Made by a program: the position numbers and the translations under genes. Positions 1 to 64,000 of a stretch of DNA of 64,000 nucleotides are shown in pieces (position 1 is the first letter of the stretch; every line of letters starts with the position of its first letter). Location of the stretch: assembly GCF_011405655.1 (NCBI RefSeq), contig NZ_AP022829.1, positions 2,589,001 to 2,653,000 on the forward strand. The letters run 5' to 3'. The notes below the pieces were generated by a model, which was not told the origin of the DNA, did no database searches, and was given only the letters and a program-made list of their open reading frames with translations. The stretch is from Adlercreutzia hattorii (GTDB lineage: Bacteria; Actinomycetota; Coriobacteriia; Coriobacteriales; Eggerthellaceae).

Positions 1-1248
1 GAACACCAGCGAGACGGAAACCAGAGCCGCGAACAGCCCGAGGGCCACCAAGCTCGACACGCTTTCCGCCGCACCCGCCAAGGAGGCCGCGGCAAACGCC
101 GCCAGCCAGCCCAAGAACATTCCCAGCGTAATGGCCAGCCGGGCCGCCGCCATCACGCGCAGGAGCGACGCGTCGTTGGCCTTCACGATATTGCAGCAGT
201 CGTTGAGGACCAGCAGCTCGAAGAGCACGTAGCCCAAGGCAACGCAGAAACCGCCCACCTCGTCGGGAAGGGGCGAGACGGCCATCAGCAAGAACCCAGC
301 CCCGATAAGCGGGGCAACGGCCCGATAGAGCTTGTAGGGTCGATCGGGCTGACGGTCGAACTTGAAGAAGGCCGCGCAGATAACCCCCAGCACAATCATG
401 GCCGCCGGCTCCACCGTGAAGGCCCCGATCACTCCCTCCCCACTGAACAGGGCGATGCCGCACGAGAGGGAGAAGGAGAACGAGTACAGGGCAAGGGCCA
501 CGCCTATGCGCACTTTCTGGCGCACGGGACTCTCCGCGCCGCCCGCTGCCCCATGGCGAGAGGCCGCAACGGCAGCGGCCGGCAGCACGCCCCCGCCCGT
601 CTCTCGAGCACCGTCACCCGAAACCGGCTCCTCGACAAACAGCTCCTCTCCCGTCCGCGCTTTCATAAGACGCTGGGAGAGCACGAAGGCCGTTCCCGAT
701 AGCGCGGGGAACAGCACCGAGGCGGCCGCCATGGCGTTGAAGCCCAATGCCGCCGTTAGAAGGAAGAGCACCGAGCCGATAGCATAGGATCCCACGAGCA
801 GAACGAAGGTCTCGCCCACCTTCATGTACCCGAAAAAGCAGAGCCACAGCAGGAACATGCACACTTCGCCGATGGCGGCCGCCACCGCCGAGGCCGAAGC
901 CGCCTCGGCGCCTCCGAGGCCGAGGGCAAGCGGAGCCGCCGCCGCACTTGCCGCAACCCCGAGCACGAGCAGCCCGCGCTGCCCGGCAACGGAGGCCAGC
1001 CGCCGCGAAGCGATGAGCACGACCACAAGCACCAGCGCCCGTACCGACAGCTCGACCATCTCGAACGGCGCATTCGCAAAGCAGAGCGGCGCCCCGATAA
1101 GCGGAGAGGGGGTCACCCCCGCCAGAAAGAGCCACGCCCAATAGAACCCGAACCCCAAAAAGCGCACGGGAAAGAGGCTCTCCGCCACCTGGCCCGCTGG
1201 GCCGCCCACGCGCCCCTCATTTGATGCATCTTTTCCCTCTCCAACCAT
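1..1248 (-). CDS. Membrane-bound LuxR-family regulator, N-terminal part (runs off window)
   Basis: The minus strand is open from an ATG at 1248 to the first base of the window, so the 3' end (expected LuxR DNA-binding domain) is missing here. About 415 residues are visible, almost all hydrophobic segments separated by short loops: roughly ten predicted membrane helices with one polar loop near residues 195-235. The stretch LLWLCFFGYMKVGE is closely matched in the broken LuxR gene at 11875-12860 (LLMWLCYFGYSKVG), which does retain its HTH. That link, rather than a visible HTH, is why I call it a LuxR regulator. A GAGGG sequence lies just before the ATG. It is divergent from molybdoenzyme operon 1, so it is a candidate regulator of it (inference). 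The family assignment is good; the signal sensed is unknown. Confidence 0.75.
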   Translation of the reverse strand, partial: MVGEGKDASNEGRVGGPAGQVAESLFPVRFLGFGFYWAWLFLAGVTPSPLIGAPLCFANAPFEMVELSVRALVLVVVLIASRRLASVAGQRGLLVLGVAASAAAAPLALGLGGAEAASASAVAAAIGEVCMFLLWLCFFGYMKVGETFVLLVGSYAIGSVLFLLTAALGFNAMAAASVLFPALSGTAFVLSQRLMKARTGEELFVEEPVSGDGARETGGGVLPAAAVAASRHGAAGGAESPVRQKVRIGVALALYSFSFSLSCGIALFSGEGVIGAFTVEPAAMIVLGVICAAFFKFDRQPDRPYKLYRAVAPLIGAGFLLMAVSPLPDEVGGFCVALGYVLFELLVLNDCCNIVKANDASLLRVMAAARLAITLGMFLGWLAAFAAASLAGAAESVSSLVALGLFAALVSVSLVF

Positions 1249-1370
1249 TATCCCTCTTTTCACCTGCGGAAACACAACCCCTAAGCGTTTTGGTGGAGGC
1301 CCGCTTATGGCAATTTACAGCGCTTCGGAGAATGTTCAGCGCAGATGCCAGCCCCTAACCTAGATGCCAA

Positions 1371-1445
1371 CGGGAGGCTCGGCTTTGACGAGTGGATGAG
1401 CCTCCCGGAAGTGTAGCAGATTCCCCGCGCCGATAAGGGCGCGGG
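1371..1445 (+). promoter_or_regulatory. Two hairpins in the leader of molybdoenzyme operon 1
   Basis: The leader of the NapG-like gene holds two inverted repeats. CGGGAGGCT at 1371-1379 pairs with AGCCTCCCG at 1399-1407 (19-nt loop), and CCCGCGCC at 1424-1431 pairs with GGCGCGGG at 1438-1445 (loop GATAAG). The second ends just before the GAGGAGAGGGGAG ribosome-binding region. They could fold in the 5' UTR and affect translation or be remnants of an upstream terminator. No clear -10/-35 pair was found between 1249 and 1468. Confidence 0.4.
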
Positions 1446-1468
1446 AAGAGACGAGGAGAGGGGAGAGC

Positions 1469-2134
1469 GTGAAGACGAGGGAGAAAACGAATTCCGCCGC
1501 GAGCCTCCAAGAGGACGGCGGGGCGACACGCCCCCAAAAGCCGGGCCTCAGCCGCCGGTCGCTCATCGGCGGCGCCGCGATGGCCGCAGGGCTTCTGGCC
1601 TTCGGGGGCGCCACGGCGGCCTTCGGCGGCGAGACCGATCGCCTGCGACCGCCAGGAGGCCAGGACGCCGACCGGTTCTGGGGCGCGTGCATCCGCTGCG
1701 ACCGTTGCCGGGCGGCCTGCCCGCTTGCCGCCATCGGCGTGGAGGGGCTCACCCCCGGCATTATCGGGGCGCGGCTGCCGATCATGGATTTTCGCGAGGG
1801 CTACTGCGACATGTGCGACGGCGCCTTCCGCTGCATCGCCGCCTGCCCCACCGGGGCGCTTACGGCCTTCGACCCCTACGTGGACAAGATCGGCATGGCC
1901 GTGGTAGACGAGGCCGAGTGCCAGCTGTACGGCATCTCGGGCACGTGCAACGCGCCCTGCATCGATGCCTGCGAGTGGGACGCCCTGTCCCTGGACGAGA
2001 ACGGGCGCCTGGTGGTGGACGAAAAGCGCTGCAACGGCTGCGGCGCCTGCGAGTACGTTTGCCCCACGAGCGCCTATCGCAATTACGACGCCAGCAACAA
2101 GCGCGGCATCAATGTGGAGGTGTGGCATGGCTAA
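1469..2134 (+). CDS. NapG-like periplasmic 4Fe-4S ferredoxin with Tat signal
   Basis: A 221-residue protein with a twin-arginine signal near residue 29 (SRRSLIGGAA plus a hydrophobic run), so it should be exported folded. Four cysteine clusters follow: CIRCDRCRAAC, CDMCDGAFRCIAACPTG, CNAPCIDAC and CNGCGACEYVCPTS, matching the four-cluster NapG/MauM ferredoxin family. In nitrate reductase systems NapG pairs with the membrane protein NapH to pass electrons from quinol to a periplasmic molybdoenzyme; the NapH-like gene overlaps its 3' end here. The start is GTG at 1469, chosen because a strong purine-rich SD (GAGGAGAGGGGAG) sits directly before it. It is the first gene of operon 1. Confidence 0.85.
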   Translation: MKTREKTNSAASLQEDGGATRPQKPGLSRRSLIGGAAMAAGLLAFGGATAAFGGETDRLRPPGGQDADRFWGACIRCDRCRAACPLAAIGVEGLTPGIIGARLPIMDFREGYCDMCDGAFRCIAACPTGALTAFDPYVDKIGMAVVDEAECQLYGISGTCNAPCIDACEWDALSLDENGRLVVDEKRCNGCGACEYVCPTSAYRNYDASNKRGINVEVWHG

Positions 2135-3119
2135 GTCGACAACCCCCGAAAAGGGCGCCGAGGTTTCCGCGCAGCCGGAGGAGGGCAGCCGCTCGAAGGT
2201 GAGCCGCGTGCGCCGATACGTCCCGGGCATCGTGTTCGCCCTTCTCATCATCGGCCTGGTAGCCGGGATCGGCTCGGGCACCCTGTGCTCGGTGGGCTAC
2301 GAGTCCATTGCGGCAGTATGCCCCCTCGGCGCGTTGGAATCGCTCTTCGGCGCCGGGGCCTTCGTGGCGCGGGCCGTAATCATCCTGGCCGTGGCCGCCG
2401 CGGCAGTGCTGCTCGTGGGCAAGGCCTTCTGCAGCTGGGTGTGCCCCATTCCGCCGCTTGACCGGTTCCTGTCGGGCAAGAAGCGCCGCGAGGCCGACAA
2501 GGCGGCGCGCATCGAGGCGGCCCATCACGTGAGCGGGCGCCTGGCCGCGTGCGCCGGTTGTGCGGGCTGCGGCGAGAAGAAACCCGGCGAACCGTCGCTT
2601 GCCCCCGCCGATGGCACCGACAAGCGACGGTTCGCGAAGGTGGACGGGCGCCACGTGGTGCTCGGCGGCTCGCTTGTGTCGGCGGCGATCTGCGGATTCC
2701 CCGTGTTCTGCCTCATCTGCCCGGTGGGCCTCACCTTCGCCACGGCCATCGCCCTCTACCGCCTCGTCGGGTTCAACGAGCCCACCTTGGACCTCATCGT
2801 GTTCCCCCTCATCATCGTAGCCGAGCTCACCCTGCTGCGGAAATGGTGCCACCGCTTCTGCCCCATCAGCGCCCTTATGGGGCTCGTGGCCAACTTCAAC
2901 AAGGCCACGCGTCCCAAGATCGACCCCGACCTCTGCCTGCGCAAGGACGGCATGCCCTGCACCGTATGCGCCGCTGCCTGCCCCGAGTTCATCGACCCGG
3001 CGGGAGATCTGGGCGACCGGGCCCTGGCCGAGTGCACCCGCTGCGGCCAGTGCGCCGCCGCCTGCCCCGCAGACGCCATCCGCTTCACGAAGAAAGGACT
3101 GACCCGTGGAAACCGCTAG
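2127..3119 (+). CDS. NapH-like membrane 4Fe-4S quinol oxidase
   Basis: A 330-residue integral membrane ferredoxin. The ATG at 2127 overlaps the end of the NapG-like gene by 8 bp; a longer open frame upstream is only readthrough of that gene. It has about four membrane helices, the paired motifs CSWVCPIPPLDR and CHRFCPISALMG typical of NapH/CcoG-type proteins, a CAGCAGC cluster in a loop, and two C-terminal clusters (CTVCAAACPE and CTRCGQCAAACPAD). The expected role is menaquinol oxidation, with electrons handed to the NapG-like protein and then the catalytic subunit outside the membrane. The close paralogue at 21638-22708 serves locus 2. Family is clear; redox partner is inferred from position. 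Confidence 0.85.
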   Translation: MAKSTTPEKGAEVSAQPEEGSRSKVSRVRRYVPGIVFALLIIGLVAGIGSGTLCSVGYESIAAVCPLGALESLFGAGAFVARAVIILAVAAAAVLLVGKAFCSWVCPIPPLDRFLSGKKRREADKAARIEAAHHVSGRLAACAGCAGCGEKKPGEPSLAPADGTDKRRFAKVDGRHVVLGGSLVSAAICGFPVFCLICPVGLTFATAIALYRLVGFNEPTLDLIVFPLIIVAELTLLRKWCHRFCPISALMGLVANFNKATRPKIDPDLCLRKDGMPCTVCAAACPEFIDPAGDLGDRALAECTRCGQCAAACPADAIRFTKKGLTRGNR

Positions 3120-3843
3120 CACACCCGCGCCCTACGTCGCCGCTGCCGACGGCGACCTCGCGCCCAAGGCCGCCGAGCCCGCATCGACACCCGAAGCCGA
3201 CGCCAGCGCCGAGGCCACCTTCGAGGAAGCCGTGGCCGCCCTTACCGAGACGGTGAGCCGGGCGCCCCTGCACCGCGAGATCTTCCTCAAGCTGCTCGCC
3301 TTCTGCACCACCCAGCGCACGCTCGCCGAAGCCGAGGAGGCGGCTCGGGCCTGCCCCGAGTTCTCCTCGGTGGCCCAAAGCCCCTACCGGCTCATCCGCA
3401 CCCTCGTGCACGCCGGCGGCCTGTACTGGCTGGAGCTGGACGAGACGGGCCGGCCCCTGACGCCCCAGGCCAAGGCGGGGCTCACTCCCGACGAGATCGA
3501 GGACGCCACCTTCGCCTACGCTGTGGTAACCACGCCGGTCGGCGAGCAGGTGGCCGAGGACCTCGCGCCCGAGAAGCGGCTGCAACGCCTCTTCGATCTC
3601 GTACCCCAGCGGCTTACCACCTACCTGGACCTTATGGACTTCTGCCGCGAGCAGCGCACCTTCAAGGAGATCGAGGCGCTGTTGCGCACCCGACCCGCCG
3701 CTGCCTTCGCGAGCACCACCTCAAGCCAACCCCTGCAGCCGAGCTTCTTCGTGGACGCACTGGAACGCTCGGGCGGCCTTGCCTGGAACGATGGATGGAA
3801 GATCACAGAGAGGGGAATGAAGGTATTGCAGCAACTTCGCTAG
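3106..3843 (+). CDS. Duplicated winged-helix-like protein of a molybdoenzyme operon
   Basis: A 245-residue soluble protein starting with GTG at 3106, 14 bp inside the NapH-like gene, with AAAGGA upstream. After an Ala/Glu-rich N terminus (residues 1-45) it appears to contain two copies of a winged-helix-like unit: one near residues 60-140 (FLKLLAFC ... SPYRLIRTLVHAGGLYWLEL) and one near residues 150-245 (YLDLMDFC ... SFFVDALERSGGLAWND). The same layout occurs in the protein at 33010-33846 of locus 2. No catalytic motif or cofactor site is visible. It may be a regulator or an assembly factor for the molybdoenzyme; its position between redox genes favours a dedicated role. I do not recognise a named family. 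Confidence 0.8.
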   Translation: METASTPAPYVAAADGDLAPKAAEPASTPEADASAEATFEEAVAALTETVSRAPLHREIFLKLLAFCTTQRTLAEAEEAARACPEFSSVAQSPYRLIRTLVHAGGLYWLELDETGRPLTPQAKAGLTPDEIEDATFAYAVVTTPVGEQVAEDLAPEKRLQRLFDLVPQRLTTYLDLMDFCREQRTFKEIEALLRTRPAAAFASTTSSQPLQPSFFVDALERSGGLAWNDGWKITERGMKVLQQLR

Positions 3844-3883
3844 GAACGCCATTTTGACCGTAGAGAGGAAAGAGAGGACCCCC

Positions 3884-6772
3884 ATGACCAAGGGAACCAT
3901 CAGCCGACGCGGCTTCATGAAGGCCGCAGCGGCCACGGGCGCGGCCCTTACGGCCGCCGGCTCGATCCCGCTGCTCGAAACGACCGATCAGGCCTTCGCC
4001 GCCGGATCCGTGGAGCGCGTGATGCACAAGACCGCCTGCCATGGCTGCACCAACTGCTGCCCGGTGCGCGTGTACACCGAGGACGGCCGCGTCGTGAAGA
4101 TCGAAGGAGACCCGGACGGCCCCCTGAACAAGGGCGGCGTGTGCCTGAAGTGCCTGTCCCAGATTCAGACCGTCTACAGCCCCCGCCACGTGCTGCACCC
4201 CATGAAGCGCGTCGGCGAGCGCGGCGAGAACAAGTGGGAGGCCATCAGCTGGGACGAGGCCGTTGACCTGGCCGGCGAGCAGATCGCCACGGCCGTGAAG
4301 AAGTACGGCCCCTACGCCTACTGGAGCGCCCGCGGGGGCGGCGGCGCCTACATCGAATGGGAGACCTCGGGCCTCGACTACACCTTCGGCGGCTGCAACT
4401 CCCTGGCCTCCGGCGCCTGCCAGTGCGCCATGCCGCGCGACTTCGTCTCCACCACCTCGGTGGGCTTCAACTGCTGCGTTGACATGGACAACGTGGATCG
4501 CTGGGTGGGCATCACCGACAACGCCGAGCTGGACGGCACCCGCCGCGACGACACGGAGCGCGTCTTCGTGCTGTGGGGCAGCCAGCCGCACTCCTCCAAG
4601 GCGGCCCACGGCGGCCACGGGCTGACCGATGCCCGGTCGAACCTCGGCGTGAAGACCATCGTCGTGGACCCCTACATGACCGCCGAGGCCGCCAAGGCCG
4701 ACGTGTGGCTTCCCGTGCGCCCCGGCTCCGACTGCGCGCTCATGCTGTCGTGGATTCACCACATCATCGAGAACGACCTGTACGACGAGCAGTTCGTGAA
4801 GCACTGGACGAACCTGCCCTTCCTCATCAACCCCGACACGCGCCTGGCCTATCGCGCCGAGGAGGTGTGGCCCGACTACGTGAACCCGGCCGCCGACCCC
4901 GCCGGCGTCTACGATACCCCGGCCTACGTGTGCTTCGACGCGAAAACCAACTCCGTCCAGCCCTTCCCCTTCACCGTCCCCGAGGACTGCGCGGTCGACC
5001 CCGTTATCTTCGCCACCGCCACCGTGAACGGCAAGGAGGCCAAGACGGCGGGCCAGATTTACAAGGAAGAGGCCGAGCCCTGGACCTTGGAGGCGGCCGG
5101 CGAGACCTGCTGGCTCGATCCGGAACGCATCCGCGAGGCCATCGAGCTGTACGCGAACGCCGACTTCGGCGGCTTGTCCAACGGCGTGTTCTCCGACCAC
5201 CAGGAGAACTCCTCCACCGCGCCTTTGGGGGCGCTCGCCATCGACGCGCTGCTCGGCCACGTGGAGTCCCCCTGCTCCGCCTTCCAGAATCACGGCGCCG
5301 CCAGCCGCACCGCCGATCGCCCGACTCAGCGCCTGGGCGTGTTCTCCTCCACCTTCGAGCGCTACGGCCTGGGCTGGACCACCGGTCTCACCAAGGCCGA
5401 GAACGACCGCCTGCTGGATGCCATCGTGGCCGACTGGGACGCCAAGGGCCGCGACGGCAAGGAGATGCAGCGCTACTTCTTCCAGTCCCGCTGCGACACC
5501 ATGGGCGCCAACGAGCACAAGGGCATCCACCAGTGGCAGACCTGCGCGCCGAAGGAGCTGCGGCAGGCCATCACCACCGGCGAGCCCTACCGTCCGCGCG
5601 TGATGTACGAGATGTCGGGCAACAAGTACGCCGTTATGGGGCCCTCCCTCGAGTGGAAGAAGGCCTACGACGAGCAGGACTTCGTCATCCAGCAGTACCC
5701 CAACATGACCTCGTTCACCGTGCAGACCGTCGACTTGTTCCTGCCCACCACCGAGTGGCTGGAATACGACTCCTACGAGGCGCCGGGCACCCACTTCAAC
5801 CGCCACTACGCCCGCTGCCAGGTGACGCACCTCGGCGAGACCGTGAACCCCTTCGTATCGCCCTACCAGGTGGCCGCGTCCGCCGTGGAGAAGCTCGGCG
5901 CCGAGAACGTGTTCGACCCCGACGCCTACAAGGTACCGTTCTTCGAGAGCCTGGAGGCGGCCCGGGCCGCCTGGGCCGAGCAGATGGGCAAGGGAAGCTG
6001 GCAGGAGATGCTCGACGACATCGACCACCGCTTCACCGAGGAGCCCATAGACGACTACATGGCCTACTACCAGTACAAGGAGCCGGTGAGCGACGGGCTG
6101 CCCCGCGGGTTCGCCACGATGTCGCGCAAGGTGGACGTGTACTCCGAGGCCATGCTGCGCCTGGCCCGCACCGGCTTCCCCTACATGTATCCCTTCGACC
6201 AGCCGGCCTGCGACGACTACGACCCCATCTGCACCTTCAAGGAACCGACGGAAAGCCCCGTCGAGGGCCAGCCGGGCTACGATCCGGAGTACCCGCTCGT
6301 CATCACCACGGGACGCTTGCCCCACTTCCATCACGGCACCATGCGCCACGCGCCCTTCATCCGCGAGGTCATGCCCGCCCCCGAGCTGAAGATCAACCCC
6401 GAGACGGCGGCGGAATACGGCATCGAGCATCTGGACTGGGTGAAGATTACCTCGCGCCGCGGATCGTCCAACGCGCGAGCCTACCTCACCCAGGGCATTG
6501 CCCCCGGTGTGCTCATCACCGAGCGCTTCTGGAACCCCGAGTGCTTTGATGAGACCCAGGAGACCATCACCCCCGGCATCGAGGAGTGCGGCTACAACAT
6601 CATGTCCGCCGACGAGTTCCAAAACCCCTGCTTCGCCACGAACAGCTACCGTGCCTTCACGGTGAAGATCGAGAAGACCGAGCGCCCCGAGCGCATCTGG
6701 ATCGAGAGCGAGCAGTTCCAACCGTTCATGCCCACGCTTTCGGGCGAACCTGTCACCGAGGAGGTGTTCTAA
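3884..6772 (+). CDS. Molybdopterin oxidoreductase, DMSO reductase family, Tat-exported
   Basis: The 962-residue catalytic subunit of operon 1. A TTG start 30 bp earlier is possible, but the ATG at 3884 has GAGAGGA before it and puts the Tat motif SRRGFMK at residues 7-13. The N-terminal [4Fe-4S] ligands are C52, C55, C58 or C59 and C87. The body has the usual molybdopterin-domain sequence (SWDEAVDLAG, LWGSQPHSSKA, VVDPYMTAEAAKADVWLPVRPGSD) and a C-terminal dinucleotide-binding domain (VITTGRLPHFHHGTMRH). The Mo ligand cannot be assigned safely; Cys residues in GGCNSLASGACQCAMP are candidates. Ferredoxin and anchor genes follow at once, as in DmsABC. The substrate is unknown; an S- or N-oxide or another organic acceptor is possible. 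Confidence 0.9.
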   Translation: MTKGTISRRGFMKAAAATGAALTAAGSIPLLETTDQAFAAGSVERVMHKTACHGCTNCCPVRVYTEDGRVVKIEGDPDGPLNKGGVCLKCLSQIQTVYSPRHVLHPMKRVGERGENKWEAISWDEAVDLAGEQIATAVKKYGPYAYWSARGGGGAYIEWETSGLDYTFGGCNSLASGACQCAMPRDFVSTTSVGFNCCVDMDNVDRWVGITDNAELDGTRRDDTERVFVLWGSQPHSSKAAHGGHGLTDARSNLGVKTIVVDPYMTAEAAKADVWLPVRPGSDCALMLSWIHHIIENDLYDEQFVKHWTNLPFLINPDTRLAYRAEEVWPDYVNPAADPAGVYDTPAYVCFDAKTNSVQPFPFTVPEDCAVDPVIFATATVNGKEAKTAGQIYKEEAEPWTLEAAGETCWLDPERIREAIELYANADFGGLSNGVFSDHQENSSTAPLGALAIDALLGHVESPCSAFQNHGAASRTADRPTQRLGVFSSTFERYGLGWTTGLTKAENDRLLDAIVADWDAKGRDGKEMQRYFFQSRCDTMGANEHKGIHQWQTCAPKELRQAITTGEPYRPRVMYEMSGNKYAVMGPSLEWKKAYDEQDFVIQQYPNMTSFTVQTVDLFLPTTEWLEYDSYEAPGTHFNRHYARCQVTHLGETVNPFVSPYQVAASAVEKLGAENVFDPDAYKVPFFESLEAARAAWAEQMGKGSWQEMLDDIDHRFTEEPIDDYMAYYQYKEPVSDGLPRGFATMSRKVDVYSEAMLRLARTGFPYMYPFDQPACDDYDPICTFKEPTESPVEGQPGYDPEYPLVITTGRLPHFHHGTMRHAPFIREVMPAPELKINPETAAEYGIEHLDWVKITSRRGSSNARAYLTQGIAPGVLITERFWNPECFDETQETITPGIEECGYNIMSADEFQNPCFATNSYRAFTVKIEKTERPERIWIESEQFQPFMPTLSGEPVTEEVF

Positions 6773-7360
6773 ATGCGCAAGGGTCTGCTGATCAACCTGG
6801 ATCGCTGCTCCGGCTGCGACAGCTGCATCGTGGCGTGCAAGCTGGAAAACGACCTGCCCCTGGGCCATTTCTACAACAAGGTGATCGCCGTGGGCCCCAC
6901 GGGCACCTTCCCCAACGTGGAGAAGTACTGGCTGCCCTCCCAGTGCCAGCAGTGCGAGAACCCGGCCTGCGTGCACGTATGTCCCACGGCGGCCAGCTAC
7001 CGCGACCCCAAAACCGGCATGGTGCTCATCGACAAGGAGAAGTGCATCGGCTGCCAGTACTGCATCTACGCCTGCCCCTACGGCGTGCGCCAGTTCAACG
7101 AGGATGCCGGCGTGGTGCAGAAGTGCACGCTGTGTGCCCAGATCACCGCTGACGGCGACGGCGTGCCGGCCTGCGTCCACAACTGCAACTGCGGTGCGCG
7201 TTTCTTCGGCGATTACGACGACCCGGAATCCGATGTGAGCCGCGAGCTGGCGAAGTACCCGGAGGAGGCCATCCACACGCTGCCCGACCCCAATAACGCC
7301 AAGCCGCTCACGCGCTACATTCTGTCCCCCAAGTTCGCTTCCTGGAAGGAGCTGGTGTAA
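6773..7360 (+). CDS. DmsB-like four-cluster ferredoxin subunit
   Basis: A 195-residue electron-transfer subunit whose ATG follows the stop of the catalytic gene directly; GAGGAGG lies inside the end of that gene. Four ferredoxin cysteine sets are visible: CSGCDSCIVAC, CQQCENPACVHVCPT, CIGCQYCIYACPYG, and CTLCAQ with CVHNCNC. This matches DmsB/NrfC/PsrB proteins, which carry electrons between the membrane anchor and the molybdopterin subunit. There is no signal peptide, so it probably leaves the cell with the Tat-exported subunit. The gene sits between catalytic subunit and anchor, the classical order. Confidence 0.92.
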   Translation: MRKGLLINLDRCSGCDSCIVACKLENDLPLGHFYNKVIAVGPTGTFPNVEKYWLPSQCQQCENPACVHVCPTAASYRDPKTGMVLIDKEKCIGCQYCIYACPYGVRQFNEDAGVVQKCTLCAQITADGDGVPACVHNCNCGARFFGDYDDPESDVSRELAKYPEEAIHTLPDPNNAKPLTRYILSPKFASWKELV

Positions 7361-7362
7361 CC

Positions 7363-8232
7363 ATGGCGATTCAATGGCCCCTCGTCCTGTTCTCGCTGCT
7401 GGCCGGAGCCGGCGGCGCCATGCTCGCCTTCGCCGGGCTCTCCCAGCTGCTCGGCGGCTCGCGCACGGTGCGCCGCCGCGCCGTCTGGTGCGCACTGGCC
7501 CTGTTCGTGATCGGCGGTTTGTGCTCGGTGGCCCACCTGGCCTCTCCGCTGAACGCCATCAGCGCCGTGACGAACCTGCTGTCGTTCTCGGGCATCTCCA
7601 TCGAACTGATGCTTTTGGGCGCGAGCTTCATCGCAGGCGCCGCCTACCTGGTGCTCACCCGCGAGGAGGGCCGCGACGGCGCCGTGCGGGTCGTGGCGGT
7701 GCTGGCGGTGATCTTCGGCGTGGCCATCGGGTTCTTCTGCGGCCACGGCTACGTGATCGACGCCCAGCCCACCTGGGGCACCGAAACGCTGCCCCTGGCC
7801 TACCTGGGCACGTCTTTGGCCCTCGGCGCCTTCGCCTACGCCCTGGTGGCGGCCGCGACCAAGACGCCGGCCGACAAAGCGGCCAGCGCCGAGGAGCTGG
7901 GAGGCAAGCTGTGGCCGGCCGTGCTCGTCTGCGCCGTCGTGGACGCCGTGGGCATTCTCGCCTACGGGCTGTTCCTCGGCCTTGACGCGGTCGCGGCCCA
8001 AGGGGTTCTGTTCTGGGGCGGGGCCGTGGCGTGCGGCGTCGTCGGCGTGCTAGCCTGCGCCATTGCCGGCATGACCGCGCTGGCCGCGAAGGCGCCCGCC
8101 GCCCTGGCCGTGGCCGGCGTGGCCTGCGCCGCCATCGGGGGCGTGGCCCTGCGCATGCTCATGTGGGCCTGCGCCACCGGTTACCTCAACCTGTTCTCCC
8201 ACGGCATCCCCAGCGTGATGCTGAACCTGTAG
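7363..8232 (+). CDS. DmsC-like membrane anchor subunit
   Basis: A 289-residue, very hydrophobic protein with about eight membrane helices, starting at the ATG two bases after the ferredoxin stop. It begins MAIQWPLVLFSLLAG, close to the start of the locus 2 anchor (MEIQWPLILFTFFN), which shows that the two anchors are paralogues. DmsC-type anchors hold the complex in the membrane and oxidise menaquinol. A 13-bp hairpin follows the stop codon before the chaperone gene. Family assignment rests on topology, context and similarity to the second anchor. Confidence 0.88.
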   Translation: MAIQWPLVLFSLLAGAGGAMLAFAGLSQLLGGSRTVRRRAVWCALALFVIGGLCSVAHLASPLNAISAVTNLLSFSGISIELMLLGASFIAGAAYLVLTREEGRDGAVRVVAVLAVIFGVAIGFFCGHGYVIDAQPTWGTETLPLAYLGTSLALGAFAYALVAAATKTPADKAASAEELGGKLWPAVLVCAVVDAVGILAYGLFLGLDAVAAQGVLFWGGAVACGVVGVLACAIAGMTALAAKAPAALAVAGVACAAIGGVALRMLMWACATGYLNLFSHGIPSVMLNL

Positions 8233-8243
8233 CGCTGTTCCCC

Positions 8244-8282
8244 GGCCGGGGGAAAGCCCCTTCCCGGTACTTTCCCCCGGCC
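8244..8282 (+). terminator. Strong intercistronic hairpin between anchor and chaperone genes
   Basis: A perfect 13-bp inverted repeat: the arm at 8244-8256 (GGCCGGGGGAAAG) pairs with 8270-8282 (CTTTCCCCCGGCC), with a 13-nt loop. No T-run follows, so it is not a classical intrinsic terminator. It lies in the 114-bp gap before the TorD-like gene. It may protect the upstream mRNA or lower expression of the chaperone relative to the enzyme. Confidence 0.6.
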
Positions 8283-8346
8283 CCTGCGGGACGGTCCGTC
8301 AAGCGAATCGTCCCAGCCCGCCCACTCGTCACCTAAGGAGACCGCC

Positions 8347-9027
8347 ATGACCGACCTCGCCTGCGCCATCGACCTTCTCGAAGATCGCGCTTCCCTGTAC
8401 CGCCTGCTCGCCTCGCTGTACTATCAGCCGCTGTCCGAGGAGCAGATCGATGCCCTGGCCGCCAGCGACCTCGCCAAGTTGGCCAGCGACAGCAAATCGC
8501 CCTTCGCGCCGGCCTACCGCGACTTGCACGGAGCGCTCCGCTTGCGGCACACGGGTACCAAAGAGGAGCTGGCCGCCGACTTCACCGGCGCCTTTTACGG
8601 CATCCGCACCCGCGAGGGTCGCACGGCCCAGCCCTTCGAATCGCTGTTTCGCACCCAGGGGCCAGGTCAGCTCATGGGCGAGGCTCGCAGCGAGGTATAC
8701 CGGGAGCTGCGCGCGCACCAACTGCGCGTTCCCGAGGGCGTCGATCTGCCCGAGGACCACCTGTCGTTCATCTTCGCCTACCTCGCCCATCTCTGCGATA
8801 AGACGGCCCAAGCGCTGCGCGAAGGCGACAGAACAGGAGCCCGGGAACTCCTGAAGCGCCAACGCGCCTTCTTCGACGCCCACGTAGCCTCCTGGACGTC
8901 CGCCTTCCTCGCTCAAGCCGAGACCATGGTGGAAACTCGCTTCTACCGCGGCGTACTCAAACTTACGGGCGCCTTCCTGGACGAGGAGCCGGCCGCCATG
9001 GGCGAAACCGAGGAGGCGATCGCCTAG
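8347..9027 (+). CDS. TorD/DmsD-like molybdoenzyme chaperone
   Basis: A 226-residue all-helical protein, ATG at 8347 with AAGGAG eight bases before. The core fits the TorD family: an N-terminal RASLYRLLASLYYQPLSEEQ segment, the EDHLSFIFAYLAHLCD motif typical of TorD/DmsD, and the end segment FYRGVLKLTGAFLD. These cytoplasmic chaperones bind the Tat signal of the catalytic subunit, hold it until the cofactor is inserted and release it for export. Being the last gene of operon 1, it most likely serves the enzyme at 3884-6772. A paralogue lies at 32295-33005. Confidence 0.88.
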   Translation: MTDLACAIDLLEDRASLYRLLASLYYQPLSEEQIDALAASDLAKLASDSKSPFAPAYRDLHGALRLRHTGTKEELAADFTGAFYGIRTREGRTAQPFESLFRTQGPGQLMGEARSEVYRELRAHQLRVPEGVDLPEDHLSFIFAYLAHLCDKTAQALREGDRTGARELLKRQRAFFDAHVASWTSAFLAQAETMVETRFYRGVLKLTGAFLDEEPAAMGETEEAIA

Positions 9028-9064
9028 GCAACCGCCTCGGTTCGCCGAATGCCGCCGGGCTGCT

Positions 9065-9089
9065 GACTGCCCTGCGCACCAGGGCAGTC
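9065..9089. terminator. Hairpin between convergent operon 1 and nitrilase
   Basis: GACTGCCCTG at 9065-9074 pairs perfectly with CAGGGCAGTC at 9080-9089 around a 5-nt loop. It lies 38 bp after the chaperone stop and 132 bp beyond the 3' end of the convergent nitrilase gene. There is no T-run on either strand. A transcription end for both units is likely but not certain. Confidence 0.55.
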
Positions 9090-9220
9090 AAGAAACTCAC
9101 CTGTCACGAAATCGTCACGGGGGCGAGCCGAACGCTTCTGTAGAGCCTCCCCTCTCACCCTTATCGGAAGCATTCTCTTTATCGTGCCTTTATCGAACGA
9201 TCTGTCGCCACAGCGTCTGG

Positions 9221-10141
9221 CTATCGATCGCTGACCTTCAGCTCCAGCACGTCGGGTCTCGCATAGTGCCCCACCACATCGTGCTCCATTTTGCAAGCAG
9301 CCGGAAGATTCATATCGAGTTCTGCGAAAATGATCGTTTCCCGATCCCAGACGGGCTCCGTTATGTAATGGCCATAGGGATCCACGATGCAGCTTCCACC
9401 GCGGCACACCATTTCCGGTAGCTGGGAAATCGCCTCCATTTCATGAAGGTCAGAGGGGTAGGAGCTTTTTCCCACAATCATATCCGCATTGACAAAATAG
9501 CACTTACCCTCAATGGCGATGTGCTGAATTGTTGCCTGCCATTCGGGATTATCGTTCGTGTTCGGCGAAATATAGATGGTGACCCCCTTTTGGTAGAGCG
9601 CCACCCGTGCAAGCGGCATATAGCTCTCCCAGCAGATCAGGGCACCGATAGGCCCCCAGGGCGTTTGAGTAACAGGGAAATAGCCCTTATCGGCATCGCC
9701 CCAAACCACCCGCTCAGAACCCGTCGGCTTGAGCTTGCGATGCACCCGGTAGGTGCCGTCGGGCTCGAAAATGACATTGCTGTTGTACAGCGTCCCACTG
9801 ACCGCATCGCGCTCTGAGAAGCCGAGACTGATATAGGCATCCGTCTTTCTGGCCGCATCGGCAAGGGCCTGAAACTCCGCATCGCCCGCTACCACGGAAG
9901 CGTCGTAATAGCGTTTCCAATCGGACCGGCCGGCTTCTGTCCGCTTGCCCATGCTAAAACCGAAGTCCATGCCGATGGGATAGCCGGGGATGAAAAGCTC
10001 CGGGAATACGATCACGTCGGGGTTTTGGGACGCACTTTCCTCGATGTAGTCAAGAGCTTTTGCCAGGGACGCCTCCTTATCGAATAGAACAGGCTCCGCT
10101 TGCACCAACGCAATTTTGCAGACAGGATCGATGTCTCGCAT
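9221..10141 (-). CDS. Nitrilase / carbon-nitrogen hydrolase
   Basis: A 306-residue enzyme of the nitrilase superfamily. The Glu-Lys-Cys triad is visible: E48 in FPELFIPGYP, K136 in HRKLKPT and C170 in GALICWESYMPLAR. Members hydrolyse nitriles or amides; the CWESYMPLARVALY sequence resembles true nitrilases (aliphatic or aryl-acetonitrile) more than omega-amidases, but substrate cannot be read from sequence. The ATG at 10141 is chosen because AAGGAG lies before it and the family begins with KIALVQAEPV; an in-frame TTG at 10333 would add 64 unrelated residues. It lies downstream of the decayed MFS and permease genes on the same strand and seems to be the surviving member of an acquired cluster. 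Confidence 0.9.
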   Translation of the reverse strand: MRDIDPVCKIALVQAEPVLFDKEASLAKALDYIEESASQNPDVIVFPELFIPGYPIGMDFGFSMGKRTEAGRSDWKRYYDASVVAGDAEFQALADAARKTDAYISLGFSERDAVSGTLYNSNVIFEPDGTYRVHRKLKPTGSERVVWGDADKGYFPVTQTPWGPIGALICWESYMPLARVALYQKGVTIYISPNTNDNPEWQATIQHIAIEGKCYFVNADMIVGKSSYPSDLHEMEAISQLPEMVCRGGSCIVDPYGHYITEPVWDRETIIFAELDMNLPAACKMEHDVVGHYARPDVLELKVSDR

Positions 10142-10348
10142 ACCAATAGCTCCTTCACTCGTATCAATGTATCGGCCAATTATCAAACTTACCGCACTCG
10201 TAGGACTGTCCCGAAACAGCAACATTCCCGACGCGGAGCAAAACCGCAGACCGGAATTTACGAGCAGCTTCCCAGAGGTTCGCCCCGCCTCTCGGACATC
10301 CTGCAGGAGCTCCTCGATTTTATCAGTCGGCAACGGCCGAGCCTCCCC

Positions 10349-11260
10349 TTAGGTTCGATAAAACTTCCAAGCGGCCACCGCGCCACCGGCACACACCGCA
10401 GCGTTAAGGAGCCATGCAGCGGCATAGCTCGCACCTCCAACTCCCATTTCCCCCTGGGCGGCTGTCATGACTCCTACGGAGACCAGCGGCCCGAGGGATG
10501 CCGCCAATTGAACAGCCATGGTCATTATCGTAACACCTATAGCATGTTGAGAAGCAGGCAGGCGTCGCAGACCGACTGTTTGGAACGAGGCGCCCGTCAT
10601 GCCACATCCAACAAACACGACGAGCGCACCAGCCAGCACCAGCGGCACGCTGGCCGTAAGGCCGGCGGCCATCATAAACAGCGAACCGGCAACTGCCACC
10701 CCCAGCCCTCCCGGTAGCAAAGGACGAGGGCCTTTCCGGTCGAGCATACGGCCGCCCGCCAACGATGCCAGGACATAGGCGACCACAAGCGGTCCTATGC
10801 AAAACCCCGCTACCGTCGACTCCCAATGAACCTGCTCTCCGAGGAACAATGGCACCATCACATTCAGCGAGAAGTACACGCTCATGGTCGTTACCACCAG
10901 CACCGCCGCTCCCGCAAACCCGCGGCTCTCCACCATCCCCCTCGGGCTGAACCGCGCATCCGGCCCATGAGGCATCGGCATCCTACTTGGAACTGTCGCG
11001 CCCCAGCAGCCAATGAGCACCGAGACGACAAGTGGTACGATAAACACGCTGCGCCACCCCCACGCATCCACCATCACGCCCGTCACCATCGGAGCAGATG
11101 CCGGCCCCAAGGCGATCATCCCATTACCGATAGCGAGAAACGTTCCCAGTCGATGCGAGGGCACCATCTCCAAGATAGCATTCATCATGAGCGGAATAAA
11201 AATACCCGTGCCCACCGCTTGAACGAGGCGGACCGTCACAAGCCAGCCGAAGACGGGCGC
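10349..11260 (-). pseudogene. MFS transporter, 5'-truncated
   Basis: A frame of about 300 residues with clear drug:H+ antiporter-type MFS sequence (RLVQAVGTGIFIPLMMN, GWRSVFIVPL, then eight or more helices to the C terminus), but the first two to three helices are missing. Reading upstream in frame, homology persists through APVFGWLV and then meets a TGA at 11261-11263, which is the end of an NCS2 permease fragment in the same frame. The 5' part was therefore replaced by other DNA, probably by deletion. A GTG at 11239 could start a truncated product, but a transporter lacking those helices should not work. Confidence 0.8.
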
Positions 11261-11601
11261 TCACCACCCCGCAAGCGACCCCGCCGCGGCATACCAAAAT
11301 ACCTGAGTGGCGTAAACCCGAGTCACGTTGAGAACGCCGATGTTCTCCGCAAACGTGGTCGCCGGCGGGGCGCCCAAAAAACCTGCCACCGTGGTGGCTA
11401 AGCCGTCCCCCAATAGCGAGCGCCAAAGCAGAGCAAGGCCGTGCCGATGCCGGAGCACATCACCGATACCGAGGGGGAGAACCCCATGAGCGTGGGCACT
11501 AGCACCGTCGCCCCGAACATCGAGAGGAAATGCTGCAACCCCAAGGGAAATGCCCGATACCAGGGAATCTTCTCTTCGATATCAACCGCTTTTCCACCCA
11601 T
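11261..11601 (-). pseudogene. NCS2 nucleobase permease with internal deletion
   Basis: It starts at an ATG (11601) with a good GAGGGGAG upstream and the N terminus of a uracil/xanthine permease (WYRAFPLGLQHFLSMFGATVLVPTL, in two helices). After CSGIGTALL the reading jumps, with a frame change around 11420-11432, to DGLATTVAGFLGAPPATTF followed by ENIGVLNVTR, which fits the NCS2 signature [QEP]NxGxxxxT[RKG]. About 200 residues between these parts are absent, and the C-terminal third is lost at the junction with the MFS remnant. It cannot encode a working permease. Confidence 0.8.
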
Positions 11602-11687
11602 AGGGCACTCCCCTCGTTGCTTTGTTGCACGCCGGGCAAAAAGCGCGAAAGTGCCCGGCGCCATATTTCACCTAATGAGATGGATCC

Positions 11688-11890
11688 TTAGGGCTCCACC
11701 AAACCGTCGTACACCTCGACCGTTCCCGAGCCCTTCCCGGTCGAAGGCGTCTCAACAACCGCCTCGGCAGCCTCCTTAGGCAGAACCAGGTTCAGCATCA
11801 CCGCCAATACGGCGGACAGAAGCAGACCGGGCACGTTGAACGAACCCAGCGGAATAGATACGGCCCTCATCGCGGCCAATACGCCCGTAG
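11688..11890 (-). pseudogene. C-terminal fragment of an NCS2 permease
   Basis: The segment reading VSIPLGSFNVPGLLLSAV, AVMLNLVLPKE and a short hydrophilic tail matches the extreme C terminus of uracil/xanthine permeases. Nothing upstream on this strand belongs to the same gene; about position 11880 it gives way to LuxR-derived sequence on the other strand. The fragment ends 86 bp before the ATG of the other NCS2 remnant, so two permease genes may once have stood in tandem. The 5' boundary is approximate. Confidence 0.65.
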
Positions 11891-12860
11891 CCATTACCCT
11901 TTGCGCCGCGCCCATTGCCTTGGTGGACGTGGCCATGTTGCTCATGTGGCTGTGCTACTTCGGATACTCGAAGGTGGGCGCACTGGCTCTCATGCTGCCT
12001 GCTCCTATGCCTGCGGGTCCGCATTGTACTTAGGCATTGTCACCTGCGGCCCTACAGTTATGGCAATATGCGCTGCTGCGGCCCCCGTCGTATCGGCATT
12101 CTTCTTTGTCCACTTCGTACGTGCTTCGTCCCTGCAGGCGACTACGGGACTGTTCCAGGAAATCGACGACCCGTTCGACCGCAAGGCGGTGCCGGTCAAA
12201 TTGCCGTCCTCTCTCCACCGGCTCACAGCGGGTCTGTCCCTCTACGCGTTTGCGTTCGCCCTCTATTCCTGTCGCACCGCCACCTCCGAACACCCCTTCA
12301 CCAGCGGACCGCAAGTTCAGGCCATCGCAAGCATCGTGCTGGCGCTCGTTATGGTGGCCGCCGTACATTTGCTCAACGAGAAACGGGGGCCGTACGTGCT
12401 CTACCGCAGCGTTCCCTTACTATTCGGAGGCGGGTTTCTCCTCGAGTTATGCGACGGCTTCTCGGCAACACTCACGACAGGCCTCGGATTGTTCGCCATC
12501 ATTACCGCCTCTTCTCTGGTGTTCACCGACAAGGCCGCCGACGCGCTAAGCACCATCGCCAATCAGCGGGCCCAGCAGGAGGCAGGGGGAGCGCGGCCGG
12601 ACAAAATGGCATTTATAGCTCCTTTTGCCAATGCCCATGGCCTCTCGAAGCGAGAAACGGAAGTGCTCACTTGTCTCATTCAGGGCCGCACCATGCAATA
12701 CACAGCAGAGAAGCTCTTCATTGCCGAGTCGACTGCCCGTACCCATGTGCACAAAATTTATCAGAAGACCGAATCTCAGGGCCGCATGGAACTGCTCGAT
12801 TGCTTCGAGCAGTTCTGCGCGGAACAAGACGGCAGCCGCACAGGCGGCCGCCGTCGGTAA
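11875..12860 (+). pseudogene. Membrane LuxR regulator, 5'-truncated and frameshifted
   Basis: The C-terminal half is intact: several membrane helices, then a LuxR HTH (GLSKRETEVLTCLIQGRTMQ, followed by ESTARTHVHKIYQKTESQ). The upstream part is damaged twice. The first helices are missing where NCS2 permease DNA begins, and a one-base loss near 11997-12003 separates the frame reading LLMWLCYFGYSKVGALALML from the frame reading SYACGSALYLGIV. The gene at 1-1248 shows the undamaged order (LWLCFFGYMKVG ... GSYAIGSVLFLL). An internal start giving a short HTH protein cannot be excluded. Confidence 0.8.
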
Positions 12861-12864
12861 AACC

Positions 12865-15024
12865 TTACAAATTGTCGGGACGCCCTCCGCGCTCGGCGCC
12901 GCGGGCCCCGCCCATGGCGTTGCTCGGCGTGGTGGAGGCCGTGAACTCGGTGGCCGCGTCGTTCACCGTGAGCGTGCAGGTTTCGCCCTCCTGCATGCCC
13001 GGGACCGACACGAGCACGCACTGGAACGACTCGCTGGCCCTCCAGGCGACCAGCTCCGCACCGGCGCTCCCAGTCACGACGAGGGCATCGCCCTCGTTGC
13101 CCGCAACCATCACCAAGGCGAAGGGCTGGGTGCTCCCCTCCGAGAAGGTCTCAGCCATGCCAGCGCCTCCAGCCAAGATGACCGTGCCGCCCGTCACCGT
13201 GGCGCCGTACTCGTAGTCCAGCGCGCTGTCACCGGCACCGGAGCTGGCGCCGACAAGCTCGCCACCCGTAACTTCCACATAGCCGTTGGAATCCACCGCG
13301 TCGCCACTAGCGTTGATGGTCACTTTGCCGCCGTTGATCTGGATGAGGCAGTCCTCGCTGGCGTTGGCCGCCAGGGGGCCGCTGCCCGCGCCGCCGCGGC
13401 CGCCGCGACCGCCGAAGTCGCCGTCCTGGGGCATCTGGCCGTCGTCGGGCATCTGCCCGGGCTCGGCGCCTTCGGGAAGTTCGGGACGCTCGCCATCGGC
13501 CCACTTGCCACCTTGACCGCGCTCGGGCCGCTCGCCGTCTGCCCCCTCGGGACGCTGGGGCATCTGGCCTTCCTCGACGCCTTCGGGCAACTCGGGACGC
13601 TCGCCGCTTTGGGGATCGAACCCCTCGGAGGCCTCGGGCATCTGACCGGGCTCCGCGCCCTCGGGCAACTCCGGCCTCTCGCTCTGGCCGCCCGGCGCAC
13701 CCGACCCATCGGCACCGTTCAGGCCATCGGCGTCGCCGCTCTTACCGGCAGCATTGGGATCCTGCCCCGCGGCCGCCGCGCCATCAGAACCGTCGGTCGT
13801 CCCGTCCGTCGTCGCGTCGTTGGAGTCGCGCTCGGCCACCGCGGCATTGATGCCGTCATCGGACGCAGTGATGTTCAGCTCGCCGTCGTTGACGATCACT
13901 TCCTGGGCCTCGATGCCCTCTTCGCAGCCCGCCACCGTGAACGTGCCGCCATCCATGGTGAACTTCGTCTCGGGATTCATGCCCTTGCCGCCGGCCTCCA
14001 CGACGTAGGTGCCGCCGCTCATGGCCGCCTCCACATCGGAGCGCAGGGCGTGATCGGCCGCCTTGATCTGCGCATCGCCGCCGGCCAGGCGCAGGTACGT
14101 GGCCGCCTGGAAGCCCTCGTCGCCCGCCTCCACGGCGAACGTGCCCCCATCGATGGACACAAAACCGCGCGTCGGATCCTCGTCGTTGTTCGACTTCACG
14201 CCGTCGCCTCCAGCCGTGATGGCGAAGGAGCCGTCGGCCACTTTCACGCAGTCCTTCCCGCGCAGCCCGTCCTCCTTGGCGGTCACGGTAATTGCGCCGC
14301 CCGTCACGACGAGGTCGTCCTTGGAGTTCACGCCGTGGCGGTAGTTGCCTTCCACCGTAAGGGCGCCCGTGCCGTTGATAGTCAGATCGTCCTTGGAGAA
14401 CAACGCCGCGTTCGGCTCGTCTTCCCCCTCGGACAGCTCGTAGGCGGCCCCGTCGGCCAGCGTGTTTTGCGTGCCGTCGGCCAAAGTCACAAACACCTTA
14501 TCGGCCTGCTGAATGTTCAGTGCCGGCCCCGCCTCGTTACGAATGGAGGCGCCGTCGAGCACGATCTGCACCTTGTCCTGGTCACCGGCGCTCACCACCA
14601 GCGACCCAGCCATTAGCTCTCCAGTCACCACGTAGGTGCCTGCGGCGGTAATGGTCACCGCAGTGCCTTCCACCGCAGCCCCTTCGCCGGACACCGTCGC
14701 GCCCTGGCCCGTCAGCGCAATCTTCGTTGCCGCGGCCTCATCGTAGGAGGCGTCCCGGTCGCGGTCGGAGTACGCGAAATCCATACCGGGGATGTCGATG
14801 AGCGACGCCCAGTCCACCCCGTCAGTCGCGCCGTTGTCGCCTTGGGCCTGGTTCCCCTGCCCCTGCTCGGTTTTCTCGCCGACGTCCCCGGCGGCTTCTT
14901 CGAAGGTGCCGCCCGTGCACCCGGCCAGCGCCAGCGATCCCGCCAGCGCCACAGCCAAGGCTCCACGACCCCAAGCCCGTCGTCGCGCCACGCAAGCGCC
15001 CATCATTTCGTTTGTCTTCAACAT
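12865..15024 (-). CDS. DUF4353 (carbohydrate-binding-like) surface lipoprotein
   Basis: A 719-residue lipoprotein. The start is the ATG at 15024 with AAGGGAG six bases before; an ATG 39 bp upstream has no SD. A signal peptide ends in LAGC, so C36 should be lipidated. The body is a repetitive beta-helix-like domain with many GG-x-(I/F)-x-(V/I) turns (DDLVVTGGAITVTAKEDGLR, MSGGTYVVEAGG), typical of DUF4353 proteins. Residues about 448-530 carry a Pro/Glu-rich insert in which ERPELPEG recurs three times with GQMP. In Firmicutes and Actinobacteria this family is found with VTC polyphosphate polymerases and DUF4956 proteins, exactly as here. The function of the trio is not established. Confidence 0.85.
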   Translation of the reverse strand: MLKTNEMMGACVARRRAWGRGALAVALAGSLALAGCTGGTFEEAAGDVGEKTEQGQGNQAQGDNGATDGVDWASLIDIPGMDFAYSDRDRDASYDEAAATKIALTGQGATVSGEGAAVEGTAVTITAAGTYVVTGELMAGSLVVSAGDQDKVQIVLDGASIRNEAGPALNIQQADKVFVTLADGTQNTLADGAAYELSEGEDEPNAALFSKDDLTINGTGALTVEGNYRHGVNSKDDLVVTGGAITVTAKEDGLRGKDCVKVADGSFAITAGGDGVKSNNDEDPTRGFVSIDGGTFAVEAGDEGFQAATYLRLAGGDAQIKAADHALRSDVEAAMSGGTYVVEAGGKGMNPETKFTMDGGTFTVAGCEEGIEAQEVIVNDGELNITASDDGINAAVAERDSNDATTDGTTDGSDGAAAAGQDPNAAGKSGDADGLNGADGSGAPGGQSERPELPEGAEPGQMPEASEGFDPQSGERPELPEGVEEGQMPQRPEGADGERPERGQGGKWADGERPELPEGAEPGQMPDDGQMPQDGDFGGRGGRGGAGSGPLAANASEDCLIQINGGKVTINASGDAVDSNGYVEVTGGELVGASSGAGDSALDYEYGATVTGGTVILAGGAGMAETFSEGSTQPFALVMVAGNEGDALVVTGSAGAELVAWRASESFQCVLVSVPGMQEGETCTLTVNDAATEFTASTTPSNAMGGARGAERGGRPDNL

Positions 15025-15085
15025 CAATTCTCCCTTTGATCGTTCGTCCTTATGGTCTTGCACTACTATTGGGTCTATCTCCCTA

Positions 15086-15283
15086 GGTGCTTTCCAGCAT
15101 CGGTGCTCGCCGACCTCTGATCGCCCCGCGAAGAACGCGGCCGTTAAGAAATAGCTTCCACGTCAGCAGCAGCGATGCTGGGATGGTACCGACTCATGTG
15201 CGTTCCTTCCGCTATTTCTTTTGCCGCGTTCGCAGCGGGATAAAGCGATCAGCGGGCGGCGAGCACCGATGCCGGAAAGCACC
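15086..15283. repeat. 198-bp palindromic structured element, copy A
   Basis: An intercistronic element between the DUF4956 and DUF4353 genes. The outer arms 15086-15112 and 15257-15283 form a 27-bp stem with one mismatch. Inside, CTGATCGC (15117-15124) pairs with GCGATCAG (15245-15252), CCCGC (15125-15129) with GCGGG (15235-15239), then GAACGCGGC with GCCGCGTTC and AAGAAATAGC with GCTATTTCTT. Copy B at 21429-21626 has the same length and core but other stem sequences. Minus-strand loop DNA holds a 17-codon ORF. Structured RNA, a small mobile palindromic element or both are possible. Confidence 0.8.
15144..15197 (-). CDS. Possible 17-residue micro-ORF in element A
   Basis: The frame reads MSRYHPSIAAADVEAIS and then TAA, with AAGGA six bases before the ATG. 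The copy in element B reads MSRYHPGIAAAEVEAVS. The end of the ORF forms one arm of the AAGAAATAGC helix. All four base differences between the copies change amino acids, although conservatively, and one is matched in the pairing arm, so structure rather than peptide may be what is conserved. Translation is unproven. Confidence 0.35.
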   Translation of the reverse strand: MSRYHPSIAAADVEAIS

Positions 15284-15303
15284 CCGCGGAGTGCCCCGAG
15301 GAC

Positions 15304-15999
15304 CTAAAGCGTCTCGCGCCCCTGCGGCGTCATCCCCAGAGATATCCTCAGATTCCCGTTCAGACACCGCAGCTCATCGATCATCGCTTTCTCAAGCCCC
15401 CGCTCGCGCAGGCGGAGCTGGTAGGTCAGCTGGAAGAGGCTGCCCATGTTGGTAGTCGTCACCTCGGTCAGCTCCGACTCCGCGGCGTAGCGGTTGAGCA
15501 CTTCGTCGAAGACACCGTCGTATTCCAAATCTTCCGGAATGGTGATGCGCAGCGTCTTGCCCGGCTCGCGCGGCCGCCCGAACGGCGTGAGCACGAACAG
15601 CAGGTTCACCACAGCCACCACCACGGTGAACACGACGGCAAGCCCCAGAAAACCCATGCCCGTGGCCAAGCCGATGGCCATGGCCAGAAACACGCTGCCG
15701 ATATCTTTCGCCGAACCGGGAATGGAGCGGAAGCGCACAAGGTTGAACACGCCCATGACCGCGATGCCCGCTCCCAAATTCCCATTCACCAGCGTGATGA
15801 CCATCTGCACGATGAGCGGCAAGAGCGCCAGCGTCACCACGAAGTTCTTCGAGTAGCTGTGCCGGAACATGTACACACCGGCGCAGGCCGCGCCCAGCAC
15901 CACCGAGAACACGCAGCAGAGCAAGAAGTCCGCCGCCGAGACGGCCCCTACCAGCGATTCCGCTGTTCCGAACACTGACGAGAACGTTGATTCAAGCAT
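15304..15999 (-). CDS. DUF4956 membrane protein
   Basis: A 231-residue protein with about four membrane helices in its first 145 residues and a soluble C-terminal domain of about 85 residues. The segment GNLGAGIAVMGVFNLVRFRSIPGSAKDI is characteristic of DUF4956, including the conserved arginines. AAAGGAAACTC precedes the ATG. The family co-occurs with VTC-domain polyphosphate polymerases, here 252 bp upstream on the same strand. It may be a membrane partner of the polymerase, but its biochemical role is unknown. Confidence 0.88.
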   Translation of the reverse strand: MLESTFSSVFGTAESLVGAVSAADFLLCCVFSVVLGAACAGVYMFRHSYSKNFVVTLALLPLIVQMVITLVNGNLGAGIAVMGVFNLVRFRSIPGSAKDIGSVFLAMAIGLATGMGFLGLAVVFTVVVAVVNLLFVLTPFGRPREPGKTLRITIPEDLEYDGVFDEVLNRYAAESELTEVTTTNMGSLFQLTYQLRLRERGLEKAMIDELRCLNGNLRISLGMTPQGRETL

Positions 16000-16251
16000 G
16001 AGTTTCCTTTCTTGTTCATTCTCTGCCTACTCTTGCGAGCAACCTTCCAGACAATGCGCTCCCTCGTTTTGGGCAGGAATTCCGACTTGTTAGACTTCTT
16101 TGTTCTGAGCTTCGCCGAAAAGAGGGTCTGCGAGTGGGTTTTTCGCCTCAGATCGAATCACTTTTCCTCCGTTGAAGGACCTTGAAGCTTAGCCCATGTC
16201 TAACAACTCCGTTTTTTCGCCTATTTCCAGGACTCGCATTTCCCGAACGGT

Positions 16252-17325
16252 TCACGCACCACCACGCATAGCCCTTCGATGATTTCGAGCGCGCGGCACA
16301 GCCGTTGCCATCTGATAAGCGTTGCCATACTTGGTAAATGAAGCCGGGTAGATCCGTTCGGCCGACAGCACGTCCACCAGCCACGGCGGGTAGGGCACGG
16401 CGCTCTTTATCTCCATGACGGACTCGCTCGACTCGATGATGGGCCGCCATGGCGAACGGAAGCGATGACAGTCGAAATACGCCAAGCAGTCGTCGAAGGT
16501 GATGCGCAGCTCGGCGTCGAACAGCTCGTCGCACCCACGCGCCTCGCGTACCTCGGGCCGATAGGCCCAGGCCACACGATCGCAGGCGATGCCCATGGAG
16601 GGCGCCAGGGGCAGCCAACGGTTCATGGCCGCCTCTAGCTCGCGGGCGATCTGGCGCGTGGCCGGCGCGAGCGCCACGGCCGCAAGCCCCGCATCCGGCA
16701 GCGGCCAACGGGCACAGGCCTGCTCGTAGGGCAAGCCGCTCACGAAGGCCAGCGCCGCCGGCAGCGTCAGGGCGAGCCGCCGCTTGTACACGATGCCCTT
16801 GAACTTCTTCTTGATGCCAAAAAACACAGGGAAGCCCGCTGACAAACCGTTGCCCCGAAGCGCCTCTCCAGCGCACGGCCTGCACGCCTCGACACTTCCC
16901 ACGGCATCCCCATCAGCATCGCCCATCGTCTGCAGCCCGGCGGCAGCAGGCGCCACTTGCAGCCCTGCGGCCGTCCTCGCCACTCGTAGCCCCGCAGCCA
17001 CCCGCGTTTCCACTTCCCCATCGGAAAGCGGCAGGCCGCCTGGCTCACGCACAATCGGCCCGGCACCGAAAGCTCCCATGAGGGCCACCCCAGCCGCATC
17101 CCCATAGGCGCGCAGACGCAGCTTCTCCTTATAGAGCGGCTTTTCCACCGAACGGGCGATCATGGCGCGCTCGGGCGTGTCCAGATACAAACTTGTGATG
17201 CGGGTGCGACCGTAATCATCAACAGCCATGAGGCGCTCCGCCGCCGCTTCCACAGCCGCACGCTCGGCCACGTCGATGCGGTATTTCTTCTCCACGCGCT
17301 TGAACACGCTGTTGTAGGCGGTCAC
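16252..17325 (-). CDS. VTC-domain polyphosphate polymerase-like protein
   Basis: A 357-residue protein with the features of the VTC tunnel domain: FKRVEKKYRI at the N terminus, TRITSLYLDT, KEKLRLRAYG, then FFGIKKKFKGIVYKRR and a C-terminal YPASFTKYG. These basic strands line the tunnel that binds ATP and polyphosphate in yeast Vtc4. The start is GTG with GAAGGAG upstream. Residues about 77-163 are an insertion between two core strands, rich in Ala and Gly and containing imperfect AAGLxVA repeats; most homologues have a short loop there. The gene heads the operon VTC - DUF4956 - DUF4353 and is divergent from a two-component system. Polyphosphate synthesis is the likely activity but not proven. 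Confidence 0.85.
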   Translation of the reverse strand: MTAYNSVFKRVEKKYRIDVAERAAVEAAAERLMAVDDYGRTRITSLYLDTPERAMIARSVEKPLYKEKLRLRAYGDAAGVALMGAFGAGPIVREPGGLPLSDGEVETRVAAGLRVARTAAGLQVAPAAAGLQTMGDADGDAVGSVEACRPCAGEALRGNGLSAGFPVFFGIKKKFKGIVYKRRLALTLPAALAFVSGLPYEQACARWPLPDAGLAAVALAPATRQIARELEAAMNRWLPLAPSMGIACDRVAWAYRPEVREARGCDELFDAELRITFDDCLAYFDCHRFRSPWRPIIESSESVMEIKSAVPYPPWLVDVLSAERIYPASFTKYGNAYQMATAVPRARNHRRAMRGGA

Positions 17326-17403
17326 GGATACTCCTTCCTCGCTGGCCGCGGATCCTGATTCTCGCCGGTCCGCGAAACCTGGATCCCTCGCGAGCCGGCC
17401 CCA

Positions 17404-17479
17404 ACAATAAGGGGACTTCCTGAAAACCGCCTGAAGCAGCCAATTCCTTTCAGGTTGCCTTCAGGTGGGCCGTTACAAT
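17404..17479. promoter_or_regulatory. Mirrored response-regulator boxes between VTC operon and two-component genes
   Basis: On the plus strand TTCAGG at 17449-17454 and 17460-17465 are 11 bp apart (N5 between), and TACAAT at 17474-17479 lies 8 bp downstream as a -10. The same arrangement occurs inverted: CCTGAA at 17419-17424 and 17430-17435, with TATTGT on the minus strand (17409-17404) as -10. Direct hexamers spaced by one helical turn just upstream of the -10 are typical of OmpR/PhoB-family activators. The regulator at 17600 probably controls both its own operon and the VTC operon. Confidence 0.7.
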
Positions 17480-17599
17480 GAACCTGGGCGCTCCATGGGG
17501 CCGCAACGGTCCCGGCGCGCACCGCGAAATACCGCAACGAGGCCCGAGATGTCGGCGCGCGACGGTTCTCGGCGGCAGCCCCTTACGGAAAGGATCACC

Positions 17600-18274
17600 A
17601 TGCACGTTCTGGTCGTGGAAGACGACGCTCGCCTCGCCGAGGCGCTGGCCCGCATCCTTGAGGACAACGGCTATACTACCGACGTCGTGCACGACGGGGA
17701 GGCCGGCGTGCGCTACGGCGAGACCGGCGCCTACGACGTCATCATCCTGGACGTCATGCTGCCCAAAGCCGACGGCTTCACCGTGGCTCAAAGCCTGCGC
17801 CGGGCGCATGTGAGCACGCCCATCCTGTTGCTCACCGCCCGCGATGCCATCAGCGACAAAATCTGCGGCTACGACTCCGGCGTCGACGACTACATGACCA
17901 AGCCCTTCTCCCCCGCCGAGCTGCTGGCCCACTTGCGCGCCCTCACGCGGCGCCAGGGCGATGTCGTCTTCGAGACGCTCACCGTGGGCGATCTCACGCT
18001 GAATCTTGAATCCATGGATCTCACCTGCGGCGACGAATCCATCCGCCTGTCGCAGAAGGAGTTCGCCATCGCCCGCATCCTGCTCGGCTCGCCGGGAGCA
18101 GTGCTTTCGAAAGAGCAGCTTATCAGCCGCGCCTGGGGGCCCTCATCCAGCGCCAGCGACAACAACGTAGAGGCATACATCTCGTTTCTGCGGAAGAAGA
18201 TGGCCCACGTGGGGTCGAAGGCGAAGATCGAGACCATCCGCTCGGTGGGCTACCGGCTCGCCGAGGAGGGCTAA
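17600..18274 (+). CDS. OmpR-family response regulator
   Basis: A 224-residue two-domain regulator. The receiver starts MHVLVVEDDARLAEALA and has the phospho-acceptor Asp in VIILDVMLP, a conserved Thr in LLLTARD and Lys in YMTKPF. The C terminus is an OmpR/PhoB winged helix (LSQKEFAIARILL ... VEAYISFLRKKM ... IETIRSVGYRL). ATG 17600 has AAAGGA upstream; the open frame extends further 5' without support. The kinase gene starts 6 bp after its stop. TTCAGG-N5-TTCAGG boxes in the upstream region suggest autoregulation and control of the VTC operon. Confidence 0.92.
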   Translation: MHVLVVEDDARLAEALARILEDNGYTTDVVHDGEAGVRYGETGAYDVIILDVMLPKADGFTVAQSLRRAHVSTPILLLTARDAISDKICGYDSGVDDYMTKPFSPAELLAHLRALTRRQGDVVFETLTVGDLTLNLESMDLTCGDESIRLSQKEFAIARILLGSPGAVLSKEQLISRAWGPSSSASDNNVEAYISFLRKKMAHVGSKAKIETIRSVGYRLAEEG

Positions 18275-18280
18275 GCGCCC

Positions 18281-19902
18281 ATGGGACTCCCTCCGAAACC
18301 GCGCCTCGCCTCCTGGCTGAACCCGAAGGGCGTCAGGACTCCGAAGCGCGCAGCCGACGAAGCCGCCCCCATGCTGCGCCAGCTGAGAACGAAGTTCATA
18401 GCCCTGAACATGACGCTGGCCGCCCTCGTGCTGGCCGCCTCGTTCGCCACTATCTGCTACGCCGACTACCGCGCCGACATCGACGACGTGCGCAACCGGC
18501 TCATGGCCGCCACGAGCCGCTCCCTGCACGAACCGCAGCTCATCCCCGACGCCGAGCCTTTCCATCGGGGCGAGGCCCCCCGGGAAGACGGCGAGAATAC
18601 CGCAGACGCCGGCAATACGGAAGATGGCGGCAATCGCGCCGATGACGAGGCGGCCAGCGACGTTGAGGCGGGTGACGCGGAAGGCGCCCCGGGCGGCAAC
18701 GCAGGCGCAAACCCGGACGAAAGTGCGGAAGGCGCGGAAACACCCGCAGAGGACGGCTCGGCCCCCGCTCCCACCCAGGATATCGGCGCCGGCACCAGCG
18801 ATCCCGGTTTCGCGCCGCCCCGCATCGGAGGCCCCGGCACCGCCGAGGAGGCCTCGCTGCCCGTGGCGGTCTACTACATTGCCGACCGCACGGTCATGCA
18901 ACTGACCGACCGCTCGGGAGCCACCGTGCCCGAGGCGCTGCTCGTGCACGCCATTCCTGAAGTCGTCAGCGCTGAAGCGCCCTGGGGTATCTGCCCGACG
19001 TCGGACTGTACTTCGCCAAGCATGAGGCAGGCCCCGACCTCATGGTGGCCTTCGCCGACGGAAGCGCCGCCGACGGCTGGCGCTCGCTGGCCCTCGTGCT
19101 CACCGCCGTGGGCCTAGGGGCGCTGGGGCTGCTGTTCCTTTTGAATCTCGTCTTCTCCCGCTGGGCGCTGCGCCCGGTTCAGCAGGCCTGGGCCCAGCAG
19201 CAGCAGTTCACAGCCGACGCGTCCCACGAACTGAAGACCCCGCTCACGGTCATCCTCGCCAACAACGCCATCCTGCGGCAGCGCGGCAGTGACACCATCG
19301 CCAGCCAGCGCCAGTGGATTGAGAGCACCCAGATGGAGGCGGAGCGCATGCAGAGCCTCGTGACCGATATGCTCGATCTGGCCCGACCGACCCCGCAAGG
19401 CGCCCAAACCTCGGAAGGCCCCGCGGCCGTCGTCGACCTCAGCCGCCTTGTGGAGGGCGAGGCCCTCACCTTCGAGGCCGTGGCCTTCGAACGGGATCTT
19501 ACCTGGCAATGCACGGTCGCGCCGGGCATTGCCGTACGGGGCAACGCCGCGCGCCTCCAACGGGCCGTGGCCGTGCTTTTGGACAACGCCTGCAAGTACA
19601 CCGACCCCGGGGGCACCGTGGCCGTGACGCTGCGGGCTGCGACGGGAGATGCCGTCCTTTCCGTGCGCAACAGCGGCGAGCCCATCGATGCGGCCGACCT
19701 GCCCCACCTGTTCGACCGCTTCTATCGCGCCGACAAAGCCCGCACCCACAACGCCGTCGACAGCGAAAACGACGGCGCCGGCGGCTACGGGCTGGGGCTG
19801 GCCATCGCCCGCGACATCGCCCAAGCCCACAAGGGCGCCATCGCCATCACCAGCACCGCACAAGAAGGCACCACCTTCACTCTGCGCTTGCCCTTGGTAT
19901 AA
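18281..19902 (+). pseudogene. Sensor histidine kinase split by a one-base frameshift
   Basis: Frame 1 (18281-19117) encodes a short cytoplasmic start, one membrane helix (IALNMTLAALVLAASFATI) and an extracytoplasmic region of about 150 residues, acidic and low in complexity. Frame 2 (from about 18988) gives GYLPDVGLYFAKHEAG, a second helix, the HisKA box (ASHELKTPLTVI) and the ATPase N, G1 and G2 boxes (LLDNACKYTD, DLPHLFDRFYRAD, GYGLGLAIA). The frames meet at the G-run 18984-18987; one more G restores a continuous kinase (APWGYLPD). This may be a real mutation, a phase-variable tract or a sequencing error. An ATG at 19057 could give a kinase with one helix and no sensor domain. Confidence 0.85.
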
Positions 19903-19906
19903 AACG

Positions 19907-19942
19907 CCCCCGGCGCCGTGAAGAGGATAGGGGCGCCGGGGG
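19907..19942 (+). terminator. Terminator after the two-component operon
   Basis: CCCCCGGCGCC at 19907-19917 pairs with GGCGCCGGGGG at 19932-19942 around a 14-nt loop, starting 4 bp after the kinase stop. There is no T-run. A second hairpin (GAGGTCGC at 19956-19963 with GCGACCTC at 20001-20008) follows. Apart from these, 19943-20153 shows nothing recognisable. Confidence 0.6.
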
Positions 19943-20153
19943 GCTGGGGCAGATCGAGGTCGCGTGGCTGCCGGGGCGGATGCCGGGGCAGTCGGGAGAT
20001 GCGACCTCTCCTGCTTTGCGGAGAAGTCTGAAGTTCGCCGCACGACGATCCCGTCGCCGCCGTGCGGGCTTCGGCGAGACGCCGTGGAAGGACGGCTCGC
20101 TAACGGTTCGCCGACTCCCTGCGCGGAGGGCCCCGGCGATCGGTGCGGCTCCC

Positions 20154-21353
20154 CTACCGTTCGAAGATGTCTCCGTTGAAGTCGAGGCGGAAGGTGTCGA
20201 GGATCTGGTGTGGGTTGTCGGTAAGGCTCACGGGGCGCGGCGTCATGACGTAACGGTGGCGGCTGCCGTCGGTGAGCCAGCTTACAGGCACGGCATCGAG
20301 CAGCGTGATGGCGCCGGCCGGGCACACGTCCCCACAGCTGCCGCACTTCACGCAGTCGCCCGGGGTGTGGGCAACGCCTAGGGTGCCGTCGGCGTCGTCG
20401 AACTTCGCGATGGCGCCGGTAGGGCAGAATGTCGCGCACATGCGGCAAGAAACGCACTTCGTGCCGTCGATGACCACCGCACCCCACAGGCGGGTCTCCA
20501 GCTTGCCGCTCGCAGGCTCCCCTAGCTGCGCCAATGCGTCCAGCAATCGCTCGCGCCGATCGGGAATAAAGTGCGGCAGCGTGCCGTCCTTCATGACATG
20601 GAGGGAATGGGCGGGACGGCGCAGGGCATCCGCCTCTACAGATGAACCGGTGAGGAATTCTTCAGCTTCGCGAACAGGCGGACAAGCCGGCTCTTGGGCA
20701 AAGTGGGCGTCGCGGGCAGCTTCGACGGCTCCGGTATCGACGCCATCAGCAAGAACGCCCACCGGAGGCACGTCGGTCACGACGATTTCCAGCTCGTTGC
20801 CCCAAGCGCCGAGCACCTGACGCGCCGTTTCGGCCACGAGCTCCGCCGTGTCGCGACCGTGGCGCTGGGCGCAACGCTCGCAGTCGCCGCAGAGCACCGT
20901 CACACAGCCCACGCCCTCGGCGGCGAGCCCCGCCAGAAGCGACTCATCTACGCGCCCTGCGCAAATCACGGACGCCGCAACACCAGGCACCAGCAAATCG
21001 CCCAAGGCCGCCTCCATCTGGCTGCAGACAATGACCACCTCGTCACCGCGCGCGGCGCGCAGGCAGGCGACCTTCAACTCGGCGTCCGACGGATTCAAAG
21101 ATTCCAAAGCGCACGTGGGGCACACCGTGGCGCAGGTGCCGCAGCCGACGCATTTCGAGGCATCGATCACCAACTCGCCATCATCCAAAGAAAGGCACCC
21201 TGAAGTGCACGCCGCCGCGCACTTCAGGCAGTCCACATTGCGGTTGCGCACCTTCGCGCACCGCTCCCGATGCACCCGAATGGCCCCGCTGTCCACGACC
21301 GTAAACGCGGCCCCCACATAGCGATGGGCCCCCGCATCAATCGTCTCAACCAT
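20154..21353 (-). CDS. Multi-cluster 4Fe-4S ferredoxin-like protein
   Basis: A 399-residue protein without signal peptide or membrane helix. Two N-terminal cysteine sets (CLKCAAACTSGC and CVGCGTCATVCPTC) and two C-terminal sets (CVSCRMCATFCPTG and CVKCGSCGDVCPAG) flank a middle domain with VVIVCSQMEAALGDLL and GCVTVLCGDCERC; the middle part recalls the iron-sulfur subunits that accompany heterodisulfide reductases and hydrogenases. The ATG at 21353 has GAGGAGAAACA upstream. It is the last gene of the dehydroxylase-like operon, separated from the NapH-like gene by element B. It may feed electrons from a cytoplasmic donor into the membrane proteins; this is inference. Confidence 0.8.
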   Translation of the reverse strand: MVETIDAGAHRYVGAAFTVVDSGAIRVHRERCAKVRNRNVDCLKCAAACTSGCLSLDDGELVIDASKCVGCGTCATVCPTCALESLNPSDAELKVACLRAARGDEVVIVCSQMEAALGDLLVPGVAASVICAGRVDESLLAGLAAEGVGCVTVLCGDCERCAQRHGRDTAELVAETARQVLGAWGNELEIVVTDVPPVGVLADGVDTGAVEAARDAHFAQEPACPPVREAEEFLTGSSVEADALRRPAHSLHVMKDGTLPHFIPDRRERLLDALAQLGEPASGKLETRLWGAVVIDGTKCVSCRMCATFCPTGAIAKFDDADGTLGVAHTPGDCVKCGSCGDVCPAGAITLLDAVPVSWLTDGSRHRYVMTPRPVSLTDNPHQILDTFRLDFNGDIFER

Positions 21354-21428
21354 TGTTTCTCCTCTTCCAAGACAGTCGAACCTCTCCCAAAGTCCTTCCC
21401 GCCTTTGCAGCCAGATGCCACCTCGCGA

Positions 21429-21626
21429 GGCGGCCCGCGGAACCCGTGATCACCGACCTCTGCGCGCCCTCCGGAGAACGCGGCCGTTAAGAAACAGCTT
21501 CCACTTCAGCAGCAGCGATACCGGGATGGTACCGACTCATGTGCGTCATCTCCGCTGTTTCTTTTGCCGCGTTCGCAGGAGGATAAAGCGCGCAGCGGGC
21601 GGTGATCACGGGTTCCGCGGGCCGCC
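21429..21626. repeat. 198-bp palindromic structured element, copy B
   Basis: Second copy, between the NapH-like and ferredoxin genes. The arms 21429-21455 and 21600-21626 are perfectly complementary over 27 bp yet unrelated in sequence to the arms of copy A. Inside, CTGCGCGC (21460-21467) pairs with GCGCGCAG (21588-21595), CCTCC (21468-21472) with GGAGG (21578-21582), GAACGCGGC with GCCGCGTTC, and AAGAAACAGC with GCTGTTTCTT. Each helix that differs from copy A keeps its pairing. The ATAAA bulge next to the second helix is conserved. Confidence 0.8.
21487..21540 (-). CDS. Possible 17-residue micro-ORF in element B
   Basis: The frame reads MSRYHPGIAAAEVEAVS before a TAA. GGAG lies 10 bases before the ATG, and an in-frame ATG three codons earlier could be the start. 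It matches the ORF of element A at 14 of 17 positions. Expression is unproven; it may be a by-product of a conserved loop sequence. Confidence 0.35.
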   Translation of the reverse strand: MSRYHPGIAAAEVEAVS

Positions 21627-21637
21627 CCAACAAGTCG

Positions 21638-22708
21638 CTAGTCCAGCTTCGGCTCCAGGTCGTCCATAACCGGGTCGGGAATTTCCACGACGGTCTTGCC
21701 CGCCTTCTTGCCGACGAACACCGGCATGGTGATGGCATGGGTGGGGCACACGTCCACGCAGTTGCGGCAGCGCGTGCAGTCGGCCATGGTGCGCAGACCG
21801 AATTCCGGATGACGGATGTTGATGTCGGCATCGCACACCTCGGCGCACTTGCTGCAGGAGGTGGCGCGGGCCGTCTCCAGGCACTTCTCGTCATTAATGG
21901 TAGGCACGAACGTACGCGAGAAACGCCCGACCAGGTTCATGAGGGCCGAAAGCGGGCAGAAGTTGGAGCACCATTTCCGCAGCACCACCAGTTCGATGAC
22001 GAGCATGGCCGGAATGAGAATGAGCCCGATGGTCGCGTCGCCGTGGGCGAAGGCGCGCCAGATGACGAGCACCGTGGCAAACGTGAGGCCCACCGGACAC
22101 ACGAGGCAGAACACCGGGAACCCGAACACGGCCGTGGAAAGCAGCGCGCCGCCGAGCACTGCGTGGCGCGAGTCCACCTTGCCGTGATGAACCGGCTGGC
22201 ACTTACCGCAGGCGCCGCAGGCGTGGCCGTCCTTCGCAGCTTTCAAACTCGTCAGCTCCTGCTGCGAGATGGCCTTGATCTCGGAGTTCTTCTTCTCCGC
22301 TAGCTCGCGGCGTTTCTTGGGCGAGCGGAAGAAGTCGCGGACGCGATCGATGAGCATGGTCGGGCACAGCCACGAGCAAAACGCGCGGCCGAACACGAGC
22401 ACCAGCGCGGCGATAAGCACGAGCGACACCACCGCGCGGGGAATCACAGTCTTCGTGGCGATCATGGTGCCCAGCGCGCCCAAGGGGCACAGCATCGAGA
22501 ACGTGTCCCAACCGAAGCCGGACATCGTGCCCATGCTCACGCCGGCGACAAGCCCGGCGGCCATGCCGACGAACACCACGGCTCCCACAGCCGTGCGCAG
22601 CCGACGCGTCTTCAGCTTCGCGGCCAGCGCGTTCGCAGAGCCCTTCCCCTTCACGCCCGCAGCCTGAGATGAAACGGACGCTTCCGTAGTTTCCTTCTTC
22701 TGAGCCAT
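21638..22708 (-). CDS. NapH-like membrane 4Fe-4S quinol oxidase (locus 2)
   Basis: A 356-residue membrane ferredoxin, paralogous to 2127-3119. It has four or five helices, the twin motifs CSWLCPTMLIDR and CSNFCPLSALMN, a loop cluster CGACGKC, and two C-terminal clusters (CSKCAEVCDA and CTRCRNCVDVCPTH). The C-terminal tail after the last cluster (about 35 residues) is longer than in the first copy. AAAGGGGG precedes the ATG, 12 bp after the NapG-like stop. Expected to oxidise menaquinol and reduce the NapG-like partner for the dehydroxylase-like enzyme. Confidence 0.87.
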   Translation of the reverse strand: MAQKKETTEASVSSQAAGVKGKGSANALAAKLKTRRLRTAVGAVVFVGMAAGLVAGVSMGTMSGFGWDTFSMLCPLGALGTMIATKTVIPRAVVSLVLIAALVLVFGRAFCSWLCPTMLIDRVRDFFRSPKKRRELAEKKNSEIKAISQQELTSLKAAKDGHACGACGKCQPVHHGKVDSRHAVLGGALLSTAVFGFPVFCLVCPVGLTFATVLVIWRAFAHGDATIGLILIPAMLVIELVVLRKWCSNFCPLSALMNLVGRFSRTFVPTINDEKCLETARATSCSKCAEVCDADINIRHPEFGLRTMADCTRCRNCVDVCPTHAITMPVFVGKKAGKTVVEIPDPVMDDLEPKLD

Positions 22709-22720
22709 AACTTACCCCCT

Positions 22721-23410
22721 TTAGGCTTCAATAGGGCGCACTACAATGGCGCGCTCGGTGGACTTGATGGAACCGGACGACAGCGACAGGCAGGCGGCCT
22801 GGCAGGCGCCGCAGCCGTTGCACTTGTCTTCCACGACGTAGGGAATGGGGTTCGCGCCGCCCTCGTCCTTAAGCTCGATGGCGCTGTAGTTGCAGGCGTC
22901 GTAGCAGTCGCGGCAGCCGGTCATGCGATAGGCCAAGCACGTGCGAGGATCGATCTCCGCCGTGCCGATGATGATGTCGCCGGTCTCGCCGGTCTCCGGG
23001 TTGCCCACAGTAAAAGCAGCGGGCAGTTCCAGGGCCGCCGTGGGGCACACAGCCACGCACAGCGGGTTGCCGCCGTTTTCCTCGTAGCAGAAGTCGCAGT
23101 AGTTCCCCGTATTGAAATCGAGCATGGGGCTGCGCATGCCGAGCAGGCCGTCCTCAATCTTCGCCGGCACGATGGCCTCACGGGGACATGCCTCGTAGCA
23201 GCGCTCGCAGCGGATGCAGCCGCTCACCAGATGGGCCTCGTCGGTGCCTCCGGGCGGGCGGTTCAGCGGGTTGTGGCCCGCATAGCGCAGAGCACCCAGG
23301 CCCAGCAGCGCCGCTGTGGAGCCCACGCCGATGAACAGCCCGCGCCGCGTGATGCCGCCACGCGGCGCGGGCTTGACTTCGGCTTCGTCCTTCTTTTCCT
23401 CTTGAGCCAT
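22721..23410 (-). CDS. NapG-like periplasmic 4Fe-4S ferredoxin (locus 2)
   Basis: A 229-residue ferredoxin with an N-terminal twin-arginine segment (ITRRGLFIGVG) and four cysteine sets (CIRCERCYEACPRE, CDFCYEENGGNPLCVAVCPTA, CRDCYDAC, CNGCGACQAAC). The DPRTCLAYRMTGCRDC region is the NapG/MauM hallmark. GAGGAG precedes the ATG. It pairs with the NapH-like gene that follows 12 bp later. A 219-bp region with three hairpins separates it from the anchor gene upstream, so it may have its own promoter or processing site. Confidence 0.86.
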   Translation of the reverse strand: MAQEEKKDEAEVKPAPRGGITRRGLFIGVGSTAALLGLGALRYAGHNPLNRPPGGTDEAHLVSGCIRCERCYEACPREAIVPAKIEDGLLGMRSPMLDFNTGNYCDFCYEENGGNPLCVAVCPTAALELPAAFTVGNPETGETGDIIIGTAEIDPRTCLAYRMTGCRDCYDACNYSAIELKDEGGANPIPYVVEDKCNGCGACQAACLSLSSGSIKSTERAIVVRPIEA

Positions 23411-23436
23411 AGCAGTCTCCTCTTCACTCTTTGCTT

Positions 23437-23617
23437 AAATGGCTTCCAAATAACGGTTGCCGCGTTCTCCAACCGTAAAATCGTTATTTGCAAGCCATTT
23501 CGAAACAGGCAGGGCGGTTTACTTGCGTCGCCTGCGGGGCTTAAGCCGTTACATCAAGCCGCCCTGTCCAACACTCGTCTTCAGAGAAGGGCCAACCGAC
23601 CAGAGATGGCCCTTCTC
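23437..23617 (-). promoter_or_regulatory. Three consecutive hairpins in the 219-bp gap between anchor and NapG-like genes
   Basis: In transcript order: GAGAAGGGCCA/TGGCCCTTCTC (23617-23607 with 23594-23584, 11 bp) just after the anchor stop; CAGGGCGG/CCGCCCTG (23566-23559 with 23517-23510); and a composite hairpin at 23500-23437, in which AAATGGCTT pairs with AAGCCATTT and AAATAACG with CGTTATTT around a small internal loop. The last ends 26 bp before the ATG of the NapG-like gene. The first is terminator-like but lacks a T-run. Processing, stability control or attenuation are possible roles. Confidence 0.55.
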
Positions 23618-23629
23618 ACGTTCAACCTC

Positions 23630-24544
23630 TTACTGAAGCGCCCACTGGAACTGGATGAGGGCGTTCACGGCCACTTCGTAGAGCAGCACGCGCCACACGA
23701 TGGTGCCGATCACGGCGCACACCAGGGCAACCACCGCCACAGTCAGGGCCTTCTCGGCGGGAATCTTGCCCGTCATCACCAGGGCCGCCAGCACGGCAGG
23801 CACCGCGCAGCCGATAGCCACATTGCCCAGCCAGAAGGCCACGGCATGCTCGCCGGCCAGAATAGCGCCGGTGATCTGCTCGGACTGGCGCATGGCCACG
23901 TCAGGCAGCGTCGGATCGAAGTAGTACTGCATCTCGGTGTAGTTCGCGCCCATACCGGAGATGGCCACCGCATAGATGACGCTCACCACGGCGCACACCA
24001 CCGCGCCAATGAAAGCCACCGTAGCAGACAGCTTCACCGCGTCGTCGGCCTTCGTGGCGCCGGCGATGATCATGGCGGCCAGACCGCCCAGCATCACCGT
24101 GGCCACCACGTAGTACAGAGGCAGCAGCATGGTGTCCCACACGGGAATGGCGCTCATCAGGTAGGAGTCGCCCGTCGCGAACGGCAGCGCCAGCGACACG
24201 ACGATGGCCAGAACGGCGCACCATTTGGGGGCCACGCCCTCCTCGGAACGGCGCATCATGAGGAAGTACAGCACCACGGCGATGGCGAACACGATCACGA
24301 AGATCAGCTCGATGGTAATGCCGGAGGTGATGTGCCCAAAGCCGTTCAGCATGCGCAGCGGATGCTGCAGGTGGAAGAACACCGACAGACCGCCGATGGC
24401 CAAAGCAACAATCGCGCTCACGCAGGAGGCGAGCTGCATGGCCTTGCCCTTGCCGGACAGGGTGAGAATGCCCTGCATCAGGAAGATGCCGCCGGCGAGG
24501 CAATTAAAGAAGGTGAAGAGAATAAGGGGCCACTGAATTTCCAT
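23630..24544 (-). CDS. DmsC-like membrane anchor subunit (locus 2)
   Basis: A 304-residue hydrophobic protein with about eight helices, beginning MEIQWPLILFTFFNCLAGG like the anchor of operon 1. FFHLQHPLRMLNGFGH with two histidines and the acidic SGITIELIF segment are typical of DmsC-type quinol-binding anchors. GGAGGGAG precedes the ATG, and the ferredoxin gene ends 6 bp upstream. Locus 2 thus has both a DmsC-like and a NapH-like route for quinol oxidation, an apparent duplication of function also present in operon 1. Confidence 0.88.
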   Translation of the reverse strand: MEIQWPLILFTFFNCLAGGIFLMQGILTLSGKGKAMQLASCVSAIVALAIGGLSVFFHLQHPLRMLNGFGHITSGITIELIFVIVFAIAVVLYFLMMRRSEEGVAPKWCAVLAIVVSLALPFATGDSYLMSAIPVWDTMLLPLYYVVATVMLGGLAAMIIAGATKADDAVKLSATVAFIGAVVCAVVSVIYAVAISGMGANYTEMQYYFDPTLPDVAMRQSEQITGAILAGEHAVAFWLGNVAIGCAVPAVLAALVMTGKIPAEKALTVAVVALVCAVIGTIVWRVLLYEVAVNALIQFQWALQ

Positions 24545-24550
24545 GGGTTG

Positions 24551-25210
24551 TTACTCCCTCCACTTCCGGCCCTCGCGCAACAAGTACATGAGCTTGGGGT
24601 TGTTGCCCTTGTTGGTGAGGTGATGAATGTCATTCTCGGTAAAGGCCTCCACGTAGTCCTTGAGCTTCACGCGGGTCTTCGTCATGTCGTCGTACTGGCA
24701 GCCGGGGGTATCCGGATGCGCCGGGCCCTCGAAGTTCTCGACGCCCTGATCGAGGTCGCCGAAGAAGCGGGCGCGGGCGCCGCACTGGGCCACGCACTGG
24801 GGCAGCTCGCCCTGGCTCGTGCGCTGCTCGCACAGCGTGCACTTCTCCACAACGCGCTCGGTCTGGTTCAGGTAGCGCACGCCATAAGGGCAGGCCATAG
24901 CGCAGAACTGGCAGCCGATGCACTTGTCTTTGTCGATCTGGATGGTGCCGTCCTCGGCGACATGAGACGCCTCGGTGGGGCACACCTTCACGCACTCGGG
25001 GTTCTCGCAGTGCTGGCATTGGACGGGGAGGAAGTACATCTCCACGTCCGGGAAGGTGCCGGAACCGCCCTCAATGGGATGCGGACCGACGCGCAGCGTT
25101 TTAATCCAGAAGTTGCCCACGTCCACGCCGTTGATGGCCTTGCACGCCACGGTGCAGGCAAGGCAGCCCGTGCAACGGTTCAAATCGGTGATGATCGCGT
25201 AATTCGCCAT
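24551..25210 (-). CDS. DmsB-like four-cluster ferredoxin subunit (locus 2)
   Basis: A 219-residue ferredoxin with four cysteine sets: CTGCLACTVACKAING, CQHCENPECVKVCPT, CIGCQFCAMACPYG, and CTLCEQ with CVAQC. AAAGGAGG precedes the ATG; the stop of the catalytic gene is 15 bp upstream. It should carry electrons between the anchor and the molybdopterin subunit. Sequence and position make the assignment firm. Confidence 0.92.
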   Translation of the reverse strand: MANYAIITDLNRCTGCLACTVACKAINGVDVGNFWIKTLRVGPHPIEGGSGTFPDVEMYFLPVQCQHCENPECVKVCPTEASHVAEDGTIQIDKDKCIGCQFCAMACPYGVRYLNQTERVVEKCTLCEQRTSQGELPQCVAQCGARARFFGDLDQGVENFEGPAHPDTPGCQYDDMTKTRVKLKDYVEAFTENDIHHLTNKGNNPKLMYLLREGRKWRE

Positions 25211-25225
25211 TGATCTTCCTCCTTT

Positions 25226-28200
25226 CTATTCCTTGATGAGGCTTAAGGTCTGCAGGCCCTTGGCATCCGCGCTCGCGTAGGTGAGCTCCACCTTGGAGTC
25301 GTCCAGACGCGGGTCGTTGGCCAGCCATTCCTTCAGACGCGGGTCGTTGGCGTTGGTGATCGCCTCGTTGCCCCACGGGTCGCACGGCACGGGGTTGCCG
25401 AACGGCGAGTTCTCCTCGGTGGCCTTGTAGACGACCATCGGGTTGCCGCGCAGCTGGGAGGCGCCGCAGATCCAGCACTGGGCGTACTTGTCCATGGTGC
25501 AGTTGATGCCGACAAGTTCGAAGCCGTGGGCGGCGTGGTCCATCTCCGGGTACCACCAGGCGTGGTTGGCGTTGGTGGTGCCTTCCTTGATGCCGTAGTA
25601 CAGATCGGCCACCTCGCGGATGGCACCCCACGGGGTGCGCACCCAGATCCAGTCGCCCTGCTCGATGCCGAGGCGCGCCGCGTCGTTCGGGTTCATCTCG
25701 AAGCGCGGGGACGGCCACAGCTCGCGGCACCAGGGCAGCTGACGGTGCTCGGAGTGGAAGTAGACGGGCTGGCGGGCGCCGGAGGTGCAGATGAAGGTGG
25801 CCTCCGGGTTCTCCTTCACGGCCTGCTTGTAGGCCTCCAGGTTGTCGGTGTCACCGTTGTCGGTCGCCTGGCCCGTGCCCACCCCGGCGATGCCGTGGTA
25901 GGGCTTGTTCAGGTAGTTGTCGCTGTTGTAGGACGCGCCGTCCACGAGGTTGGCGTCGTACCACTCAGGTGCCTGAACGCGGGAGTTCTTCGGCTCGAAC
26001 CAGTGCGGGAACTTGTCGATGTCCGGAATGTCGCCGGCGTAGGCGTCGCGATCCGGCGAGCACACGTTCGCGAAGTACGGGGTCTTCTCCCCCACCTTGG
26101 CCGCGGTGCCCGGGGTCTCCAGCACGTAGGACTCGCTCACCGTGTCGCCGATGTAGGACTCGCAGATGGTCGACCAGATCTCTACCTTGCCGGTGGGGGT
26201 GCCGAAGGCGCACTTCTCGTCCACAGCGGCATACAGGTTGTAGCCGGCCTGCTGGCGACGGTAGCCCATCTCCCAGCGGCGGTAGGTGCCCCAGCGCTCG
26301 GGATGCCACTTGCGGCAGTCGAACCAGCCCTCTTCCTGGAACTTCGCGGCGTACTGCGGGAAGTCGGGGCCGTCGGGGTACTCCTCGGTCTTCCACCAGT
26401 CGGTGGCGTCTTTGAGCACGCGGTACTCCTGCTCCTCGTAGCCCACCGAGCCGCCGGCCTGGATGAAGTCATGGTAGTCGAGGTTCAGCCACTCGTCGTA
26501 TTCGGGGTCGCGGTCGTTGAACGGCACGCCCATGGACTTGTGCAGGCACACGACGAAGGTCGGGTCGAAGACCACGTCCCCGATGGGCTCCACGCAGCGC
26601 TGTCCCGCGCCGAAGATGCCGCCGGCGCCCTGGGACACACGTCCCGTGTTGGTCTCCAGCCAGTGGGTGCAGGGGAACACGTAGTCGGCGGTGCCGTTGT
26701 TCGGGCACGACCACAGGTTGATGTCCACCCAGAAGTCGAGCTGCGTCAGCGCGTCCCACGCCTCCAGCAGATTCGACTGGTTCATGAAGTCGCCGGACAT
26801 GCAGATGCCGCCGTAGAGCTTGTAGGGAGAATCGATCTCGCGGATGGCGTCCCAAATGGAGGAGGCGTCGGTCCAGGAGTTCCAGAAGCGCAGCAGCGGG
26901 AAGCGCTCGGCGGAAATCTGGTCCGCGTTGTTCTCGAACGGGGTCTTCAGACCCGGGAAGGAACGCGATCCCTTATAGTCGCCGCCCTTGCGCATGGCGA
27001 TGATGCGGGCCTCCTCATCGGTGGGGATGTGGTTGCCGTAGCGCTCCATGAGCGGAGAGTTCTCGTCCTGCAGGTACTTCACGAAGTTCTGGATGAGCGG
27101 AATCTGGTCTTCCACGGAAAGGTCGCGCGGCGTGTTGCCGAGCTCCATGGTGCCGATGCCCTCGCGGATGCCCCAGTCGACGGGGTCGTGATCGGTCACG
27201 ATCATGTTGGCGCGGCCGCAGCAGCCGTCCACCTGGGCCTTCGAGGAGCCGCGGTTGCCGGCGGGCTCGTCGGAGTTGCCGGTGAGGCAGGCGATGAGCT
27301 GCAGGGCGCGGGTGTTCTGCACGGCATGGCCCGTCTGGTCGGGAGCCAGCTGGTAGTGGATGCCGCCATTGCCGTGAAGGGGGTTCAGGCGCGTGGTGTA
27401 GGTGCGCACCGCCTCCTCGATCTTGTCGGCGGGAACCTCGGTGATCTCGGAGACGCGCTCGAGCGTGTACTCCTCCAGGTTGTGCTCCCACTCCTGCCAG
27501 ACCGACTTGGCCTCGATCATCCGGCCGTCGGCGAGCTTCACCTGCACGCCGTCGGGCCACAGCTCGGGATCCTTCGGCAGCCCCTTCGGGTTCGATCTCG
27601 CGCCCTTCTCATTGCCCTCGCCGGTCCAATAAGCGTCGTAGGCCGGATCGGCCGGATCGGCAAACTTGGAGGGGTCGGGCAGCCACGCATCGGCGATGAT
27701 GGGCTTGTAGGGATGCTCGATCCAGGTGCCGGTGGTCGGGATCTTGTGCTTCTCGCCCTCCCACTGGCATTCCTCGGCGTCCCAGTAGGTCGGCTTCTCG
27801 TTGGCGGCGTCCCAGCAGATGAAGCGGCGGTAGGAGTACTGCTCCGGCGCCGGCTCCCAGAACTGGGAGACCCACTCGCGGTCGAGGTCGGCTTCGGTGA
27901 GCAGGCGGCTCGTCATGTGGATGCCGCCGTTCATCTCCAAGAAGTAGCCCTTGTAGGTCTTACCGTCGGCCTCGGGGTTGTAGAGGAACGGGCCGTTGGA
28001 CCAGCGCTTCACGAAGTTCTTGTCGTAGGCGTCGTTGTCGACGATCCACTTCAGCCAGCCGAGCGACATGGCCAAGTCGGTGCCGACGCGGATGGGAAGC
28101 CACAGGTCGGCCTCCTTGCCAAGCGGGCTCATGCGCGGGTCAACCAGAATGTGCTTGTAGGCGCGCTGCGAGCAGTCCACGACGGTACGGTTGGTGGAGT

Positions 28201-28870
28201 CGTAGTTGGAATACTCGGACGCGGTGCCCCACTGCACGTACACGATGGGGCCCTGCTCCACCTCCATCCACGGCGAGCCCTTCTCATCGGTGAGCACGCC
28301 GCCGAAATGGCGCGGGCCTTTGCAGATCTCGTAGGCGGAATGGAAGTTGTGGGTCCCGAAGACCGACTTCAGGGTGCCGTAGGGCGGCTGCGCCCACACG
28401 CGCGAGGTACCACCCATGGAGAAGATCGACTTTCCGCCGTACTTCGCAATGAGCTCGTTGTACTTGGCGCCGATCTCGTCCATGGCCTCGGCGAAGTTGA
28501 CGCGCACCCAGCCGGGATCGTCCTCGCCCTTGGGGTTGGTGCGCTTCATGGTGTAGCGCAAACGATCGGGGTGGTACAGCGCCAGCATAGACGCCTGGGA
28601 CTTCGCGCAGCAATGTCCGCGGCTGTGTGCGTTGGACTCGTCACCTTCTACCTTGATGACCTTGTTGTCCTGCACGGTGACCCACACACCGCATTCGCAT
28701 TTGCCGCACGCGCGGCAGCAGGAACGGATGCGCTTGACCTCACCAGCTGATTCGTCGACGCCCTCGGCCAAAGCCGCAGACGGAGCTGCGGCGAAGCTCA
28801 GAGTGCTCGCTGCGCCCGTGACGGCGGCGGCCTTCAGGAAGCTGCGACGAGTCAGTGAAAGTTTAGCCAT
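25226..28870 (-). CDS. Molybdopterin oxidoreductase of the catechol dehydroxylase type
   Basis: A 1214-residue Tat-exported molybdoenzyme. The ATG at 28870 has AGGAGG upstream and gives the signal LTRRSFLKAAAVTG; a longer in-frame extension is unsupported. Likely [4Fe-4S] ligands are C51 or C52, C55, C58 or C60, and C87 or C88. Stretches I remember from Eggerthella dopamine dehydroxylase and relatives are nearly identical here: YHPDRLRYTMKRTNPKGE, EICKGPRHF, DPRMSPLGKEADLW, VYFHSEHRQLPWCRELWP, and ATEENSPFGNPVPCD near the C terminus. These enzymes remove a para-hydroxyl group from catechols. The exact substrate cannot be told from sequence. Ferredoxin, anchor and NapG/NapH genes follow; TorD and regulators are nearby. 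Being recalled rather than searched, the clade assignment needs a tree. Confidence 0.85.
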   Translation of the reverse strand: MAKLSLTRRSFLKAAAVTGAASTLSFAAAPSAALAEGVDESAGEVKRIRSCCRACGKCECGVWVTVQDNKVIKVEGDESNAHSRGHCCAKSQASMLALYHPDRLRYTMKRTNPKGEDDPGWVRVNFAEAMDEIGAKYNELIAKYGGKSIFSMGGTSRVWAQPPYGTLKSVFGTHNFHSAYEICKGPRHFGGVLTDEKGSPWMEVEQGPIVYVQWGTASEYSNYDSTNRTVVDCSQRAYKHILVDPRMSPLGKEADLWLPIRVGTDLAMSLGWLKWIVDNDAYDKNFVKRWSNGPFLYNPEADGKTYKGYFLEMNGGIHMTSRLLTEADLDREWVSQFWEPAPEQYSYRRFICWDAANEKPTYWDAEECQWEGEKHKIPTTGTWIEHPYKPIIADAWLPDPSKFADPADPAYDAYWTGEGNEKGARSNPKGLPKDPELWPDGVQVKLADGRMIEAKSVWQEWEHNLEEYTLERVSEITEVPADKIEEAVRTYTTRLNPLHGNGGIHYQLAPDQTGHAVQNTRALQLIACLTGNSDEPAGNRGSSKAQVDGCCGRANMIVTDHDPVDWGIREGIGTMELGNTPRDLSVEDQIPLIQNFVKYLQDENSPLMERYGNHIPTDEEARIIAMRKGGDYKGSRSFPGLKTPFENNADQISAERFPLLRFWNSWTDASSIWDAIREIDSPYKLYGGICMSGDFMNQSNLLEAWDALTQLDFWVDINLWSCPNNGTADYVFPCTHWLETNTGRVSQGAGGIFGAGQRCVEPIGDVVFDPTFVVCLHKSMGVPFNDRDPEYDEWLNLDYHDFIQAGGSVGYEEQEYRVLKDATDWWKTEEYPDGPDFPQYAAKFQEEGWFDCRKWHPERWGTYRRWEMGYRRQQAGYNLYAAVDEKCAFGTPTGKVEIWSTICESYIGDTVSESYVLETPGTAAKVGEKTPYFANVCSPDRDAYAGDIPDIDKFPHWFEPKNSRVQAPEWYDANLVDGASYNSDNYLNKPYHGIAGVGTGQATDNGDTDNLEAYKQAVKENPEATFICTSGARQPVYFHSEHRQLPWCRELWPSPRFEMNPNDAARLGIEQGDWIWVRTPWGAIREVADLYYGIKEGTTNANHAWWYPEMDHAAHGFELVGINCTMDKYAQCWICGASQLRGNPMVVYKATEENSPFGNPVPCDPWGNEAITNANDPRLKEWLANDPRLDDSKVELTYASADAKGLQTLSLIKE

Positions 28871-29072
28871 GGGTCCTCCTCTCTCTTTCGTTCGATGCTT
28901 TCCAACAAAACACCGGAAGCCCTCGGCGGCGCCGGCGGCCTTCGCAAGTGGAGGGGGTGAAGATCCGCCTCCGCTGTCGAGCAGCCACCGATGTTTTGTT
29001 GCCCAACGGTTGAAAATGGTATGGGCCGCACGCGCCGCGCAATCATAAGAGCAGGCCGATTTAGGAGCGCGC

Positions 29073-29131
29073 AATCATCCCACGCGCTCATCTCGATGGG
29101 ATGATTTACCTGTTCGGGGCCTCTCTATACT
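29073..29131. promoter_or_regulatory. Operator-like inverted repeat and -10 in the divergent promoter of locus 2
   Basis: AATCATCCCA at 29073-29082 and TGGGATGATT at 29097-29106 form a perfect 10-bp inverted repeat with a 14-bp spacer. TATACT at 29126-29131 is a probable -10 for the plus-strand gene at 29167; the repeat covers the place of its -35. The 296-bp gap (28871-29166) separates the dehydroxylase-like operon from the divergent pair. A related ATCATCCTC/GAGGATGAT repeat lies at 34035-34075. A regulator-binding site is likely; which LuxR protein would bind is unknown. Confidence 0.55.
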
Positions 29132-29166
29132 GGATGGCGAAGAGGATAGGACGAAAGGAGACAACG

Positions 29167-30120
29167 ATGAGCAAGCCCCATCCTTCCATGGCCCTCACGC
29201 TTGATTTGGACGAGTCGATCGTCGATCACGAGCTGCGACTGGAGATCGATCGCTGCTACTCTTATTTGGGAACGCCCGTGGTGCGCACCCACGAGGGCGA
29301 GGACGACGAGGCCGTCAACACCCTCCGCATGACGGTGCGCGTGGGAGCCCGCGAATATCTGGATTCCTCCGTGGAAGGCGCCGACGCGCTGTGGAGCGAC
29401 CACATTGAGCACTGGCTGCTGAACCAGGTGCACGCCGTGGACAACCAGATGAAGATCTTCAACCGCCGTCAGCGCGAGGAGGGCAAGCCGGAGCTTGTGT
29501 TCACGTGGCTGGAAATCGAGCTGCAGGGCGGCCGCCTCGTCGTGCGCATGCGCCTCGATTCCACCTGCGGCATTGATCCGGAAGAAAGCGCGTGGGTATC
29601 CCGCGTACGCGAGGCTTTGAACACTGACGCGCTCGGCAAGGACGTCATCGCCGTCCAGCTGCCCTCTGACGCTTCCTACGAGCAGCAGTACGCCGCCGGC
29701 ATGGAAGCGCTCGCGGCCCGAAAGGTTGCCGAGGCCGCCGCAGCTCGCGCCGCCGAAGAAGCGGCCGCAGCCGAGGCCGAGGCCGCCGAGAGAGCCGCCG
29801 AGGAGTCGTTCATGGCCTCCCCCGCCCTGGTAGCCGAGGCCGCCGAAGCGGCGCTTGAGGCCGAGGAGGCGGCCGATATCGTCGTGCGCGCCCGCATCGC
29901 CCACGACCTGGAAGAAGCCGAGCGCGGCGAGCTTGACAAGACCGCCGAGGAAATCGTGGCCGAGCGCATCGCCGAGGAGGCGCATCTGGGCGAGGACATC
30001 CAGAAGAAGTACGCCCTGCCCGATGCCGATTTCGCCCTCGCCTTCGATCAGTGGACGGTTGTCTACGCCGATGGTTCCACGCGCGATTTCGACTCGACCA
30101 GCAGCATCCTGGCCGATTAG
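29167..30120 (+). CDS. Unknown protein with Ala/Glu-rich helical tail
   Basis: A 317-residue soluble protein; ATG 29167 with AAAGGAG upstream. Residues 1-180 form a globular domain with no motif I recognise (LTLDLDESIVDHELRLEIDR, VFTWLEIELQGGRLVVRMRL). Residues about 185-275 are almost only Ala, Glu and Arg and should form a long helix or coiled coil. The C terminus ends with WTVVYADGSTRDFDS. It lies 9 bp before the UvrD-like ATPase gene and is divergent from the dehydroxylase-like operon, so the two probably act together. Function unknown; no membrane or export signal is visible. Confidence 0.8.
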   Translation: MSKPHPSMALTLDLDESIVDHELRLEIDRCYSYLGTPVVRTHEGEDDEAVNTLRMTVRVGAREYLDSSVEGADALWSDHIEHWLLNQVHAVDNQMKIFNRRQREEGKPELVFTWLEIELQGGRLVVRMRLDSTCGIDPEESAWVSRVREALNTDALGKDVIAVQLPSDASYEQQYAAGMEALAARKVAEAAAARAAEEAAAAEAEAAERAAEESFMASPALVAEAAEAALEAEEAADIVVRARIAHDLEEAERGELDKTAEEIVAERIAEEAHLGEDIQKKYALPDADFALAFDQWTVVYADGSTRDFDSTSSILAD

Positions 30121-30129
30121 GAGGCACCC

Positions 30130-32082
30130 ATGACTGAGATGATGGCAGAAATCGCCGCTTTCGATGGCCGCACAGCCAAGATCGTCGGCCCTGCGCGCTC
30201 CGGCAAGACCGAGGCGCTGCTGCGCCGAGCCGCGGCCGCCGTGGCCGCCGGATGCGCTCCCGAGGACATCCTCGTCGAGACCTCCACGGCCGAGGCGGCC
30301 CGGGTGGCGCGCCGCCGCCTGGTAGACGCCCTGGCCGCCGTCGGGGTGTCGGGCGTGGAAGACATCGCCGGCCGCATCACCGTGGCCTGCGCCCAGCAGG
30401 TGTGCCTTGCCGTGCTGGAGGCACCCGAGGCCCGCGCCGCCACCGGCCGCACCCCCCGCGTGCTCGCGCCCTTCGAGTACAACTTCTTCCTAGAGGACAT
30501 GAAGACCCTGGGAACTCCCGCCCGTCGCTTGCGCTCGGAGCTCAGCCACATTAAGAAGCAATGGTGCGCACTTGCCGCCGAGGACGAATGGGCCGTGGGC
30601 GAGGAGAAGGACGTGCTGGATCTGGCCCATCGCCTGCTCGATGTCACGAACGCCATGCTGGAAGACGAGGTGGCCTACCTCTGCGGGCGCTACCTGCAAA
30701 GCAACGAGGGCGCTGACGCGCGCCAGCAGTTCGCGCTGGTGCTCGCCGACGACTTCCAGAACCTTTCCGCAGCTCAGCAGACTTGCCTGTGCCTGCTCGC
30801 CCGCGACCAGCTCATCGTCGCCGGCAACCCCGACGAGACCGTGCGCGTCGCCACGAGTTTCCCCAACCCCGAGGGTTTCGCCACCTTCGACACGCTGCGT
30901 CGGAACGTGACCGTATTCGCCCTGGACACCGCCTTCGGCAACCCCAACGTCACCGCGTTCTGCGACGCCGTTGCCCGCGCAGGCAGCGAGGAGGCGCTTG
31001 TGGCCGCCCATCGCGAGGGAACCATCCGCGACATCGCCACCGTGAAATGGAACACACCGGACGAGGAATTCAACGGGCTGACGCGCTACCTGTTCGCTGT
31101 GAGCGCCGAAGACCCCGAGGCGGCCCAATCCGATATCTGCGTCGTCGCCCCCAACAAGCAGTGGGCGCACGCCTTCGAGCAGATGCTCGTCCGCCGCGGC
31201 TTTGCGGTGTCGTCGCTGGGCTTCGAGCGCCTGACCGGCGACCCGCGCGATACGAACCGCGCGCGGGCGCTTGTGGCCTACACATCGCTGAACCTACTGG
31301 CCGACCCGGACGACCTGTTCGCCTGGCGCGCGTGGGTGGGCTTCGGCAACTATCTCACCTATTCCGACGGCTGGCACTTCCTGATGGATTGGTGCGACGA
31401 GCACGACGCCGGCATTCTGGATGCCCTGGAAGCGGCCACTGCCGCCCGCACCGCCGGCGAAGCGGAGCCCTTCCCCCGGGCCGAGCGTCTGGCCGAACGC
31501 TATGAGGCCGGCCGCGCGATGATCGCCGCCCATGCGGGACGCCGCGGCCACAACCTGCTCGCGGCCCTCGACGCCGACAAGCTGCGCGACTTCGCAGCGC
31601 TTTCCGCGACGCTGGCCGGCGACGAGGACGCCGCGACCCTGTACGCCATGGTTCGCGAGACGCAGTTCTTCCCCACCCACGAGGCCAACGTCCGCGCCGT
31701 GCGCGTCAGCTCCTACGAGCAGCTGTGCGGCTGCGGCTACCGCGCCCTGTACGTCACCGGCTGCGTGGACGGCTTCATGCCCGCCCGCGACGCCTTCGAG
31801 GTGGTCTCCACCGACGCCGACCGCGACCGCGTGCGCGAGGCCGATCGCCGCACGTTTGCCGCTGGCGTCGCCAAAGCCACCGACGCGTTGATGTTCTCCA
31901 CGTTCAGCCGCGCCCCGCTCGAGTTGGCCGAGCGCACGAAGATGCAGGTGGCCCGCGTGCGCATGGAGGACAGCGAGCGCATCGCCACCCTGCGCCCCAC
32001 CTGCTTCATAGCCGAGGCCGGCGCGGCCGCCCCCATCACCCTCGGCGGCCAGACCCTCCTCGCCGATTTGGGCATGGACTAG
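30130..32082 (+). CDS. UvrD-like superfamily 1 ATPase/helicase-related protein
   Basis: A 650-residue protein with helicase-type motifs: Walker A GPARSGKTEALL near residue 19, a Walker B/DExx equivalent LVLADDFQNLS near residue 207 (DDFQ instead of DExQ), LIVAGNPDETV like SF1 motif III, then YALF-type C-terminal segments (VRVSSYEQLCGCGYRALYVTGCVDGFMP resembling UvrD motif V/VI surroundings). It is shorter than UvrD or AddA and lacks a nuclease domain. The gene is cotranscribed with the Ala/Glu-rich protein and stands within a molybdoenzyme locus, an unusual neighbour for a DNA helicase. Either a repair gene sits there by chance or the ATPase has another role. Confidence 0.75.
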   Translation: MTEMMAEIAAFDGRTAKIVGPARSGKTEALLRRAAAAVAAGCAPEDILVETSTAEAARVARRRLVDALAAVGVSGVEDIAGRITVACAQQVCLAVLEAPEARAATGRTPRVLAPFEYNFFLEDMKTLGTPARRLRSELSHIKKQWCALAAEDEWAVGEEKDVLDLAHRLLDVTNAMLEDEVAYLCGRYLQSNEGADARQQFALVLADDFQNLSAAQQTCLCLLARDQLIVAGNPDETVRVATSFPNPEGFATFDTLRRNVTVFALDTAFGNPNVTAFCDAVARAGSEEALVAAHREGTIRDIATVKWNTPDEEFNGLTRYLFAVSAEDPEAAQSDICVVAPNKQWAHAFEQMLVRRGFAVSSLGFERLTGDPRDTNRARALVAYTSLNLLADPDDLFAWRAWVGFGNYLTYSDGWHFLMDWCDEHDAGILDALEAATAARTAGEAEPFPRAERLAERYEAGRAMIAAHAGRRGHNLLAALDADKLRDFAALSATLAGDEDAATLYAMVRETQFFPTHEANVRAVRVSSYEQLCGCGYRALYVTGCVDGFMPARDAFEVVSTDADRDRVREADRRTFAAGVAKATDALMFSTFSRAPLELAERTKMQVARVRMEDSERIATLRPTCFIAEAGAAAPITLGGQTLLADLGMD

Positions 32083-32105
32083 TCTTTCCCCCGAAGCCCT
32101 CCCGC

Positions 32106-32133
32106 AAGAAAAGCCCCGATTGGGGCTTTTCTT
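32106..32133 (+). terminator. Intrinsic terminator after the UvrD-like gene
   Basis: AAGAAAAGCCCC at 32106-32117 pairs with GGGGCTTTTCTT at 32122-32133 around the loop GATT. The A-rich start and T-rich end make it usable in both directions. It lies 24 bp after the stop codon at 32082. Confidence 0.85.
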
Positions 32134-32194
32134 ATGCGCTCGTTTCTTAAGCAAATCAGCCCACACGTTGTGCGGTCGCGCGCCCAAAAATGGG

Positions 32195-32223
32195 TCGGCC
32201 CCGCCGAGGAGGGGCGGGGCCGA
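32195..32223 (-). terminator. Intrinsic terminator of the TorD-containing operon
   Basis: TCGGCCCCGCC (32195-32205) pairs with GGCGGGGCCGA (32213-32223), 7-nt loop. On the minus strand the stem is followed by CCCATTTTTGG. It lies 72 bp beyond the TorD-like stop and ends that minus-strand transcript. Confidence 0.8.
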
Positions 32224-32294
32224 CAAAGGAGGGGAAAGAAGGAAGGGATTGGTAGGGTTGGGACGCCTCGTCGCAGCGGAGGCATCAAAAGCCG

Positions 32295-33005
32295 CTAAGC
32301 TCCCACGGAGTCCAGAAGCTCGCGCAGGACGGCTTCGTCCTCCTGCAGGGAGCCGAGCGTCAGCTGCCCCAGGCCCTGGTAGAACAAGGTGCGGGCGTGC
32401 ATGCGCATATCGGCGACCAGCATGGGAACCCAGTTCAGCAGGTGATTCTCCAAAAAGTCGTAGGACGTGCGCAGGTAGGCGATCGCCTCGTCCTCGGCGT
32501 TGTCGGACAGCGCCTCAGCGGCGCGAAGGGCCATGCGCTGCATGAACTCCAGCTCCAGCGCGATGTGGTCCTCGGCCTCGTTCCAGTTACCGCGTTTCAA
32601 CTCGTTTTCGCGCAGCGTGGCGAGCACCTCGGCGCGGGCCTCCTGCATGAGCAGACGGCGCTCGGACGTGTACACCGACTCGTACGGATAGGCGGCGGAA
32701 TACCCGTTCACGCCGTGGCCGATGAACGTGCTCACGTAATCGATGGCGAGCTCAGTCACCGAGTCGTCCCAGGCGCGCTTCAGGTAGTCGTACAGCTGGT
32801 GGTAGCCCTCATCGGCGGCCGCATTGCCCGTGGCCTGGGGAAAGCGCATCTTCTGCAGCTCGCGCAGCGTCGGCAGATCCACCTCTTCGCGGAACAGACG
32901 CGCCAGCATGCCGTAGGATCGGGCGCGGGCGTTCATCAGCTCGACGAGGTTCACGTCCTCGGAAGCGGCAGCTCCCTCGACGACGGCTTCTTCCATAACG
33001 ACCAT
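32295..33005 (-). CDS. TorD-like molybdoenzyme chaperone (locus 2)
   Basis: A 236-residue helical protein with the TorD-type pattern: NARARSYGMLARLFREEVD at the start, DYVSTFIGHGVNGYSAAYPYESVYTSERRLLM in the middle, EDHIALELEFMQRM like the EDHLSFI motif of the first chaperone, and FYQGLGQLTLGSL at the end. The ATG at 33005 has AAGGAGG nine bases upstream, overlapping the stop region of the preceding gene by context (4-bp gap). It likely matures the dehydroxylase-like enzyme, although that gene is in a different transcript 4 kb away. Confidence 0.86.
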   Translation of the reverse strand: MVVMEEAVVEGAAASEDVNLVELMNARARSYGMLARLFREEVDLPTLRELQKMRFPQATGNAAADEGYHQLYDYLKRAWDDSVTELAIDYVSTFIGHGVNGYSAAYPYESVYTSERRLLMQEARAEVLATLRENELKRGNWNEAEDHIALELEFMQRMALRAAEALSDNAEDEAIAYLRTSYDFLENHLLNWVPMLVADMRMHARTLFYQGLGQLTLGSLQEDEAVLRELLDSVGA

Positions 33006-33009
33006 AGCG

Positions 33010-33846
33010 TTAAGCCTCCTTCGCGCTCTTCAGCTCGGCGAGCATAGCCCGCCCCAAATCGGTCAAGTTCCAGGCGCCATCGCCCCAGATGACGCAGTCG
33101 CAGGTTTCCAGCACATCGATGAAGTGCTGACCGAAGCGGCGCGGCGACTTGGTGATCTCCATGGCGTCGGTCAGGCTCTCAATGGCGTCCAGCTTTCGCG
33201 GCGCCTCTTCAAGGGCTTCCATAACCGCCGCGTACACCTCGGCGTAGCGCGCCTCGTCGGACCCCAGCACAACCGCGCGGAAGCTCTTGCCGGCGAGGTA
33301 CTCCGCGCGCAAGGCCAACGCCTCGGGAGTCGCGCGCCACACCGGATCCACGGTCTCGCGAATCTCCAGGTACGCCACACCCTCCTCGGCGCTCTCGTGC
33401 TCCTCGGACACGTCGGGCATCTCCAACGTAAGCGCTCCGGCGCGCTCCAACATGCGGCAAAGCGTCATGGGAGCGTATACCGACCAGTTGTCGCGCTGCC
33501 ACTCATCCACGCGCTCGGAAATGACGCTCGAGGGGCAGCCGCCCTCGCACAGGCCGATGATGTTCAGCAGCACGGGCCGACGGTTGGGGTTGCGGACAAT
33601 GAGCGCCTGAAGCGCCTCGGTGGCGCTGCCTTGGCGTGCCGGCGAGTACACCGGATCGTGGTGCACCGTCTCGGGCATGTTGCGCATGGTGGGGTAGTCG
33701 ATGGTGTCGTAGGGGTTCTCGTCATCCATCCATTCCTGGTCGATCTCCGAGTCGTCCACCGCCAAAGGGTCGAACTCGTCGTCGAAGGCGAGCAGCTCGA
33801 GGGTGTCCCCGGCACTCGCACAAGAACCCTGATGCTGATAGGCCAT
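33010..33846 (-). CDS. Duplicated winged-helix-like protein (locus 2)
   Basis: A 278-residue protein starting at ATG 33846 (GAGGAAACC upstream); the frame is open 12 codons further 5' without an SD. An acidic N terminus (FDDEFDPLAVDDSEIDQEWMDDE) precedes two units like those of the protein at 3106-3843. The first is RPVLLNIIGLC ... SVYAPMTLCRMLERAGALTLEM, the second RRFGQHFIDVLETCDCVIWGDGAWNLTDLGRAML. Shared layout and the shared location beside a TorD chaperone suggest one family tied to molybdoenzymes. No enzyme motif is seen; a regulator or assembly factor is possible. Confidence 0.78.
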   Translation of the reverse strand: MAYQHQGSCASAGDTLELLAFDDEFDPLAVDDSEIDQEWMDDENPYDTIDYPTMRNMPETVHHDPVYSPARQGSATEALQALIVRNPNRRPVLLNIIGLCEGGCPSSVISERVDEWQRDNWSVYAPMTLCRMLERAGALTLEMPDVSEEHESAEEGVAYLEIRETVDPVWRATPEALALRAEYLAGKSFRAVVLGSDEARYAEVYAAVMEALEEAPRKLDAIESLTDAMEITKSPRRFGQHFIDVLETCDCVIWGDGAWNLTDLGRAMLAELKSAKEA

Positions 33847-34034
33847 ACAGGTTTCCTCTCTCGTTTCGCGCGCGGTCGTCATCGCGAACCCCGATGCGCG
33901 GAAGGCTCTTTTCGCCCTTCGTTCGCTCGAGCAATCCGATAGCAGACGCCGCTTCCTATCCTCTTCGTCCTACATTCTAGGAAGCATCGCGGCGCCCAGC
34001 TCATACGACCAGGCCCATCTTTGCGAAAAACGGC

Positions 34035-34129
34035 ATCATCCTCTCGTGATGATTTCGCCCTTCCACGAGGATGATTGTGCGCTGCACCTGGGGTTTTGCC
34101 CTTGACCTTTTCCGTGCGCGCGCCATAAT
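34035..34129 (+). promoter_or_regulatory. Operator-like repeat and promoter upstream of the secreted protein
   Basis: ATCATCCTC at 34035-34043 and GAGGATGAT at 34067-34075 form an inverted repeat resembling the one at 29073-29106, with a further ATGATT between the arms. Downstream, TTGACC (34102-34107), a 16-bp spacer and CATAAT (34124-34129) make a convincing sigma-A-type promoter for the gene at 34178. The region also faces the minus-strand gene starting at 33846. Confidence 0.65.
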
Positions 34130-34177
34130 GGGGCTGCGTTGCGAAACTGCGGGGCGACCACGATTGAGGGAGCACTT

Positions 34178-34693
34178 ATGACCAACGCAGCATTCGGCAA
34201 GAAGGTTTTTGCCATCGCGGTTCTGGCCTGCCTGTGCGCAGCCCTGATCGCTGTCCCGGCGTACGGCTTCTACTACGTGCACGACGACAGCGTGTCGGAT
34301 TCCTCTGACGGTCTGGGTAGCTACGAGGTCTTCATGGTGGTCGACGAGACCGCCGTGGGAGGCGACGTGCACTCCGACCTGATGTTCGTTCCGGCGGGCA
34401 GCACGGCCGATGTCGTCCTTACCGAGGGCATCATCTCCAGCGAGAACCAAAACGGGCTGGACGCCATTCACAACTATGACGTTCAGTCGGTGGCCGACTA
34501 CCTCGCCGCCAACGGTTACAACGCTGAGATCAGCGTGTACCCCACCGGCGATGTGCAGGCCTACAAGGACGCGGAAGGCGCCTACGCCGCCACGTCCCAG
34601 AACGTGAGCGAGGCTTACACCGCCCCCGCGAAGGGCGATGGCTCGACCGTTCTCGATCGCTACGACAACGTGGTGATCACGGTGACCAAGTAG
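34178..34693 (+). CDS. Secreted or membrane-anchored protein of unknown function
   Basis: A 171-residue protein. ATG 34178 is preferred over an ATG-less extension upstream because TGAGGGAG precedes it. Residues 5-30 (GKKVFAIAVLACLCAALIAVPAYG) form a signal peptide or anchor. The rest is acidic with small beta-type segments (SYEVFMVVDETAV, NAEISVYPTGDV, DNVVITVTK) and a Tyr/Asp-rich character. No domain is recognised. It has a strong promoter with an operator-like repeat, ahead of the LuxR regulator on the same strand, and may be controlled with locus 2. Confidence 0.75.
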   Translation: MTNAAFGKKVFAIAVLACLCAALIAVPAYGFYYVHDDSVSDSSDGLGSYEVFMVVDETAVGGDVHSDLMFVPAGSTADVVLTEGIISSENQNGLDAIHNYDVQSVADYLAANGYNAEISVYPTGDVQAYKDAEGAYAATSQNVSEAYTAPAKGDGSTVLDRYDNVVITVTK

Positions 34694-34708
34694 GTCGCCG
34701 ACCGTCGC

Positions 34709-34736
34709 GGGGCCATCGTCGACCAGCGGTGGCCCC
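34709..34736 (+). terminator. Hairpin after the secreted-protein gene
   Basis: GGGGCCA at 34709-34715 pairs with TGGCCCC at 34730-34736. It lies 16 bp after the stop codon and lacks a T-run. It probably ends or weakens transcription before the LuxR promoter at 34825. Confidence 0.5.
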
Positions 34737-34824
34737 GACCGCAGCGCGCAAGAGCACGCCGATGGCAACGGCATAGCAGCGCGCCGAACAGGAGGTTTTA
34801 CGGGCCAGGGGATCCGTGAGCAAG

Positions 34825-34852
34825 TTGACGAGCACCATCCGCTATCTATAAT
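34825..34852 (+). promoter_or_regulatory. Near-consensus promoter of the LuxR gene
   Basis: TTGACG (34825-34830), 16-bp spacer, TATAAT (34847-34852), 65 bp before the ATG at 34918. The -10 is a perfect consensus, rare in this GC-rich window, so the regulator should be well expressed without an activator. Confidence 0.8.
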
Positions 34853-34917
34853 CCCCTGACTCAGCAATAATGCGTCATCCCGCCCGGCGAGACGGCCGGA
34901 CCCGCAGGAGGGGGATT

Positions 34918-36813
34918 ATGGGGTTTCAGGTTCCTCGCGTCACCATCAACGTCGACTTCAAAGAGGGCACATCCTTCGGCGAGTTGAGCATCATCTCGCT
35001 CGGCTATAGCCTGCATCAGGCCTGGATCTACAGCTCGATGTTCGACAAGGGCGGCATCTTCGGAACCAGCGGCCTTCAGGCCGGGCCCTTCAACGATCAG
35101 CTGTCTCTCGCCTATTTCGTGTCCATTCTCGTGTACGGGCTCTTGCTGCTCGTCGCGAGCGTTCTCGATACCAGGCTCATTCGCCCGCTGCACGCCACGC
35201 CCACCCTCGTCATCGCCGCTCTGCTCGGTTCGACGGGGACACTGCTCTTGCTCGCGCCCGACGGATCGCTCCTTAGCTCGGAGGCGCTGCAGCTTGCCTC
35301 CGGCGTGCTCACCGGCGCCGGATCGTCGGTGCTGCTGCTGGCCTGGGGCATCGCCTTCTCGCGCCGCGATTCAGCCTCCGTCGTCATCAACGGAGCACTC
35401 TCCATCGCCATCGGATTCGGCATCTACGGTCTGGTGCTGCATCAGATCCCCTTCCCGTGGGGAGGCGTGGCAAGCGCGCTCATTCCCTTCGCGGAAATCG
35501 CCTTGCTGCTCGTGCTTCGTCGCCACGTAAGCCTTGATTTCGATAATCGCCAGCTCATCTTCCAGCCACTGCCCATCAACCACGCGCGCTTCGTGCTGCG
35601 CTTCGGGTTGCCGGTGTTCTTCCTCGGCGTGGCCTTAGGCATCATGCGCCAGACCTCCATAGAGACCATCCTGCCCGGCAGCGCTTTCGAAGACCAAGCA
35701 CTGCTGTTTGTCACCGCCTGCGCCACCACGGTGCTTATCATGGTGACGTTCCTGGCGCTGGGCGGCGACGAGCGCTGGCACACCTTCTTCCGCCCGCTCA
35801 TCCCGTTCATCGCCGTGACGGCCGTGTTCATCCCCTTCACCGCCGGTGGCGCGTCGTTCTGGGGAACCTCGGTGGTGCTCGTCGGCTACATATCCTTCGA
35901 GGCGCTCATGTGGATCTTCTTCTCGGAGCTTTCCCAGCGCTTCCGCCTCTCCCCCATCTTCGTGTTCGGCCTCGGCCGCGGCGTTATGGCGCTGGCGGCT
36001 CTGGGCGGATCCACCCTCCCCCTGTTCACCGGCGCCCTCGGCGCGCCGGTGAACAGGGGGGAGATGGGCACCGTGCTCATCGTGCTGGTCGCCATGATGC
36101 TCGCCTACGCGCTTCTGCCCGACGAGCACGAGACGGCCTCCATCGTGGCCGTAACACCGAGGAAGGTGGCCGTACAGAGCGCCTCGCGGGCCCCGCTCAT
36201 CGTGGTGAACGAGGGGAAAGCAGATGCGTTGGAACGTGCCCGGGAAGGCGCGGTCCCCTCTGCCCCCGAGCAGGCCGACGTGCGCACCCAGGTCCCTGCA
36301 AACTGGGAGCACGCCGTCGTGGCCGCCCTTGCCGAGCTGGGCGAAACCTCCGGCGCGGCATCGGGGCAGATCGCCTCCGCATCTTCTGTCGTTTCCGCCG
36401 CAAAAGGCCCGACCGCCGTGGACGCCATGCAGGACGATGCATCGGATGCAAGCGCCGCTTCTGACACCGCAAGCTCTGCCTCCACTGCCCCCTCCCCCGC
36501 CCGTCAGGCCATGGACTTCTCGCGCTCCATCTTCGCCGAGGAGACCGCCGCCCCCGCGCCCGCCGACGACACGCCCGCCGCCCGGGGCCGCTTCCGCCAG
36601 CGCTGCGAGATCGTCGCCAACACCTACTTGCTGTCGCGGCGCGAAAGCGAGGTCATGTACTACCTGGCCCGCGGCTACAAGTCCTCCCACATCCAGCAGC
36701 AGCTCTACATCTCCGAAGGCACGGCGAAGACCCACATCCGCCACATCTACCGCAAGCTGAACATCCACAGCCAGCAAGATCTCATCCACCTCATCGACGA
36801 AGTGGAGCTGTAA
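34918..36813 (+). CDS. Membrane-bound LuxR-family transcriptional regulator
   Basis: A 631-residue regulator starting at ATG 34918 (GGAGGGGG upstream). Residues about 30-400 hold about twelve hydrophobic helices in an MFS-like arrangement (SIISLGYSLHQAWIY, SILVYGLLLLVASVL, RFGLPVFFLGVALG). A polar, Ala/Ser-rich linker of about 150 residues follows. The C-terminal 65 residues are a LuxR HTH (LSRRESEVMYYLARGYKSSH, then EGTAKTHIRHIYRKLNIHSQ). Such proteins are common in Eggerthella beside molybdoenzyme genes, where several are known or suspected to respond to the enzyme's substrate. Its place next to locus 2 makes it a candidate regulator. An 18-bp perfect inverted repeat lies within the gene (36018-36035 with 36043-36060). 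Confidence 0.9.
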   Translation: MGFQVPRVTINVDFKEGTSFGELSIISLGYSLHQAWIYSSMFDKGGIFGTSGLQAGPFNDQLSLAYFVSILVYGLLLLVASVLDTRLIRPLHATPTLVIAALLGSTGTLLLLAPDGSLLSSEALQLASGVLTGAGSSVLLLAWGIAFSRRDSASVVINGALSIAIGFGIYGLVLHQIPFPWGGVASALIPFAEIALLLVLRRHVSLDFDNRQLIFQPLPINHARFVLRFGLPVFFLGVALGIMRQTSIETILPGSAFEDQALLFVTACATTVLIMVTFLALGGDERWHTFFRPLIPFIAVTAVFIPFTAGGASFWGTSVVLVGYISFEALMWIFFSELSQRFRLSPIFVFGLGRGVMALAALGGSTLPLFTGALGAPVNRGEMGTVLIVLVAMMLAYALLPDEHETASIVAVTPRKVAVQSASRAPLIVVNEGKADALERAREGAVPSAPEQADVRTQVPANWEHAVVAALAELGETSGAASGQIASASSVVSAAKGPTAVDAMQDDASDASAASDTASSASTAPSPARQAMDFSRSIFAEETAAPAPADDTPAARGRFRQRCEIVANTYLLSRRESEVMYYLARGYKSSHIQQQLYISEGTAKTHIRHIYRKLNIHSQQDLIHLIDEVEL

Positions 36814-36930
36814 CCCCGTGCGGAGCTGCGGCCGCCGCGCATCTCCTGCCGCAACGGCCGCAGAATCTCCTAGGGACTCACGCCGATGCCCCTTGCTCAC
36901 GATTTCGCTTCTGTTGCTTTAACCATTGCG

Positions 36931-36992
36931 GAAGCGAATGGCGGTTCACTTCCGCTAATTTAACATAGCGGAAGTGAACCGCCATTCGCTTC
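36931..36992. repeat. Perfect 27-bp inverted repeat
   Basis: Arms 36931-36957 and 36966-36992 are fully complementary with an 8-nt loop (ATTTAACA). It lies 117 bp after the LuxR stop. The sequence is less GC-rich than its surroundings and has no T-run, so it is not a standard terminator. It resembles palindromic units that spread between genes. Confidence 0.75.
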
Positions 36993-37045
36993 TGCTCATT
37001 CCGCACAGGGGAAGCTGATTTCATCCCAACCCGTAGCCCGGCCCT

Positions 37046-37221
37046 ACATTTTGCCGCGCTCCTTTGAGTTCCCTGACATTTTCCTTTCCCTGGCTACGGG
37101 TTCTGTTCCAAAAATCCACCTCGGGCTGCGGATCGCACGTTCGAATCCGCAGCCCGACCTAGCTTTTTGCCGCAGTTCTTCAGAGTTTCTGACATTTTCC
37201 CCGATCGGGCTACGAATTTTG
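37046..37221. repeat. Two 60-bp direct repeats around a bidirectional terminator
   Basis: Copies at 37046-37105 and 37161-37221 share TTTTGCCGC, TTT(G/C)(A)GAGTT-like, CTGACATTTTCC and GGCTACG blocks in the same order. Between them TCGGGCTGCGGAT (37121-37133) pairs with ATCCGCAGCCCGA (37145-37157), followed by CCTAGCTTTTT on the plus strand and CCTGGATTTTT-like sequence on the minus. The first copy is also bounded by AACCCGTAGCC/GGCTACGGGTT. With the palindrome at 36931 this fills the 36814-37323 gap, where no gene is seen. Confidence 0.6.
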
Positions 37222-37323
37222 GGGCATTTGTGGCGATCGCGAACGTTTTCTTGATTAATTCGGTCATGAAAAGTATTATTTTATTCTATTAATAATTTCG
37301 GCTCTCAGAGAGAAAGGAGAAGT

Positions 37324-37848
37324 ATGGCCTGTTCATTCCGCTATTTCCTACTTAAACGCTGCCAAGGTTTGACCGGTTTAAACACTACAAGCACGAAGAA
37401 GTTCTTCGCCGCCGCCGAGGATGCGCATCCCGAGGCATTCGCGCCGCTTCTTCTGCTTGCGATCTGCGACGGACGCGAGGAATACCTGCTCCGGCGCGCG
37501 GAGGGCACGAAAGCGGCCGAGATGTTCGACGAGTTCGTCGAACACTGGCATGCGTCGGGGCGTCCGCTGGAGGTGTACTTGGGCATGTTGCCCGACGGCG
37601 ACCCGTTCAAAACCATCCTCGTCGAATGGCGCACCGACTCCTCGCGCATCGAGGTCGACCGCAAAATCCTGAAGTACGTCTCAACCGCCTTCGGCGATCT
37701 TCTGGCCGACAAGAATATGACCCGCGCCGAGGCCTGCCGCGTCACCCGCCTGAACAAGGGCAACTTCTACGCCTTCCTCAAAGGGGACACGTCGAAGATG
37801 AGCCGCAAGACGGCCATGAACGCCTACCGCGAAATCGCCGCACTCTAG
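37324..37848 (+). CDS. Small HTH-containing protein of unknown function
   Basis: A 174-residue protein; ATG 37324 with AAGGAG five bases before. The last 55 residues look like a lambda-repressor-type HTH (DLLADKNMTRAEACRVTRLNKGNFYAFLKG). The N-terminal 115 residues (KKFFAAAEDAHPEAFAPLLLLAICDGREEYLL ... PLEVYLGMLPDGDPFKTILVEWRTD) match no family I know. The upstream DNA (37255-37310) is strikingly AT-rich for this genome, and repeats flank the gene, which points to acquisition by transfer. An antitoxin-like or regulatory role is possible. Confidence 0.7.
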   Translation: MACSFRYFLLKRCQGLTGLNTTSTKKFFAAAEDAHPEAFAPLLLLAICDGREEYLLRRAEGTKAAEMFDEFVEHWHASGRPLEVYLGMLPDGDPFKTILVEWRTDSSRIEVDRKILKYVSTAFGDLLADKNMTRAEACRVTRLNKGNFYAFLKGDTSKMSRKTAMNAYREIAAL

Positions 37849-37874
37849 CGTACGCAGGGTCGGGCAGAACGACA

Positions 37875-37908
37875 CGGGGCTGCAACCTCACGTGAGGTTG
37901 CAGCCCCG
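37875..37908. terminator. 34-bp perfect palindrome, bidirectional terminator
   Basis: The sequence from 37875 to 37908 is its own reverse complement (17-bp arms, centre CACGTG). CTTTCATT follows on the plus strand. It separates the HTH gene from the convergent sensor kinase gene and should stop transcription from both sides. Confidence 0.75.
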
Positions 37909-37972
37909 CTTTCATTGCGGCAGATAGCGGCCCTTGTGAATCCAGATGTGCCCTTCTCTCCTACTGCGCCTC

Positions 37973-38854
37973 TTAGGGGGTGGCGGGAAAGACGAGGGTC
38001 AAGAAGAGCTCGTCGCCTTCCAAAGAGGCCTCAACCTCTATGTTCTGGGCGGTAGCGAGGCTGGCCACCACGGCAAGGCCCAGGCCTGCGCCTCCTTGGG
38101 CGCGAGCGACATCGGCGCGGTAGAAGCGCTCGAAGAGACGGTTGACGTCGATAGCCGCCGGGTCGGGAACCTTGTTGGAAAAGGTCAAAGTGCGACCCCG
38201 CTGAATGATAGACGGCGCGGACGTCCCATAGCGCAGGGCGTTGCTCACCAGGTTCTCGAACATACGAGCCAGCGCCTCGCTGTCGGCCTCGACCACCAGG
38301 GACTCGTCGGGAAAGTCCACCGCCGGCTCCCAGCCGCGCTCTTCGAAAGCGGGAAACTGGCCAGTGAGCACATCGGCGAGCACGGGCAGAACGACAAGGG
38401 GGCGCCTATCCAGATCGGACGCGGCATCGGTGGCGCGGGCGTAGGCGAACAGCGCGTCCAGCAGGCCCTCCATGTCGGCCAGGCGCGCTTCGGCTGCCTG
38501 CAGGTAATGGGCGCGGCGAGCATCGTCCGGCTCCTCGGCGGCCAGGGAGACATAGCCCTTCGCACCCATGAGCGGCGTGCGAATGTCGTGGGACAGGCTC
38601 GCCAGATCGCGCTGGAACTGGCGCTGCTCGGCGGCGCGCTCGCGCTCGCGCCGGTCGGCGGCATCCAGCGTGCCGTTCACCGCACGAGCCAGATCGGCGA
38701 ACCCGGGTCCGGGCATTTCGGTGGTCAAGCGGCTGTTGGAGCGCCCGTCGCGATTCCGCAGGAAGCGGGCCATGCGGCGAAGTTCGTGGCCGTACAGCAG
38801 CACCAGCGCGAACCCGCAGAGCGCCAGGCCCCCGAAGCATATGGCAAGCGTCAC
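37973..38854 (-). CDS. Sensor histidine kinase of an ABC-linked two-component system
   Basis: A 293-residue kinase with one N-terminal membrane helix (LAICFGGLALCGFALVLLY), no sensor domain, a linker, HisKA with LASLSHDIRTPLMGAKGYVSL and an ATPase domain (MFENLVSNALRYG, DVNRLFERFYRAD, GGAGLGLAVVASL). Start is GTG at 38854 with AAAGGACAG. Small kinases of this type sense stress through a partner ABC transporter, as in bacitracin and lantibiotic resistance. Permease and ATPase genes lie upstream on the same strand; the regulator is at 41283 on the other strand. Confidence 0.9.
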   Translation of the reverse strand: MTLAICFGGLALCGFALVLLYGHELRRMARFLRNRDGRSNSRLTTEMPGPGFADLARAVNGTLDAADRRERERAAEQRQFQRDLASLSHDIRTPLMGAKGYVSLAAEEPDDARRAHYLQAAEARLADMEGLLDALFAYARATDAASDLDRRPLVVLPVLADVLTGQFPAFEERGWEPAVDFPDESLVVEADSEALARMFENLVSNALRYGTSAPSIIQRGRTLTFSNKVPDPAAIDVNRLFERFYRADVARAQGGAGLGLAVVASLATAQNIEVEASLEGDELFLTLVFPATP

Positions 38855-38915
38855 AACTGTCCTTTCTCGTTTCGTTTGTTGCAGAGCACCTGTCGCATGA
38901 CTCTAGTTGTGGCAA

Positions 38916-38935
38916 GGGGCGACCGAGGTCGCCCC
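38916..38935 (-). terminator. Short hairpin between permease and kinase genes
   Basis: GGGGCGACC (38916-38924) and GGTCGCCCC (38927-38935) are complementary with only two bases between them. The hairpin sits in the 135-bp gap downstream of the permease stop and may reduce readthrough into the kinase gene. No T-run. Confidence 0.45.
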
Positions 38936-38989
38936 CTACGGAGACTAGCATGCAGTGAGACGTTGCCGCGCCCCTCCACCGGATGTCTC

Positions 38990-40129
38990 CTACAAATCGC
39001 GCTTCCACAGCGGGCCGAACGTCAGCACGACGCAGAGGGCGACTGCGGCGGTGCCCACGATGAGCACCTGCACAGCGAGGGGCGCCATGGTCAGCGGGGC
39101 GGCAGCAGGCGTCGCGAGCAGCGTCGAGGCGTGATTGCCCACATTCTGCATGCAGGAGGCGAGCATCCACGGCTCCAACGCGCCGATCCAGGGCTCGCCC
39201 TGGCCCAGCAGAAGCAGCACCTGGCCGAGAAGCAAGCCGGCGATGCCGGAGCTGACCACGAGCGCCCAGGCCACCCCGGCCCCGGCGCTGCGGCTCGCCC
39301 ACACGATGACCGCCGTCGTGCACCCGTAGGCGAAGGCCAGAAGCCAGGCCAGCCCGAGGAAGAGCGCCAGGTCGCCCAACGGGCTTGCCGCCGCATAGGT
39401 GAAGCCTGCCGCCGCGAAGGACGCGGCTCCGGCCAGGGCGGCCACGGCCAGATAGAAGGCCGCGAGAAGACCGACGAGCACCAGCTTCTCGCCGTAGTAG
39501 CGCACGCGTCCCCGGCGATCCATCACCAAGTTGCGCGCGAAGCGCATGGAGAAGTCCTGGGCAAGAAAGAGTGCCGTCACCAGCGAGACGACCATGGCCA
39601 ACGCCCCACCCGACACCGCCATATCTCCCAGCATATCGGCCGGCGAGGCCAGGGTGCGCATGTCGCGGGACACTCCTTCGAAATCGGCATCGCTGAGCGC
39701 CTCGGGATTGTCAGCGACGAGATCCCACAGCTCGCTCGAGGCGAATGCGGAATCGCTCGCCGTCTCATCGTCGCGCACGCTGTCCTCTTCGGATTCGGCC
39801 GATCCGGCGGCCTCGGCAGCGCCTAGCGTGTCCAGCTCATCCAGCGACAGGCCGCGCCCCGAGGCGCTGACCGCAGCCGCAGCTTCCGCCGATGCATTCG
39901 CAGCGGCAGCATCTCCTTCGCCCAGGACGCCGGCCCCGCCGGTCACCCCGTCGCTGACGTTCACGGTCATCTCGAAACTCGTCGCCGTCATGCGCAGAAA
40001 CTCCGGCGAGGACACCCAGTGCATCATGCCGGCCGCCAGAACAGACAGAGCCACCAGCACGATAGCGGCCACCCAGAGCATCTTGCCATGCACGAGGCGG
40101 TAGATATCGCTCTTCAGCAAGTTAAACAT
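38990..40129 (-). CDS. ABC-2-type permease
   Basis: A 379-residue membrane protein: one N-terminal helix (MLWVAAIVLVALSVLAAGMMHW), then about 145 residues of acidic, Ala/Ser-rich extracytoplasmic sequence (residues 45-185), then five helices. This is the layout of BcrB/LanFEG-type exporters. Its start overlaps the ATPase gene by 8 bp. The long acidic outer loop is unusual and could bind a cationic peptide; this is only inference. Together with the kinase and regulator it forms a peptide-antibiotic defence-type module. Confidence 0.85.
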   Translation of the reverse strand: MFNLLKSDIYRLVHGKMLWVAAIVLVALSVLAAGMMHWVSSPEFLRMTATSFEMTVNVSDGVTGGAGVLGEGDAAAANASAEAAAAVSASGRGLSLDELDTLGAAEAAGSAESEEDSVRDDETASDSAFASSELWDLVADNPEALSDADFEGVSRDMRTLASPADMLGDMAVSGGALAMVVSLVTALFLAQDFSMRFARNLVMDRRGRVRYYGEKLVLVGLLAAFYLAVAALAGAASFAAAGFTYAAASPLGDLALFLGLAWLLAFAYGCTTAVIVWASRSAGAGVAWALVVSSGIAGLLLGQVLLLLGQGEPWIGALEPWMLASCMQNVGNHASTLLATPAAAPLTMAPLAVQVLIVGTAAVALCVVLTFGPLWKRDL

Positions 40130-41066
40130 ACTGCGCGCCCCCTTCCATCAGTTCCACGAAGTACTCTTCCAGATCGCGGTGGTCTTGGGACAACTCACGC
40201 ACCACCTCACCGGCGCCGGCAAGCAGACGGCTGATAGCACCATCGTCGTAGTCCCCCGTGATAACAATGGCCCCATCCGGCTCCGCTTTGAAGGCGAGCG
40301 CGGGATACGCCTCTTCCAAAAGTGCCAGCGCCCGGGCCGGGTTCTCGGTGCGAACGCGCAGGCTGCTGCGACACTCGGCGGCCACCTCCTCGGCCGTCAT
40401 CTCGCGCACCATGCGCCCGTCGGCGATGACCCCGTAGCGCGTGGCCATGCGATCGAGCTGATCGAGCACATGCGAGCTGACGACCACCGTGATGCCCAAG
40501 GTTTCGTTCACGCGCACGATGAGGTTGCGCATGGCGCGCGTCGCCTCGGGGTCGAGCCCGTTGAAAGGCTCGTCTAACAGCAGCACATCGGGGCTGCCGA
40601 GCAGCGCCATGGCGAGCCCCAGCCGCTGCTTCATGCCGAGCGAGAACCCGCGCACCTTCTTGTTGCCAACCGAGGAGAGCCCCACGAGCCTGAGCACCTC
40701 CTCGCAGCGGGCCGGACCGTCCACGATGCCCCAGGCGAGTGCCTTCGCCATGAGGTTCCGGTAGGCCGACAGGTTCAAAAGCAGCCCCGGCTCTTCGATC
40801 AGCACGCCGATGCGCCGCACGCCGCCCTCATCCGGCCCCGCAGCGCCCGCGGCCCCCGCCGCGGCCCGATCGCTTTCGAACAGCACCACCTCGCCAGCCG
40901 TGGGCAGCGCATCGCCGCAGATCATCTTCATGACGGTAGACTTGCCGGCGCCGTTTTTGCCGACGAAGCCGTAAATGTCGCTCGCCGCCACAGTCATGGA
41001 GAAATTGCGCACCACCGCGCGGCCGCCATAGACCTTGGTCAGCCCGCGGGCCTCGATGACGTTCAT
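40122..41066 (-). CDS. ABC transporter ATP-binding protein
   Basis: A 314-residue ATPase with Walker A GKNGAGKST, Q-loop region GVLIEEPGLLLNLSAYRNL, signature FSLGMKQRLGLAMALL, Walker B VLLLDEPFNGLDPEA and the switch histidine in VVSSH. The IEEPGLYxxLSAYxNL pattern is that of BcrA/LanF-type exporters of bacitracin and lantibiotics. A short insertion (AAAGAAGAAGPDEGG) follows the first strands. The ATG at 41066 has AAAGGGGCGAGG upstream. Confidence 0.92.
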   Translation of the reverse strand: MNVIEARGLTKVYGGRAVVRNFSMTVAASDIYGFVGKNGAGKSTVMKMICGDALPTAGEVVLFESDRAAAGAAGAAGPDEGGVRRIGVLIEEPGLLLNLSAYRNLMAKALAWGIVDGPARCEEVLRLVGLSSVGNKKVRGFSLGMKQRLGLAMALLGSPDVLLLDEPFNGLDPEATRAMRNLIVRVNETLGITVVVSSHVLDQLDRMATRYGVIADGRMVREMTAEEVAAECRSSLRVRTENPARALALLEEAYPALAFKAEPDGAIVITGDYDDGAISRLLAGAGEVVRELSQDHRDLEEYFVELMEGGAQYV

Positions 41067-41102
41067 GCCTCGCCCCTTTCTCGCTTACCTCTGCCCTCGC
41101 GC

Positions 41103-41142
41103 TCTCGTTCTCGTTCGCGTTCGCGTTCCCGCTCTCGCACCA
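41103..41142. repeat. Hexanucleotide-like tandem repeat in a divergent promoter region
   Basis: Units such as TCGTTC and GCGTTC follow one another from about 41103 to 41142, upstream of the ATPase gene. Slippage could alter the length of its leader. The rest of the 41067-41282 gap contains TTAAGATTGTTTGAAG and TATTAT just before the regulator start. Confidence 0.4.
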
Positions 41143-41282
41143 TCGCCTCGTCCTTTCTCGCTTATACCGCATTTCCTACGGCTTTCAGTGTGAACGCGGG
41201 AATTAAAGAAAGTTCTGGCGAAGCGTTAAGATTGTTTGAAGATGCCGACGCCAACGCATCCGCGCGTATTATCCTGCTTCCC

Positions 41283-42008
41283 GTGGAAACCGTTGCCGAC
41301 ATACTCATCATCGAGGACGACCCCTCTATCAACGAGGTGGTCTGCGCGCATCTGGAACGTCGCGGCTACCGCTGCCGCCAGGCCTTCTCGGGCACCGAGG
41401 GCCTCATGCTTCTGCGAGAGCAGCGCCCGGATGTGGTCATCACCGACCTCATGCTGCCCGGCGTCCCCGGCGAGGAGATCGTGCGCGCCATCCGCGGCGC
41501 CGACAGCGCGCTTCCCATCATTGTCATCTCGGCGCGCATCACCGCCGCCGACAAAATCTCCCTTCTGCAAGCCGGCGCCGACGACTATCTGACCAAGCCC
41601 TTCGATTTAGACGAGCTGCAGGCCCGTATCGAGGTTCAGCGGCGCCACCATGCCGAGCGCGCGCATGCCGGGACGGCCGCGAGTGCCACAGACGCGGGCG
41701 GCTACCAGCGGCTGCTCGCCTTCCGCCGCTGGGAGCTGGATCCCGACGGGCGCGTCTTTCGCGTCGACGGCGAGGAGGTAGCCCTCACGCGCACGGAGTT
41801 CAACATCCTGGAACTGCTCATGGCACGACCGCAGAAGGTGTTCACCAAGCAGGAGCTGTTCGAGCTGGCCTGGGGCGAGCCCTATTCGGTGGAGGACTCC
41901 ACGGTGAACGTGCACGTGTCGAACCTGCGCCGCAAGCTGAAGCCCACGGACACCGACGGCTACCTGCAAACCGTGTGGGGCATGGGCTACAAACTGCACA
42001 ATGCCTGA
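41283..42008 (+). CDS. OmpR-family response regulator of the ABC module
   Basis: A 241-residue regulator: receiver ADILIIEDDPSINEVV with Asp in VVITDLMLPG, Thr-like S in IVISARI and Lys in YLTKPF; DNA-binding domain with LTRTEFNILELLM and VNVHVSNLRRKLK. I place the start at GTG 41283, since the receiver begins there; no SD precedes it but TATTAT lies 9 bp upstream, which would fit a leaderless transcript. A GTG at 41190 would add 31 residues of unlikely sequence. Divergent from the ABC operon it presumably controls. Confidence 0.85.
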   Translation: METVADILIIEDDPSINEVVCAHLERRGYRCRQAFSGTEGLMLLREQRPDVVITDLMLPGVPGEEIVRAIRGADSALPIIVISARITAADKISLLQAGADDYLTKPFDLDELQARIEVQRRHHAERAHAGTAASATDAGGYQRLLAFRRWELDPDGRVFRVDGEEVALTRTEFNILELLMARPQKVFTKQELFELAWGEPYSVEDSTVNVHVSNLRRKLKPTDTDGYLQTVWGMGYKLHNA

Positions 42009-42231
42009 CGGGCGGCGCCGCAGAGGGCTTCACCGCACATCGCTCGCTAACATTCCTGATGCTTTTGCTCATGAATGTTGTTGACCTCACCCCCTTTCTC
42101 GTCAATTAAGCTCGCAAATCCCCTGAAAACCGTGATGGTCTGGCAATTTCTCCCAAGTTGACACGGTGAAACACCGCGCACTGTGGGACAATGGGCAGAC
42201 TTATCCAACTACTCCGGTGAAAGGTTCCGCC

Positions 42232-44289
42232 GTGTTCGATTTCTTCCGCAAAAAGGGCAACAACCCCGAGGAGTCCGCCAAAGACGGCGGCTCCCAGAAC
42301 GCGGCCGGCGCCACTGCCTCGGGCCGCACCACCCGCGACGCGCTGGCGGAGTTCACCGCCACCCCGCTGCCCGACGCCATCGACGGCCTGCTGTTCCGCG
42401 TGTCCATGGCCGACCCGACCGACCCGACCTCGTCCTCGGGCTTCGACGCCTACGCCGCCCGCCTGCTCTCCGAAGCCGAGGCGCCCAGCCTGCGCGCCAT
42501 CGCCGTGGAGCATCCGGTGGAGCTGCGTCGCCTGAACACCACGGGCCTGTTCTGGTCCATCTTCGACGACAGCACGATTTCGGCCGGCAACCGGGGCACC
42601 ATTTTGCGCATCGAGTCCGTGCTCGATCGTTTGGCCCTCATTTCGAAGGCCTTGGAAGGCGACGAGGGCACCGCCTTTGTGAGTGCCACGACCGAGGGCG
42701 CCTGCAGCGAGCTGGACTGGCAGGTGCTGCGTTCCATCGCCAACGACGCCAACGACTACCTGACCGCCGCCGAGCGCGACAACAAGCTGGACACCCAGTA
42801 CGGCACGACGGGCACCCGCGGCGGGAACTGGGATCTCTCCACGCGCCTGGCCGCCGCCTGCGAGGCCATGGTACTCCCCTTCCGCTTGGAATACCGCTTC
42901 GCCTGCGATGCCGGCACGGGCACTATTGTGGCCAGCGTGTCGCTGCCCACCCCCGACGTGTTTCCGAAATCCCGCTTCAGCAGAGATGCGGGCCAGTGGA
43001 TCGACTGCACCGCGCAACGCCCTGCCGCCGCGGCTGCCTACGCCCTGCGCCTGGCGGCCCTCATCGCCGCCGCGGCCTTCGGCACTTCCGTCGGCGTGAC
43101 GCGCGTCGTCGTGAACGGGCGCGAGGGCTCCATCGCCGGGGCCAACGTGCTGTCTCTGGAGTTCGGGCGCATCCCCTTCACCATGGGCGCCATGGCGAAA
43201 ATCCGCAGCGGCGAGTTCTCCGCGCCGGCCACTGAATGCGACCCGGCAACGCTGTTCGATATGCTGCACCTGACTCACATCGCCGCCAATATCGACGGCG
43301 AGGGCAACCTGCAGCCCGTCGAGCCGCTGGCCGTGGAGCTGTCGGTTCCCTACACCCCCGTGGCAGAGGACACACGTCCCTTGCCGGAAGATCTTCGCGG
43401 CATGCTGCACGCCGACATCGTGAGCGACTTGGACGTCATGAGCGAGCAGGACGCCGAACTGGGGGCCCGCTACCGCGCCATCATGGAGGAGAAGGACGAC
43501 TCGCTGCTTCTGGCCGTGGCCCAGCTGGAGGATATCGTGGCCGAGACGAGCGCCACCGCGGCGGCCGATGTCGTGGCCGACGACCTCGCCCAGCCTTCGG
43601 AGCCGCGCCGCATCCTGTACTGCGAGAACGTCTTCGCCCGCTATCTGACGAGCCTCGTGGAAAGCGACCCGTCCGTGCGCTACGTGCGCGCCTCGGACAT
43701 CGGTCAGGCGGCCCGTTCGTCGCTCTCGCGCATCTACCGCGACATGGGCGATTTGGATGCGGCCGAGGCCCAGGCCCGCGCCTGCATCGAACTGGCCCCC
43801 ACGAGCGCCCCGGCCTACAACGACCTCATCACCTGCTTCGCCGAGGGCGACCACTACGATCGGATCATCGACGTGGCCCGGGAGGCCCTGCGCGTGGCCG
43901 TCACTGGCAACGATATCGCCTACGTGTACTACCGGCTGGCCTTCGCCTACTGGCAGACGGGCCGTCTGCCCGAGGCTTTGGCCTGCTACCTGCGCGTGCC
44001 GGAGGCAAGCCCCATGGGCGAGGCCGCCCTGCGCGAACGCAACGACTTGGTGAGCGAGATGGGCAACAGCGTGCCCGGCAGCGACTGGGACCCTGTGGCC
44101 TGCCTGCGCACGGCCGGCGTGCCCCTGGCGCCCTTGGACGACGTGATGGAAGTGGTGGGCCGCGCGCTCATCGAGCTGTGTGACGCCAACATGCCGCTGG
44201 CCGCCGCTCCCCTGGCGAGCCTCGTGGCGAGCACCCAGCGCAACGATATCCTCCACGCCGTAGCCGCCAGCCTCCGCCAGGGCGTGTAA
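42232..44289 (+). CDS. Cytoplasmic TPR-containing protein of unknown function
   Basis: A 685-residue protein. I prefer GTG 42232 (VFDFFRKKGNN, with GAAAGG upstream) to an ATG 66 bp earlier without SD. Residues about 45-440 form a domain without recognised motifs (LLFRVSMADPTDP, GLFWSIFDDSTISAGNRG). Residues about 455-600 contain TPR-like helices (AARSSLSRIYRDMGDLDAAEAQARACIELAP, then AYNDLITCFAEGDHYDRIIDVAREAL). No signal or helix is predicted. TTGACA at 42158-42163 may be a -35 but no good -10 follows. It is followed by a terminator shared with glutamine synthetase. Confidence 0.75.
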   Translation: MFDFFRKKGNNPEESAKDGGSQNAAGATASGRTTRDALAEFTATPLPDAIDGLLFRVSMADPTDPTSSSGFDAYAARLLSEAEAPSLRAIAVEHPVELRRLNTTGLFWSIFDDSTISAGNRGTILRIESVLDRLALISKALEGDEGTAFVSATTEGACSELDWQVLRSIANDANDYLTAAERDNKLDTQYGTTGTRGGNWDLSTRLAAACEAMVLPFRLEYRFACDAGTGTIVASVSLPTPDVFPKSRFSRDAGQWIDCTAQRPAAAAAYALRLAALIAAAAFGTSVGVTRVVVNGREGSIAGANVLSLEFGRIPFTMGAMAKIRSGEFSAPATECDPATLFDMLHLTHIAANIDGEGNLQPVEPLAVELSVPYTPVAEDTRPLPEDLRGMLHADIVSDLDVMSEQDAELGARYRAIMEEKDDSLLLAVAQLEDIVAETSATAAADVVADDLAQPSEPRRILYCENVFARYLTSLVESDPSVRYVRASDIGQAARSSLSRIYRDMGDLDAAEAQARACIELAPTSAPAYNDLITCFAEGDHYDRIIDVAREALRVAVTGNDIAYVYYRLAFAYWQTGRLPEALACYLRVPEASPMGEAALRERNDLVSEMGNSVPGSDWDPVACLRTAGVPLAPLDDVMEVVGRALIELCDANMPLAAAPLASLVASTQRNDILHAVAASLRQGV

Positions 44290-44312
44290 GCGCCCCAAGC
44301 AAGACGCACAAG

Positions 44313-44336
44313 AAAAGGCCCTCCAGGGGGCCTTTT
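44313..44336. terminator. Bidirectional terminator between TPR gene and glutamine synthetase
   Basis: AAAAGGCCC at 44313-44321 pairs with GGGCCTTTT at 44328-44336, followed by CTTT. It serves the plus-strand TPR gene and, because of its A-rich left end, the convergent glutamine synthetase gene ending at 44367. Confidence 0.85.
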
Positions 44337-44366
44337 CTTTATAGGCAAGATTTCCGGCGAAGTCGA

Positions 44367-46460
44367 CTATGCGTAAAAGAGGATCTCGTTGTAGGTCGGC
44401 ACGGGCCAGGCCTCGCGCTCGACGATGATCTCCATAGCGTCCACGGCCGCGCGCAGAGCGTCCATGACCGGCACGATCTCATGCGCGTTCATGTTCGCAC
44501 GCTCCTGCTGATCGGCCACTTCCAGCGAAGCGCGATGCAAGCTGTGCAGCTTCTCCAACTGACGGTTGATCTCGGCGGCCCCTTCCACGAGCTTCTTCAG
44601 CTTGTCCTCCATGAACGAGGTGTCACCCTCGGGCAGCACGTTGCGGATAGAGGTGATGCCGTTGGCGAGCTTGGCGGCATAGCGGTTGATGGCCGGCAGG
44701 TAATCGCGGCGCACCAGGCGCTTCATGGCGCGAATCTCGATGTTCATGATCTTGTTGTACTTCTCCAGCTTCACCTCATAGCGGGAGCGGACCTCGTCCT
44801 CGGTGAGCACGCCGAACTCGGCGAACAAGTCGATGGACTTCTGGTCGACCAGGCACGGCAGCGCGTCGGCCGTGGTGCGATGGTTCGCCAGCCCGCGGCG
44901 CTCGGCCTCCTTCTCCCATTCCTCGGAATAGCCGTCGCCGTTGAAGATGATGCGCTCGTGGTCGCGCAGGGTGCGCTTGATGTAGTCGATGGCGGCCGCC
45001 TCGAACTCCTCGCCGGTCTTGCCTTCCATCTGATCGGCGAATTCCTTCAGCGACTTGGCCATGGCCGTGTTCAGCGCCATGTTCACATCCGACAGGTTCT
45101 GGGCACTGCCGGGCATACGGAACTCGAACTTGTTGCCCGTGAAGGCAAAGGGGCTCGTGCGGTTGCGGTCGGTGTTGTCCTTGATGAAGTTCGGCAGCAC
45201 GTCCACGCCGAGATCCATGGATACGCGCTCGGCCGAGGTGTAGTCGTGATCGTCGATGAGCGCCTCCACAATCGCGCCCAGCTCGTCGCCGAGGAACATG
45301 GACACGATGGCCGGCGGCGCCTCGTTGGCGCCGAGACGGTGGTCGTTGCCGGCGCTCGCCGCCGACATGCGCAGAAGCTCCTGATACTCGTCGACCGCCT
45401 CAATAACGCCGGTGAGGAATACGAGGAAGCGCAGGTTCTCCATGGGGTTCTCGCCCGGATCGAGCAGGTTGCGGCCACCGGCGGAGATGGACCAATTGTT
45501 GTGCTTGCCCGACCCGTTGATGGACTCGAAGGGCTTCTCGTGCTGCAGGCACACCAGGCCGTAGTGGCTGGCCAGCAGCTTCATCTTCTCCATGGTGAGC
45601 AGGTTCTCGTCCACCGCGCGGTTCGTCTCGGCGAAGATGGGCGCCAGCTCGTGCTGGGCCGGGGCCACCTCGTTGTGCTTGGTCTTCGCGGAAATGCCGA
45701 GCGCCCACAGCTCGTCGTCGAGCTCCTTCATGAACTCGTTCACTGTGGGACGGATGGCGCCGAAGTAATGCTCCTCCAGTTCCTGGCCCTTTACCGGCGG
45801 ATAGCCGAACAGCGTGCGGCCCGTGAGCATGATGTCGAGGCGCTTCTCGTAGTCCTTCTCGGAGATGAGGAAGTACTCCTGCTCGGCGCCGAGGGTCGTG
45901 GTCACGCGGTCGGACGAATCGTCGCCGAACAGGTCGAGCACGCGGCGGCCCTGGGTCTCGATGGCTTTCATGGAGCGCAGAAGCGGCGTCTTCTTGTCGA
46001 GCGCCTCGCCGGTGTAGCTGCAGAAAGCCGTGGGGATGCAGAGCACCTCGTCCTTGATGAAGGCGTAGGAGGTGGGATCCCAGGCGGTGTAGCCGCGGGC
46101 CTCGAAGGTGGCGCGCAGGCCGCCGGAGGGGAAGCTGGAGGCATCGGGCTCGCCCTGGATGAGTTCCTTGCCGGAGAAGGTCATGATGGCGCAGCCGTCA
46201 TCGGTGGGATCGATGAAGCTGTCGTGCTTCTCGGAAGTGATGCCCGTCAGCGGTTGGAACCAATGAGTGTAGTGGGTGGCGCCCTTCTCGATGGCCCACT
46301 CTTTCATGGCGTGGGCGACGACGTTGGCCACGTCCTCGTTCAGAGGCGCGCCTTCCTTGATAGTTTTCATCAGCTGCTTGTAGGTGGTCTTCGGCAGACG
46401 CTCGCGCATCACATGCTCGTTGAACACCATGGAGCCGTACAGATCGGTCACTTTCGACAT
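44367..46460 (-). CDS. glnN: Glutamine synthetase type III
   Basis: A 697-residue enzyme making glutamine from glutamate, ammonia and ATP. The length and motifs match type III (GlnN): [80 protein letters not shown] and [20 protein letters not shown]. Types I and II are far shorter. ATG 46460 has GAGGAG 10 bases before; the open frame continues 24 codons upstream without support. It is a single gene; the glutamate synthase genes at 61169-64000 would complete the GS-GOGAT cycle. Confidence 0.95.
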
Positions 46461-46601
46461 AACGGGTTCGCTCCTCACTCGGGTCGATGATCGGAATAAG
46501 ATACCACGTCGGAGCCACCGCGACGGCTGCACCCGGCACGTTCCAAGTTAATGGCTCATTGTTTCGAGGAGTTTTCTGGTAAGCGAAACCGAAGTTACGA
46601 A

Positions 46602-46627
46602 AACGGCCCCGACGATGCGGGGCCGTT
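46602..46627 (-). terminator. Terminator of the rhamnose operon
   Basis: AACGGCCCCG (46602-46611) pairs with CGGGGCCGTT (46618-46627), 6-nt loop. On the minus strand TTTTCG follows the stem. It lies 57 bp beyond the stop of the transporter gene. Confidence 0.8.
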
Positions 46628-46683
46628 GCGGAACGTTGCGGAATCGAGAACGCGCTCAACAAGCGGGCGCGCCCACCGAGCAG

Positions 46684-48045
46684 CTAGTCGATGTGCTTGC
46701 CGTAGCGCTCCTCGGTGATCTCGTCGAGGGTGCGGCCCTGGGTGTTGGGGCACCAGATGACGCCCACCACGAGCGACACCAGAAGGAAGCCACACATGAT
46801 GATGCCGGCAGTCACGAAGCCCGCAGGGGTTTCCACGCCGAGGCCCGCCACGGCCACGAGCGACCAGATGCCCAGCACGCCGCGCACCAAAAAGAACATG
46901 ATGCCCTGCACGCCGCCGCGATACAGCGTCGGGAACAGCTCCGTCGACCACAGCGCATAGAAGCACTGGGCCGAGAAGCCGGCTGAGATGCCCCACAGCG
47001 CCACGAACACCCACAGAAGCCAGCCCCAGCTATCGGCCGTGCCCGCTTCCAGCTGCATGCCGAAGAACACCATGACCACCCAGGCCGCCAGCGCCATCAC
47101 GGCCGTGGCCGCGAACAGGATGCGATGCGGGATCTTGTCGCCGAACTTCGAGAAGATGGCAAGCGAACCCACCGCCGTGAGGATCCACATGACCGCCTGT
47201 AGAAGCGAGATGGTCGTGTCGTCCAAATGCCCGGCCGCCGCGTACATGTAGGGCATGAACTGGCCCATGGTGCCGGCCACGATGTTCCACGTCAGGTACA
47301 CCGCCACCAGGAACACGATAGACTTCACGTTCACCGAATTGGTCAGCGCGCGGCCCATCATCTGGATGAAGGTGTCGCGCTTGCCGGCGGCCGCGTCCTG
47401 CTTTTCCGTCCAGTCCTTCGACTCCTCCAGCTTGCGCTGCAGATTCCACGCGATGAGCGCCACCACGAACAGGATGAGGAACAACAGACGCATGGCGAAC
47501 AGGCCGTCGAAGGGCCCGTAGGTGCCCGCCGGCAGAAGCGCGCCATCCGGCCCGAAGGTGGGGAAGATGAACGAGAACAAAAGCGCGATGAGGAAGATGA
47601 CCGCCGGGCCGCAGGACCAGGCGAACTGGCTGATGCCGATGTTGGCGGCGCGGCTCGTGGAGGAGGACATCTCGGAGATGTAGCTCCACGACGACGGTAC
47701 GCCGGCGCCCACGGACAGGCCGGAAATGACGATGCCGGCGCAGAGCATGGGCAGGTTCACCGCGCACATAATGAGGAAGACGCCCGTGGCGTACACGAGC
47801 AGGTTATAGGTGTAGATGAACTTGCGCCCGAAGCGATCGGCCAGAAAGCCGCCGATGAGCGCGCCCACCGCCGCGCCGAAGGCATTCGCGCCCACGGCGC
47901 CCAAGATGGACACCCACACGTTGTCGAAGTTGAAAGCAATCGCCCAGGCCGCCAGCGCCACACCCGAGGCCACGATGCAGCCGGAGTCGAGGAAGTTGGT
48001 GAGTGATACGGCGATGGTGCCTTTTTTCTCTTGGGACAGAGCCAT
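46684..48045 (-). CDS. MFS sugar porter, probable L-rhamnose transporter
   Basis: A 453-residue permease with twelve helices and sugar-porter signatures: GGFLADRFGRKFIY after helix 2, SGLSVGAGVPSSWSYISEMS in helix 4-5, ELFPTLYRGGVQG and a final PNTQGRTLDEI, the PETKG-like end of the family. Its place as last gene of the rhaB-rhaA-rhaD operon makes L-rhamnose the likely substrate. It is not related to RhaT of E. coli, which belongs to another family. AGAAAGGG precedes the ATG. Confidence 0.85.
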   Translation of the reverse strand: MALSQEKKGTIAVSLTNFLDSGCIVASGVALAAWAIAFNFDNVWVSILGAVGANAFGAAVGALIGGFLADRFGRKFIYTYNLLVYATGVFLIMCAVNLPMLCAGIVISGLSVGAGVPSSWSYISEMSSSTSRAANIGISQFAWSCGPAVIFLIALLFSFIFPTFGPDGALLPAGTYGPFDGLFAMRLLFLILFVVALIAWNLQRKLEESKDWTEKQDAAAGKRDTFIQMMGRALTNSVNVKSIVFLVAVYLTWNIVAGTMGQFMPYMYAAAGHLDDTTISLLQAVMWILTAVGSLAIFSKFGDKIPHRILFAATAVMALAAWVVMVFFGMQLEAGTADSWGWLLWVFVALWGISAGFSAQCFYALWSTELFPTLYRGGVQGIMFFLVRGVLGIWSLVAVAGLGVETPAGFVTAGIIMCGFLLVSLVVGVIWCPNTQGRTLDEITEERYGKHID

Positions 48046-48071
48046 AGTTTTGCAGACCCTTTCTTAGTTGC

Positions 48072-49004
48072 TTAGTTGTCGGTCGCCGAAGCCGCGGGGA
48101 AATCCAGCATGGCCTCGTTGATCTTGACGTTGAACTCGCGGCCGATCTGCCGCAGCCCCTCGTCGGTGATGGTGTTCAGGAATTCGCCCGAGCCGCCGTT
48201 CATGGCGCGGGCGCGCCCGTAGATGTCGGCGGCCTTCTCGATGGTGTGCAGAAGCCCGAAGGTACTATCGAAGTCGGCGCCGGAGACGAACAGGCCGTGA
48301 CTCGCCCACACCACCGCGTCGAAGGTCTTCATCTGCTCGGAGGTGGCCCGGGCGATGTCAGCCCCGCCGGGCACCATCCAGGGCACCACGCCGACGCCAG
48401 CCGGGAACACGACGATGCACTCGGTCATGGCCTTCCACAGAACGCGGGTGAACGTGCGGGCGTCCAACGGCAGCAGATAGGAAAGCGCGATGATGTTGGT
48501 GGGATGCGCATGGTAGATGACGCGGCAGGCGCCGTCGGTGGCCGCGGCGCGCACGGCATGGTTCATGACATGGGTCGGGAACTCGGACGTGGGGCGCCCC
48601 CCGTCGTCGAGACCCCACACGATGCGGTAGGCATCGCCAGCCGCGGACAGCTCCACAATGCCGATGTTGCGAGAGGGATCGGACGCCACATTGCGCATGT
48701 AGTTGCCGGTGCCGGTGACGAGGAAGTATGCACCACCCATGGTCGGCACCTCAACGCCGAGGGGCGTCCAAGGGCGCGGCTCCTTGTCGAAGAACTTGCG
48801 AGCGGTGTCCACATCCTCGGGACGCAGACGATAGCTGAGGTTGCCGCCGTTGCGCTCGTGCCAGCCCTGCTCCCAGCCGTCGTTGCACAGGCGCACGAAC
48901 CCGCGCACGAATCCCAGCTGCTCCATGGCCACGCCGGACACCGCCCCGCGCGCCGTGTCGATGCCTTGGGAGAGCATCTCCTGTGCCTGATCGAAAAATG
49001 CCAT
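48072..49004 (-). CDS. rhaD: Rhamnulose-1-phosphate aldolase
   Basis: A 310-residue class II aldolase that splits L-rhamnulose 1-phosphate into dihydroxyacetone phosphate and L-lactaldehyde. Recognisable parts are GWHERNGGNLSYRL, FLVTGTGNYMRN, the Zn-binding VIYHAHPTNIIALSYL (two His) with a later SHGLFVSG, and the E of the FPAGVGVVPWMVPGG region nearby. It is somewhat longer than the 274-residue E. coli enzyme, mainly at the ends. AAGGAG precedes the ATG; rhaA ends 9 bp upstream. Confidence 0.93.
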   Translation of the reverse strand: MAFFDQAQEMLSQGIDTARGAVSGVAMEQLGFVRGFVRLCNDGWEQGWHERNGGNLSYRLRPEDVDTARKFFDKEPRPWTPLGVEVPTMGGAYFLVTGTGNYMRNVASDPSRNIGIVELSAAGDAYRIVWGLDDGGRPTSEFPTHVMNHAVRAAATDGACRVIYHAHPTNIIALSYLLPLDARTFTRVLWKAMTECIVVFPAGVGVVPWMVPGGADIARATSEQMKTFDAVVWASHGLFVSGADFDSTFGLLHTIEKAADIYGRARAMNGGSGEFLNTITDEGLRQIGREFNVKINEAMLDFPAASATDN

Positions 49005-49013
49005 GATTGCTCC

Positions 49014-50267
49014 TTACATGCGCTCGGGCAGGATTTTGGCCTCGTAGGCGGCCACGGCCGGGTACAGCTCGCCGTCGAGCGGGCAGCCGGCGCGGCGGCA
49101 GTACTCGTCCCACACGGCACCGAAGGGCATGCTCTTCGCCTGCTCGGCCAGCATCATCTTCTCGGTGAACTGGTAGGTGTCCTGCAGCTCCTTCAGGCGC
49201 TCGCCCGGCTGCAGCAGCGCGTAGAGCAGCGACTTTTCCATGGCGCGCGTACCCGTGGCCCAGGCGCCCACGCGGTTGATGGAGGCGTCGAAGAAGTCGA
49301 GGCCGATGATGACCTTCTCCCACGCGCCCGGGATGTGGGCGATCTCCATGGCCACTTCCTTGGTGGGGTCGTCGAAGAGCACCACGTGGTCGGAGTCCCA
49401 GCGCACCGGGCGCGTCACGTGCAGCGGCACCTTGTCGAAGAACAGCAGCAGGGCCGAGAGCTTGTCAGCCACGTTCTCAGTGGGATGGAAGTGACCCAGA
49501 TCCAGCAGATCGTACACGCCGGGGTGCGTGGCGGCGTAGGCCAGGTAGAACTCGTTGGAACCCACGGTCATCGATTCCAATCCGATGCCGAACACCTTCG
49601 ATTCGCAGGAGTCGATGACGCGGTCGTACTTCTCGGCGTAAATCTCGTCGAGGGAATCGCGCAGGCGCTCGCGCAGGCCAAAGCGGTCGCCGGGCACGTC
49701 CTTCAGGCCGTCGGGAATCCAGATGTTGCAGAGCGTCTGGTCATCGAGCGCCTCGCCGATCTGCTGGGAGATCTTGCGGCAGGCCTTGCAGTGGCGGATC
49801 CAGAAGTCGCGCGTCGCCGCATCAGGCGAGGACAGCGACAGCTCGTTGTTCATCATGGGGTGGCCGAAGATGGTGGGGTTGAAATCGATGCCGTAGCCGT
49901 GCGCCTTCGCCCACGCGACCCAGGGCTCGAAGTGCTTGTACTCGATGGCGTCGCGGTCGACCCAGGGGTTCTCGTCGGTGAAGACGACGTAGGAGGCGTG
50001 CAGGTTGATGCGCTTGGCGCCGGGCACGAGGGCCATGGCGGCCTCGAAGTCACAGGTCAGCTCCTCGAAGGTGCGAGCGCGGCCAGGGTAGTTGCCCGTG
50101 GTCTGGATGCCGCCGGAGAGGCCCCCTTCCTGGTCGAAGCCGAGCACGTCGTCGCCCTGCCAGCAGTGCACCGAGATGGGTTTGGCGGCCAGCTTCTCCA
50201 TCACCGCCTCAGTGTCGATGCCGAGGGCGGCGTACTCCTCGCGGGCCAAATCGTACATGGTAGTCAT
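49014..50267 (-). CDS. rhaA: L-rhamnose isomerase
   Basis: A 417-residue enzyme turning L-rhamnose into L-rhamnulose. Family segments are SVHCWQGDDVLGFDQ, GGIQTTGNYPGRART, KRINLHASY, GIDFNPTIFGHPM, IWIPDGLKD, VFGIGLESMTVGSNEFYLAYA and DLGHFHPTENVADKLSALL, which contain the metal-binding His, Asp and Glu residues. Length matches E. coli RhaA (419). AAAGGAAACCCG precedes the ATG. Confidence 0.96.
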   Translation of the reverse strand: MTTMYDLAREEYAALGIDTEAVMEKLAAKPISVHCWQGDDVLGFDQEGGLSGGIQTTGNYPGRARTFEELTCDFEAAMALVPGAKRINLHASYVVFTDENPWVDRDAIEYKHFEPWVAWAKAHGYGIDFNPTIFGHPMMNNELSLSSPDAATRDFWIRHCKACRKISQQIGEALDDQTLCNIWIPDGLKDVPGDRFGLRERLRDSLDEIYAEKYDRVIDSCESKVFGIGLESMTVGSNEFYLAYAATHPGVYDLLDLGHFHPTENVADKLSALLLFFDKVPLHVTRPVRWDSDHVVLFDDPTKEVAMEIAHIPGAWEKVIIGLDFFDASINRVGAWATGTRAMEKSLLYALLQPGERLKELQDTYQFTEKMMLAEQAKSMPFGAVWDEYCRRAGCPLDGELYPAVAAYEAKILPERM

Positions 50268-50366
50268 CGGGTTTCCTTTCTGTTGCTTCTGCTTGTTGGT
50301 TCGGTCGATTCGAATGGTTGCTTTCGTTGCCGTATCAAGAAACTACTCGTTCGCGCACAAAAATCG

Positions 50367-51881
50367 CTAGGGTTCCACCTTCTGCACATCGAAGGATTCG
50401 GCGATGGCGGCGCGGACGGCACGGAGGTTGGGGAAGACGCCGTCGGCGAGCATCTGCACGGCCAGGTTGCCCAGCGCGGTGCCCTCCACGGGACCGGCGT
50501 ACACGGGAATGCCGCATACTTCGGCGGTGCGGCGGTTCAAGTGGCCGTCCCGGCAGCCGCCGCCGACGATGTTGATGGATTTGTAGCCGTGTCCCGCCAG
50601 CGAGCTCAAGCCTTCCACGGCGTCGCGGTAGCAGCGCGCCAGGCTCTCGTAGACGCAGAGCATCAGCTCTCCCAAAGTCTGCGGCACCGCCTGGCCCGTC
50701 TCCTCGCAGGCTTCCAAAATCTCCTCGATCATGGAATCAGGCGAGAGGAACCGATCGTCGTTCACGTTCACAATAGAAGCCTGAACGCCCGCGCATTCCG
50801 CCTCGTCAGCGGCGCGGATAAGATCCTCGAAGCCCACTTCCTGACCGAGGCCCTCCACACGCATGTACTGGTGCAGGCGGCCCTTGCGGATGGCCTTCTC
50901 GTCCACAACGTAGGTGATGCCGTTCAGTTCGCGGCGAATGGATTGGATCATCCACAGCCCCATGATGTTCTTCAGGAAGCGGTACCGGAAGTGGTAGCCG
51001 CCCTCGTTGGTGAAGTTTTCGCCGTAGGCCGCCGCCGTGGTGAGCGGGCTGCGGTTCTCCACGCCGAGCAGGCTCCACGTGCCCGAGGAGAGGAACACCG
51101 CGGGCAAATCGCACGCGGGAACCGCCAGAAACGCGCTGCCGGTGTCGTGGGTGGCGGGCAGCACCACGCACGTGTCGTAGCCGATCTTCTCGGCGATAGA
51201 GGGCTTCACCGGCCCCAGGCACGCCCCGGCCATGGTGACGTTGCGGAAGAGGCGCCGCGGGATGTTGAAGCGGGCCAGCACCGTTTCGTCCCAAGCGCCG
51301 GTCTCGGCGTTCAGAAGGCCGGTCGTAGAGGCGTTGGTGTACTCGAGGGCCTTCTCGCCGGTCAGCAGAAAGCCCAGGTAATCGGGGATCATAAGGAAGG
51401 TCTCAGCCGCTTCCAGCTGTTCGGGGTTCTCGCGCTGCAGGGCGAGGAACTGATAGATGGTGTTGAAGGGCTGGCGCTGGATGCCCGTGCGGCGGTAGAG
51501 CTCTTCGGGGCTCATGATGGCGTCGGCCACCTCGAACATGCCCTGAGTGCGCTCGTCGCGATAGGCCACGGCGTCGCCCACCAGGTTGTCGTCAGCATCC
51601 AGCAGGACGAAATCGACGCCCCAGGTGTCGATGCCGACGGATTTCGGCGCGAACCCCGCCTCCTTGCACAGGGCAAGCCCGCGCACGAGCTCGCCGTAGA
51701 GCAGGTCGATGTCCCAGCAATCGTGGCCGCCCCGGCGCACCTGGCGGTTGTCGAATCGGTGCACCTCTTCCAAATGGATGCGGCCGTCTTCCACAAAGCC
51801 CACCACCACGCGGCCCGAGGAGGCTCCGATGTCCACCGCCGCATAGCAGTCGCGCCGCAGATCACGGGCAGAATGCGCCAT
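50367..51881 (-). CDS. rhaB: Rhamnulokinase
   Basis: A 504-residue FGGY-type kinase that phosphorylates L-rhamnulose at C1. The N terminus (YAAVDIGASSGRVVVG) holds the phosphate loop; VGIDTWGVDFVLLD, RDERTQGM, ATHDTGSAFLAVP, FLSSGTWSLLGVE and INIVGGGCRDGHLNRRTAEVCG follow in family order. ATG 51881 has AGGA eight bases before; the frame is open 66 codons upstream but that part overlaps the promoter. First gene of the operon. Confidence 0.95.
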   Translation of the reverse strand: MAHSARDLRRDCYAAVDIGASSGRVVVGFVEDGRIHLEEVHRFDNRQVRRGGHDCWDIDLLYGELVRGLALCKEAGFAPKSVGIDTWGVDFVLLDADDNLVGDAVAYRDERTQGMFEVADAIMSPEELYRRTGIQRQPFNTIYQFLALQRENPEQLEAAETFLMIPDYLGFLLTGEKALEYTNASTTGLLNAETGAWDETVLARFNIPRRLFRNVTMAGACLGPVKPSIAEKIGYDTCVVLPATHDTGSAFLAVPACDLPAVFLSSGTWSLLGVENRSPLTTAAAYGENFTNEGGYHFRYRFLKNIMGLWMIQSIRRELNGITYVVDEKAIRKGRLHQYMRVEGLGQEVGFEDLIRAADEAECAGVQASIVNVNDDRFLSPDSMIEEILEACEETGQAVPQTLGELMLCVYESLARCYRDAVEGLSSLAGHGYKSINIVGGGCRDGHLNRRTAEVCGIPVYAGPVEGTALGNLAVQMLADGVFPNLRAVRAAIAESFDVQKVEP

Positions 51882-51999
51882 GTCGCCATTCCTATCTTCG
51901 CACGCCAGTAGGGGCCCCGTTTTGGGCGAACCCCGCTGACCATGAGCGTATTTCTCAACTTTTACCTGGGAAAACGCACAAGCCATTAATGCGGCGCAC

Positions 52000-52027
52000 A
52001 GTGTACCAGCAAAGGGGCCCTCTGCAA
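52000..52027 (-). promoter_or_regulatory. Promoter of the rhamnose operon
   Basis: On the minus strand TTGCAG (52027-52022), a 16-bp spacer and TACACT (52005-52000), about 120 bp before the rhaB start. No regulator gene for rhamnose use lies next to the operon, so control is unexplained. Nothing else is recognised in the 51882-52096 interval. Confidence 0.6.
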
Positions 52028-52096
52028 GGGCGCGCGCCCAAAGAGGTGGCGGCCTGTAACAAATCAACAACAATGACTTCATGGGTCGTCATTGAA

Positions 52097-52121
52097 AGGG
52101 GCCCGGACGAACCGGGCCCCT
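52097..52121 (-). terminator. Terminator after the sulfite-oxidase-like genes
   Basis: AGGGGCCCGG (52097-52106) pairs with CCGGGCCCCT (52112-52121), 5-nt loop; the minus strand continues TTTCAATG. It separates that operon from the rhamnose promoter. Confidence 0.8.
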
Positions 52122-52186
52122 CGAGAGAGAACACCTGCTCGGATGCCCTCCCTTGTAGCCAATCGTGCAGCTTCAAACAGCCGCCC

Positions 52187-53293
52187 CTAGCCTTCCGGCG
52201 CGAAGGCGATAAAAGTAGCGGTATCCGGCTCCGGGCTTACCCCGCCACGCTCGTTGACCGAGCGCACGAGCAGGCAGTAGGTTCCCGGTACCTCAGGGGT
52301 GTACTCGAACGTCCAGTGAACCCATCGATCGCCCGTGGAGGCGGACACGTCGTAGTCGGTCCAGTTCTCGCCGTCGTCCAACGAGAACTGCACCGTTACA
52401 ATGGGCACGCCGTAGTCCTCGGCGTAGCCCTCGAAGCGCACCGGGCGCCCCACCTCCACCGACAGCGGCGCTATCATCGCGATCTACTCCTGCGCGCCTG
52501 TCAGCACGCCGGCGTTCGGGCTGTTGGGATGCTCGTCGGCCTCGCCGGGCACGGCCGGCGCCTCGTCCTCGGCCGACACCACGATCTCCACCACATCGCG
52601 CACGAAGTAGTTCGCGGGCGTGCGAGTCATCCACAGCTGGTTGCTCCCGCCCACCGAGGCGGTGAGCGCCTCCTCGTTGATCTCGTAGCTGAGCACGCCG
52701 TGGCGCCCGATCACGTAGCCGAGCGGCAGCATGGTCTCGGTGCCATCGGCCGACACGAACGTCACCGCGTTGGCCCCGGGCTGCACGCCGGCGCGCTCCA
52801 GAATGGACTCGATCGGAATGCCCTTCACGTTCGCCGTAACGATGGCGCGACCGCCCGCAGGGTTGCCGCCGCAGGTGCACGTCATCTTCTGCTGCACCGA
52901 CTCGTCGCCGGCAAGATCGCCCACCGAGGCGGTGTAGGCGTCATTCACCGCGCCCGACACCGTCAGTTGCCAGTCGAGCGGGTTCTCCGAAGCAAACGCA
53001 ATACCAGCGCCGCACACCACGCGCACAGCCTTCTGGAACATCGTGCGGATCGTCTCGTTGGGTGTGACGGCCTCCTGGTCGTAGGAGAAGACGCCCTCGG
53101 CTCGGGCCACCTTCACCGCACCGGCCACGGCGGCGTTCTCGCCCACCTCCGCTTGCGGGTCGGCGGCTGCATTCCCGTCAGCGCCATCGCCCGGCGCCAC
53201 CGCCAAGGCCGGCACCGCCGACATGGACGCGATCATCGTCAAACTCGCCAAGGCGCCAGCCGCGGCCCGGCCCTTCGATTTCAAATCTTTCAT
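52187..53293 (-). pseudogene. Sulfite-oxidase-like molybdoprotein interrupted by an in-frame TAG
   Basis: Two adjacent pieces read in the same frame. The first (53293-52484) has a signal peptide (GALASLTMIASMSAVPALA) and the sulfite-oxidase fold core, including the likely Mo-binding Cys in QQKMTCTCGGNP. It ends GVLTGAQE then TAG (52486-52484). Two codons later the frame continues with MIAPLSVEVGRPVRFEGYAED to 52187, an Ig-like Mo-cofactor dimerisation domain. The intact neighbour at 53303-54964 joins the same domains without a break. Most likely a nonsense mutation; a truncated catalytic domain might still be made. No second frameshift was found. Confidence 0.8.
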
Positions 53294-53302
53294 GGTCTCC
53301 CC

Positions 53303-54964
53303 CTACTCCACCGTGAACATGAACTGGGTATCGTACTGGCTCACGTGATCGGAGCCGTCCGGCGCGATGCTCGTCGTGCGGATATCCATCAGGTACGTCC
53401 CGGCCTCGGGCGGCGTGAAGTCCATGCGCCAGTAGGTCCAGTACTTGGAATCGTTATTCGGCGTGTCCAGCGTCGTCCAGGTCGCGCCGTGGTCGAAGGA
53501 GAACTCGAGCTTCTTGATGGGCTCGTTCCACGCGTCGGCGAAGCCCTCCAGATGCACCGGTTTGGCCTCGTCGCCCGTGAGCACCACATTGGTGGGGTAG
53601 TTCAGCACGCCGCTGTTGGGCTTGGAGTACACTTCGCCCGTGCAGTCGTCGGCGAACTCGCCCAGGTACACCTGACTCATGGCGGCGTCCTCAGGCTGAG
53701 TCATGAACGTGAGGTTGCTGATGCGCTTCACGAAATTGCCGCCGGAGGTGTTGTACACCCACACCATGCAGGGGTAGCCCTGGGTGTTCGGCAGCGTCTC
53801 GCCATCCATCTTTGTGACGAGGATGGCGTTGTTGTCCACCACCCAATCGATGGGCATCTGGGCGTAGTCGTAGCCATCCGAGCCGATGGGGCTCACGATG
53901 TTCGCACTGGCCTTGGGCTTCGCGAACTCGATGACCTTCGACAGCGGAATGCCCTCCACCTCGCTCTGCATGATGGTGGCCTGGCCCACGCCGTTGATGG
54001 TGCAGTCCATCTTCATGACCTGCTTCACGGTACCGAACTGCTCTTCCATCTCGGGAAGGGTCATGGTCACCGGATTGTCGCAGTCGCCGTCGATGGAGAC
54101 GGTCCAGTTCTCGTAGATGGACGGATCCACCTGCGTGTCGTCCACGAGCCACTCGGACGGCTCGTCCTTCACCGTCTTGAAGAAGCGGTTCTCGGCCGGA
54201 GTGATCGTGGTCTGGTCGTAGCTCGTCGTCACCTGAACCTCTTCGGCGGCCACGTCGGTGATGCCGTGGTAGAGGTTGTACTTGTAGTCGTCCCAACGGC
54301 CGAGGGTCTGCGTCTCCACGTCGTTGTAGTGGCACGAGAAGCAGGTGCCACCCTGGCTCGTGAACATCGCGTTCGTCATGTGGGTGTTGTGGATGGCCTC
54401 GCCCAGGTAGTTCGTTCCCTGGTAGGTCTTGGAATGGCACGCAATGCAGTTCGCGAAGGTCTGCTCGGTGGGATAGCCGAAGAAGATCAGGCGATGGTAG
54501 GTGGGCAGACTCATGATGGCGCTCTCAAGCGTGTGGCACGAGGTGCAGCCGCGGTTCTCGGCGTTCAGGTACGTAATGTTGAACGCGCGATCGTCGGAAG
54601 GCACCGGCTGCACGGTGAACCCGTTGCGGTCGGTGTAGCGAAGCGGCTCGTTGGCCTCGGCGTTGGCGGCGTTCTTCTCGCTGTTCTTATAGAAACCGGG
54701 CAGGGCGGTCACGCCGTCCACGAAGCGGCCCTCCGTGGGGAACCCGCTGATACTGGCCAGCTGATCGCTGTAGCCGTCACTTGTCGCCGGTGCCGGCTCG
54801 GTTGTTGTCGTGGAGTCAGCCGTCTTGTCGGCCCCATCGCTCGGCGCGGCAGCCGGAGTGCAGCCCCAGGCCAGGCATCCCGCTCCCAAAACGCACGCGA
54901 GCACCGCCGCGCACGCAATCCCCTTGCGCGAGCGCCGCCCCGTTCTCGTTGCTTGCTCTCTCAT
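53303..54964 (-). CDS. Lipoprotein: multihaem cytochrome c fused to sulfite-oxidase-type domain
   Basis: A 553-residue surface protein. A signal ends in LAWGC (Cys 35), so it should be lipidated. Residues about 135-220 hold three haem c sites: CTSCH, CIACH and CFSCH. Residues about 290-430 are a sulfite-oxidase-like molybdopterin domain with Cys in VMKMDCTINGVGQ as probable Mo ligand and GIPLSKVIEFAKP; the last 110 residues are the Ig-like dimerisation domain (PVHLEGFADAWNEPIKKLEFSFDHG). AAGGAGGAG precedes the ATG. Haems could pass electrons straight to the Mo centre, outside the cell. The substrate is unknown. Confidence 0.85.
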   Translation of the reverse strand: MREQATRTGRRSRKGIACAAVLACVLGAGCLAWGCTPAAAPSDGADKTADSTTTTEPAPATSDGYSDQLASISGFPTEGRFVDGVTALPGFYKNSEKNAANAEANEPLRYTDRNGFTVQPVPSDDRAFNITYLNAENRGCTSCHTLESAIMSLPTYHRLIFFGYPTEQTFANCIACHSKTYQGTNYLGEAIHNTHMTNAMFTSQGGTCFSCHYNDVETQTLGRWDDYKYNLYHGITDVAAEEVQVTTSYDQTTITPAENRFFKTVKDEPSEWLVDDTQVDPSIYENWTVSIDGDCDNPVTMTLPEMEEQFGTVKQVMKMDCTINGVGQATIMQSEVEGIPLSKVIEFAKPKASANIVSPIGSDGYDYAQMPIDWVVDNNAILVTKMDGETLPNTQGYPCMVWVYNTSGGNFVKRISNLTFMTQPEDAAMSQVYLGEFADDCTGEVYSKPNSGVLNYPTNVVLTGDEAKPVHLEGFADAWNEPIKKLEFSFDHGATWTTLDTPNNDSKYWTYWRMDFTPPEAGTYLMDIRTTSIAPDGSDHVSQYDTQFMFTVE

Positions 54965-55085
54965 AGCTCCTCCTTAGGTTTTGGAAAATAGGTTCCCCTG
55001 ACGCTTCGCGCCTCCTTTCCGGGCTTTCGAAACTTGATGGAATTGGAATGGGCGCTGCGCCGGCACCCGTGTGCGGCCGCAGCGC

Positions 55086-56579
55086 TTAATCCCGGGTTGG
55101 ACTTCGCCGTATCAGGCCGTCGCTGTCGGCGATAGAGGCACGTCGAAAGTCGTAGTGCTCGGTGTACATCTTGTCGAGCAGCGCCTTCTCGTAGAAACCG
55201 ATGTCGCGGTTGTACAGCGCGGACGCCTCGTCGGTAGCGCGAAATTCCGGACGCAGCCGCCCCTCGTCGTCGTAGTAATGCAGATAGGCTTCGGCGCAAT
55301 GCTCGCGCAAATAGGCCCGGCACCGCTCGTGCAAGTCGTCGTTGGCGAAGAAGAAGTGCCGCACGCCATCGTCGCTCTGTTGGAGAAAGCCCAGATCCAT
55401 CAGGCGCCCGAAATCGCTGCGGGCGCTCGGATAGGAAATGGCATAGCGCTTCATATGGATGTCGTAGGTGAATTCCGCGTTGCTATGCAGCACCGCCTCG
55501 AGCAGCACTTCCTTCTGGCGGGCGTTCATCGAGCCGTCGGCGTCGATGATGGCGCGCAGCCGATCGCGTCGCCGGCTCATGCCCTCGAGTTTGGTCATCA
55601 CCCAGCGCTGCTCTTCCAAAATAAGCTCGACGGCACGTTCGAACACGAACGTCCAATCGTAGGTGCCGTCGTATTCCACGGCCAGATCCCCCGGCTCGAA
55701 CGGCAGCGTCGGCGCGTCCGCCTCGGCGGCGTAGCGCCCGCGCTCTTGGGCGCACAGGGCGCTGTCGGTACCGTAGAGCAAGCGCATAACGGGGACATGG
55801 GCCGAGAAATGGTAGCCCGAGCGATGAAGGAGCAGCAAGTACAGCAGGTAGGCGAACGGGGCATTGCCCACGGGGAACATACCCGATGCGCTCACGAAGA
55901 ACAGAGCCGTCAGCGCCACAATAAGGCGATGGTCGCCGCACTGGCCCTTGAGGGGGCCAGTGTCCCCATTGCTGAACGAGCAGAGCAGCTCGAGTCCCTC
56001 GACTCGAGCGGAAACGTCCTCGGGAACCGCCTCGATGCCGGCCACCACCCTGGCGTAGAGCATCTCAACGAAAGCGGGGGTGATCGCCTCGTCGCGGTAT
56101 TCCTCTATCGACAACAGCACCTTGCCCGCATTGGCTGCCAGAAGCTCGATGCCGCATTCCGGCTCGCAAGCATGCACGCACACGCGCCGCAGCCGCGCGA
56201 CATCGATGTCGGGATGCTCGAGGCCGATGGCGTACACCACCTCGTTGGCCGCCATATTCAGCTCCAGATGGCCGCCTTCCGGATCGTAGAAGATGCGCCC
56301 GTAATGGGACGCAAGCCCCTCGTTGATCTGGAACGTTTCGAGAAGAGCCTCCAGGTGCCAAGTGGGATCGTACCAACAGCGGGCCGAAGCCGAAAGCGGC
56401 GGCAGATCGTGCCCGAGACCGCGGCGCAAGCTGTTGATGGAAAACCAATACAGCGCCGCATCCTCGGGAGTGACACCGAGCGATTCCGCCAAACTGTCGT
56501 AGGTTTGCGCCCGCTGGGAGGCGATGCGCAGAGCCCGATCGAGCAGCGGTGCCGAGCGAAATGCCGGTTTGGATTCCAC
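55086..56579 (-). CDS. Fic-like protein with degenerate active site and winged helix
   Basis: A 497-residue cytoplasmic protein. The segment ALTALFFVSASGMFPVGN (to residue 239) continuing APFAYLLYLLLLHRSGYHF resembles the Fic core (HPFxxGNGRxxR then hydrophobic helix and GY), but the catalytic His is replaced by Met/Phe and both Arg are absent, so AMP transfer is unlikely. Residues about 345-425 look like the winged helix that follows many Fic domains (MNARQKEVLLEAVLHSNAEF ... RLMDLGFLQQ). Start is GTG with GGAGGGGAC. Upstream of the cytochrome/sulfite-oxidase genes on the same strand, it could be their regulator. Remote similarity only. Confidence 0.55.
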   Translation of the reverse strand: MESKPAFRSAPLLDRALRIASQRAQTYDSLAESLGVTPEDAALYWFSINSLRRGLGHDLPPLSASARCWYDPTWHLEALLETFQINEGLASHYGRIFYDPEGGHLELNMAANEVVYAIGLEHPDIDVARLRRVCVHACEPECGIELLAANAGKVLLSIEEYRDEAITPAFVEMLYARVVAGIEAVPEDVSARVEGLELLCSFSNGDTGPLKGQCGDHRLIVALTALFFVSASGMFPVGNAPFAYLLYLLLLHRSGYHFSAHVPVMRLLYGTDSALCAQERGRYAAEADAPTLPFEPGDLAVEYDGTYDWTFVFERAVELILEEQRWVMTKLEGMSRRRDRLRAIIDADGSMNARQKEVLLEAVLHSNAEFTYDIHMKRYAISYPSARSDFGRLMDLGFLQQSDDGVRHFFFANDDLHERCRAYLREHCAEAYLHYYDDEGRLRPEFRATDEASALYNRDIGFYEKALLDKMYTEHYDFRRASIADSDGLIRRSPTRD

Positions 56580-56743
56580 GATTGTCCCCTCCCCTTTGCT
56601 CTCCCATTTTTCCTCCGAACGAAGCTATGTTCTCAGAAAGACGCGCCCCACTTCAAGAGGTTGGGCGCGCGCTAGAAAGTTTTTACCACCCCCTCGGCGC
56701 CCCCTCGAGAAGCCTTTCCGCCCATCGCGAAAGTATCTGGGCA

Positions 56744-56774
56744 CAAAAAAGCCCGCTGCGGACAGCGGGCTTTC
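56744..56774 (-). terminator. Terminator of the rplM-rpsI operon
   Basis: AAAGCCCGCTG (56748-56758) pairs with CAGCGGGCTTT (56763-56773), loop CGGA; on the minus strand six T residues follow. It lies 49 bp after the rpsI stop. Confidence 0.92.
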
Positions 56775-56822
56775 GGTTGCAGTATTGCGGCAGCACCGAT
56801 AAACGATGCGCGACTCCTCGCC

Positions 56823-57215
56823 TTAGCGCTTGGAGAACTGCGGGCGCTTGCGGGCCTTCTTCAGACCGTACTTCTTGCGCTCCACCATACGGGCGTCGCG
56901 CGTGAGGTAGCCAGCCTTCTTCAGCTCGGCGCGGTAGTCGCCGGCCTCCAGCAGAGCGCGGGAGATGCCGTGACGCAGGGCGCCAGCCTGACCGGACACG
57001 CCGCCGCCGTCGATGCGAGCCTTCACGTCGAAGTGGCCGGTGGTGTCGGTCACCTTGAAGGGGGTCATCGCGTAGTTGAACAGCGCCTCGCGGCCGAAGT
57101 ACTCCTGGCCGTCGCGACCGTTGATGGTCACCTTGCCAGTGCCGGGAACGAGACGGACGCGCGCCACCGCGTTCTTGCGGCGGCCGGTGCCGTAGTACAA
57201 AGCCTCATCTGCCAT
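56823..57215 (-). CDS. rpsI: 30S ribosomal protein S9
   Basis: A 130-residue protein with the S9 hallmarks: [16 protein letters not shown] at the N terminus, [19 protein letters not shown] in the middle and the basic end [18 protein letters not shown], whose last residues reach the tRNA in the P site. GGAGGG precedes the ATG, 2 bp after the rplM stop. The pair rplM-rpsI is conserved in bacteria. Confidence 0.98.
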
Positions 57216-57217
57216 GA

Positions 57218-57652
57218 TTAACCCTCCAGATCGATCTTGCGGGGCTGCTGAGCGGCATGGGGATGCTCAGCGCCGACGTACACCTTCAGTTTCTTGCCCA
57301 TCGCACGGCCCAGCGTGTTCTTCGGCAGCATGCCCTTGACGGCATGCTCGATGACGCGCTCGGGGTGCTTGGTCATGGCCTCGGTGAACGTCTCCTGCTT
57401 GAGCCCACCCGGGAACCCGCTGTGACGATAGTAGGTCTTGGTGGCAGCCTTGGTACCGGTGACCTTGATCTTGTCAGCATTGATGATGATGACAAAGTCG
57501 CCCGTGTCCACATGGGGGGTGTACTGCGGCTTGTGCTTGCCCTTCAGAATCTGAGCAGCCTTGGTGGCCACACGACCGAGAACCTGATCCTCAGCGTCGA
57601 TGATGACCCACTCGCGCTCAACCTCACCGGGCTTTGCATGATACGTCTTCAC
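57218..57652 (-). CDS. rplM: 50S ribosomal protein L13
   Basis: A 144-residue protein with L13 motifs ([78 protein letters not shown]). The start is GTG at 57652 with GGAGGAAAACA directly before. Heads the rplM-rpsI operon. Confidence 0.98.
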
Positions 57653-57685
57653 TGTTTTCCTCCAATAGATTGCAGGTTCTGTCGG

Positions 57686-57725
57686 GCGGCTGAAGCCTCC
57701 TCCCCTGCGTCGGCGTGGCAGCCGC
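57686..57725 (-). promoter_or_regulatory. Possible leader hairpin of rplM
   Basis: GCGGCTG (57686-57692) pairs with CAGCCGC (57719-57725) in the rplM 5' region, with GGGGAGGAGG in the loop. L13 leaders in other bacteria bind ribosomal protein for autoregulation, so this is a candidate, but no known motif was recognised. The interval 57726-58053 shows no gene. Confidence 0.3.
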
Positions 57726-58053
57726 GATAGCCGGGGTGGAACCGTCCGCCAGAGTGTTTGTTTTCAAAAGTGCACGATCCTTGGAAGTCGGTTTCCTACG
57801 CCGACACGCGGTGCTTCGGGCCTGGACAACCCTCGGCGGTTGCGTTTCCTTGAACCCATGCGTTTACGGGGCTTTTGAAAGCGAACTTTTGCATTCTCAC
57901 CCGCCCGCGCGCGAATGTCAACGAAACCGCTCCGAGAATGCGAAGAATCGCCAAAACTCCACCCGCGAACGGTAGGATGGGAGCATTGTGGGGGTGATGG
58001 ACGGCCGTCGTTGCGGAAAGAGCACCACCATCGCAGAGAAGGACCGTCCTTGG

Positions 58054-58269
58054 GAAGCGCTCCGTCGACGAACCAGTCGAAAAATGCACGAGATCGACGG
58101 TTATGAGCGTTTAAAGGCCGAGCGACGAGGCACATTTCAGGAAGACGCTTGACAAACCCCAGGTCAGAGCATCGCACGTGCAGGAGCACCTTCACAGCTG
58201 ACATCCTCGCACCCCCCAGACGCTCATAACCGTCAATCTCGTGAAAAAAACGACCCCTTCAGTAACCGA
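58054..58269. repeat. 216-bp intergenic repeat with inverted arms, copy C
   Basis: Outer flanks are shared with copy D (60250-60466): GAAGCG(C/T)TCCGTC(G/A)ACGAAC on the left and CCCCTTC(A/G)G(T/C)AACCGA on the right. Arms 58087-58110 and 58220-58243 form a 24-bp inverted repeat with one mismatch, beginning CACGAGATC. The 109-bp core contains AAACCCCAGGTCAGA on the plus strand; in copy D the same core is on the minus strand. No protein is encoded. Mobile palindromic element or invertible segment. Confidence 0.7.
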
Positions 58270-58346
58270 CTCCGAAGAGACCGGCACGGATCCCCTTGAG
58301 ATAGCGCGAGAGATCGCCATGGGGGTTATCTTGCGGCCACGGAACC

Positions 58347-58380
58347 GATATGACCAATAAACTAGTCAAATGGTCATATC
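58347..58380. promoter_or_regulatory. Operator palindrome of the toxin-antitoxin operon
   Basis: GATATGACCA at 58347-58356 and TGGTCATATC at 58371-58380 are perfectly complementary around 14 bp that contain ACTAGT. It lies 50 bp before the antitoxin start, the typical place for autorepression by antitoxin or toxin-antitoxin complex. Confidence 0.7.
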
Positions 58381-58429
58381 TAAGGTAAAATTCTCCCGAA
58401 ACCTTGCGGAACCTTAGAAGGGAGCTCCC

Positions 58430-58687
58430 ATGGCAGCAAACATTGCTTTGGCGGAGGCGAAGGCGAATCTTTCCTCCGTCGTTCGACGCGTAGATGAAAC
58501 GGGGGCCGAGTTTGTCGTCACGGTGAGGAACAGGCCGTGCGCCATGATCGTGCCTATCCCCAAGCCGGCACCGCGTAAGCTGAAGGCCGCTGGCGCTCTT
58601 GCGGGAAAGAGACCGAAGGTGTCGCGCACCGAGGAAAAGGCCGCTTACCAGAAGGCGCTGGAGGCGAAGTATGTCGACCTTCCTTGA
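58430..58687 (+). CDS. Phd/YefM-type antitoxin
   Basis: An 85-residue protein whose first 45 residues fit the Phd/YefM DNA-binding fold (ALAEAKANLSSVVRRVDETGAEFVVTVRNRPCAMIVP). The rest is basic and likely wraps round the toxin. AGAAGGGAGC precedes the ATG. Its 3' end overlaps the PIN toxin gene by 17 bp. An upstream palindrome fits autoregulation. Confidence 0.88.
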   Translation: MAANIALAEAKANLSSVVRRVDETGAEFVVTVRNRPCAMIVPIPKPAPRKLKAAGALAGKRPKVSRTEEKAAYQKALEAKYVDLP

Positions 58688-59042
58688 TACGAACTGCCTG
58701 CTTCGCTACCTCCTCGCCGATGTCGAAGACCAGTTCGAAACGGTATGCCAGCATGTGGAAAACGGCGCATGCACCTCACCTGAGTTCATAGCCGAGTGCG
58801 TCTACGTACTTGGCGGAACAGTTTACGGCTTCGACCGAACCGACGTGGCCAACACCATGATCGCGCTCCTCGATGACATCGCCTGCGAACACGAATCCAC
58901 CATGCGCTACGCCCTCGAGCTCTATCGGAACCACTCGCTTGATTTCGCCGACTGCATCTTGGCGGCACGCTTCGTCGTGGAAGGCACCCCCGTGCTTACC
59001 TTCGACAAAAAGCTCAACAAACTGCTGAGGGAGCTCGCGTAA
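58671..59042 (+). CDS. PIN-domain toxin (VapC-like ribonuclease)
   Basis: A 123-residue PIN protein. Acidic catalytic residues are visible: Asp in STFLDTNCLLRYL, Glu in EFIAECVYVL, Asp in SLDFADCILAA and the last Asp in VLTFDKKLNKLL. PIN toxins cut RNA, often tRNA, when the antitoxin is lost. ATG 58671 lies within the end of the antitoxin gene, in the sequence GAAGTATGTC, with GGAG upstream; a longer frame from 58599 is only overlap. Confidence 0.9.
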   Translation: MSTFLDTNCLLRYLLADVEDQFETVCQHVENGACTSPEFIAECVYVLGGTVYGFDRTDVANTMIALLDDIACEHESTMRYALELYRNHSLDFADCILAARFVVEGTPVLTFDKKLNKLLRELA

Positions 59043-59182
59043 TCCATCCCCCTCTGCGCCGTTGCGAGGGGAATTGTTTCCGTTGGCTTACACGCGGGCG
59101 GTTGCGCTCGCAGGGGCGCAGGCGATGGAGCACAATACGGGATGCTTTGTGAAATCCCGGGGTCTAAGGAAGCCTGTTCGCT

Positions 59183-60049
59183 ATGGAAACGCTGTCGCCG
59201 TTCGCATTTGTCACGTTGGTCACGCTCATCTCCGGCGCCGGGGGAACGGGGCTCGGCGGCTTCATTGGCGCCCTGTTCAAAAGCGAGTCGAACCGCACCA
59301 TCAGCCTGCTTCTGGCCTTCGCCGGCGGCGTCATGACCGCCATGGTGTGCTTCGATCTTCTGGCCGAGGCCGAGGAAGCCGCCAGCCAGATTGCCGAGCA
59401 CGGCGTGGTGCTGGTCATCTTCGCCGTGGCGCTGGGCGTGGCCGTGGTGTACCTGCTGAACCACCTCATCGACCGCAAGACCCGCAAGGAGGTGTCGCAC
59501 ACCGCCGATGAGCATCATCCCGAGACCCATGACGACATCGACGAACTGGTGCACGCCGACCACTTGAACATGCACAAGCGCCACAACGACTCCAGGCTGT
59601 CGCTGTTCGTGGCCGGCGTCGTCATGGCCTGCGCCATCGCGCTGCACAATATCCCCGAGGGCATGACCATCGGCGCGAGCTTCGCCGTGTCCGACAACCT
59701 CATGTGGGGCACCGGCATGATCATGGCCGTGCTCATCGGCCTGCACAACATCCCCGAGGGCATGGCCGTGGCCGTGCCGCTCATCTCCGGGGGCACGGGA
59801 CGCGTGAAGGCGACGCTGCTCACGGCCGCATGCGGTCTGCCCACGGTGCTCGGCGCGTGGCTCGGATTCTGGCTCGGCGACATCGGGCCTTTGGGCCTCA
59901 CGATGTCGCTCGGGTTCGCCTCGGGCGCCATGCTCTACGTGGTGTTCGGCGAAATCATGCCCGAGAGCTACCTCATCTACCGCAGCAAACTCCCCGCCTT
60001 CGCCGTCATGGTAGGCCTAGCCCTCGGCATGTTCATGATCTTCTTTTAG
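59183..60049 (+). CDS. ZIP-family metal transporter
   Basis: A 288-residue membrane protein with eight helices, importing zinc or other divalent metals. Two copies of the HNIPEGM metal-site motif (IALHNIPEGMTIG and GLHNIPEGMAVAVPL), each preceded by helix sequence, mark the GufA/ZupT subfamily. A His/Asp-rich cytoplasmic loop (ADEHHPETHDDIDELVHADHLNMHKRHN, given in parts) between helices 3 and 4 could bind metal. AAGGAAG lies before the ATG. No metal-regulator box was recognised upstream. Confidence 0.92.
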   Translation: METLSPFAFVTLVTLISGAGGTGLGGFIGALFKSESNRTISLLLAFAGGVMTAMVCFDLLAEAEEAASQIAEHGVVLVIFAVALGVAVVYLLNHLIDRKTRKEVSHTADEHHPETHDDIDELVHADHLNMHKRHNDSRLSLFVAGVVMACAIALHNIPEGMTIGASFAVSDNLMWGTGMIMAVLIGLHNIPEGMAVAVPLISGGTGRVKATLLTAACGLPTVLGAWLGFWLGDIGPLGLTMSLGFASGAMLYVVFGEIMPESYLIYRSKLPAFAVMVGLALGMFMIFF

Positions 60050-60249
60050 CGAGGCTGGGCGAACCTTGCCGATGCCTGGATGATCGAGAAATTCAACGTA
60101 GGCAAGCCAAATCTCCCCGGGCTTCGAATCATGCGAGGGCATCGTAGGCCCCGTCCGTCCTCTTCGTCATCCCAATCGGCAGGCAAAATGATCCTACGCG
60201 TTTCTAGGCGCCATTCGCACCTGAGAACAGCGGTGCGGGCGCCCGCCAA

Positions 60250-60466
60250 GAAGCGTTCCGTCAACGAACTGGTCGAAAAATGCACGAGATCTTGAGTTAT
60301 AAGCGTCTCGGGGGTGTCTAATTGCCGACCCCGAATGGCTCATCCTTGCAGACAACAATCTGACCTGGGGTTTTGAAAATGCTTCTTAGTAACGCGTCCC
60401 GCCGCTGATTCCTCAGGGGCTTATAACTCGAGATCTCGTGCAGAAAACGCCCCCTTCGGCAACCGA
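60250..60466. repeat. 217-bp intergenic repeat with inverted arms, copy D
   Basis: Flanks match copy C in the same orientation. Arms 60282-60304 and 60419-60441 form a 23-bp inverted repeat with one G-T pair. The core between carries TCTGACCTGGGGTTT, the reverse complement of the C-core block, and further blocks also match only when reversed. The 60050-60504 gap holds no gene. Confidence 0.7.
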
Positions 60467-60504
60467 ACGCCATAAACCTACGAGAGCGCGCGAGAAGAGA
60501 TAGC

Positions 60505-60840
60505 TCATAGCCACCATAAGAAGGCGAAGAATACCATCGTGAACGCGGTGCCCGCGGCAGCGAGGCGGTGCTTGGCTTTAATCTCAAAGGCAAGAAGAAC
60601 GCCCCAATAACCGTAGAAGGCGACATTCACGATCACATTGGCCACCGGACGGGGCAGCCCCCAGAAAAACGTCGCCAACATGCACAGCACAATGAGGATC
60701 GTCAGGACAATCGCACCGACGGCCCAGGGGTTCTTCATTGTCCAAGCCTCGTTAGTGTTTTCGTGCTCGATCCACCACAGAAGCCCCTTGCGCTCCGGCG
60801 TCTTATCGCCCATGGTCAACCAACCCTCATTGCTCGACAT
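60505..60840 (-). CDS. Small membrane protein of unknown function
   Basis: A 111-residue protein with an N-terminal polar segment (GDKTPERKGLLWWIEHENTNEAW) and three hydrophobic helices (VGAIVLTILIVLCMLATFFW, VANVIVNVAFYGYWGVLLAF, AAAGTAFTMVFFAFLWWL). ATG 60840 has GGAAAG close before it; ATG 60813 with GAGGG is an alternative. No family is recognised. It stands alone, between repeat D and the glutamate synthase operon. Confidence 0.7.
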   Translation of the reverse strand: MSSNEGWLTMGDKTPERKGLLWWIEHENTNEAWTMKNPWAVGAIVLTILIVLCMLATFFWGLPRPVANVIVNVAFYGYWGVLLAFEIKAKHRLAAAGTAFTMVFFAFLWWL

Positions 60841-61003
60841 TCTTTCCAAATCAGTTTATTCCGAACACCATAGCTGTTGCCAGCAGCTCTCCCGTAACTG
60901 GATCGTCATAGCACCTCCACACTGGGTATGCTCAAGATCTTCCTCCAAAAGACATCGCGCAAGAACGCGCGCCTCCTAACCTTCACCCCAAGGCTTAACA
61001 AAG

Positions 61004-61032
61004 GCGAAACACCGGGGTCGGTTTCGCGAAAC
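61004..61032. promoter_or_regulatory. Palindromic sites upstream of glutamate synthase
   Basis: GTTTCGCGAAAC at 61021-61032 is a perfect 12-bp palindrome; GCGAAAC at 61004-61010 is a further half-site, 10 bp before GTTTCGC. They lie about 140 bp before the first glutamate synthase gene, in an otherwise featureless 328-bp gap (60841-61168). A nitrogen-regulator site is possible but no known box was matched. Confidence 0.4.
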
Positions 61033-61168
61033 ATTGCTCTCCTATTCTAAGGTTGCTCGCCTAGACGAGTCGCCTGCAGCACCGCGGCAGCCCATCCCCT
61101 CCAGGGCGCCGTAGCGAACAGCGACTCGGACAGGCGGGGCATTCCGCACAATGCACAAGGAGAACGCC

Positions 61169-62455
61169 ATGTACGATTTCGACCGACCGCGCACCGCGCG
61201 TCCCGACGCCGCCGGCACTGGGGTCGTCGCCGGCTCCGCGCGCCTTGCGCCCTGCGACCGGCACCCGCGCGCGCCCCGCGAGGGCGATGTGCGCATTCCC
61301 GCTGGGTGCGCCATCGCGGCTATCATGGACCGAAGCGGCGCGCGCCACGACGGAAGCGACATCCTGCGCTCCATCGCGCTCATGCACGACCGGTCCAACG
61401 GCCTGGGCGGCGGGTTTGCGGCCTACGGCATCTACCCGGAGTACGAGGAGCTGTACGCCTTCCACATCATGTACGAGTCCGACGAGGCCCGGCGCGAGAC
61501 CGAGGCCTACCTGGACACCTACTTCATGAGCGAGAAGCAGGAGCGCATCCCCACCGAGCCGGTGGCCTCCATCAAGAACCCGCCGGACATCTGGCGCTAC
61601 TTCGCCGCGCCCCACCCCATGCGCCTGGCGGCCAGCGGCCTGGACGAGGCCGAGTACACCATGGCCCACGTCTTCCACATCAACGGGAAGATCGACGGGG
61701 CCTTCGTCGCCTCGTCGGGCAAGAACATGGGCGCCTTCAAGGGCGTGGGCTACCCCGAGGACATCGGCGCGTTCTACCGCATCTGCGACTACGACGCCTG
61801 GGCCTGGACGGCCCACGGCCGCTTCCCCACCAACACCCCCGGCTGGTGGGGCGGCGCGCATCCGTTCACGCTGCTGAACTGGTCGGTGGTGCACAACGGC
61901 GAGATTTCCAGCTACGACGCGAACCGCCGCTACGTGGAGCAGTTCGGCTACGACTGCGAGCTGCAGACCGACACTGAGGTCATCACCTACTTGTTCGATT
62001 TGCTGAGCCGCCGCCACGGGCTGTCGCCGGAGCTGGCCGCCCACATCATGACCGCGCCGGCGTGGGACGAGATTGACGCCATGGATGCGGCCGACGCCGC
62101 CTTCGAAACTGCCCTGCGCACCACCTACGCAAGCGCTCTCGTGAACGGGCCCTTCTCGGTGATTCTGGGCTCGAGCGAGGGGCTGCTCGCCATCAACGAC
62201 CGGCTGAAGCTGCGAGCCCTCATGGCCGCCGAGAAGGGCTCCATGGTGTACATGGCCAGCGAGCAGGCGGCCATCGAGCTGGTGTGCCCCGACGCGGAGA
62301 ACATGCGCGCCATCGGGGGCGGCGAGCCCTTCGTGGTGCAGCTTGATTCCGTGGTCGCCGCCAAGGCTGCCGCCGATGCCGACGCCGAGAACGATCCGCA
62401 CAACGCGCCGTTGGCCCACGAGGTCGGCGTGCTGCCCCGCCGGAAGGAGGCTTAA
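61169..62455 (+). CDS. Glutamate synthase, glutamine amidotransferase subunit (archaeal-type split GOGAT)
   Basis: A 428-residue class II glutaminase-like protein. ATG 61169 has AAGGAG before it, preferable to ATG 61151. The domain begins at IPAGCAIAAIMDRSG with the putative catalytic Cys at residue 47, as in other split synthases (IPSGC-type start); HDRSNGLGGGFAAYGIYP, TAHGRFPTNTPGWWGGAHPF and SVVHNGEISSYDANRRYVE follow. The N-terminal 46 residues would have to be removed if the Cys acts as N-terminal nucleophile. It releases ammonia from glutamine for the large subunit encoded 3 bp downstream. Confidence 0.9.
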   Translation: MYDFDRPRTARPDAAGTGVVAGSARLAPCDRHPRAPREGDVRIPAGCAIAAIMDRSGARHDGSDILRSIALMHDRSNGLGGGFAAYGIYPEYEELYAFHIMYESDEARRETEAYLDTYFMSEKQERIPTEPVASIKNPPDIWRYFAAPHPMRLAASGLDEAEYTMAHVFHINGKIDGAFVASSGKNMGAFKGVGYPEDIGAFYRICDYDAWAWTAHGRFPTNTPGWWGGAHPFTLLNWSVVHNGEISSYDANRRYVEQFGYDCELQTDTEVITYLFDLLSRRHGLSPELAAHIMTAPAWDEIDAMDAADAAFETALRTTYASALVNGPFSVILGSSEGLLAINDRLKLRALMAAEKGSMVYMASEQAAIELVCPDAENMRAIGGGEPFVVQLDSVVAAKAAADADAENDPHNAPLAHEVGVLPRRKEA

Positions 62456-62458
62456 ATC

Positions 62459-63964
62459 ATGCGCGACTTCCGCAACCCCCGCTACAAAGTGCTGCGCGAC
62501 CGCGAGGAGTGCATCGAATGCGACCTGTGCGTGCGCCAATGCGCCAACGAGGTGCACTACCGCGACAAGAAAACTGGCGCCCTTCGCGCCGATTCCATGA
62601 AGTGCGTGAACTGCCAGCGCTGCACGCTTCTGTGCCCCACCCGGGCCCTCGCCATCACCCGGTGGCCCCAGGTGGACGCCGGAAGCGCCGTATGGACCGA
62701 AGGGGCCATGGACGACATCACCGCCCAGGCCCAGACCGGCGGCGTTTTGCTCGCTTCCATGGGCAACCCGAAGAGCTACCACATCTACTGGGAGCATTTG
62801 CTGCTGAACGCGAGCCAGGTGACGAACCCCTCCATCGATCCGCTGCGCGAGCCCATGGAGACCCGCGTGGTGCTGGGCAGCCGCCCGAGCAAGCTGCGCG
62901 TGAACGAGCGCACCCGCACCGTCGTCTCTCCCCTGCCGCCCCAGCTGTCGTGCGACGTGCCCGTCATGTTCTCGGCCATGAGCTTCGGCTCGGTGTCGCT
63001 TAACACCCAGAAGGCGCTGGCCCTAGCCGCACGCGAGCTCGGCACCTACTTCAACTGCGGCGAGGGCGGCCTGCACCGCGACCTGGAGCCCTACGCCGAC
63101 CGCGCCATCGTGCAGGTGGCCAGCGGGCGCTTCGGCGTGGACCCGCACTACCTGAACGCCGGCGCGGCCATCGAGATCAAGATCGGCCAGGGCGCCAAGC
63201 CCGGCATTGGAGGGCACCTGCCCGGCGAGAAGATCAACGAGGAAGTGTCGCGCACCCGCATGATCCCCGAGGGCACCGACGCCATCTCGCCGGCGCCGCA
63301 CCACGACATCTACTCCATCGAGGACTTGCGCCAGCTCATCTTCTCGCTGAAGGAAGCCACCGGCTACGCCAAACCCGTGGCCGTGAAGGTGGCCGCCGTG
63401 CACAACGTGGCCGCCATCGCCTCCGGCATGGCTCGGGCCGGCGCCGACATCATCGTGCTGGACGGCTTCCGCGGCGGCACGGGCGCAGCCCCCAAGCGCA
63501 TCCGCGACAACGTGGGCATTCCCATCGAGCTGGCCCTGGCCGCCGTGGACGAGCGGCTGCGCCAGGAGGGCATCCGATCGACGGTGAGTCTTGTGGCCTC
63601 AGGAACCCTGCGCAACGCCGCCGACGTGGTGCGGGCCGTGGCACTCGGCGCCGACGCCGTCTCCATCGGGTCGGCGGCGCTCATCGCCATGGGCTGCCAC
63701 CAGTGCGGCGACTGCGCGAGCGGCCGCTGCAACTGGGGCATCGCCACCCAGCGGGCCGATCTGGTGAGCCGCCTCGCCCCCGAGGCCGCCGCCGAGCGCG
63801 TGGTGAACCTCGTGTCCGGCTGGAACCGCGAAATTCAGGAGATGATGGGCGGCATGGGCATCAACGCCATCGACTCTCTGCGCGGCAACCGGCTGATGCT
63901 GCGCGGCGTGGGGCTCAACGAGAAGGAACTGGAAATCCTCGGCGTGAAGTACGCGGGAGAGTGA
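62459..63964 (+). CDS. Glutamate synthase, FMN/4Fe-4S central subunit (archaeal-type)
   Basis: A 501-residue subunit. An N-terminal ferredoxin domain (CIECDLCVRQCANE and CVNCQRCTLLCPTR) precedes the FMN-binding alpha/beta-barrel of the GltB central domain (MFSAMSFGSVSLNTQKALALAA, GEGGLHRDL, KIGQGAKPGIGGHLPGEKI, VLDGFRGGTGAAPKRIRDN, GADAVSIGSAALIAMGCHQCGDC). It forms glutamate from 2-oxoglutarate and ammonia using electrons from a ferredoxin or NADPH partner. The ATG follows the amidotransferase stop by 3 bp. Confidence 0.93.
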   Translation: MRDFRNPRYKVLRDREECIECDLCVRQCANEVHYRDKKTGALRADSMKCVNCQRCTLLCPTRALAITRWPQVDAGSAVWTEGAMDDITAQAQTGGVLLASMGNPKSYHIYWEHLLLNASQVTNPSIDPLREPMETRVVLGSRPSKLRVNERTRTVVSPLPPQLSCDVPVMFSAMSFGSVSLNTQKALALAARELGTYFNCGEGGLHRDLEPYADRAIVQVASGRFGVDPHYLNAGAAIEIKIGQGAKPGIGGHLPGEKINEEVSRTRMIPEGTDAISPAPHHDIYSIEDLRQLIFSLKEATGYAKPVAVKVAAVHNVAAIASGMARAGADIIVLDGFRGGTGAAPKRIRDNVGIPIELALAAVDERLRQEGIRSTVSLVASGTLRNAADVVRAVALGADAVSIGSAALIAMGCHQCGDCASGRCNWGIATQRADLVSRLAPEAAAERVVNLVSGWNREIQEMMGGMGINAIDSLRGNRLMLRGVGLNEKELEILGVKYAGE

Positions 63965-63968
63965 TCGC

Positions 63969-64000
63969 ATGGCTGAAACCATTATCGTGGAATTGGGAAC
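63969..64000 (+). CDS. Start of next glutamate synthase gene, probable GXGXG subunit (partial)
   Basis: ATG 63969, 4 bp after the preceding stop, reads MAETIIVELG and is cut by the window. In archaeal-type split synthases the third gene encodes the GXGXG structural subunit, which is the expected identity by position; ten residues do not prove it. Confidence 0.5.
   Translation, partial: MAETIIVELG

Follow-up and report, generated by a model that had tools for sequence, protein, structure and literature searches.

The window, the whole 64,000-nucleotide stretch of an Adlercreutzia genome analysed here, contains two copies (A and B) of a palindromic element, each placed just beyond the 3' end of a minus-strand gene, one for a DUF4956 protein and the other for a 4Fe-4S protein (Table 1). 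Both copies are 198 bp long and lie exactly where an earlier note, made from the bare sequence, had placed them; they are 85% identical across 172 nt. The 27-bp basal stem described there consists of 26 bp outside the core and one G-C pair, with one mismatch in copy A and none in copy B. Likewise, the inner helices differ between A and B in step, with pairing retained. The loop string that had been called nearly invariant is identical in A and B, but varies across the wider family. Folded with 10 nt of flank per side, A and B both proved much more stable than 200 dinucleotide shuffles, with z values of -10.7 to -13.3 on either strand.

Table 1. Features of the two element copies in the window (the plus strand is that of the earlier note).
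Feature	Position	Strand	Remark
Copy A, whole element (arms and core)	15086..15283	+	
Copy A, left outer arm, 26 nt	15086..15111	+	locus-specific
Copy A, conserved 146-nt core	15112..15257	+	helices P2-P5 and apical domain
Copy A, apical domain, about 55 nt	15156..15210	+	fastest-changing part between same-locus copies
Copy A, A-rich bulge ATAAA	15240..15244	+	3' side, between P3 and P2
Copy A, right outer arm	15258..15283	+	DUF4956 gene (- strand) ends 20 nt beyond
17-codon ORF, copy A	15144..15197	-	not conserved, not considered coding
Copy B, whole element	21429..21626	+	
Copy B, left outer arm	21429..21454	+	
Copy B, conserved core	21455..21600	+	
Copy B, right outer arm	21601..21626	+	4Fe-4S protein gene (- strand) ends 11 nt beyond
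17-codon ORF, copy B	21487..21540	-	not conserved

The 17-codon ORF that the earlier note had set in its title is indeed present in both window copies. If the element were a leader peptide or another short coding element, this shared frame would be its product, and of the 51 copies that could be scored (11 of 62 lack the anchor), 31 do close the frame with a stop behind the seventeenth codon. However, only 7 of these 51 have an ATG at the start, and 19 have no in-frame stop inside the core, so that the ORF is not conserved and a coding role is extremely improbable. A plus-strand ORF in the apical domain was also rejected, as 30 of 62 copies have no ATG at its place.

Comparison with known RNAs gave no family match, in agreement with the earlier statement that no named element has this layout. 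More specifically, the Rfam 15 covariance models returned no match in the window at gathering score, and over copy B only mir-499 appeared, at 16 bits against a gathering score of 60. In three further stretches (L186, L085, L088), the sole Rfam match was a separate raiA RNA (RF03072, 161 bits), located at L186:8224-8463 on the minus strand near a copy of genus g17. A metabolite riboswitch was rejected in view of the place close after stop codons, the unrelated neighbours and the lack of an Rfam match. The element contains GGGATGGTACCG, which we take to resemble a T-box motif; a T-box was rejected, given no Rfam T-box match and TAG for TGG in many copies.

Distribution and shared fold of the family

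The 2.9-Mb genome from which the window derives (G000) harbors 11 copies of the element. In a blastn-type search of 41 genomes, comprising this genome and 40 relatives, every one of the nine Adlercreutzia genomes gave matches and the other 32 genomes gave none. A profile search with nhmmer gave 64 hits, from which two short ones were dropped and 62 near-full copies retained; the core alignment holds 60 of these (L052_4538 and L072 excluded), and the arm counts, as well as the alignment (A1) underlying model R1, hold 59 (L075 also excluded). Model R1 located 68 places in the nine Adlercreutzia genomes, 5 to 11 per genome, with opposite-strand matches at the same place not counted. Six of its Adlercreutzia places lie outside the 62 copies, and two of these (L205, L207) are degenerate.

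The family can also be followed beyond the genus. Across 396 Coriobacteriia genomes, with at most seven candidates scored per genome, R1 gave matches in 14, three of them belonging to genus g17; one match among the 14 genomes (L201 in G075, 30 bits) is marginal and was not accepted as a copy. A second model, R2, whose 11 source copies all come from g17, independently recovers each of the nine Adlercreutzia genomes (best E values of 1e-13 to 1e-16) and adds genera g2 and g58, bringing the total to 16 of 396. Two genomes that appeared empty in the blastn-type search (G009, G024) have diverged copies detected with R2. Within the 396 genomes the element was found only in Eggerthellaceae, where it occurs in Adlercreutzia and at least four more genera. 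The Coriobacteriia search proposed by the earlier note found further copies in related genomes, and these keep their pairing, so that neither outcome named in the note as a refutation was observed.

Several smaller observations accompany these searches. A nucleotide pattern search of contigs returned 27 stretches, 26 in Adlercreutzia or Enterorhabdus records and a single one in a Pseudomonas contig (L139:3668-3702, minus strand), which may be a chance match. A shorter variant with a small apical hairpin, GATTTGCGAAGCAAATC, occurs in g17 at L191:3773-3899 and L192:5033-5160. Copy B had no blastn match among phages and plasmids, and an exact search of viral contigs with one degenerate apical pattern found none either.

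Each copy forms one long interrupted hairpin composed of outer arms, helices P2 to P5 with kept mismatches, an A-rich bulge on the 3' side and an apical domain. The plan is common to five genera (g2, g58, g60, g17 and Adlercreutzia) and runs from the outer arms through P2, the A-rich 3' bulge, P3, a small internal loop, P4 and P5 to the apical domain, with the bulge at an equivalent place in copies of all five. It is visible in single-sequence folds of L221, L222, L223, L226, L227 and L228. P4 differs in sequence between most genera with pairing retained: most Adlercreutzia copies have GAACGCGG, g2 has GAAGCGCGC, g58 has CAACCGCG and g60 has GAACCGCGC, and the opposite strand of the helix is complementary in every case. 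The sequence thus varies while the fold is kept, and therefore the shape itself seems to matter.

This impression was quantified on the 59-copy alignment (58 distinct sequences). Standard pairs fill 93.4% of 2370 cells, compared with 79.8% (sd 0.4) after shuffling, and two-sided changes occur at 28 of 41 pairs. The covariation score is 0.382 versus 0.141 in shuffled alignments, none of 500 shuffles, which ignore the kinship of the copies, reached either the score or the paired fraction, and slid registers pair only 35-45% of cells. Covariation thus exceeds both shuffles and slid registers, as expected of a structured RNA. RNAalifold gave a consistent picture for A1, in which 25 of its 36 pairs change on both sides. 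Together, the counts and the consensus fold support the constraint implied by the earlier proposal that the fold is selected. For 16 sequences across genera, RNAalifold missed P4 and P5 and returned 23 pairs with an energy of -16.2; since plain sequence alignment is poor at P4 and P5, the claim between genera rests on the model searches and the single folds.

Some departures from perfect pairing are themselves conserved. At core positions 5/142 a mismatch (T.C, T.T or C.C) persists in 59 of 60 copies. At positions 2/145 two purines face each other in 47 of 60 copies, and a Watson-Crick pair is present in 12. Within P2, 28 of 60 copies have G.A at pair 8/139 and 29 of 60 have A.G at pair 9/138, the remaining copies being nearly all Watson-Crick there. 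The outer arms, by comparison, hold 1449 Watson-Crick pairs among 1516 in 59 copies. Arms that are near-perfect and specific to their locus are what could arise if pairing were kept by the mutation process alone, through template switching or quasi-palindrome correction during replication and without any function. However, correction of the arms alone would tend to erase the 5/142 pyrimidine mismatch, the internal loop and the A-rich bulge are kept as well, the latter across genera, and correction would not put copies at gene ends. With locus-specific arms and shared cores on one side and the 5/142 mismatch on the other, renewal of the arms by a hairpin-based process, which the earlier note gave as its alternative to selection, is a possibility.

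Locus-specific arms and cores common to several loci

The outer arms measure 14-32 bp, and 21-32 bp in 56 of 59 copies. Their sequences are tied to the locus, while the core of about 146 nt is common to different loci. The median arm score is 0.38 in 50 same-locus pairs versus 0.09 in 1661 different-locus pairs; at core identities of at least 0.90 it is 0.80 for 16 same-locus pairs versus 0.17 for 22 different-locus pairs (p = 2e-5, the pairs not being independent). Individual cases illustrate this: L059 and L071 have identical arms and cores only 79% identical, whereas the cores of L088 and copy B agree at 95% of positions and their arms are unrelated. Exceptions exist in both directions. Same-locus arms differ strongly at several loci, among them the locus of copy A (f0/f2), and the inner 18 nt are common to L078_14180 and L079, which belong to different loci.

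In a tree of the cores, some loci group across species, and elsewhere the copies of one genome or of a related genome pair group together. Of the 18 shared gaps, 7 hold the element in opposite orientations in different species (f1/f7, f3/f13, f9/f10, f14/f26, f19/f3, f23/f24 and f15/f28). The arm and core pattern would fit either gene conversion, with cores copied from one dispersed element to another, or insertion that has recurred at particular places. This apparent exchange of cores within locus-specific arms is the most unusual feature of the element. A more specific and rather unlikely version holds that the arms are palindromic sockets belonging to the locus and the core is an exchangeable module, written in either orientation by hairpin-directed copying without target duplication. 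If true, each locus would pass on its own arms, cores would follow the lineage of the genome, and the family would be a dispersed RNA element that homes to hairpins.

Changes within a locus were followed in 16 same-locus comparisons, several of which use a copy in common. Of 528 core stem pairs compared, 510 are unchanged, as are 379 of 414 arm pairs; in the apical domain, 97 of 896 positions show a difference. Arm changes comprise 16 double Watson-Crick replacements, 13 changes between Watson-Crick and G.U, and 6 others; core stem changes comprise 8 double changes, 2 to G.U and 8 to other pairs. The arm changes fit selection for pairing with wobble intermediates, to which template switching (a mechanism described in PMC8794818) could add double changes. 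The ratio of 16 double to 19 single arm changes and the replacement of an inner arm as a block on both sides, seen between L080 and L090, are also what a purely mutational origin of the pairing could produce by that mechanism. Against it, 13 of the 19 single arm changes lie between Watson-Crick and G.U, and together with the conserved mismatch, internal loop and bulge, this makes such an origin quite unlikely. The core stems argue against pairing selection in one respect, in that single changes there gave rise to 8 non-standard pairs but only 2 G.U pairs.

The pattern was further examined for signs of mobility. A selfish, non-autonomous and MITE-like element could settle downstream of genes, where it does the least harm, with a fold that serves its mobility and not the host. 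The 5-11 places per genome, many of them occupied in some species only (several genomes are incomplete drafts), the opposite orientations at 7 of 18 shared gaps and the half-element remnants adjoining full copies all fit such an element, as does a 26-nt gap without a palindrome in L112 at the locus of L088. However, none of 59 copies has a target duplication of at least 3 nt, and duplications of 2 nt occur in 3 of 59 against a shuffled mean of 4.0. A family-wide terminal inverted repeat is likewise absent, because the ends differ between copies, the arms being unrelated between loci even at core identities of at least 0.90. Furthermore, same-locus copies keep their stems between species. Among 40 genomes, Y1_Tnp is found in 5 of 14 element-bearing genomes and 10 of 26 others, and RVT_1 (reverse transcriptase) in 7 of 14 and 7 of 26, with RVT_1 absent from all three g17 genomes. 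Neither of these two compared families tracks the element, RVT_1 being somewhat commoner with it. On this evidence a selfish origin is possible but doubtful.

The window's genome has six Y1_Tnp (IS200-like) matches (G000:C1), and among its eight siblings only G002 has one. The half-element remnants, alone or adjoining full copies, lie at L076:5000-5100, at L059:5180-5270, in the left flank of L092 (before 5010), in the left flanks of L039 and L054, and in L116 just before 1501; at least two of them break near the P4/P5 junction (TTAA).

Gaps at two loci bear on the origin of the arms. At the L088 locus, arms derived from the target were rejected: the best-matching relative (L112, in G006) has the 26-nt gap with neither arm sequence nor palindrome, so that, within the limits of comparing diverged gaps, no arms were present there beforehand. 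For copy B, the corresponding gap in G002 (L098) holds a short stub hairpin with the outer 12 nt of the arm in common. We read the stub as a deletion of the tip, since the arm is also found in G000 and the flanks place G002 together with G001 and G004; it may instead be a hairpin that preceded insertion. Other palindromes were observed in these gaps. The copy B locus of G006 (L094) carries, where the element would be, one with similar ends and a different or degenerate interior. The gap in G002 orthologous to that of L088 (L119) carries another long palindrome, CCCGTAGGGC...GCCCTACGGG, possibly of another repeat family, and the orthologous gap in G004 (L117) carries one partly similar to it.

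Position at gene ends and probable role

Copies are found close to gene ends, in either orientation. Based on gene calls from a simple caller and uncurated, copies lie a median of 15 nt from the closest stop codon (n=54), and the 57 copies with both neighbours called lie in 33 tandem, 21 convergent and 3 divergent gaps, compared with 175 tandem, 57 convergent and 69 divergent among 301 gaps of the same stretches (all called gaps of at least 30 nt, element gaps included). In tandem gaps, 29 of 33 copies are nearer to the upstream stop than to the downstream start. The other genera show comparable placements: in g17 the 3' end of the right-hand neighbour faces the element in 13 of 14 cases, L200 lies in a convergent gap, and among the six copies in g2, g58 and g60, the four for which a left neighbour was called all lie outside divergent gaps, the remaining two having no such call. 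The neighbours are unrelated housekeeping genes; 20 of 22 in the window's genome were scanned and include polA, topA, aroB/aroQ, queA, coaBC and GH3 among others, with two lacking a family.

In Adlercreutzia arms, G.T exceeds A.C on the plus strand by 33:7 and G.A exceeds C.T by 20:2, with arm G.T in 25 of 59 copies and arm A.C in 5 of 59. For arms and core together, the ratio of G.T to A.C is 26:3 in gaps whose neighbours read the minus strand and 28:15 where a neighbour reads the plus strand. In g17 no such excess is seen, and either strand may therefore be the acting one. The plus strand often seems to run opposite to fork movement, judged by eye from dnaA positions and local GC skew and confounded with gene strand. 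T-rich stretches, defined as at least four T in 6 nt within 20 nt, follow the hairpin in 7 of 57 cases on the plus strand and 23 of 59 on the minus strand.

The bias toward G.T on the plus strand, strongest where the neighbours read the other strand, would suit an independent small RNA made from the plus strand and acting in trans or as antisense. However, a -10-like motif at a fixed place was looked for upstream of the copies and none was found, the downstream T-rich stretch is present in few, the asymmetry is absent in g17 (10:10 in 13 copies, counted without L199, L201, L205 and L207 and with L191 aligned locally over the apical hairpin only), and the arms differ from copy to copy. An RNA of this kind is accordingly improbable.

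We favor, with a probability of roughly one half, the reading that these structured repeats form a new non-coding family, dispersed in the genomes, selected for pairing and probably acting as RNA at the 3' ends of transcripts; its function, and that it works as RNA, are inferred. The transcript of the upstream gene would run into the hairpin, which could then form the 3' end of the transcript or a processing element, in convergent gaps for both genes. There it might serve as a barrier to exonucleases and read-through, or as a site of double-strand cleavage. Copying of cores between loci may spread or homogenise the copies, with each locus keeping its own arms. Certain observations count against the role at 3' ends. 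T-rich stretches are few on both strands, and the G.T excess, strongest where neighbours read the minus strand, does not fit a simple 3'-UTR role. The patchy loci, opposite orientations and half-element remnants also fit a selfish element.

In kind, the family is known, as small palindromic intergenic repeats at gene ends have been recognised before. ERIC/IRU elements are palindromic in form, REP/BIME sequences are dispersed palindromes often at gene 3' ends, and bcr1-type or MITE-like repeats are small, dispersed and intergenic with a predicted RNA fold. Comparable kinds of repeat are described in PMC2229807 and PMC2267715. According to the former, ERIC/IRU repeats are 127-bp enterobacterial intergenic sequences, co-transcribed with their neighbours and affecting mRNA stability in an orientation-dependent manner. 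The present element resembles them as a palindromic intergenic repeat, but is set apart from ERIC as described by its length of about 200 bp, its host group Eggerthellaceae, arms that differ per locus around common cores, and a fold kept across genera at low identity. Unlike bcr1-type or MITE-like repeats, it has no target duplication or common terminal repeat. REPs measure 20-40 bp in the account given in PMC3733652; the element is far longer, and Y1_Tnp (RAYT) is missing in 9 of 14 element-bearing genomes. Palindromic structured-RNA candidates from the human microbiome occur on both strands and include many predicted terminators (PMC8040213, whose main text does not mention Adlercreutzia, Eggerthella or Coriobacter). 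Set beside intrinsic terminators and the candidates outlined there, the element differs in its large conserved core and in mostly showing no T-run. No paper on such an element in Adlercreutzia or Eggerthellaceae was among the matches listed in the open literature. The family is thus ERIC-like in kind without being a member of ERIC, and new as far as the searches reach. What is unusual is the combination of locus-specific arms with common cores, and the conservation of structure across genera.

To our knowledge, few RNA elements have been described in this group of gut bacteria, and the present repeats add a structured element that extends over a bacterial family and had no Rfam 15 match in the searches made. 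It combines strong covariation of the RNA type with the ends of a dispersed repeat that are specific to each locus. As such, it makes two questions testable: whether compensatory changes in long hairpins originate from selection or from template switching, and how a repeat may spread or be homogenised without terminal repeats or target duplication.
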